Of a stretch of 28,571 bases of DNA, positions 1-28,571 are shown piece after piece. Within the stretch, counting starts at the first letter, position 1, and each line of letters opens with the position of its first letter. The translations under genes were made by a program, and so were the position numbers. This DNA comes from Nitrospirota bacterium (GTDB taxonomy: Bacteria > JACPQY01): the NCBI GenBank assembly GCA_016190245.1, contig JACPQY010000084.1:1-28571 (forward strand), in the 5' to 3' direction. Below the pieces are notes generated by a model that was not told the origin of the DNA, made no database searches, and saw only the letters and a list, made by a program, of their open reading frames with translations.

Positions 1-1750
1 CGGGATTGGCGGTGGCCGTGAGTGTGACGGCCTCCAGCTCCGGATACTCGATCAGGCATTGAGCCTGGTCACACACGGACGTCAGGGGCGTGGGCTGCGG
101 CGACACCGTGCCTGACCCATCGCCGTCCTGGGTCACGGTCATCGTAAAGACGAGCTTGAATGTGGCGTCGACGGCGGTGGGGGCGGAGAGCGTGGCGGTG
201 CACGAACCGTCCCAATTCACAGTGCAACCCCCGCTCCAGTTGGAGAACATCGAGCCCGAGGCGGGCGTGGCCACGAGCGCCACCTCCGTTCCCTCTGGGA
301 ACTCCATGGCGCAAACCAGGCCTCCGTTGCCGCAGTCGAGACCGGTCGGCGTGCGGTCGGCGTAGTAGCCGAGAACGTTGCCGGCGCCGTTCCAGCCCTG
401 GGTCTGTGGATTCACGGCGAGTGTATGGAGAGGCTTGAACGAGGCATTGGCGGTCATGTCGCGGGTCATCAGCAGCGTGCACGTGTCTCCAACGGTCAAG
501 TCGCAGTCGACTGCCCAGTCGGAGAATAGGGCATGGCCGTCGGGAAACGCCTTGAGGTATACGGGTGAGCCGGACCGATACTCTTTCCAGCAGGTCCCTC
601 CTGTTGTCCCGCAGTGAATTCCATCGATCGGGACGCCGTTTGCGTCCACGGTCTTGATGTTTCCGGGGCCACCCACTCCAACGCTTAGCGTATACAAGGG
701 TGTGAAGGTGGCTGTTGCCGTGCGTGCCCCCGACATCGCGATGTCGCACACGACGCCAGGTTCGGACGCGCAGTCGCCGCCCCAGCCGTCGAACGTGTGG
801 TTCAAGGCGGGGGTGGCCGTGAGCGTGACCTGAGTTCCCTCGGGAAGATCGAGGGCGCACGTGGGCCCGCAGGTGACCGTTTCTCCCTCCGACGCGATGT
901 CGACGCGGCCCACTCCCGTTCCCTCAAGGCTCACGGAGAGGTGGTAGAGGAGCTTGAAGGTGGCGTTGACAGCGGTGTCGCCGGCTAGGACGAGAGCGCA
1001 CCCGGTTTCCTCACCGGAGCCGGCGCAAGCGTCCGCCCATCCCCCGAAGATGGAACCGGTTTCGGATTCGGCCACGAGATAGACGAAGGAGCCGTCCAGG
1101 TACTCCTGCGTGCAGTCACCCTGGCCGGAACCGCCAAGGGTGCAGTCGATTCCTTCGACATGCCCACCAAAGGCGTCCACGGTATGGACGCGGCCGCCGC
1201 CGAGGTCGTTCGGGTCCGAGTCGCCTACGTTCAGTACGTACTTGGGCACGAACTCGGCCCAGGCGTTCAAGTTGTCGGAGATGGTCAGATCGCAGGTCGA
1301 GGAAGTGGGAGGCGTGGATGCGCAGTCGCCGCCCCAGGCCTTCAGACCGTAGGCGTCATCCGGTGTGGCTGTGAGTTGTACCTCAGTATCCACCACGTAC
1401 CGCTCGGAGCAATCCACACCGCCGGTGCCGCAAAGGATGCCGGGAGGGCTGCCGGCCAGCGTTCCCCCCTGAGCGCTCACGCTGAGTAGAAAGCCTGCCT
1501 TGAAGGTGGCCTGTACAGACTTGGACGAGTCAACCACGAGGACGCATGGATCGGTTCTGGGCACGGACGCGCAGGCGCCCCCCCACGTGTCGAAGGCGGA
1601 AGAGGCGTCGGGCTCCGCGGTCACGACGACGGCGGTGCCGCTCGAAAAATCATAGGAGCAGACATCTCCACACGCGAGGCCGGGCGGGTCGCTGGCTACC
1701 CAGCCGTCTCCCTCTCCGTCTTTGGTCGCAGTGATGGTGTAAACGGCGAG
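1..1750 (-). repeat. Array of seven protein-level Cys-rich beta repeats in the large lipoprotein
   Basis: The translation shows units starting near plus-strand positions 1745, 1495, 1233, 945, 700, 437 and 150, the last cut by the window edge. Each opens with a strand like YTLSVxxxGxG, then a Cys-containing segment, then GTxVxLTAxPxxxxxFxxWGGDC. Up to four cysteines per unit suggest disulfide-stapled extracellular modules. The DNA copies have diverged, so this is an old tandem array, not a recent expansion. Confidence 0.8.
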
Positions 1751-3757
1751 GGTCGTGGCGCAAGCCTCGGCCGAGTGAACCGAGTCAACTCCGTTTCGAG
1801 AAGCGCGAACGCGATAGCAGTAGGGAGTGGATGGAGCGCGAGAGAGGTCGGGGTAGGCCGTTGTATCAGGCGGCAGCTCGATGATTTCGGCGAAAGGTCC
1901 GGGGTCTTGTTTCCTTTCCACGATGAAGGCGGTCTCGCCGGAGCTCGTGTCCTGCCACATAAGGTCTATCTGCGAGCTGGAAATCGGCGTTGCCGAGAGG
2001 GCGGAGGGAGACGCGGGTGGGTAGCCGAGGCGGATGAAAACGGGGTCCGAGATGTCGACCGTGACTTGATTGTTTGAGACCGGAAGGTGAGTGATGTCGC
2101 CCTTGTAATCCGTCACCACGGCGGTCGGATTGGCGAGAATCGAGCCGAGCGTAATGGGCAAGACGCAGGGCGGCGGACATTCCCCGTCGGGATCCGTCGG
2201 CTCCGTCCAGGCCACGACCAAATCCACCGGCCATGGGTCAAGTGCGGAACCGATTCGATAGTGGTACTGAAACAACTGCGGTCCTGCCGAGACTGTTTCC
2301 ACGAAAGTAAGCCCATCTTGGTTGAGGACTCGGACACTGCGTTCGAAGGTGCTCCCGCTTGGGCGTGGAGTGCTGTCCGGATAGTTCATTAGGCTGGCCT
2401 TGTCAGGCTCGGTCCTGTCTTCCTCGCAGGTCGTATCGATCGAATACCAGACGAGTCCTTGCAGGTCGGATACTCGGGTCATGGCGAGGTTCTTGAAGAC
2501 CTCTCGCGACTGCCGGTCCAGTTCCACGTCGTCGAAGTAGTTGGGAATACATTGGTCGGGGTCGTAGGAGCCGCGCATACCCATCTCATTCGACATCACC
2601 GGCATGGCAAGGGCCTGGGTTTGGAGGGCTCGATCTCGGATCCAGTCTGCCACCCTTGGGATCCACCGATAGCTTTCATAGTAGTGGAAATTGAGAAGAT
2701 GGACGGCGGGGCCGGACTGGCCTGGCTCGCGGGTGGGGTCGTAGTACAGGCCATCCAGAATCTCAGTCGTCTCGATCCAAACCTCGAGATCCTCCGCGGG
2801 CGTGTCGAGAGCCTCGGTCAGCTCCTCGAGTGAATGCCATTCAGGAACGGAGGACTCGGGGATGCCCAGGGTGTAATAGTCCCATGCCCAGGTGTACCAG
2901 TCGGTGTAGCCCGTGGGCGGATCGAGTCCCAGGTCAATTCCCTCCTTGGCGATGACGAAGCCCCAGTGGCCGCTCACAATGCCACTGTCCATGGTTCTGA
3001 TCGGAGGGTCGCCGTCGTGCCGTGTGTCGTTGATGGCCTTGGCGGCCGTCTTGACGAGGCGGACGTATTCCTGCGCCGCGGCGAGGTAATCGCAGTCCGG
3101 GTCGCCTGGGTAGTCGCAACTCCCGCCGCCCCAGTAGATGAGATTCGTCGCCTCGTTTTCGAGGGCGACATAGTCAAGACGGCCTCGATAGCGCTCGAAG
3201 AGTTCGGTGAGGAAGTTGTAATAGATGAGACTGTAGCCGTACTCTTCGGCCCATTCGTCGGACAAGTCCTTGGGCGGAAAGGACTGCGGCTCCACGAGGC
3301 CGTGGGTGTAGGGGTCTTTCCCGTTAATCCACTGGGCACGGCCGACATAGATCGAGGGGAATGCGCGAAGGCCGAGGGCCTCGATATCGTCCATGAAAGC
3401 ATCCTGTGCCGTCCAGTCGATCGGTTCCGGGTCGCAGTCGGGAGGCTGTTGGCCCCCCAGGCAGTTCGGCTGGAGGAGGCTCCAATCGAGCTCGAATCGA
3501 AGGTATTGGACTCCAAGCTGGGTGACATCGAACCTTTGGCTGTTCTGGGGGAGGACGCCAAACGGGATCGGGAGGCTGGGGTTCCATGGAATGGGGTCGG
3601 TTAAAGCGGGGGATCGGCTGGGGGCCGGAGGTGCTGAGTGAGTGGAGGGGCTGGCGCCGCGCGCGAGGACGTCGAGGCCACGATCGGACTCTTGGCAAGA
3701 GGCCATGCCGAGTGTGAGGCAGGTCAGAAAGAACAGTCTGGAGATGGTATTCGACAT
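1..3757 (-). CDS. Large secreted lipoprotein: glycosidase-like TIM barrel + FnIII + InlB-like Cys-rich repeats (C-terminus beyond window)
   Basis: The frame is open from an ATG at 3757-3755 to the left edge, giving at least 1252 residues with no stop, so the C-terminus is missing. A strong Shine-Dalgarno (GGGAGGGAGG) precedes the start. Residues 1-21 form a lipoprotein signal peptide ending in Met-Ala-Ser-Cys21. Residues about 55-480 resemble a clan-A glycoside hydrolase: an early strand GVQYLRFELDW, an ENE motif at 200-202 placing a possible general acid at E202, and SNEMG with a possible nucleophile at E391. About 580-668 looks like a fibronectin-III domain (YCYRVRAS). From about 670 onward there are seven repeats of 83-96 residues with paired cysteines and GGDCAS-type motifs, like divergent InlB B-repeats. 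The likely role is a surface-anchored polysaccharide-acting or adhesive protein. The substrate is unknown and the hydrolase assignment is inference from motif spacing. Confidence 0.85.
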   Translation of the reverse strand, partial: MSNTISRLFFLTCLTLGMASCQESDRGLDVLARGASPSTHSAPPAPSRSPALTDPIPWNPSLPIPFGVLPQNSQRFDVTQLGVQYLRFELDWSLLQPNCLGGQQPPDCDPEPIDWTAQDAFMDDIEALGLRAFPSIYVGRAQWINGKDPYTHGLVEPQSFPPKDLSDEWAEEYGYSLIYYNFLTELFERYRGRLDYVALENEATNLIYWGGGSCDYPGDPDCDYLAAAQEYVRLVKTAAKAINDTRHDGDPPIRTMDSGIVSGHWGFVIAKEGIDLGLDPPTGYTDWYTWAWDYYTLGIPESSVPEWHSLEELTEALDTPAEDLEVWIETTEILDGLYYDPTREPGQSGPAVHLLNFHYYESYRWIPRVADWIRDRALQTQALAMPVMSNEMGMRGSYDPDQCIPNYFDDVELDRQSREVFKNLAMTRVSDLQGLVWYSIDTTCEEDRTEPDKASLMNYPDSTPRPSGSTFERSVRVLNQDGLTFVETVSAGPQLFQYHYRIGSALDPWPVDLVVAWTEPTDPDGECPPPCVLPITLGSILANPTAVVTDYKGDITHLPVSNNQVTVDISDPVFIRLGYPPASPSALSATPISSSQIDLMWQDTSSGETAFIVERKQDPGPFAEIIELPPDTTAYPDLSRAPSTPYCYRVRASRNGVDSVHSAEACATTLAVYTITATKDGEGDGWVASDPPGLACGDVCSYDFSSGTAVVVTAEPDASSAFDTWGGACASVPRTDPCVLVVDSSKSVQATFKAGFLLSVSAQGGTLAGSPPGILCGTGGVDCSERYVVDTEVQLTATPDDAYGLKAWGGDCASTPPTSSTCDLTISDNLNAWAEFVPKYVLNVGDSDPNDLGGGRVHTVDAFGGHVEGIDCTLGGSGQGDCTQEYLDGSFVYLVAESETGSIFGGWADACAGSGEETGCALVLAGDTAVNATFKLLYHLSVSLEGTGVGRVDIASEGETVTCGPTCALDLPEGTQVTLTATPALNHTFDGWGGDCASEPGVVCDIAMSGARTATATFTPLYTLSVGVGGPGNIKTVDANGVPIDGIHCGTTGGTCWKEYRSGSPVYLKAFPDGHALFSDWAVDCDLTVGDTCTLLMTRDMTANASFKPLHTLAVNPQTQGWNGAGNVLGYYADRTPTGLDCGNGGLVCAMEFPEGTEVALVATPASGSMFSNWSGGCTVNWDGSCTATLSAPTAVDATFKLVFTMTVTQDGDGSGTVSPQPTPLTSVCDQAQCLIEYPELEAVTLTATANP

Positions 3758-3786
3758 GGAACCTCCCTCCCCTGCGGGTCTCAGAG

Positions 3787-3805
3787 CCGCGGCACGCGGC
3801 CGCGG
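3787..3805. other. GC-rich hairpin in the leader of the large lipoprotein gene
   Basis: A perfect 7-bp stem (CCGCGGC / GCCGCGG) with a 5-base loop lies 30 bases upstream of the lipoprotein start codon. No T-run follows on either strand, so it is not a standard intrinsic terminator. It may be a leader structure or the remains of a terminator for the upstream FG-GAP gene. Confidence 0.4.
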
Positions 3806-3928
3806 TGGGGCCGCCGAAGCGATCCGTTGGTTTGCAAGGGGCCCGATCTCGAAGTGTAAGGGCTTCCTCTGGACCGCCTTCGAGGCACGCTTGAGAAGGT
3901 CGAGCGTCATGGAACGAGGCCCCGGGTG

Positions 3929-5479
3929 CTATCTTAGGTGGCCGGACCAGGTTCCGCGGGCGTCGGAACCGTCGCGGCAAGTCATGCGACCGTGCACGGC
4001 ACCGGGCGAGCGGACTTGGCCTGCGAAGCGGGCGGAACAGTTCTGTGCAGGACTGTAGTCAAGCATGAGGGTCCCTGTTTCGCCGGATCCCGACCAGGTT
4101 CCGGGACGTCCCCAATCGTCGGTGAAGCTCGCGTCGGTCCACAGGATGAAGGTGCCCAGGCCGGTCGCGCCGTAGTCCCATGCATAGTCGAAGTCGACGA
4201 CGAACGCCGGTGTCTCCGAAACCTCCGCGTAGGCGTACGCCGATCCGGCGGCAAGCCCGAAGTCGTTGTCCGAGAGCGCGCCGACGAGCAGCTCTTTCGC
4301 GAAGATGGAAACGGAGGCTCCGAAGCGATCCTGGTTCCGGGAATCCCCTGGCACGATCCTGCGGGAGAGTCCCCAATTCTCGCCGTCGTAGATGAACAGG
4401 TACGCTGCACCCCTGAAGAAAGGTTCCGGCTCCAGCGGTGCTCCGCTAAGGGCGAATACACCGTCCAGGGAGACGGAAGTTCCCGGGGCTCGCAGCCTCG
4501 CCTCTCGGTTCCACCCTGTCACGGATTTTCGGAACACGTAGGTGGCTCCTTCAGCGGGGGCCCCGATGAGAGCGGCATCCGCGCTGAGCGAAACCGACCA
4601 GCCGAAGCTTCCACCTTCAATGCTGTCCACCATCTTGGCGGTCTCACCCCAAGCGGTCCCATCCCACTCGAAGACATAGGCGGCGCCCGTGCCGTTTGCC
4701 TGGCTGGCTCCGATGAGGGCTACCCTGCCGCTTTCGTCGAGCGAAACGGAGGCCCCGAAGTAGTCATCCACCACGCCATCTGAGGCGACGAGTGTGGCCT
4801 CATGCACCCACTGCGCACCGTTCCAGCGAAAGACGTGCGCGGCGCCCGGATCGTCTTCGCTCTTGGCTCCGACCAAGGCGACGTTCGCTTGCAGGGCCAC
4901 GGACCAACCGAACTCGTCCCACGGCGAACCGGAGACGCTGAGCTTCGCTTCCTGGACCCAGCCGCCGCCCTCCCAGCGGAAGACGTAGGCGGCGCCCGAA
5001 TTGTAGCCCGATTCGGGATCGCCATACGCGCCGACGACGATCTTGTCCTCGCTGACCGACACGGCGTGCCCGAACCACTGACCGAAAACGGGGTCGGCCG
5101 GAACCAGCTTGGCCTCTCGGGGCCACATTCTCCCATCCCACCGGAACACGTAGGCCGATCCCTCGAGGTCGTGGTTTTCAGCGCCGACGACGGCGAGGTC
5201 CAACCAGTTGGCCACGGCGGAGCCGAAGGAGGCGCCGGGGCTGCGTTCACCGGCGTGGATCTCGATTTCGGCGTTGGGAACGTTGGGTTGCGTGGTGGGC
5301 ATGGAGCTGGCCGAGATCCCTGCGCCCGTGTGAAGGGGATCGGTGCGAAGGAAGGTGGATGCTCGTGCCGGATCTTCAGCCTGACCGGCACATCGAGCGG
5401 CCCAAAGCGCTAGAACCGATGCGAGGAAGCCAAAGCGCCTTCTGGCTGGAACGGAATGCAGGAACTTTCGAAGTGTCAC
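3929..5479 (-). CDS. Secreted FG-GAP/integrin-like beta-propeller protein
   Basis: This is a 516-residue protein starting with GTG at 5479, with AGGAGG five bases upstream (5490-5485), which fixes the start. An N-terminal signal peptide of about 34 residues (basic, then FLASVLALWAA) suggests export. The body, about residues 75-420, is a run of repeats of about 50 residues: phrases such as FGxxVSLxxxxALVGA followed by GAAYVFxWDGxxW. This is the pattern of FG-GAP blades found in integrin alpha-chains and many bacterial surface proteins. The last 90 residues form a separate beta-rich domain ending in GTWSGHLR. FG-GAP proteins usually mediate binding at the cell surface; the ligand here cannot be told. 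It sits between two other exported proteins in the same orientation, with gaps of about 170 bases, suggesting separate or loosely joined transcripts. Confidence 0.85.
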   Translation of the reverse strand: MTLRKFLHSVPARRRFGFLASVLALWAARCAGQAEDPARASTFLRTDPLHTGAGISASSMPTTQPNVPNAEIEIHAGERSPGASFGSAVANWLDLAVVGAENHDLEGSAYVFRWDGRMWPREAKLVPADPVFGQWFGHAVSVSEDKIVVGAYGDPESGYNSGAAYVFRWEGGGWVQEAKLSVSGSPWDEFGWSVALQANVALVGAKSEDDPGAAHVFRWNGAQWVHEATLVASDGVVDDYFGASVSLDESGRVALIGASQANGTGAAYVFEWDGTAWGETAKMVDSIEGGSFGWSVSLSADAALIGAPAEGATYVFRKSVTGWNREARLRAPGTSVSLDGVFALSGAPLEPEPFFRGAAYLFIYDGENWGLSRRIVPGDSRNQDRFGASVSIFAKELLVGALSDNDFGLAAGSAYAYAEVSETPAFVVDFDYAWDYGATGLGTFILWTDASFTDDWGRPGTWSGSGETGTLMLDYSPAQNCSARFAGQVRSPGAVHGRMTCRDGSDARGTWSGHLR

Positions 5480-5503
5480 TGTGTCCTCCTTTCACCCCGC
5501 ATC

Positions 5504-5515
5504 GAGTCTAGACTC
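5504..5515. other. 12-bp perfect palindrome upstream of the FG-GAP gene
   Basis: The bases GAGTCTAGACTC form a perfect dyad 25 bases before the GTG start, just upstream of the Shine-Dalgarno. It could be a protein-binding site, but a 12-bp palindrome can occur by chance and no promoter is clear beside it. Confidence 0.25.
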
Positions 5516-5644
5516 CTTGCCGCGCCCTTCTCGGAGCGGCGGCACCTGGATACAGAGCCCTGGTGCCATCAGCACAGAAGGCAGCCCAGGATGGGCAGCC
5601 GAAGACATGGCATTGCATGGCCCCATGCGAGCGGGGTGCGGTGT

Positions 5645-7162
5645 TCACTGACTCTGTTGTATTTCTCCTGTTTGCCACCCGAGGTAGTAGACATCGGAGT
5701 AGCCGCCCGGTTCGTGGATTCGCGGGAAAAGGAGATCCACGGGCCCCTGAGAAGCATCGAACACGAAGTAGTCCCCAAGCGTTCGCTCCGGGTAGGTTTC
5801 GAAGAACCCGGGGCATCGCGTGACCGGCACGTTGGGTCCCACCCGGCCGTTCTCGTCGACGACCGCCGCATAGATCCTGAGGGTCCCGGGCGGCGCATCC
5901 CTCCCATCCATCCAAGTCACCAAGGCGGTTCCATCGGGCCGCGTCGAGACCGACGGGAAGTACTGGATTACATCCGGAAAAGGGTCGTCGTTGACTCGAA
6001 CGGGGGGTGACCAAGTGAGGCCGTCCCGAGAGATACTGAGGCGAATGTCCGCCTCGGTGAACCTGCGCCCCTCCCCGGCCCACACAGCGTAAGCCGTTCC
6101 CGCGAGGCGGCCCGTCTCCGCGACGGCCAGCGAAGGGACGGGGTAGATTTGTTGCTCACAGGAGAAGGGCACATTCGTATCGAGGATCGTCGCCGCCTCG
6201 AAGCGGTTGGCGTCCGAGTCGTAGGACGAGACACCGACCCCCTCACCCAGACCGGCGACGACGGTGCGCCCCCCCCCGGAGGCCACGACAGCCCCGAGGC
6301 CACCCAATTCACTCGGAAAGGGGACCGCGGTATCCCACGACTCTCCGCCATCGTGGCTCTCTACCAGAATCGTCCCTGTGAGGCCCTCCTCGGAATGTCC
6401 CACCAAGTAGAGATAGTCCGCGTCGGCCACGGTCGGGTCCACGGCGATGGACGGGTGGTCCATGTAGAATGGATTGGGCAGTTCTTCTCCGATGTCGAAG
6501 GCGGTGGGGTCCACCCTGCGAAGATGGAGCTTGTGCGAATAAGGTGGTCCCGGAAGTCCCACGCTGAGGTAGACCACAAAGGCGAGTCCTCGCGTTGTGA
6601 AATCGATCCACGAATCGCCCCAGACAAGACGATCAGATTTGGGCCCCACCACTTTGAAGTCCCATGCGTCGCCGTGCTTGAGAGCCAGCATCAACGAGCC
6701 TGCGATGGGTGAGAGCGGCGATCGATCACTCGCCTCGGGAGGCCAGGTGGCGAATGCGGTCCACGTTGCGAGTGCGCGAGTATGATCCGTCGGATCTGTC
6801 TTGATGACCGGCTCGCCCTCACCCAGGGGGCTCCTGCCGAGGGGGATGGCGCGATCTTGGCACTCCAAGGATTGTGCCGATGGGCTGGGTGATCTGGGTG
6901 CGGCGAGCCTGCTTTGCACGGGGATGTGCCGAAAAGGTGGAACCTGCCAGGTGGAGGTGCCCGCCGCGAACAACGGGCTTTCGGTCTGCCATTGCCGAGG
7001 GACAGGAGGGGAGTTCGGAACCGCCGCCACCGGCCCCTTCGGGGCTGCGATGGCCCCTCCCATGACAAAGAAACCGAGGATGGCTGAAAAGAAAGCGGAC
7101 CTACGCGCTAGTTCACGGCTCGTGGCGGGTGACGGATCCGATGGCGGGTGCCCCGGCAGCAC
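5645..7162 (-). CDS. Secreted sialidase-fold (BNR/Asp-box) protein
   Basis: This 505-residue protein starts at GTG 7162 with GGGAGGG a few bases upstream. A signal peptide (hydrophobic stretch AFFSAILGFFVMGGAIAA, about residues 23-40) directs export. The mature part carries Asp-box-like motifs of the S-x-D-x-G-x-x-W type, for example SHDGGESWDTA and SISRDGLTWSPP, which mark the BNR/sialidase six-bladed propeller superfamily. Other features are LVWGDSWIDF, typical of exo-alpha-sialidase-like surface proteins, and ALVTWMDGRD near the end. True sialidases have an Arg triad and a Tyr/Glu nucleophile pair; I cannot place these with confidence, so hydrolase activity is unproven and a binding role is equally possible. 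A C9 tract (6269-6277) lies within the reading frame. Confidence 0.82.
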   Translation of the reverse strand: MLPGHPPSDPSPATSRELARRSAFFSAILGFFVMGGAIAAPKGPVAAVPNSPPVPRQWQTESPLFAAGTSTWQVPPFRHIPVQSRLAAPRSPSPSAQSLECQDRAIPLGRSPLGEGEPVIKTDPTDHTRALATWTAFATWPPEASDRSPLSPIAGSLMLALKHGDAWDFKVVGPKSDRLVWGDSWIDFTTRGLAFVVYLSVGLPGPPYSHKLHLRRVDPTAFDIGEELPNPFYMDHPSIAVDPTVADADYLYLVGHSEEGLTGTILVESHDGGESWDTAVPFPSELGGLGAVVASGGGRTVVAGLGEGVGVSSYDSDANRFEAATILDTNVPFSCEQQIYPVPSLAVAETGRLAGTAYAVWAGEGRRFTEADIRLSISRDGLTWSPPVRVNDDPFPDVIQYFPSVSTRPDGTALVTWMDGRDAPPGTLRIYAAVVDENGRVGPNVPVTRCPGFFETYPERTLGDYFVFDASQGPVDLLFPRIHEPGGYSDVYYLGWQTGEIQQSQ

Positions 7163-7194
7163 GAATTTCCCTCCCTACCGGACACCAGTCTCGA

Positions 7195-7223
7195 CCTTTA
7201 CTACTGGGTTGGTTGATTGTCAA
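7195..7223 (-). promoter_or_regulatory. Candidate sigma-70-type promoter of the sialidase-fold gene
   Basis: On the minus strand a perfect TTGACA (7223-7218) is followed after 17 bases by TAAAGG (7200-7195). The predicted transcript would start near 7188, about 26 bases before the GTG start at 7162, leaving room for its GGGAGGG. The -35 is excellent and the -10 is weak. Confidence 0.4.
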
Positions 7224-7372
7224 GACTTGGGCATCCACTTGGTTTGACGATGGCACAGGAATCGACCACGATTCCCTGGTTCCCCGTTGCCCAGCTTCAC
7301 CGCGAGATGACCCGGCTGGTCCCTTGGTCCGAGAAGTTCGCCCTCCGATCGCCGGGGCCCTGAGGGCAGTCG

Positions 7373-8566
7373 TCAGGCGCCGGCAATGGGGGTGCTCGGC
7401 GGGTGCCCCGTTTTCAGATCGCCGGACCTTGCCTCCCTCCCCTGTTTCCGTTCGCGCCAGAACCACGCGCCGAGGTCGGCGAGCACGGGGAGGCGATCCC
7501 GCATGGCGAGCCGTCGCACGCCGATCTTCCAATCCATCCCTCCCACTGAGCCGAAGATCTGGTTGAGCGGGCGAAACTGGCCGGCCGTGCGCCGTCGCTC
7601 GACCTCCACTCGCTCGCGATAGGGCGGTCCCGGCGCTGCGCCGCGAGCGAGCGCCTCTGCCGCCGCCCGGCCGGCGATGAGCCCGGACGCCAGCGCGGAC
7701 GAGATGCCCTCGCCGAACATGTTGAGGAGACCGCTGGCTTCTCCGACGACCAGGACGCGATCGGTGCCGGCATGGAACCAGCCCTCGGGAACGGCGAAGG
7801 TGATGGGGCAGCCGAGCCGACGAACGAGCCTTTGTTCCTCGTACCCGCACTCCCGCCGGAGGAATTGCTTGAACTTCTCCTGATGCGGCGTCAGTTTCTC
7901 TCCCAGCTTCCCGCCCACGTCCATGACCATGAGGCCGTCCTTCAGGTACGCGGCCGGGTAGCGCGAGAACTCGGGATGGGTGAAGTAGTGGAAGTAGCCG
8001 GGCTCGAGGTCCACCCGGGCCTCGTAGGTATCTTGCACAGCCACGAACCACGGCAACCGATTCTGGCCACGCGGGTCGAGCTTCCCGGCCACGTCCGAGC
8101 GGCCCCCATCTGCCGCCACCAGCACGCGGCAGCGGAGGGCATAGGGGTCTCCCTCGCGCGGCCTGCATTGGACGGTTACCCCGTCGCGGTCTTCGGCGAA
8201 TGTGGTCATTGACGTTCCATCCCGGATCTCCGCGCGCGAGACATCGCAAAGCCATTTGTCGAACCGGTCTCGCCAGACCATCCAGCCACCGACGGGGATG
8301 TCGAGGTGGCGACCGGACCCGAAATGCATCCGCATCCCGTGGAACACGCCGGGCTCCGCGAAGACCGACCGCGGTGGGCGGCCAAACTCCCTCTCGACGA
8401 CCTCGATCGCCTCCGGGATCACGAGTCCCGAACAAGGCTTGTGGCGGGGAAGGGGACGCCTTTCGATGATGACGGTTCGCAAGCCGGCACGCACGGCTGC
8501 CAGCGCCGCGGAGCTGCCCGAAGGTCCGGCGCCGATGACGGCGAGGTCGTACTCCGTCAGGGCCAC
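7373..8566 (-). CDS. Geranylgeranyl reductase-family FAD-dependent oxidoreductase
   Basis: This 397-residue flavoprotein starts at GTG 8566 with GGAG five bases upstream. The N-terminus has the Rossmann dinucleotide motif GAGPSG (12-17) and an acidic end of strand 2 (IIER). It is followed by PRHKPCSGLV, matching the K-P-C-G-G region of the geranylgeranyl reductase/FixC-like family. VVAADGG and VVGEASGLLNMFGEGISSAL are the second and third FAD-contact motifs. The family reduces isoprenoid double bonds or oxidises/reduces other lipidic substrates at the membrane. It is the last gene of a probable operon behind a crotonase-like gene (29-base gap) and a lipoprotein. Geranylgeranyl-lipid reduction is only one option; the exact substrate is unknown. 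Confidence 0.85.
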   Translation of the reverse strand: MALTEYDLAVIGAGPSGSSAALAAVRAGLRTVIIERRPLPRHKPCSGLVIPEAIEVVEREFGRPPRSVFAEPGVFHGMRMHFGSGRHLDIPVGGWMVWRDRFDKWLCDVSRAEIRDGTSMTTFAEDRDGVTVQCRPREGDPYALRCRVLVAADGGRSDVAGKLDPRGQNRLPWFVAVQDTYEARVDLEPGYFHYFTHPEFSRYPAAYLKDGLMVMDVGGKLGEKLTPHQEKFKQFLRRECGYEEQRLVRRLGCPITFAVPEGWFHAGTDRVLVVGEASGLLNMFGEGISSALASGLIAGRAAAEALARGAAPGPPYRERVEVERRRTAGQFRPLNQIFGSVGGMDWKIGVRRLAMRDRLPVLADLGAWFWRERKQGREARSGDLKTGHPPSTPIAGA

Positions 8567-8595
8567 ATAGGCTCCGGGAGCGCGTCGCTCACCAG

Positions 8596-9615
8596 CTATT
8601 CCCCACGGAAGCTCACGAGCTTCCCTTCATAGAGTTCCGCGGCCTTGCGCGCTTCCACGGCCGGATCACCCGAGTCCGTGAGATACGCGCGGAGTCCGAG
8701 CAAACTGTCCTTCGTGGCCCCCGTGGCGTAGACCGCCTTCTGCTCCTGGGCGAGGGCCGTTGCATAGGGCAGCCGGCTGCCGCGGTAGATGAGCCGCTTG
8801 ATCGCAAGGTTCGCTTGAGGTGCGCGGCAGGCCAGACGGGCCGCGTGAGCCTGAACCTTCTCTCGGAAGACGTCGCGCGGGAAGGCGTCGGACACAAGGC
8901 CGAGCGCCAGGGCCTCGTCCACGTTCATCGGCCGGCCGTCCAGGATGAAGGAAGCGGCCCGTGCGGGCCCGACGATCCGGGAGAGCCTCTGGCAGCCGCC
9001 GCCGGAGGGGATCATCGCCACCAGCGATTCGGGGTGGCCCAGTCGGATGTCCTGCCTTCTCTCGATGAACCTGAAATCGCACGAGCAGGCGAACTCGAAC
9101 GCACCGCCGCCGCAGTTGCCGGAGATGGCCGCGATGAAGAGGAGCGGAGAATTCTCCATCCGGGCGAGTAGGCGGGCAAAGCGGACGGTGAGGACGAGTC
9201 CGGCCATCGGGCTCTCGGCCAGCCTGAGTGACAGCCGGTCCCCGAAGGCGGGCGCGATGTCGAGCAGGAGGCCGAACAGACGCCCGAGGGCGTACACCGT
9301 GCCGGGAGGCGGACTGCCGAGGCCCAGTCTCTCGAACCTCTCGGCTGCACGGAGGATCTGGGTGGCATCGAAGTGTTCGATGAAGCGCCCGTCCACGCCG
9401 CCGGTAAAGACGACGACCCGGACCTCTCCTGCTCTCTCGATGTCCCGAATGAGCCGTTCGATCTCGATCGTCATTTTCAGCGTGAACATGTTGGACGGCG
9501 GATTGTGGAGCTCGACCCAAAGCACGTTCCCGTGCCTTGCGGTCTTGAGTTGATCGAGATTCGGAGAGTTCTCCGGATGCGGACCCACGGTGGCGTCAGT
9601 AGCAAAGGTCCTCAT
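8596..9615 (-). CDS. Enoyl-CoA hydratase/isomerase (crotonase) family protein with an insertion
   Basis: This is a 339-residue protein, about 75 longer than a usual 260-residue crotonase. The first oxyanion-hole loop is present but altered (VFTGGVDGRFIEHFDA, where most members have F-x-A-G-x-D). The second is GNCGGGAFEFACSCDFR. Glu in FEFA and Glu in GHPES align with the two catalytic glutamates of rat enoyl-CoA hydratase (E144 and E164), so acid-base chemistry is possible. The extra residues (about 75-135, rich in Leu and Arg) lie between the two loops. The ATG at 9615 overlaps the end of the lipoprotein gene by 20 bases, with GAGGG upstream, suggesting translational coupling. The acyl-CoA substrate is not known. 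Confidence 0.85.
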   Translation of the reverse strand: MRTFATDATVGPHPENSPNLDQLKTARHGNVLWVELHNPPSNMFTLKMTIEIERLIRDIERAGEVRVVVFTGGVDGRFIEHFDATQILRAAERFERLGLGSPPPGTVYALGRLFGLLLDIAPAFGDRLSLRLAESPMAGLVLTVRFARLLARMENSPLLFIAAISGNCGGGAFEFACSCDFRFIERRQDIRLGHPESLVAMIPSGGGCQRLSRIVGPARAASFILDGRPMNVDEALALGLVSDAFPRDVFREKVQAHAARLACRAPQANLAIKRLIYRGSRLPYATALAQEQKAVYATGATKDSLLGLRAYLTDSGDPAVEARKAAELYEGKLVSFRGE

Positions 9616-10714
9616 AGTTACCGCCCTCGACCGAGATCTGCGCGCAACCGGTGCAGGAGTAGGCCCCGTCGTAGAGGATCACCGCGCTCACGCTTGGGCC
9701 CTGAGTCGGGGTGTAGGAAATCGCCTGAGTCCCCGACAGCGGCTCTTTGGCGCAGGTGGAGAGGTTGTAGATCACGTCCGTCCCTGCGAATCCGAAGGAT
9801 CCGCTCGCGTCCCCCGAGACGGTGAAGTCGGAGGAGACGCGCACCTCGGGTGCAGTCGCAGAAACGGCGATCGTTCCGGAGAGGCTGACCGCCTGCGAGG
9901 CCGGCAGCTTGGCGGGTGACTCCACGCTGAAACCGGCGAGGTACTCATAGAGGGCGCCGTCTACGGTGGCGCTCACCTGGGCTGTGGTGCCGGCGGCCCC
10001 GTTCGTCTTGGAGATGGTCACCGTGCCCTCGTAGAGAGGCTTCGGTTCGCCGTCTCCTAGCGTTGCGTCGAGGTCGCGCGCGATGCCGATGTTGTAAGAG
10101 CCGCCGTCCGACGAACCGGTTACCTTCGCTGTCCCGGACACGGCGAACGACGTGCCGCCCAACGGGCCGCCGCGGATGGACAGGCCGAAATCCGTGTAGG
10201 TGACGCTCACGTCGCAGGAAGAGGACGACGTGGTCCCGGATGCGCGGTAGGAGCCCAGGATCGTGATGTTGCCCGCCCCGAAGGTGTAGGAGCAACCGTT
10301 ACCTTCGAGCGTCACATCCACCTTCCCCGAGGCGTAGTCGGAGGCGTTTGTGACAACGGGACAAGCGGGTTTCTGGGCCTGTCTTTGTTCCACGGGGCGG
10401 CCCGGACGGGGGACCCCTTCCGGTGCCTTGCTGTAGCGTTCCCCCATGCGGGCGTCATCCAGCAGGGCCCCGACCCAGCATCCGAAGTCCCCGCAGGCCT
10501 CATATTGAAGCTCCACGGCCTCGGCGGCCGCTCGAGCGACGTCCTGGTCGAACAGGGTGGGCGCCGAGCCCGCCGCAGAGGCCGGCGGGTCGGATGCAGG
10601 ACCGCCCGCCGCCTCGCCTCCGCAGCCGAGGGCGATTGGTAGCGTGGAAACAAGCAAAACGGATGCCCGAACGGTGGCTCGAAGGCTCGGGATGACAAGG
10701 CTTGTTGGCTTCAT
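9596..10714 (-). CDS. Putative lipoprotein of unknown function, first gene of the crotonase/flavoprotein operon
   Basis: This 372-residue protein begins with a 30-residue export signal ending in A-L-G-Cys31, a slightly non-standard lipobox, followed by a Gly/Ala/Ser/Pro-rich linker typical of lipoproteins. Residues 55-95 look helical. From about 115 to the end the protein is beta-rich and Ser/Thr/Gly-rich, with phrases such as FAVSGTAKVTGSSDGGSYNIG, suggesting a beta-sandwich or lipocalin-like fold. Near the C-terminus is a Cys-x-x-Cys (SCTGC), and the last residues are EDLCY. I recognise no family. Its stop overlaps the crotonase start, and the TetR-like palindrome lies 22 bases before its ATG, so it is probably the lead gene of a regulated operon. 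Confidence 0.8.
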   Translation of the reverse strand: MKPTSLVIPSLRATVRASVLLVSTLPIALGCGGEAAGGPASDPPASAAGSAPTLFDQDVARAAAEAVELQYEACGDFGCWVGALLDDARMGERYSKAPEGVPRPGRPVEQRQAQKPACPVVTNASDYASGKVDVTLEGNGCSYTFGAGNITILGSYRASGTTSSSSCDVSVTYTDFGLSIRGGPLGGTSFAVSGTAKVTGSSDGGSYNIGIARDLDATLGDGEPKPLYEGTVTISKTNGAAGTTAQVSATVDGALYEYLAGFSVESPAKLPASQAVSLSGTIAVSATAPEVRVSSDFTVSGDASGSFGFAGTDVIYNLSTCAKEPLSGTQAISYTPTQGPSVSAVILYDGAYSCTGCAQISVEGGNYEDLCY

Positions 10715-10735
10715 GCGTACGCGTTCCAGTTAAAA

Positions 10736-10749
10736 ACTGACATGTCAGT
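10736..10749. promoter_or_regulatory. Perfect 14-bp palindrome, probable TetR-family operator
   Basis: The sequence ACTGACATGTCAGT is its own reverse complement and lies 22-35 bases before the lipoprotein ATG. It lies at the edge of an AT-rich island and downstream of the tetR gene, the arrangement expected for a TetR dimer site. It also falls exactly in the 17-base spacer of a weak TTGCTG/TTTAAC promoter (10757-10729). That TetR binds it is inference. Confidence 0.5.
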
Positions 10750-10771
10750 ACCAGCAAGTTGTGTTCCAATT

Positions 10772-10800
10772 ATGATAACATATTCATATTACATAATTAA
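10772..10800 (-). promoter_or_regulatory. Candidate promoter in the AT-rich island upstream of the lipoprotein operon
   Basis: On the minus strand TTAATT (10800-10795), a 17-base spacer and TATCAT (10777-10772, five of six matches to TATAAT) form a plausible sigma-70 promoter. A transcript would start near 10765 and carry the palindrome at 10736-10749 in its first bases, a good position for repressor action. The whole stretch from about 10730 to 10865 is strikingly AT-rich against GC-rich surroundings. The remainder of the gap to the tetR stop (10866-11002) shows nothing clear. Confidence 0.4.
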
Positions 10801-11002
10801 CATACGACACAGGCATAAACAGGTATCATCATGAGCATGAAATATTTTCCAGTACTGTGAAATTGTTCGCTGCTTGGAGGGGGTGACCTGCGGTAATCAT
10901 GATCCGCCAGGCCGGGTTGTCGCGGCTTGCGCTCATGACCGACCTTCCCCGTCGGCCCCTGTCCGCGTGGCGCGAAGGGCCAAGGACCTGGCCTGCGTCG
11001 CG

Positions 11003-11617
11003 TCAGCCGGCGGCGGGGCGGTGGTACACGGCGCCGACGACCAGCCGGGCTGTGTCTTCAGCGAGGGCGCGGGGATCGGCCGGTCTCTCGGTATCGATGA
11101 GGCGCGTCGATGCCACGTGCAGCAGCCCGCCCAGCAGAAACTCGGCTACGAATCGCGGGTCGTCCAAGTCAAGCATCCCCTGGCGCTTCCCATCCTCTAG
11201 GTCCCGGATCATCAGTTGAAGGAAAGACTCTCGAATCTGATGGACAATGGCTTCCGCCTTCGCATTCTTGGCCATCGCCTCCTTGAAAACGATGCCGCAG
11301 GCGTCGCGGTCGTCCATGATCGTCTGAAAGATCAACTCCAGCCGGAGGGTCATCAGCCGCACGATCCCCGCTTCATCGCGGGGCGGGGCAATGGGTATCT
11401 CGCGGAACGGCTTCATGAACTTCGAGATGCGTTCCGCATAGCGCTTCAGCGCCGCATGGAAGAGCGATTCCTTGTCGCCAAAGTACTGGTAGAGCGTGCC
11501 GCGCCCGATCTTGAGATCTTTGCAGACGTCGCTGATGCTCGTCTCTTGATACCCCTTCTTCGCGAAGAGGCGGGTCCCGGAATCTAGGATCTGTTCGCGG
11601 CGCTGCTCGCCGTGCAT
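11003..11617 (-). CDS. TetR/AcrR-family transcriptional regulator
   Basis: This is a repressor-type protein of 204 residues from ATG 11617, chosen because AAGGA lies nine bases upstream and the protein then opens with the normal family start (GEQRREQILDSGTRLFAKKG). An upstream in-frame start at 11713 would run through the promoter and is unlikely. The helix-turn-helix is clear: TSISDVCKDLKIGRGTLYQYF, about residues 28-48, then the family-typical GDKESLFHAAL. The C-terminal helical domain should bind a ligand and form the dimer. Acyl-CoA or a lipid would fit the downstream crotonase and flavoprotein genes, but that is inference from context. It lies in the same direction as, and 288 bases before, the lipoprotein operon. 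Confidence 0.93.
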   Translation of the reverse strand: MHGEQRREQILDSGTRLFAKKGYQETSISDVCKDLKIGRGTLYQYFGDKESLFHAALKRYAERISKFMKPFREIPIAPPRDEAGIVRLMTLRLELIFQTIMDDRDACGIVFKEAMAKNAKAEAIVHQIRESFLQLMIRDLEDGKRQGMLDLDDPRFVAEFLLGGLLHVASTRLIDTERPADPRALAEDTARLVVGAVYHRPAAG

Positions 11618-11663
11618 GAGAGGCCGTCCTTTCGTTGAGTGCTGTTGAAATCGTCCAGAACTC

Positions 11664-11693
11664 ATCATACCCGATAAGATGCCTATATCACAA
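11664..11693 (-). promoter_or_regulatory. Candidate promoter of the tetR gene
   Basis: TTGTGA (11693-11688), an 18-base spacer and TATGAT (11669-11664, five of six matches, preceded by GGG) lie 47 bases upstream of the chosen start codon. No copy of the 14-bp palindrome is seen here, so autoregulation is not evident. Confidence 0.45.
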
Positions 11694-11840
11694 GCACATC
11701 CGTAATGAATCAATATTTGAATACCCGGATGTCGATCTCCGATGGCCCCCTCGCCCTTGTCAAAACAGCCCCGCAGTTCGAGCCGGTGACAGCCCTAGTT
11801 TGGCCGAAGGTGGCCGGGGGCGGGCCTCGCACCGTTTCAC

Positions 11841-12116
11841 ATGACACACCTCAATCCGCTTCGCTTTCGGGGTCGGGGCTGGTACACTATCCCCCTTGCT
11901 CGAGGGTGGTGTCCCACGGATAGCTCCGTTCACAAGCTCAAGTGTCCCACGTGCCGCAAGGCCATCGCCTGGGAGGGGAACCCCTACCGTCCGTTCTGTT
12001 CGGAACACTGCCGAAACGTTGACCTGGGCCGCTGGCTGGGCGAGGAGATCCGCGTCCGGCATGAAGCCGGGGACGCGCCGGATTCTCCCCCCCCGGATGG
12101 CGTGGGCCGGTCCTGA
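11841..12116 (+). CDS. yacG: YacG-like zinc-binding protein (DNA gyrase inhibitor family)
   Basis: The conserved core KCPTCRKAIAWEGNPYRPFC is followed by SEHCRNVDLGRW, the C-x2-C-x15-C-x3-C zinc site and DLGxW motif of YacG. In E. coli YacG binds GyrB and inhibits gyrase; bacterial homologues are usually about 65 residues. From ATG 11841 this protein has 91 residues, with about 32 extra before the core and a Pro-rich acidic tail. The start is doubtful. No good Shine-Dalgarno precedes 11841, a promoter-like TACACT lies inside the extension (about 11883), and there is no in-frame ATG, GTG or TTG closer to the core. It ends ten bases before the tamB-like gene. A C8 run (12087-12094) lies in the tail. 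Confidence 0.8.
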   Translation: MTHLNPLRFRGRGWYTIPLARGWCPTDSSVHKLKCPTCRKAIAWEGNPYRPFCSEHCRNVDLGRWLGEEIRVRHEAGDAPDSPPPDGVGRS

Positions 12117-12125
12117 GCATCGCCG

Positions 12126-15100
12126 ATGACGCGCTGGCTCGGACTTCTGCTCCTGCTCATCGCCGTCACCCTCTCCGGGGGGTACGCCTTCGTCCATACG
12201 GAATGGGGCAAGATGCGGTTGCTGGGGGTTGTCGAGTCCTCCCTGGCCGAGGTCGGGATCGAGGTGCGCGCCGGCGGGATGGACCTCAGCTTCTGGCCTC
12301 CGAACGCGACGCTGAGGGACGTCGAATTCAACGCGAAGGACATTCCCGGCGTGGAGTTGGGCGGCCGGCTGCCGTTCGTCAGAATCGTTCCCGACGTGGC
12401 GGCGTGTCTGGGGCTGCACCCAAGCCTGGACCTTGTGGAGGTTGACTCCCCGGAAATCCGGCTGGTGGTCGTGCCTCCCTCGAAGAAGCAGGCGCGTCCA
12501 AACGGGGGCTTCGATCCGAACCTGGTGCCCGTCCGCAGGCTCCGAGTCTCCGCGGCGTCGATCGCGGTGAGGGAGGAGCGGAGGGCTATCGAGGGGCATC
12601 TGTCCGGTGTGGACGTGGAGTACGATCGGGTTGCTCAGGTTGGGTCGAAGGAGTTGGCGGCAGCGACCCAGGCGCGGCTCGCGTGGAAGGTGGAGCGGGC
12701 GGACGTCGCCGTCGAATCTTCCGCGTCGCTCGAAGGGATCTCGAGTTCCGGCGTCTTGCTTGTGGGGGACCACAGCCTGAGAATCGAGAAGGCCGAGATT
12801 GTTCGGGGTTCCCACCGCGTGGCCCTCGAGGGCGCGCGGGATGCCGGCGGCGAGGCGCATCTTTCGGGGCATGTGGAGACGGATCTGTCGGAGTGGGCTT
12901 CTCTCTACCCGCCCGTGACCCAGGTCTCTTCCTGGCCCGGTGAGGGGGGGATTGGGGGGCGGGCTCGAGCGGAATTGGAACTGACGCTGCCGGGGGGCGC
13001 CGAGGCAAAGCCGGTCTTCAGCGCGGGCGTGGAACTTGAGGGTGCTCGCTGGGGCGCCTACGCGGTGGATCGCATCGAAGGGCGCGTACGGTGGAAAGAA
13101 GGGACCCTCGAGTTGGACCCGCTCAAGGTGACATCCGGGCAGGAGGGGAAGGGTTCGCCGGGGACGCTGACCGTGCGCGGGACTTTAAGAACGGTGGCGG
13201 ACTCCACCGATGGGCGGACTCCGCGGCGGATGGAAGCGGACGTGCTCTTGGGTGCGGAGGCTCTGCCCCGGACCGCCTTCGTGAAGTGGTGGCCCGCCCT
13301 GGGCGCGATCCAAGCGCACGACCCGGTGCAGGCCAGGGCCCGGTTCAGCGGGCCGTTGCCCCAGCGGGGCGTGCCGTGGGATCTGGAGGGGTCCGTGGAG
13401 GCCCGAGCCGGCTACATCGAGCTTGCTCGAGAGGAAAGCCGCAGCCTGCGGCTCAACGACCTGGCCGGCTCAACGAAGGCCCGGATCGAGGATGGACGGG
13501 TGGAGTTGCAGGACGCCCGTCTCACCGCGAAGGGGCTCGATCTTGTCGGACGCGGACGGTTTGAGGGCGGGCAGCTCCGCGCTGAGTTGAGTCATGCAAA
13601 GGTGGACTTGGGATCGCTGTCCCCCATCATGGGTGTCCAGACGGCGGGTGAGCTCGAGTTGGGCGGGGTGGTGGCCGGTCGGCCGGGCCAGTGGAGATTT
13701 GCGGGATCGGTCCTCGCCTCGGAATTGGTCGTGAACGGCCGGCCGGTCCGCAAGGTGAGCGGGGACATCCGGTTCGAGGAGCCGAGGCTGTGGGCTGAGG
13801 AGTTTGTGGTGGAGATGCCCGGGACTTCGGTGCGGATGGGTGGGGAGATGGACATCCGCGAGACGGCGTTCCGGGCGGGGATCTCGGTGGATGAGGGGGA
13901 CCTGTCGGACGTTGTCGCCTTGGCGGGTCTCAGCCCGGATCTCGTTCAGAAATTCTCCGGCCGCGCTCAGGGCCACGTGCAGGTGGAGGGCCGTTTGAGG
14001 CCGGAGGTCGTGGTGCTGAGCAGCGGCAAGCTCACGGTGGACGCCCCGATGGTGGCGGGTGAGCCCTTCGAGGCGGCAGGGATCCAGTGGGTGGTTCGAC
14101 GGGAGGTGGAGGGGGATGCGCACTTGCAGAACGGAGTGCCTTCTTTGCCGCCGGAGCGGCTTCCCATTGACGTCAAGGCGTTCGTTCGCCACCGCGACGG
14201 GAGCATCGAGGTGAAGGGGGCGATCGAGCCGGACCTCCGCGTGGAAGGCGAGTGGATGGTGTCGTCGTTCCCCCTGGAACGCATCTGGCCTTCGGGCGGC
14301 CTGCCCCCGTGGGTGACAGGACGTCTCCAGGGGCTCGGTTCCATCGGAGGCACCCTGAACGATCCCTACGTCACCGGCCAGATCGAGGCCCGCGAAGTGA
14401 AGGTGGACGGGGAGGCGGTGGGCGACAGCGTCGTCTGGTTGGAGCGGACGAAGGAACGTGTCCACGTCGTCGGCAGCTTTTTTGGCGAGGAGCTGAGCGC
14501 GGACGGCGAGGTGCGTCTGACGGACGGACTGCCGTTCGGGCTCCGCGCGCAGATGAAGGATCTGGGAACGCAGCATGTGTTCAATCTTCTTGGCCCCATG
14601 ACGGAGTTCCGTGGGACCCTGAGCGGGCGGATGCACATCGAGGGCGACCTGGGGCGGCTCGATACGTGGAACGGGTCGGTGGAACTCGCCTCCTTCGAGT
14701 TCATCAACCACGGATTGCTGGGCCGCTCGACCCACGCGCTCACGATTCCGCTCCGAGGCGGCGTGCTGGACTTGGACGCGTACGCCCTGGAGACGGCGGG
14801 CGGGAACGCCGTGGTGCGCGCGAAAGTGAGCCTCCCCCACAGGATCGACGCGGAGGCGTCGGGCCGGATCAGCCTGAGTCTGTTGGAATCGATATTCCCC
14901 GAAATCATCGCCCAGGCGGATGGCCTGGTCGATTTCAATGCGCGCCTGGAAGGGCCGCTGGAGAGGGAGAAACTGCGTCTCATCGTAGACGCGCAGGTTT
15001 CCAAGGGGCGCGTGAGCTTCCGCGAGTACCCCCACCCGGTGGAGGCGGTGAGCGCGCGCGTCGAGATCACGGAGAACGGGTTCGCCTTCGAGGACGTGAA

Positions 15101-16265
15101 GGCCCTGATGGGGGGGGGGGTCGTGGAGGCGAGGGGCCGCATCGAGATGAGCCACTTCCACTTCGGCGACATCTCCGTGTCCGCCGAGCTCCAGCGCGCC
15201 CAAGTGCGCTTCCCCTCCTGGATCTCGGCGACGGTCAACGCCGACCTGTTCCTGATCGGTCCGGTGGAGACGTCGCCGCTGTTCACCGGTGACGTCCAGC
15301 TTCTCTCTGCCCTGATCGCCGAGAATCTCGACTGGCGCCAGGAGCTTCTCAAGGTGGTGGATTTCCGGCGCCGTGCCGCCGCACCGGGGTATTCGGAGCA
15401 CGCGGCCGATGAAGGCATCCGGTACGACATCCACGTCCGGGGCGGCGTGCGCGTCCGCAACAACCTGGCACACGGCGATTTCACGGCGGATCTCCACGTG
15501 GTGGGCGTGGAGGAGTACGTGAACCTCCTGGGCGAGGTGAAGGGGACGCAAGGGTCGTTCGCCTTTCGGAGCCGTGAGTTCCAGATCGACCGCGCCCTCA
15601 TCCTGTTCAACAACCCGGTGCGCGTGGACCCCGAGGTCGAGATCTACGGCACGACCGTGCTCGAGAACGTTCCGCCTCCACCCGGCGCCTCACCCGGATC
15701 GCAGACCACCGCCACGACACCCGTCGAGCACGACAAGATCGACGTGGGCGTTTTCTTTTCGGCGAGGGGGCACCCGTTTCGGTCGGATCCCGAGGCCTTC
15801 AAACTTCAATTCAGCGCCGATCGGCCCTACGCGGATCAGGACCTCCTGAGCTTGATCTACTTCAACCGCCTCTCCGGCGAGGCCATCCCCTCCGGCGCCG
15901 GAAACATCGAGCTCTACGCGATCATTCTCAGCCAGCTCACCCGGGAGATCGCCCAGGGGCCGCTGCGGCAGTTTCTCGGCTTGGAGAGCGTTGACTTCAA
16001 CCCGGCCGAGTCGCGCACGGGCGAGCAGTTCCTGTCGCTCGTGGTGACCAAGCCGCTCGAGCGTGGGCGGGAGGTCTGCCCTCAGGATCTCAAGTGGAGG
16101 GGGCTCGTGAACGTGCGGGACCCGGCCACGGAGAGCCGGATCGAGCTGGACTGCCGCATGCTGAACAACCTCTCGTTCGACGTCTACGGTTTGGGTCCCA
16201 GCACTCAAAGCGACCCGCCCGTTCGACTCGGTGCCGAGATGAAGATCCGGTTCGAGTTTTGGTGA
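12126..16265 (+). CDS. tamB: TamB-like translocation and assembly module protein (AsmA/DUF490 type)
   Basis: This 1379-residue protein has an N-terminal membrane anchor (residues 3-24, WLGLLLLLIAVTLSGGYAF). An AsmA-like start follows (VESSLAEVGIEVRAGGMDL), with LPFVRIVPDV and LVEVDSPEIRLVV. A very long beta-rich repetitive region comes next, then a C-terminal DUF490/TamB domain from about 1090, where phrases such as ILFNNPVRVDPEVEIYGTT and LLSLIYFNRLSG are characteristic. It ends in FEFW. TamB-family proteins form a long hydrophobic beta-taco spanning the periplasm and work with TamA in outer-membrane protein assembly or phospholipid transport. The next gene is an Omp85 barrel, so the pair is intact. 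The start codon has only a weak ribosome site. The frame contains a G11 run (15110-15120). Confidence 0.92.
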   Translation: MTRWLGLLLLLIAVTLSGGYAFVHTEWGKMRLLGVVESSLAEVGIEVRAGGMDLSFWPPNATLRDVEFNAKDIPGVELGGRLPFVRIVPDVAACLGLHPSLDLVEVDSPEIRLVVVPPSKKQARPNGGFDPNLVPVRRLRVSAASIAVREERRAIEGHLSGVDVEYDRVAQVGSKELAAATQARLAWKVERADVAVESSASLEGISSSGVLLVGDHSLRIEKAEIVRGSHRVALEGARDAGGEAHLSGHVETDLSEWASLYPPVTQVSSWPGEGGIGGRARAELELTLPGGAEAKPVFSAGVELEGARWGAYAVDRIEGRVRWKEGTLELDPLKVTSGQEGKGSPGTLTVRGTLRTVADSTDGRTPRRMEADVLLGAEALPRTAFVKWWPALGAIQAHDPVQARARFSGPLPQRGVPWDLEGSVEARAGYIELAREESRSLRLNDLAGSTKARIEDGRVELQDARLTAKGLDLVGRGRFEGGQLRAELSHAKVDLGSLSPIMGVQTAGELELGGVVAGRPGQWRFAGSVLASELVVNGRPVRKVSGDIRFEEPRLWAEEFVVEMPGTSVRMGGEMDIRETAFRAGISVDEGDLSDVVALAGLSPDLVQKFSGRAQGHVQVEGRLRPEVVVLSSGKLTVDAPMVAGEPFEAAGIQWVVRREVEGDAHLQNGVPSLPPERLPIDVKAFVRHRDGSIEVKGAIEPDLRVEGEWMVSSFPLERIWPSGGLPPWVTGRLQGLGSIGGTLNDPYVTGQIEAREVKVDGEAVGDSVVWLERTKERVHVVGSFFGEELSADGEVRLTDGLPFGLRAQMKDLGTQHVFNLLGPMTEFRGTLSGRMHIEGDLGRLDTWNGSVELASFEFINHGLLGRSTHALTIPLRGGVLDLDAYALETAGGNAVVRAKVSLPHRIDAEASGRISLSLLESIFPEIIAQADGLVDFNARLEGPLEREKLRLIVDAQVSKGRVSFREYPHPVEAVSARVEITENGFAFEDVKALMGGGVVEARGRIEMSHFHFGDISVSAELQRAQVRFPSWISATVNADLFLIGPVETSPLFTGDVQLLSALIAENLDWRQELLKVVDFRRRAAAPGYSEHAADEGIRYDIHVRGGVRVRNNLAHGDFTADLHVVGVEEYVNLLGEVKGTQGSFAFRSREFQIDRALILFNNPVRVDPEVEIYGTTVLENVPPPPGASPGSQTTATTPVEHDKIDVGVFFSARGHPFRSDPEAFKLQFSADRPYADQDLLSLIYFNRLSGEAIPSGAGNIELYAIILSQLTREIAQGPLRQFLGLESVDFNPAESRTGEQFLSLVVTKPLERGREVCPQDLKWRGLVNVRDPATESRIELDCRMLNNLSFDVYGLGPSTQSDPPVRLGAEMKIRFEFW

Positions 16266-16564
16266 GCGCGGGCCACGCCCGATTCGCGGCTCCAGCTTCG
16301 ATCCCGATCGGCATCGGGGGCCGGACCCATGGCGTTCAGGCCGAACTCCGCTGAGGTTGCTTCGGTCGTCCCCGCCCGGCCGTGGCGACTCCCTCGCCAT
16401 GACCATGGCCGCTTGTCACTGCGAGCGACTGGTTCTACGCAGCGCTCTCTTCTATGCGTAGCGCTTTCACCCTTCGCAGTAACAGACTACTGCTACGGAG
16501 AACGGGTTGCAGAGCATTGTCGCAGAGTAGCAAGCGAGGCAATCTCACTCCCGGAAACGCTGTG
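16266..16564 (+). other. Non-coding leader between tamB and tamA-like genes with several inverted repeats
   Basis: No supported gene lies here. Visible dyads are CCCGAT/ATCGGG with a 4-base loop (16303-16318), CTACGCA/TGCGTAG with 13 bases between (16435-16461), and GCAGTA/TACTGC with 6 between (16476-16493). The stretch TTCTACGC-AGCGCT near 16433 is nearly repeated as TTCTATGCGTAGCGCT near 16450. The first hairpin may end the tamB message; the others may be leader RNA structure or binding sites for the downstream gene. Confidence 0.4.
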
Positions 16565-19540
16565 ATGACTTGCCCTTCGAACCACCCGTCGCGCGTGGCC
16601 GTCCTCTTCCTGATCCTTCCCGCACTCTTTCCACCGACCGCCCGCGCGACCGCGCCGGAGATCGTATGCGAGGACCCGGATCTGAGGGCCCGGGTGACCG
16701 AGCGAGTCGGCCCGAAGGATCTGCCTGCGGACGCGAGCGCGCTCGAGGAACTCGTTCGGGGGCTGCACGGGGCGTTCCCTCAGATCCGCCTGATCTGGGT
16801 GGAGAAAGCCCCGGGGCCGGGTGGGACGGCCCGTCTCCACGTCGTGCCGTATCAGCTTATCGTGGGGCCCACCTTTAAGGGCAACTCGCACGTTCGGGAC
16901 GTGGAGCTGGCCTCCGCCGTTCGGCTCATGCCGGGCGAACCCTTCGCCCCGGAGAAGTTGAGCGGGGTGGAGGCGGCCGTGCGCGAGGTCTACCGCAGCT
17001 ATGGGTATTTCGATGCCCGCGCGGCCGTGCGGACCGTGGCCACCGCCAAGGGAATCGAAATCCAGGTCGAGGTCGAGGAGAACCGCAGGGCGGAGGTGCG
17101 CGAGCTGCGGTTCGAGGGCGAAGCGGCGCCGCTGACCGAGGCGCGTCTGCTCGGCCTCGCCCGGCTCCGGCGCGGAGAACCGTACGACCAGGACAGGATT
17201 TACCGGGCCGTGCGCGAGATCACCCAGGCCTATTTCCGCCGCCGGTTCTTCCGGACAAAGGTTGAAACGCAGGAAGTGCTGGACGCCGCCGGGGACGTGC
17301 TTCTCGTCTTCCACGTCGATCGGGGGAAGCCCTTCGATCTCCGTCTCGATGGCGACCCCCGGTCGCGCGATCGGGATCTCCTTTCCTACCTGGATCTGGA
17401 GAAAGTCGAGCGGTACGACACCGCCACGCTGGACGAATGGAAACGGGCCATCCGAGACGGTTTTCAGAAACGGGGATACGCCTTTGTCAAGGTGGACGTC
17501 CGCGAACGGGACGAAGGCGATCGGGTGACGCTTGCCTTCATCGTCGAACCGGGCCCCAAGGTCGCCGTCCGCCGCGTCCGAATTTCAGGGAACGAGCAGG
17601 TGGTCTCGACGAAGATCCTGCGCCGCCTCGAGACGCGGCCGGGGAGCCCTTTCCCCTTCTTCAGCAGGGGGACGCTGGTGGACGTGGACCTGCGACGGGA
17701 CGCGGAGCGCATACAGGACTACTATCGTTCGCACGGGTACCTCGAGGCGCGGGTCCTCTCCACGGCCGTGGAGCGCGACCCCCGGATTCCGGTGGTGGAG
17801 GTCGCGTTCACCGTCTACGAAGGGCGGCAGGTTCGCGTGGCACGCGTGGGTTTCGAGGGCCTCCCCGAGGCGACGGAGGACGACATCCGCAAGGAGTTGG
17901 CGCTCCGGGCGGGGGAGCCGTTCGATCCGAATTTGATCCGCGAAGATGAACTGCGCGCGCTGCGCGTGCTGACGAGTACGGGCTACCTCGAGGCCAAGGT
18001 GAGCGGGGACTACAGGATCGAGGATCGCCCGCGGCAACTGGGGCTGACCTTGCTGGCCCGGCCGACCCGGTCGGACCAAGCCTGGGCGGATGTCGTTTTT
18101 GCCGTCGAGCCTGGGGTGAGGTCGTTCGTCGGCCGTTTCGCCGTGGAGCCCCAGGGAGAGTTCCACAAGACTCAAGAGAACGTCCTCCTGAGGGAACTCA
18201 AGATCGCGCCGGGCGATGTCATCAGCCAGCAGAAGCTGGCGGAGGGCCAGTTGCGAATCTACCGACTTGGGTTCTTCCGGGAGGTCCGCGTCGTCCCGTC
18301 TGCCTCGCTCGGCCCGTTGTCGGATGGGCGCCGGGTCCGAGACGTGGTGGTGAGCTACGAAGAGCGCAAGGCCAAGGAGATCGCGTTCGGCCCGGGGTTC
18401 GATTCGGACAACCTCTTCGGCGTGTTTGTCGAAGGCTCGATCCGGAACCTGTTCGGCACGGGCCGCTCCATCGGCACTCGCGGCCAATACACCCTGCGCG
18501 ACCAGTTCTACCGGGCGACCTACACGGAGCCTTGGGTGCTGGGGACCGATCTCACGCTGCGCTCCTCCACCTCCTACGAGCTCGACAAAGATACGTCCGG
18601 CATCGGCTTCGATCGGCGCGAGGTGGCGGGCACCGTCGGCACGGAGAAACGCATCGGAAACGTCACCCTCACGGTTCAGGAGCGACTGGCGCGCACGGTT
18701 CGGGTTGGAGATCTCGTGGATGAGGGACGGGTGGATCAAAAGACGCTCAAGTCCTTCCTCACGCCGGGCATCATCTACGACCGCCGTGACGACTTCTTCA
18801 ACCCGGAGACGGGTTTCCTGCTCGCGTCGGATGTTGACTTTGCACCGGCGTTCCTCGGCTCCGAGGTGGAGTTCATCCGGCCCACAGCGCGCGCGGCCCA
18901 CTACCTGCGCCTGCCCGCGGGCCTCGTGCTGGCTTCGGGCGCGCGGGGCGGTTGGATCCTCCCCCTCACGAGCCTCACGGTGGTGGAACAAGAGGCCAAT
19001 GAAGAGCTTTTCCGCCTGGGAGGACGGGACTCCTTGCGAGGGTTCGGCCAGGGGGAGCTGGGCATTTTGCACGACGAGGTCTTCTGCGCCAGCGCGGAGG
19101 GAGAGACCGGCACCGTTCCGCCCGGCGAGTGCCCGCCCGACCGGCAGCTCGTGCGGACAGCCCGCCTCGGCGGCACGCTTCTCGCCCAGGGCAACGAGGA
19201 ACTCCGTTTCCCGATTCCGACGTTCCTACCGTTCCGGTTGGGCGGCGCCGTCTTCCTCGATGTGGGCAACGTGTGGCGCACGCAGACGCAGGGGCCGAGC
19301 AACCCTCTCACGCTGCGCTCCACGGCGGGGTTCGCCTTCCGGATCATCACACCCATCGGCCCGATCTCCGCCTACGTGGCGTTCAATCTCCGTCGCAAGC
19401 GCATCCTTGACGTTGCCGACCCCAAGACAGAGCGAATCGTGGTGGACGGAGCGGAACGGGAAACGATCGTGGGGGGAGAGCAGATCAGCCGGCGAGAGGA
19501 CGCTTACAAAATCGGCTTCGCGATCGGCGAGTTCTTCTGA
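16565..19540 (+). CDS. tamA: Omp85-family outer-membrane assembly protein (TamA/BamA-like, about six POTRA domains)
   Basis: I place the start at ATG 16565. It gives a proper signal peptide (SRVAVLFLILPALFPPTARA) and 991 residues, whereas an upstream in-frame ATG at 16454 would add 37 untypical residues inside the repeat-rich leader. The periplasmic part holds about six POTRA units starting near residues 96, 176, 256, 333, 423 and 518, each with a G-N/E-type strand and YxxxGYxxA motif (YRSYGYFDA, YYRSHGYLEA). The barrel begins near 603 (FGPGFDSDNLFG), has the Omp85 L6 motif SLRGF at about 822 and ends in IGEFF, with a C-terminal Phe recognised by the BAM machinery. Omp85 proteins insert barrels into the outer membrane. 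The tamB neighbour points to TamA, though six POTRAs exceed the three of E. coli TamA, so a BamA-like role is possible. Confidence 0.92.
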   Translation: MTCPSNHPSRVAVLFLILPALFPPTARATAPEIVCEDPDLRARVTERVGPKDLPADASALEELVRGLHGAFPQIRLIWVEKAPGPGGTARLHVVPYQLIVGPTFKGNSHVRDVELASAVRLMPGEPFAPEKLSGVEAAVREVYRSYGYFDARAAVRTVATAKGIEIQVEVEENRRAEVRELRFEGEAAPLTEARLLGLARLRRGEPYDQDRIYRAVREITQAYFRRRFFRTKVETQEVLDAAGDVLLVFHVDRGKPFDLRLDGDPRSRDRDLLSYLDLEKVERYDTATLDEWKRAIRDGFQKRGYAFVKVDVRERDEGDRVTLAFIVEPGPKVAVRRVRISGNEQVVSTKILRRLETRPGSPFPFFSRGTLVDVDLRRDAERIQDYYRSHGYLEARVLSTAVERDPRIPVVEVAFTVYEGRQVRVARVGFEGLPEATEDDIRKELALRAGEPFDPNLIREDELRALRVLTSTGYLEAKVSGDYRIEDRPRQLGLTLLARPTRSDQAWADVVFAVEPGVRSFVGRFAVEPQGEFHKTQENVLLRELKIAPGDVISQQKLAEGQLRIYRLGFFREVRVVPSASLGPLSDGRRVRDVVVSYEERKAKEIAFGPGFDSDNLFGVFVEGSIRNLFGTGRSIGTRGQYTLRDQFYRATYTEPWVLGTDLTLRSSTSYELDKDTSGIGFDRREVAGTVGTEKRIGNVTLTVQERLARTVRVGDLVDEGRVDQKTLKSFLTPGIIYDRRDDFFNPETGFLLASDVDFAPAFLGSEVEFIRPTARAAHYLRLPAGLVLASGARGGWILPLTSLTVVEQEANEELFRLGGRDSLRGFGQGELGILHDEVFCASAEGETGTVPPGECPPDRQLVRTARLGGTLLAQGNEELRFPIPTFLPFRLGGAVFLDVGNVWRTQTQGPSNPLTLRSTAGFAFRIITPIGPISAYVAFNLRRKRILDVADPKTERIVVDGAERETIVGGEQISRREDAYKIGFAIGEFF

Positions 19541-19578
19541 GCCGGGGGGGGGGACAGGAAGAGAGGCGGTGGTGATGA

Positions 19579-19600
19579 CCCTGCCCAGGGGGAGGCAGGG
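19579..19600. terminator. Hairpin between convergent tamA-like and flaG genes
   Basis: A perfect 7-bp stem (CCCTGCC / GGCAGGG) with an 8-base loop lies in the 84-base gap between converging genes, the place for a shared terminator. No T-run follows on either strand, so it is not a classical intrinsic terminator. A G10 run (19544-19553) sits just before it. Confidence 0.4.
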
Positions 19601-19624
19601 CGGGGTGCGAGGGCGACTCGGAGG

Positions 19625-20035
19625 CTACGCCGTGCGGTGGAAGAGCGTCCCGGCGATCTGGCGGATGTTCTCCTGGATTCGGAGGATCTCGTCGGATGGG
19701 ATCTGTCGCTCGACCCGTCCCGTCTCCTTGTCCTTCACCTGGACGATCACATCGCCGGTATCCTGGTTGACCTGGAAATTGAGGTCTCGATCGGCGATGC
19801 CGAGGTGGCGCCGGACGTCCTCGACCACCATGTTCTCTTCGCCTTCCGGCTGGACTTCGGGCACCGGCTGTGCTCGGCGCTCCGGACTGTTTTCGCCCGA
19901 GGAACTGCTGTCCCCGTAGTTGGGCTCGACCGACTGTGCGTCTTCGACCGCCGGGGTGCCCTCGTTGTAGTGCTCCACGGGGGGGGGTGCCACTGCCGGC
20001 CCTACCATCTTTGCGGCCTCGATCCTTTGTGCCAT
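19625..20035 (-). CDS. flaG: Flagellar protein FlaG
   Basis: From ATG 20035 this is a 136-residue protein. The start is set by AAGGAGGG six bases upstream. A longer in-frame ATG at 20077 lies inside the sigma-28-like -10 element and cannot be translated from that promoter. The C-terminal 55 residues match the FlaG family: LNFQVNQDTGDVIVQVKDKE, then RQIPSDEILRIQENIRQIAGTLF. The N-terminal half is low-complexity, Pro/Glu/Ser-rich and probably disordered, as is common in FlaG. FlaG is a small late flagellar protein that influences filament length. No other flagellar gene is in the window, so it is an outlier from its regulon's clusters. A 9-base G/C run (19979-19987) encodes Pro-Pro-Pro. Confidence 0.9.
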   Translation of the reverse strand: MAQRIEAAKMVGPAVAPPPVEHYNEGTPAVEDAQSVEPNYGDSSSSGENSPERRAQPVPEVQPEGEENMVVEDVRRHLGIADRDLNFQVNQDTGDVIVQVKDKETGRVERQIPSDEILRIQENIRQIAGTLFHRTA

Positions 20036-20040
20036 ATCTA

Positions 20041-20049
20041 TCCCTCCTT
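20041..20049 (-). promoter_or_regulatory. Strong ribosome-binding site of flaG
   Basis: The message reads AAGGAGGGA six or so bases before ATG 20035, an almost ideal Shine-Dalgarno. It fixes the flaG start against the longer alternative. Confidence 0.8.
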
Positions 20050-20073
20050 GGATTAAGATATCTCCATCATCAG

Positions 20074-20101
20074 TCATCGGCTCTGCTCCTTGTAAACTTG
20101 A
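20074..20101 (-). promoter_or_regulatory. Sigma-28 (FliA)-type promoter of flaG
   Basis: On the minus strand TCAAGTTT (20101-20094), 12 bases, then GCCGATGA (20081-20074) closely match the E. coli FliA consensus TAAAGTTT-N11-GCCGATAA: seven of eight bases in each element, with a spacer one base longer. Transcription would begin about 30 bases before the flaG start. Late flagellar genes are the usual FliA targets, so sequence and gene identity support each other. Confidence 0.65.
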
Positions 20102-20250
20102 ATACGCTTCTCGGAGCCAGCCCCCCGCATCCTGCGAAAGGGAAGAGCCTTTCTGGATGGCCTACCAAGGAATTCGGCAGTATGGCTGAAGTTCTTTAGT
20201 CGGTCTTATCGTATTGACATTCCAATCCAACCCAAATACAAGAGGCAGGG

Positions 20251-20634
20251 ATGAGCAGCAAACCTCGATCTCAGCTCGAGATTTTCCCCAATCCGTACCC
20301 GCGAAGGGACTACTCCGTCCGGATGGATTGTCCTGAGTTTACCAGCGTCTGCCCCAAGACCGGGCAGCCTGATTTCGGCCGCATCGAGATCGAGTACGTG
20401 CCGGATCGCGCGTGCATCGAGCTCAAGTCGCTCAAGCTTTACCTCTGGTCGTATCGCGAACAGGGGATTTTCTACGAGACTGTCACGAACAGGATCCTTG
20501 AGGATCTGGTTCGCGCCTGCCGCCCGCGCTGGATGCGGGTGACGGGGCGCTTCAACGTCCGGGGGGGGATTTCGACGGACGTGGTGGTGGAATACCGGCA
20601 AAGGGGAAAGTCGGGGGCCAGGGCGCGTGGCTAG
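20251..20634 (+). CDS. queF: NADPH-dependent preQ0 reductase QueF (short type)
   Basis: This 127-residue enzyme reduces 7-cyano-7-deazaguanine to preQ1 in queuosine synthesis. It has the short, single-domain (type I, YkvM-like) size. The catalytic pair is present: C34 in [12 protein letters not shown] and D41, spaced as Cys55/Asp62 of the B. subtilis enzyme. The family motif [13 protein letters not shown] (about 56-69) marks the NADPH and substrate site. The product forms a T-fold multimer in the cytoplasm. AGAGG lies five to nine bases before ATG. It diverges from flaG with a 215-base gap. No preQ1 riboswitch is evident upstream. A G8 run (20561-20568) encodes Gly-Gly near the C-terminus, and the frame stays open. 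Confidence 0.93.
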
Positions 20635-20701
20635 TGTTGCTCGCGGGAGCCTTCGCGTCTCCGTGGGTTTGCAACGGAAAGGGCTCCGATGACACTCGAT
20701 G

Positions 20702-20730
20702 TTGAGGCGGTGGGCGGCGTGTGATAACGT
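20702..20730 (+). promoter_or_regulatory. Weak candidate promoter before rsmD
   Basis: TTGAGG (20702-20707), a 17-base spacer and TAACGT (20725-20730) lie about 65 bases before the rsmD start, in the 162-base gap after queF. The -35 is fair and the -10 poor. The gap contains no other clear feature. Confidence 0.25.
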
Positions 20731-20796
20731 CCGCCCGCGGGGAACGGGATCGAGACGGTCGACAGGGCGTCCCGGTCCGCCCTCAAAGAGGTCCAC

Positions 20797-21387
20797 ATGA
20801 GAATCATCGCGGGTGAGCAGGGTGGGCGAGCCTTCCCCCATCCGGGGCGGCGCGTTCGTGTGACTCTGGATGGCGTGCGCGAGACGGTGTTTAACGTTCT
20901 GGCCGACAGGGTGAGCGGCGCGGCCGTGCTCGACCTCTTCGCGGGGAGCGGCAGCTTGGGGCTCGAAGCGCTGAGCCGGGGAGCCGCGCGCTGTGTGTTT
21001 GTGGAACAGGACCCTGCACTGGCGGATCGGCTTGTCCAGACTCTCGGGGTTCTGGGCTACTCGGATCGCGCGGGAGTTGTGAGGGCCGATGTATGGCGGC
21101 CCCGATGGCCGCGTCCGATTCTCGATGGCGGCCCGTACGATATGGTCTTCATGGATCCCCCCTATCGCCCCGGCGCCGGAGCCGCCTGCCTGCGAATCGC
21201 CAAGCGCATCCCGCTGGCCGAGGGCGCGGTGGTCGTGCTCGAAACGCAATCAAAGGGCGAGGGGGCGGAAGAGCCGGGTTGGGCACAGGTGGACGAGCGC
21301 CGGTTCGGCCAGACGCGTGTGGGGATGTTCGTCCCGGCGGGAGAAATCTGCATGGCGAAAGGGGGCTGTGTTGAATCCCCCGCGTAG
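20797..21387 (+). CDS. rsmD: 16S rRNA (guanine-966-N2)-methyltransferase RsmD
   Basis: This 196-residue Rossmann-fold methyltransferase opens with the family start MRIIAGEQGGRAF. Its SAM-binding motif I is DLFAGSGSLGLEALSRGA (about residues 46-63) and its catalytic motif is DPPY (about 121-124), preceded by YDMVFM. RsmD methylates N2 of G966 in the small-subunit rRNA using S-adenosylmethionine. The -FGQTRVGMF- strand near the C-terminus fits the family. AGAGG precedes the ATG. The 3' end overlaps coaD by 20 bases; rsmD-coaD is a widespread gene pair, which supports both calls. Confidence 0.95.
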   Translation: MRIIAGEQGGRAFPHPGRRVRVTLDGVRETVFNVLADRVSGAAVLDLFAGSGSLGLEALSRGAARCVFVEQDPALADRLVQTLGVLGYSDRAGVVRADVWRPRWPRPILDGGPYDMVFMDPPYRPGAGAACLRIAKRIPLAEGAVVVLETQSKGEGAEEPGWAQVDERRFGQTRVGMFVPAGEICMAKGGCVESPA

Positions 21388-21886
21388 CCTCCGGGCCGTT
21401 TACCCCGGCTCTTTCGATCCGATCACACTCGGGCACGTGGACATCGCTCGCCGCGGCCTCAAGATCTTCGAGGAGCTCACGGTGGCCGTCGTCCGCAATC
21501 CCCGCAAGGAGGGTCTTTTCACTATCGAAGAGCGCGTCGAGATGATCAAAGAAGTGTTCAAGAACGAGCCGCGGATACAAGTGGAGTCGTTCTCCGGCCT
21601 CCTGGTCGAGTTCATGCGCCGGGTCGGCGCGCGCGCGATCATCCGCGGCCTGCGGGCGGTCTCGGATTTCGAGTACGAATTTCAAATGGCCGTGACGAAC
21701 CGAACGATGGAGGAAGACGTCGAGACCCTGTTCATGATGGCCAACGAGTCCTACTCCTACGTCAGTTCCATGATGGTGAAGGAAATTGCGACCCTGGGCG
21801 GCTCGGTGAAGAAGATGGTGCCGCCGATCGTGGTGGAGCGGCTGCGGGCCAAGCTCGCGCCGCCGCGCAGGGCCGTCCGTCGCTGA
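21368..21886 (+). CDS. coaD: Phosphopantetheine adenylyltransferase CoaD
   Basis: This 172-residue enzyme transfers AMP from ATP to 4'-phosphopantetheine, the penultimate step of coenzyme A synthesis. The nucleotidyltransferase motif T20-x-G22-H23 lies in AVYPGSFDPITLGHVD. The second motif is YSYVSSMMVKEIATLGGSV, near the family's ISSTxVRE signature but with Met replacing Thr. There is no ATG. GTG at 21368 follows AAAGGGGG closely, and TTG at 21371 is the alternative. The open frame upstream of this belongs to the overlapping rsmD region and should not be included. Overlap with rsmD suggests translational coupling. Confidence 0.95.
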   Translation: MLNPPRSLRAVYPGSFDPITLGHVDIARRGLKIFEELTVAVVRNPRKEGLFTIEERVEMIKEVFKNEPRIQVESFSGLLVEFMRRVGARAIIRGLRAVSDFEYEFQMAVTNRTMEEDVETLFMMANESYSYVSSMMVKEIATLGGSVKKMVPPIVVERLRAKLAPPRRAVRR

Positions 21887-21897
21887 AAGGATTCCCC

Positions 21898-23103
21898 ATG
21901 CCTACACAACCTGTACTCTCGAAGCGGGCCGCCGTCCTCAAGCCCTCGCCCACGCTCGCGATCAGCGCCCGGGCGCGCGAACTTCGCGCCCAGGGGCACG
22001 ATGTCGTGAACTTCGGTGCGGGCGAGCCCGATTTTGACACCCCCCCCCACATCAAGGATGCCGCCGTCGCCGCCATCCGCAGCGGATTCACGAAATACAC
22101 CGCCGTCGCGGGGATCGACGACCTGAAAGACGCCATCCGCGCACGCCTGAAGGCCGACTACGGGCTCGACTATGCGCGGGACGAGGTGGTGGTCTCCTGC
22201 GGCGCCAAGCACTCGCTCTACAATCTTTTCGTGAGCGTCCTCGATCCCGACGACGAAGTGATCATCCCGGCCCCGTACTGGGTCTCGTACCCCGAAATGG
22301 TGGCATTGGCCGGAGGCAAGCCGGTGATCGTCAACACCTCGGAGGAGCGAGGGTACCGGCTCAGCCCCGACGACTTGGCCGCGGCCGCAACGCCGAGAAC
22401 GAAGGCCTTGATTCTCAACGATCCATCCAATCCCACGGGGGCGACGTACACGCGAGACGACCTCGCCCGACTCGCCGAAGTCGCCAAGGCAAAGGACTTC
22501 TGGGTGGTGTCGGACGAGATCTACGACAAGCTGGTGTACGAGGGTGAGGTTCACACCGCTTTCCCGACGCTTTCCGCCGACGCGCGCCGCCGCACTCTGC
22601 TCGTCAACGGAGTGAGCAAGACCTACGCGATGACCGGCTGGCGGATCGGCTACGTGGCGGGCGACCGCGATGTGCTCCGCGCCGCGGCTGCGGTGCAAGG
22701 GCAGGTCACATCCAACCCGACCTCCATCGCGCAGAAGGCCGCGCTTGAGGCCCTCAAGGGGGATCAGAAACCCGCCGCGGAGATGGCCGGCGCCTTCAAC
22801 GAACGCCGGCGGTACATGCACGGCCGCCTCACGAAGATGGCGGGCGTGCGGTGCTACGAGTCTCGCGGCGCGTTCTACCTCTTCCCGAACGTGTCGTCCC
22901 ACTACGGGCGCAAGGTCAACGGCCAAACCATCAAGAGCTCCACGGACCTGACGCGCTACCTGCTGGACGAGGCGAAGGTGGCCGTTGTGCCCGGCGGTGA
23001 GTTCGGAGACGACCGCTGCATCCGCCTCTCCTATGCGGTTTCGCTCGAGGAGATCAAGAAAGGGCTGGACCGGATCGAGGCCTCGCTGGGCCGACTGAAG
23101 TGA
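21898..23103 (+). CDS. aspC: Pyridoxal-phosphate aspartate aminotransferase (class I, AspB/AspC type)
   Basis: This 401-residue fold-type I enzyme transfers an amino group between aspartate and 2-oxoglutarate or a related pair. The PLP-binding lysine is K241 in GVSKTYAMTGWRIGY, with the downstream Arg of the class I signature. VVNFGAGEPDFDTPPHIK and the NDPSNPTGATY segment (Asn contacting the cofactor) are typical, as is the DEIYDKLVY motif carrying the Asp that pairs with the pyridine nitrogen. A C-terminal CIRLSYAVS supplies the Arg that binds the substrate alpha-carboxylate. AAAGGA precedes the ATG at a normal distance. It ends overlapping the HIT start. A C9 run (22040-22048) lies in the frame. 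The exact amino-acid specificity cannot be read from the sequence. Confidence 0.93.
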   Translation: MPTQPVLSKRAAVLKPSPTLAISARARELRAQGHDVVNFGAGEPDFDTPPHIKDAAVAAIRSGFTKYTAVAGIDDLKDAIRARLKADYGLDYARDEVVVSCGAKHSLYNLFVSVLDPDDEVIIPAPYWVSYPEMVALAGGKPVIVNTSEERGYRLSPDDLAAAATPRTKALILNDPSNPTGATYTRDDLARLAEVAKAKDFWVVSDEIYDKLVYEGEVHTAFPTLSADARRRTLLVNGVSKTYAMTGWRIGYVAGDRDVLRAAAAVQGQVTSNPTSIAQKAALEALKGDQKPAAEMAGAFNERRRYMHGRLTKMAGVRCYESRGAFYLFPNVSSHYGRKVNGQTIKSSTDLTRYLLDEAKVAVVPGGEFGDDRCIRLSYAVSLEEIKKGLDRIEASLGRLK

Positions 23104-23699
23104 ACCGACTACCGCACACCGGGAAGCGAGGAAGCCGCAAACAGGTTGCGACACCTCGTCCTCGTTCGACTCCCGACTCCCGACTGCCGACTGCCGGGCG
23201 GCCCCCAGGCCGCCTGTGGGCCCCTTGGCGCATGCAGTACATCGAGAACGTGGCTGAGCAGTCTGGATGCATCTTCTGTGTCCTGCCGAAGAAACGCCAG
23301 GACCAGCAGACGCTGGTCCTCCATCGCGACCCGACATGCTTCGTGATGATGAACCGCTACCCGTACAACAACGCGCACCTCATGGTGGTGCCCTTTCGGC
23401 ACACCGCCGATTTCCTGGTCCTGGAGGACCCCGAGAAACAGGCGCTGCTGACGCTCGTGGGCCACAGCGTGCGTATCCTGAGGGAGGTGTACAAGACGCA
23501 TGGCCTCAATGTAGGCGTCAACCTGGGCCGGGCCGCGGGCGCCGGGTACGAGGACCACGTGCATTTCCACGTCGTGCCACGATGGGTGGGCGACACCAAC
23601 TTCATGCCGATCTTGGGTGAGACGAAGGTCATCTCGCAGTCCTTGAGCGATACCTACAGGCGGCTCCGGCCGCATTTCCGCTCGCTCGACGGGCGGTAG
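23100..23699 (+). CDS. HIT-family nucleotide hydrolase/AP4A phosphorylase-like protein with repeat-derived N-terminus
   Basis: This 199-residue protein has a histidine-triad fold. The catalytic triad is H153-x-H155-x-H157 in EDHVHFHVVPRW. Upstream are CIFC, NRYPYNNAHLMVVPFRH and NVGVNLGRAAGAG, matching the bacterial branch related to diadenosine tetraphosphate (AP4A) phosphorylases. Family members normally begin shortly before the LWAPWRMQYI segment, here near residue 39. The preceding 38 residues are read from a heptamer-repeat element and are Arg/Pro-rich. The GTG at 23100 overlaps the aminotransferase stop and is the first in-frame start I see, but a later non-ATG start cannot be excluded. 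An ATG at 23233 would lose LWAPWR. It ends seven bases before pgeF, which has its own GGAGAGGG. Confidence 0.88.
   Translation: MNRLPHTGKRGSRKQVATPRPRSTPDSRLPTAGRPPGRLWAPWRMQYIENVAEQSGCIFCVLPKKRQDQQTLVLHRDPTCFVMMNRYPYNNAHLMVVPFRHTADFLVLEDPEKQALLTLVGHSVRILREVYKTHGLNVGVNLGRAAGAGYEDHVHFHVVPRWVGDTNFMPILGETKVISQSLSDTYRRLRPHFRSLDGR
23154..23195 (+). repeat. Degenerate heptamer tandem repeat inside the 5' end of the HIT gene
   Basis: Six consecutive 7-base units read CCTCGTC, CTCGTTC, GACTCCC, GACTCCC, GACTGCC, GACTGCC. The upstream bases from about 23105 continue loosely with the same period and include CGCAA-acagg-TTGCG. The unit GACTGCC also occurs in the element between the tRNA genes (26571-26598). 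Confidence 0.65.
23197..23214. other. GC hairpin just after the heptamers in the HIT gene
   Basis: GGCGGCC and GGCCGCC form a perfect 7-bp stem around a 4-base CCCA loop, directly after the last heptamer and about 20 bases before an in-frame ATG. It may be part of the repeat element or may affect translation of the HIT message. Confidence 0.5.
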
Positions 23700-23706
23700 G
23701 AGAGGG

Positions 23707-24471
23707 ATGGCGGAGCTGCGCTTCCTCGCTCCGGCCGCCGCGCCGCCCTCGGGGGTCCTGGCGGTGTTCCTGGGCCGCAGGGGGGGGGTCAGCCCACCGC
23801 CGTACGATGACTTGAACGTGGGCCCTCGAGTGGGGGACGCCGAGGCCAACGTGCTCGAGAATCTCTCGCGCATCGGGAAGGCGTTCGGCGTACCCGCGGC
23901 ACGGATCGCGGTGCTTCACCAAGTCCACGGGAACCGGATCCTCGTCGTCAAGTCTCCCAAGATGGAAAATGGCGCTTCCGAGCCGGAGGCCGATGGATGG
24001 ATCTCTGACCAGGCCGGATTCCTCTTCGGGGTCCGCACGGCGGACTGCGCATCGGTCCTGGCCTGGGACGCCACCAAGGGGATCGTAGGTGCCGCCCACG
24101 CAGGGTGGCAGGGGACACGCGCCGGAGTCGCGGCCGAGCTTGTCCGGAGTTTCATCAAGGTGTTCGGCTGCGTCCCCCGCGATATCCGCTGCGTAGTGGG
24201 GCCTGCCATCGGCCCGTGCTGCTACGAGATCGGCCTCGACCGTGTGGGCGAGGTTGGATCGGTTGGGGCGCCGTTCGTCCTGAAGCGGAACGGCCGCACC
24301 TTCCTCGACCTCTTCGCGTGGAATCTGGATCAGCTCCAAAGCGCCGGCCTCGCCGCCGAGCAGGTGGAGGTGACGCGCATCTGCACGGCCTGCCGCCCCG
24401 CCGAGTACTTCTCCAACCGGCGCGATGGGCCGAAAACCGGACGGCAACTAAGTTTCATCGGGGTCCGATAG
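23707..24471 (+). CDS. pgeF: PgeF/YfiH-type copper laccase-domain protein (peptidoglycan editing factor/purine nucleoside enzyme)
   Basis: This 254-residue protein has the whole set of family motifs: DDLNVGPRVGD, VLHQVHGNRI, VRTADCASVL, AAHAGWQGTRAG, GPAIGPCCYEIG and a C-terminal CTACRPAEYFSNRRDGPKTG followed by RQLSFI. The His and Cys residues in these form the metal site. E. coli homologues remove wrongly added amino acids from the UDP-MurNAc pathway, and human FAMIN and other members act on purine nucleosides; both activities are reported for the family. GGAGAGGG lies right before the ATG. It ends one base before the ATPase gene, so the two are likely co-translated. A G9 run (23780-23788) lies in the frame. 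Confidence 0.93.
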   Translation: MAELRFLAPAAAPPSGVLAVFLGRRGGVSPPPYDDLNVGPRVGDAEANVLENLSRIGKAFGVPAARIAVLHQVHGNRILVVKSPKMENGASEPEADGWISDQAGFLFGVRTADCASVLAWDATKGIVGAAHAGWQGTRAGVAAELVRSFIKVFGCVPRDIRCVVGPAIGPCCYEIGLDRVGEVGSVGAPFVLKRNGRTFLDLFAWNLDQLQSAGLAAEQVEVTRICTACRPAEYFSNRRDGPKTGRQLSFIGVR

Positions 24472-24472
24472 A

Positions 24473-25609
24473 ATGGCCGCGCACCGCACCCGTATCCTCG
24501 TCTACGTCGGCAAAGGCGGCGTGGGGAAGACGACGCTTGTGGCGGCCACGGCCCTCCACCTCGCGCGCCGCGGCATTCGCACACTCGCGCTCAGCACCGA
24601 CCCTGCCCACACGCTTGGCGATCTCCTCGGCTCGCCGCCGCTGGGCGAAATCCGGTCCGTCTCGCCCAACCTGCACGTCCTGGAGCTGAGCCCCTATGCC
24701 GAGCTCGAACGCCGCTCCGAAGCCGTCCTGCGCTACCTGCGCCGGCTCATGGCAGGGCGGGGATACCACGACATGATCCTGCAGGAGCTTCTGAGCGTCC
24801 CGGGTGCCGACGAGGTCGTGGCGCTCCTGCGAATCAAGGAACTTGCGGCCGAGGGCCGATGGGACGCAGTGGTCGTGGACACCGCGTCCTCAGGCGCCGC
24901 GCTCAAACTCTTTCTCCTGCCCGAGGCAGCGCACTGGTACATGCAACGCATCTATCCCGGCGAGAAAAAGCTCCTCCTCATGCTTAAGCCCCTTGCGGAG
25001 AAAATCACGGCCTCGCCGCTACCCGATGCGCCCGTCTACGATGCCTTGGAGGCCCTCTACAGTGACCTGGTGGAAGTAAAGGATCGTTTGAAGGACCGGC
25101 GAACCACCTCCTTCCGCCTCGTTCTCACGCCGGAGAAGCTGGTCGTGCAGGAGTCCATGCGTATCTATTCGTATCTCTCGATGCACGGCTTCCACACCGA
25201 TGCCGTCATCGTGAACCGCGCGGGCGGGGAGTACGACCCGCGGCCGATGCGCGAGAGGTTCGAGGGCCTCCGGATGTTGAGGATTCCTCCGGTCCCACGG
25301 GATCCGGACTCGAAGGCGACGCTGCTGGAGATGGCCCGGCAGGCGTACGGCAAGACGGACCCTCTGAAGCGTCTTGCCAATGTAGTCCCCATCGAGTATG
25401 AAACGGCTGATGGGAGCGTCAGCCTCTACATCCGGATGGCCGGGCTGCGGAAAAGCGAGTTGAAGATCTTCACCCGCAACCGGCACCTCGTGCTTCAGGC
25501 GAGAAACGTTCGCCGACTCATCGCCCTGCCGGACGCGTTCGAGAACTACGTGCCGCGGCGCGCCCGTGTGGAGCAGGGTGTCCTCAAGGTGGAGTTCCAA
25601 CCGGCGTAG
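24473..25609 (+). CDS. ArsA/Get3-family ATPase with C-terminal Hsp20-like domain
   Basis: This 378-residue SIMIBI ATPase begins with the deviant Walker A GKGGVGKTT (13-21, signature Lys K14). It has the catalytic switch-I STDPAHTLGD (D43), a Walker B-type WDAVVVDTASSG (about 136-147) and an NRAGGEYD A-loop region. Residues about 310-378 form a beta-sandwich like the Hsp20-like C-terminal domain fused to many bacterial ArsA ATPases (SLYIRMAGLRKSELKI, ending VEQGVLKVEF). The protein has no cysteine, so it lacks the arsenite site of ArsA and the Zn-binding CxxC of Get3. A role in arsenic export is therefore unlikely; membrane-protein or chaperone-like work is more plausible. It starts one base after pgeF and precedes a small helical protein by four bases. 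Confidence 0.9.
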   Translation: MAAHRTRILVYVGKGGVGKTTLVAATALHLARRGIRTLALSTDPAHTLGDLLGSPPLGEIRSVSPNLHVLELSPYAELERRSEAVLRYLRRLMAGRGYHDMILQELLSVPGADEVVALLRIKELAAEGRWDAVVVDTASSGAALKLFLLPEAAHWYMQRIYPGEKKLLLMLKPLAEKITASPLPDAPVYDALEALYSDLVEVKDRLKDRRTTSFRLVLTPEKLVVQESMRIYSYLSMHGFHTDAVIVNRAGGEYDPRPMRERFEGLRMLRIPPVPRDPDSKATLLEMARQAYGKTDPLKRLANVVPIEYETADGSVSLYIRMAGLRKSELKIFTRNRHLVLQARNVRRLIALPDAFENYVPRRARVEQGVLKVEFQPA

Positions 25610-25613
25610 CGCC

Positions 25614-26090
25614 ATGCCGCGTTCAGCCCGAGCCCCCGCCGAACCGCCCGAGCCGGGCCGTCGGCCCGCGAAGACGGATCCCGAGCCGGCCAAGGCCCTC
25701 CTGGGCGAATCCCGCGAGCATCTCTACCGCGCCGGCATGGAGTTCCTCCTTGCCCTCCAGACGTTCTGCGAGGCGTGGCTCCTCATGTTCGAGTCCCGCG
25801 TGGAGCCGGCCAACCCGTGGATTGATCTCGGCCGCAAGGTCCTCCAGGATCTGGCCCGACTCACTGAGGCGTACGAGAAGAAGGCTCCCGCGGCGACGCG
25901 CCATGCGATCATCGCGAAGCTGATCGGCACCCTCGATCAGGAAATCGACGCGATTGCCCTGCCGATGGACGAGCACAAACGCGCCTATCGGGATGCCTTG
26001 CTCGGCGTGAAGCGGGTTCTTGCCCAGACGATGGCCGACGTGCCGGCAGAGGATCCTCGGGGCTCCTTCCGCGCCGTCCCGATCGACTGA
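25614..26090 (+). CDS. Small helical protein of unknown function behind the ArsA-like ATPase
   Basis: This is a 158-residue protein from ATG 25614, four bases after the ATPase stop. A longer in-frame ATG at 25566 lies inside the ATPase gene and gives an Arg/Ser-rich lead, so I prefer the shorter form. The first 35 residues are Pro/Arg-rich and probably disordered. The remainder is amphipathic helix: YRAGMEFLLALQTFCEAWLL, a Trp/Pro turn (EPANPWIDLG), then three more helices with heptad-like Leu/Ala spacing. There is no signal peptide or membrane segment. I recognise no family. Its position suggests a partner or client of the ATPase. Confidence 0.7.
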   Translation: MPRSARAPAEPPEPGRRPAKTDPEPAKALLGESREHLYRAGMEFLLALQTFCEAWLLMFESRVEPANPWIDLGRKVLQDLARLTEAYEKKAPAATRHAIIAKLIGTLDQEIDAIALPMDEHKRAYRDALLGVKRVLAQTMADVPAEDPRGSFRAVPID

Positions 26091-26130
26091 GGGGACCCCA
26101 AGTCCCCCGCAACGTCTCCTCGCGTTGCGG
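26091..26130. terminator. Twin hairpins at the end of the housekeeping operon
   Basis: Directly after the last stop codon, GGGGAC/GTCCCC (5-base loop, 26091-26107) is followed by CCGCAACG/CGTTGCGG (8-base loop, 26107-26130), sharing one C. Both stems are perfect. They lie between convergent genes. No T-run follows in either direction, so they may act as mRNA 3'-end protectors or Rho-assisted stops. Confidence 0.5.
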
Positions 26131-26165
26131 TAATCTCAGGAACTCGTGCCTGGCACGCGGCGATT

Positions 26166-26336
26166 CTATCTGGCCTTGGAGGCCACCAGCCAACCCGCTC
26201 CGAAGAGGGCCAGACCGAGGAAGAAAACCAGCAGATCGCCGGCGCGCGAACCACCCGGGGAGAGGCCACGCGCCACGGCCAGACCGACCGTGAGAAAGCC
26301 GATGACCTGGAGCAGATGCGCGGCAGGCCGGATCAT
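26166..26336 (-). CDS. Small two-helix membrane protein, unknown function
   Basis: From ATG 26336 the frame encodes 56 residues with two hydrophobic stretches (HLLQVIGFLTVGLAVARGL and DLLVFFLGLALFGAGWLVA) joined by a short Gly/Ser/Arg loop and a basic C-terminus. A longer frame back to 26417 would be read through heptamer repeats and is disfavoured. There is no strong ribosome site. It could be a real small inner-membrane protein or a fortuitous open frame. The two well-formed helices favour the former. Confidence 0.5.
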   Translation of the reverse strand: MIRPAAHLLQVIGFLTVGLAVARGLSPGGSRAGDLLVFFLGLALFGAGWLVASKAR

Positions 26337-26340
26337 TTGC

Positions 26341-26397
26341 CGGGAGCGTAAAGCGCAAAGCGGAAAGAGTAAAGCGACTCCGAACCCTTCCGCTCCC
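26341..26397 (+). repeat. Heptamer-repeat element downstream of tRNA-Ala
   Basis: Consecutive 7-base units read CGGGAGC, GTAAAGC, GCAAAGC, GGAAAGA, GTAAAGC (26341-26375). GGGAGCG (26342-26348) pairs with CGCTCCC (26391-26397), so the element can fold on itself. The unit sequence differs from that of the other copies but the 7-base period is exact. Confidence 0.6.
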
Positions 26398-26423
26398 TCT
26401 TGCTGCTCACCGTTCACTTCCCA

Positions 26424-26496
26424 TGGAGACGAGGGGATTTGAACCCCTGACCTTCCGGTTGCAAACCGGATGCTCTCCCAACTGAGCTACGTCCCC
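26424..26496 (-). tRNA. tRNA-Ala (anticodon UGC)
   Basis: The 73-base sequence folds as a full cloverleaf on the minus strand: acceptor GGGGACG/CGTCTCC, D-arm GCTC...GAGC, anticodon arm TCCGG-TTTGCAA-CCGGA, and T-arm AGGGG-TTCAAAT-CCCCT. The anticodon is TGC. The acceptor has the G3-U70 wobble pair that is the alanine identity element. The 3' CCA is not encoded. Confidence 0.97.
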
Positions 26497-26500
26497 GGAT

Positions 26501-26599
26501 GATCGGCAGTCGGTAGCCGGAAGTCGTGAGTTGCCGACAAACCACCATGCTCCGGTTTGCTTCCATTTCCGACTGCCTACTGCCGACTTTCGACTGCCG
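26501..26599. repeat. Palindromic heptamer element between the two tRNA genes
   Basis: The left arm has five 7-base units (GATCGGC, AGTCGGT, AGCCGGA, AGTCGTG, AGTTGCC; 26501-26535). The right arm has the reverse sense (GACTGCC, TACTGCC, GACTTTC, GACTGCC; 26571-26598). In the middle CAAACC/GGTTTG form a perfect 6-bp stem with a 10-base loop. The arms are complementary in part (CGGCAGTCGG with CCGACTGCC). The element fills almost the entire tRNA spacer. Confidence 0.65.
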
Positions 26600-26604
26600 A
26601 GCAA

Positions 26605-26680
26605 TGGGCCCGGGTGGACTTGAACCACCGACCTCCCGCTTATCAGGCGGACGCTCTAAAACCACCTGAGCTACGGGCCC
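26605..26680 (-). tRNA. tRNA-Ile (anticodon GAU)
   Basis: The 76-base minus-strand sequence folds with acceptor GGGCCCG/CGGGCCC, D-stem GCTC/GAGC, anticodon arm TCCGC-CTGATAA-GCGGG and T-arm GGTGG-TTCAAGT-CCACC. The anticodon is GAT. The D-loop (AGGTGGTTTTA, 11 bases) is two T longer than the usual isoleucine form. No CCA is encoded. It lies upstream of tRNA-Ala in the order known from rRNA spacers, but no rRNA gene is present. Confidence 0.97.
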
Positions 26681-26684
26681 GGAG

Positions 26685-26719
26685 ATCGTGAATCATGGAT
26701 CGTGAATCGTGAATCGTGA
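26685..26719 (+). repeat. Five-unit heptamer tandem repeat beside tRNA-Ile
   Basis: ATCGTGA, ATCATGG, ATCGTGA, ATCGTGA, ATCGTGA follow each other with an exact 7-base period, starting four bases upstream of the tRNA-Ile 5' end (on its strand). Four of the units are identical, the least degenerate copy in the window. The stretch from here to 26810 shows no gene or clear promoter. Confidence 0.8.
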
Positions 26720-26810
26720 AAAGTCAACGTCATCACACTTCCAGCGAAACAGGCCACGGACAAGCCCCCAACGAGCACCTATCTCGCGCGCGGTTGCGAC
26801 CAGCGATGTC

Positions 26811-27035
26811 CTACTTTGACCGCTCGAAATCTTCGACTTCAAGGCCTGCATCCTTCAAGACCTTGGACAACATCCTGGGGCCGATGGTTTCTCGATCATG
26901 GAATGCAAAGAGGAGCGCGCGTCCGTCGGAATGTTTGAGGAATCGGTGGCTTCCTCTCGATCTCTTCACCTGGAAACCGGCTCGTTCGAGGACTCGAAGA
27001 AGTCGCCGAGCTTTGATCTCGCCCAGCGCACCCAG
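26811..27035 (-). CDS. hicA: HicA-family mRNA interferase toxin, likely CTG start
   Basis: The frame reads GEIKARRLLRVLERAGFQVK, then RSRGSHRFLKH and LLFAFHDRETIGPRMLSKVL, a full HicA double-stranded-RNA-binding-like fold of 74 residues with the catalytic His in GSH (H30). HicA toxins cut mRNA. Between the upstream in-frame stop and this core there is no ATG, GTG or TTG. The best start is CTG 27035, six bases after GGAG and one base past the hicB stop, so the toxin is probably translated by coupling with the antitoxin. A rare CTG start would keep toxin output low. The order hicB-hicA is the reverse of the classic one. The gene is intact to its TAG. Confidence 0.85.
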   Translation of the reverse strand: MGALGEIKARRLLRVLERAGFQVKRSRGSHRFLKHSDGRALLFAFHDRETIGPRMLSKVLKDAGLEVEDFERSK

Positions 27036-27036
27036 T

Positions 27037-27264
27037 CTAAACTCCTATGCGGATCTGAACGGTAGCGGGGTGCTCTTGGCGGGGCAGCGGCTGACCGATT
27101 CCCGCCAACTCCTGAACGAAGAATTCCAGAGCCTTGCGGACCCGTTTCAGAGCTGATCGCCGCGAGCGACCGTACACATGGCAGCCGGGAACACCGGGCA
27201 CACTGGCTATGATGCGTCCGTCAGCTTCCCTCTCGAATACGACCACATATTTGGAAATCTTCAT
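27037..27264 (-). CDS. hicB: HicB-family antitoxin
   Basis: This 75-residue protein begins KISKYVVVFEREADGRIIAS, then VPGVPGCHVYGRSRRSALKRVRKALEFFVQEL. This is the partial RNase-H-like HicB fold (strand, strand, P-G-x-x-x-x-G turn, helix) that covers the HicA active site. It is the short HicB form and ends without a recognisable ribbon-helix-helix or HTH domain, so how it would repress its own promoter is unclear. The ATG at 27264 has only a weak GAGA ribosome site. It is followed one base after its stop by hicA. Many such pairs are horizontally acquired, and this one sits between repeats and an insertion sequence. Confidence 0.9.
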   Translation of the reverse strand: MKISKYVVVFEREADGRIIASVPGVPGCHVYGRSRRSALKRVRKALEFFVQELAGIGQPLPRQEHPATVQIRIGV

Positions 27265-27276
27265 GCGTTGTCTCTC

Positions 27277-27326
27277 ATCATATCACGAAGATCGAACAGC
27301 CCCAAGATCCAGCTTGGACCCAAGAT
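27277..27326 (-). promoter_or_regulatory. Candidate hicBA promoter with a direct repeat
   Basis: On the minus strand TTGGGG, 17 bases and TATGAT (27282-27277) lie 12 bases before the hicB start, which would give a very short leader. An 8-base direct repeat ATCTTGGG (27326-27319 and 27308-27301), 18 bases apart, overlaps the -35 and may be an operator for autoregulation. Confidence 0.35.
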
Positions 27327-27409
27327 TGTCCCGCGACAGAATGGCGGACGGCCCGCTTATTGAGGTCTAGATAATTAAAGGAAGCTGATGAACTGCCGAT
27401 ATACTCTGC

Positions 27410-28428
27410 ATGAGGCCGCATGGCTCCCCGCAGGAACTGGAACGTCGGCGGAGAGAGGCGGTGGGTCTGCTGCGGAAGGGGTGGACGTGGCGATCGGTTA
27501 CCTCTCACGCAGGTTGTTCGTTCAGTTCGGTCAGCCGATGGGTGAAACAAGTTCGACGGGGCGGCTTGAGCGCGTTGAAACCGAAGCCCGCGCCGGGGCG
27601 GACACCGAGGTTGACGCGGCCGCAGAAGCGGCAGTTGATTGGGTTGCTTCTCAAGGGGGCGATGGCCTCCGGCTACCGGACCGAGTTGTGGACGTGTCAA
27701 AGGATCGCCGAGGTCATCCGGAAGCGGTTCGGGGTGCGGTATCATCCCGACTACGTCGGCCCGCTCTTGCGGTCCATGAACTGGAGTTGGCAGAAGCCGG
27801 AGCGGCGTGCGGTCGAGCGCGACGAGGTCAAGATCGAGCGCTGGAAGCGACAGAGGTGGCCCGCCGTAGAAAAAAGGCCCGGGGGCTGGGCGCCCATCTC
27901 GCCTTCCTCGACGAGAGCGGTTTCCTCCTCATCCCCAATCTGAGGAAGACCTGGGCCCCGGTCGGGCAGACTCCGATCCTGCGTCACCACTACAAGCGGG
28001 ATAAGATCTCGGTCATCTCCGCGCTCACGGTGTCGGCGCGTCGGCGCCGGATGGGACTGTACATGCAGTTCCACGAGAAAAACCTCACCGTGCAAGAGGT
28101 CATCCGGTTCCTCCAGCATCTCCTGCGCCATGTCCCCGGTCCCGTCATCTTGTTGTGGGACGGAGGGTCCATCCACAATGGTCCCAAGATCCAAGCCTTC
28201 CTCAAGAGGCATCTCCGGCTCCGAGTCGAGCGGTTTCCCGGATACGCCCCCGACCTCAATCCCGACGAGTTCGTGTGGAACAATCTGGACCACGCCCTCT
28301 CGAACGGTCGGCCCGACCACCTCGCCGGCCTGCGTGAGAACCTGCGCCGGTCGGTCCGCCGCCTTCAGCAGTCCCAACGTCTTCTCCGGGCCTGCATCAA
28401 CGCCTCCGATCTCCCGCTGCGACTATGA
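27410..28428 (+). CDS. IS630-family transposase made by -1 frameshift
   Basis: The first frame (27410 to about 27874, full open frame to 27943) encodes the helix-turn-helix part (VSRWVKQVRRGGLSALKPKP and a winged-helix region). The second frame, one base back, encodes the catalytic DDE domain: FLDESGF (first Asp), LLWDGGSIHNG (second Asp) and PGYAPDLNPDEFVWNNLDH (Glu). Joining them at the A6G run gives about 339 residues, the normal size. No stop interrupts either part, so the gene looks functional and frameshifting is programmed rather than a decay mutation. A GTG or ATG start for the second frame alone (27388) gives a nonsense N-terminus. Confidence 0.9.
27870..27876 (+). promoter_or_regulatory. 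Slippery A6G frameshift site
   Basis: AAAAAAG lies where the HTH frame must shift by -1 to enter the DDE frame: zero frame reads GAA-AAA-AGG, shifted frame AAA-AAG-GCC. A GC-rich stretch (GGCCCGGGGGCTGGGCGCCC) follows directly and may form the stimulating hairpin. Such A6G sites are known in IS630 and other IS families. Confidence 0.75.
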
Positions 28429-28478
28429 GGGATGCCTCCATTACTTATCTGGCTCGTCTGCATTTTGGGTACATGGGG

Positions 28479-28571
28479 TTACGAGGGTAGCGGGAGGTTG
28501 GAGCAGTTGTGATAGATGTTGGTGATGTACGTGTCGAGCTTGCGGAAGCCGAAGGACCGGTGGCTGACCAG
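28479..28571 (-). CDS. C-terminal tail of a probable transposase (5' end beyond window)
   Basis: Thirty residues are visible before a TAA at 28481-28479: a GFRKLDTYITNIYHNC segment followed by SNLPLPS. The G-F-R-x-x-x-x-Y-x-x-x-I pattern followed by a NLP/DLP end is reminiscent of ISL3-type transposase C-termini, but the fragment is too short for a firm family call. Beginning 28 bases past the IS630 end, it suggests a nest of mobile elements. Confidence 0.4.
   Translation of the reverse strand: MVSHRSFGFRKLDTYITNIYHNCSNLPLPS

Follow-up and report, generated by a model that had tools for sequence, protein, structure and literature searches.

The seven-base blocks that flank and separate two tRNA genes in the analysed window, an entire contig of 28,571 bp from a Nitrospirota assembly (3.29 Mb, 84.8% complete), are heptanucleotide tandem repeats of exactly 7-nt period, in excess of chance expectation, and such repeats are dispersed and mainly intergenic in the genome. 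They belong to a genome-wide habit of rebuilding spacers from heptads around unchanged genes, which is common to scattered unrelated bacteria and was partly described earlier. The explanation we favour, with a probability of roughly 55%, is that they are degenerate repeats of the LSSR/STRR kind, often palindromic, which arose by replication error and turn over in transcribed non-promoter spacers.

Heptanucleotide blocks around the tRNA pair

Two tRNA genes and three period-7 blocks had been reported in the initial annotation, and all of them were recovered as real features using ARAGORN, Rfam, Tandem Repeats Finder and a lag-match scan. A fourth block, absent from that annotation, was located in a 128 bp spacer that separates an aminotransferase gene from a HIT-domain gene.

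23167-23196: fourth block, CGACTCC CGACTCC CGACTGC CGACTGC CG
26341-26376 (period-7 run 26345-26376): block 1, AGCGTAA AGCGCAA AGCGGAA AGAGTAA AG (Tandem Repeats Finder and lag-match scan)
26424-26496, minus strand: tRNA-Ala (TGC) (ARAGORN and Rfam)
26503-26531: block 2, 5′ arm, TCGGCAG TCGGTAG CCGGAAG TCGTGAG T
26538-26559: block 2, central short inverted repeat in the loop, CAAACC-(10)-GGTTTG (read from the sequence)
26572-26600 (period-7 array 26569-26600): block 2, 3′ arm, inverted heptads ACTGCCTACTGCCGACTTTCGACTGCCGA
26605-26680, minus strand: tRNA-Ile (GAT) (ARAGORN and Rfam)
26685-26720: block 3, direct array of ATCGTGA x5 (Tandem Repeats Finder and lag-match scan)

Block 1 lies between the 3′ end of tRNA-Ala and a small membrane-protein-like ORF with its likely ATG at 26338 on the minus strand, and the 3′ arm of block 2 has copies of about 97% identity over 32 nt at C79:111786 and C63:21643 of the same genome (G000). 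The usual home of a tRNA-Ile/tRNA-Ala pair is the 16S-23S spacer; here the pair (26424-26680) lies away from any rRNA gene within the window.

When lags of 2-15 were scanned along the window, more than one match was obtained at 7 and at its double, 14, only. Period-7 scores were 15 for block 1, 22 for block 3 and 21 for the fourth block, whereas none of 200 dinucleotide-shuffled versions of the window exceeded 14; the 3′ arm of block 2 alone scored 13, which was matched in 2.5% of dinucleotide shuffles. The middle block had been described as an organised element with inverted arms, and this held: block 2 is an imperfect inverted repeat (26503-26531 versus 26572-26600), its arm match score of 15 was equalled in 0 of 2000 mononucleotide shuffles, and its single-strand DNA fold had a z of -3.2. 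Neither block 1 nor block 3 is a hairpin: no significant one was obtained for either, and both folded no better than shuffles. A candidate hairpin of block 1 with 26384-26423 was not significant (p 0.22), and no inverted partner of block 3 was detected downstream (p 0.64). The window units GGCAGTC, ATCGTGA and AGCGTAA contain no G3 tracts capable of forming G-quadruplexes.

Period 7 across the genome

About 25% of each of two genomes was sampled, comprising 828 kb of G000 and 392 kb of G001, the one other genome of the phylum used for comparison, which is of the same family and a different genus; the two assemblies are drafts split into many contigs. In the G000 sample, 50 period-7 arrays scored ≥14. 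The corresponding numbers were 0-1 for lags 4, 5, 10, 11 and 13, against 8 for lag 8 and 26 for lag 14, and dinucleotide shuffles yielded zero period-7 arrays at a comparable cut. G001 had 52 period-7 arrays in 392 kb, versus 0-4 at nearby lags. The initial annotation had staked its claim on seven-base periodicity being more common in the genome than in shuffled sequence, and genome-wide it lay far above the shuffles. Nor are the blocks unique to this spot: besides the fourth block, ATCGTGAx2 (at most two mismatches) was found at 83 places in the genome, versus 3 for the reversed word.

Unit families are many, including ATCGTGA, GTGAACA, GGCAGTC, AATCTCA, GCTGAAA, GGTTCCT, CTTTACT and others, and units are degenerate inside one array. 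Clustering is strong, as 19 of 51 elements fell in L052-L054 (G000:C79:20001-80000) and 14 of 47 in L104 (G001:C10:30001-50000). A smaller excess of period-8 arrays was seen in the G001 sample (e.g. L115:7235-7340 and L105:806-842, with CGTGAGCC and GAGCCCGT); these resemble heptads with one extra base, and lag 8 was raised in G000 too (8 arrays versus 0-1).

Placement relative to genes

The arrays fill spacers inside gene strings, and most of them flank protein genes. The special tie to tRNAs proposed at first is therefore not upheld and a tRNA-specific element is ruled out, and a role in tRNA processing becomes unneeded because the same elements sit between protein genes. Divergent (promoter) spacers accounted for 2 of 39 elements, versus 109 of the 484 spacers of ≥60 bp (p 0.0036). 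Where a stop codon was the nearest gene boundary, 41 of 73 arrays started ≤15 nt from the stop. The orientation of GTGA in relation to stops and starts showed a weak trend only. Gene calls were hexamer-based with over-extended starts. Many arrays scored as in-gene are situated at the extremities of ORF calls that run too far, but some occur well within an ORF call.

Unit replacement at orthologous spacers

Orthologs of G000 and G001 had a median protein identity of 55%. The tRNA-Ala/tRNA-Ile spacer of G001 again contained two inverted heptad arms, AGTCCTG x4-5 ... TACTCAT/CACTCAG, and is of near-equal length in the two genomes, with unrelated units. Beyond tRNA-Ala, at the place orthologous to block 1, G001 had the heptads CTCAGTC/CTCATCG/CTTAGTC, and beyond tRNA-Ile, at the place orthologous to block 3, no heptads were found. 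The ortholog of the fourth-block spacer is 127 bp long and carries a heptad palindrome, GTGAAGT...CATCACC.

Among orthologous neighbouring gene pairs, heptads were present in both genomes in 4 spacers, in one genome in 11 and in neither in 82 (Fisher p 0.004), and the corresponding figures for orthologous spacers of ≥80 bp were 4, 4 and 23 (p 0.002), small numbers in both cases. The four shared spacers had lengths of 128/127, 441/486, 632/633 and 813/853 bp and differed in their units. Two of the four contain tRNA genes, several of which are near-identical across the genomes, whereas the heptads between them are not. At the multi-tRNA locus G000:C56:5200-6012 / G001:C3:283058-283910, near-identical tRNAs are separated by fully rewritten spacers, and the spacer after the tRNA ending CAAATCCCTCCCTCTCCA is a heptad palindrome in both genomes.

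In two genera, the same spacers thus hold period, size and palindrome while swapping sequence. Such spacers can mimic conserved regulatory or mobile elements though their letters are not conserved, which calls for caution.

Inverted pairs and their polarity

A reverse-complement partner within 220 bp, accepted when it surpassed those in the flanks of 95% of the other arrays, was found for 32 of 144 arrays (about a fifth), with approximately 7 expected. The exact word ATCGTGAx3 was used to retrieve further loci from many phyla, with at least 117 stretches of the genome collection carrying it; this introduces a bias in unit and none in polarity. In all, 77 inverted pairs were gathered, with a median arm of 29 nt and a median loop of 51 nt (range 6-161 bp). 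Block 2 and its G001 ortholog are both convergent inverted heptad pairs of the type reported by Rehm et al.

One polarity was observed across many phyla. The 5′ arms of the 77 pairs contained GTGA 284 times and TCAC 0 times, GTG 330 versus CAC 3 times, and GGG 81 versus CCC 1 times. In 386 diverse genomes, the convergent arrangement GTGAx3-gap-TCACx3 was found at 40 places (some overlapping, in 4 genomes), versus 1 for the divergent arrangement, and controls read backwards left the sense unchanged (13 for AGTG...CACT versus 2 for CACT...AGTG). Avoidance of start codons is an unlikely source of the polarity, because pairs in tRNA spacers obey it too.

Unit order was modestly mirrored between arms (observed 19.3 versus 18.3 in shuffled order, p 0.0017), with arms trimmed to their best match, which favours mirroring; strong single cases, such as L181 and L158, were few. 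An alternative measure of mirrored register by shifting the arms was discarded as biased, the best diagonal being chosen, and shuffling of unit order gave a far weaker effect. On the transcribed strand, the mismatches within pairs comprised 18 G-U and 22 A-C (40 informative mismatches, low power).

Distribution in other bacteria

When N runs and AT-rich matches were excluded, twenty 20-kb stretches from other phyla were nearly free of such arrays, and RTCGTGAx2 was present in 28 of 386 genomes. Loci with ATCGTGA arrays contained 120 additional period-7 arrays in 588 kb, a few of which were runs of N, versus 2-16 arrays at other lags. The heptad trait is patchy, and since ATCGTGA genomes carry other heptad arrays too, it is a property of the genome rather than of one word. 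In a Halomonas-group species pair (L168 versus L187), the flanks of an array are common to both and its length differs by 21 nt, i.e. three units. The 6.1 Mb genome G323 (L318-L329) had 666 matches to AGTGCTRAGTGCTR, many of which are heptad arrays (AGTGCTG), some of them in convergent pairs.

Comparison with known heptanucleotide repeats

Observations of heptad repeats in different groups go back decades, with their cause unsettled. Cyanobacterial STRRs are reportedly a subject of Jackman and Mulligan (1995; cited in PMC4284476).

The initial annotation knew of no description of such a family around tRNAs. This was only partly right, as convergent pairs with variable units had been published for Xanthomonas (PMC4692102) and 7-bp repeats forming hairpins for heterocystous cyanobacteria (PMC2670836), and the window elements are therefore a wider variant of heptanucleotide repeats. 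What is added here is another deep lineage, many unit families within a single genome, unit replacement at sites conserved between genera, tRNA spacers among them, and a single cross-phylum polarity. A literature search by the literal repeat sequences returned unrelated papers only.

In Xanthomonas, Rehm et al. (2015) reported 70 and 75 convergent inverted pairs of GGGAATC repeats per genome, situated near gene ends and few in divergent spacers, and left their function open; in two species, the same gene pairs had repeats of different lengths and sequences (PMC4692102). The GGGAATC / GGGGA(C/T)T repeats of Xanthomonas and Nostoc share with the present arrays their degenerate, intergenic heptads near gene ends (PMC4692102). 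They form, however, one G-rich family per genome and were studied with a focus on G-quadruplexes, whereas the arrays described here belong to many unit families within one genome, mostly without G-tracts, show turnover between genera as well as in tRNA spacers, and follow one polarity in many phyla.

The kinship to cyanobacterial STRRs suggested in the initial annotation was supported; those of Calothrix, Nostoc and Anabaena are likewise seven-base tandem repeats between genes, some hairpin-forming (PMC2670836). They belong to another lineage and appear to have other units; the descriptions compared are of single loci. For long simple sequence repeats (LSSRs), PMC4679880 summarises the work of Mrazek et al. 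(2007), in which seven was the commonest unit length and slippage with a 7-nt polymerase footprint or contact was proposed. That count was of perfect repeats, unlike the present ones, and inverted pairing and polarity do not appear in that summary.

Short intergenic arrays are also known as TAACTGA in Beggiatoaceae (PMC4679880) and as heptads of Geobacter metallireducens, one class of which has a consensus, MTYCTGA, that resembles units found here (PMC2700814); in contrast to ours, these have a fixed consensus and a regulatory reading, and the Beggiatoa arrays point to start codons. REP/GTAG palindromes are short, intergenic and palindromic as well, but have a fixed sequence with a tetranucleotide tag and no heptad period. 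A GTAG-type family coexists with the heptads in these genomes: palindromes with GTAG-type tags lie beside a heptad array at L052:5110-5189 (G000:C79), and parts of them match many places of G001 at 74-100%, at times in tandem (C37, C44).

Origin of the arrays

Under the favoured explanation, slippage in seven-base steps during replication would extend and edit an array, and fold-back copying of the nascent arm against its neighbour may create or refresh the inverted partner. The spacer would serve as tolerated filler, its place and rough length being kept while the unit sequence is swapped, and the arrays would be largely neutral. Several observations agree with this account: period 7 is singled out genome-wide, units differ at orthologous spacers of similar length, divergent spacers are poor in elements, L168 and L187 differ by a three-heptad step, flanks do not recur, and G-U is not in excess over A-C on the transcribed strand. 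The 7-nt indels between Cyanothece strains count in the same direction (PMC4679880). However, inverted pairing, the fixed cross-phylum polarity and the recurring unit vocabulary are not predicted by simple slippage, and the mirroring of unit order is weaker than wholesale fold-back copying would yield.

Functional intercistronic RNA hairpins offer an alternative, in which selected stem-loops would act on co-transcribed genes and tRNAs by stabilising, processing or insulating them; as any pairing sequence would suffice, the units of both arms would drift together. Shared spacers of similar length with palindromes of unrelated units in two genera fit this idea, as do the strong folds and the sites within operons, often starting from the stop codon, and hairpins of cyanobacterial STRRs have been suspected of transcript stabilisation (PMC2670836). 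We nevertheless consider it unlikely, given that just about a fifth of the arrays have an inverted partner, that the 40 informative mismatches show no excess of G-U, and that blocks 1 and 3 fold like shuffles.

The fixed polarity is the interesting part of the results, and slippage, although favoured, does not explain it. The testable question that results is which step of replication, repair or transcription counts seven bases at a time and recognises GTGA in one direction. One sequence-polar, enzyme-directed process might make the convergent heptad palindromes across unrelated phyla, such as nicking or fold-back synthesis initiated at GTGA-like words only, and polarity and the seven-base step would then be signatures of a conserved machine possessed by some bacteria only; we regard this as rather doubtful.

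Also doubtful are the mobile palindromic elements put forward in the initial annotation. In a MITE- or REP-like element, the heptad arms would be terminal inverted repeats recognised by a transposase and the polarity would reflect the inward orientation of the ends, which would account most directly for a convergent polarity fixed across phyla. The patchy distribution is in line with this, as is block 3 without counterpart in G001, a diverged genome with orthologs about 55% identical. A palindrome with a tag and fixed ends is, however, absent from the blocks; neither loop nor edges are conserved, flanks do not recur, and the sequence shared between copies mostly ends with the heptads. Moreover, arrays are mostly single, many unit families occur in one genome, and loop lengths range widely.

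Binding-site arrays for a heptad-reading regulator or DNA-packaging protein, as proposed for Beggiatoaceae and Geobacter, can be largely dismissed: the Geobacter class-3 consensus MTYCTGA is close to ATCGTGA/GTCCTGA (PMC2700814) and the Beggiatoaceae arrays precede start codons (PMC4679880), but here the unit is not conserved at orthologous sites, dozens of units coexist, and the scarcity in divergent spacers speaks against promoter control.

Genes beyond block 3

Just past block 3, a pair of genes on the minus strand (26811-27264) encodes a HicA-like toxin (Pfam HicA_toxin, E 4e-10) and a HicB-like antitoxin, the latter with a match of E 1e-4, below the curated cut-off. Near the contig end, the plus strand (27388-28428) encodes a transposase-like product in which a DDE superfamily endonuclease domain was recognised (Pfam DDE_3, E 1e-24); we take it to be of the IS630 type.
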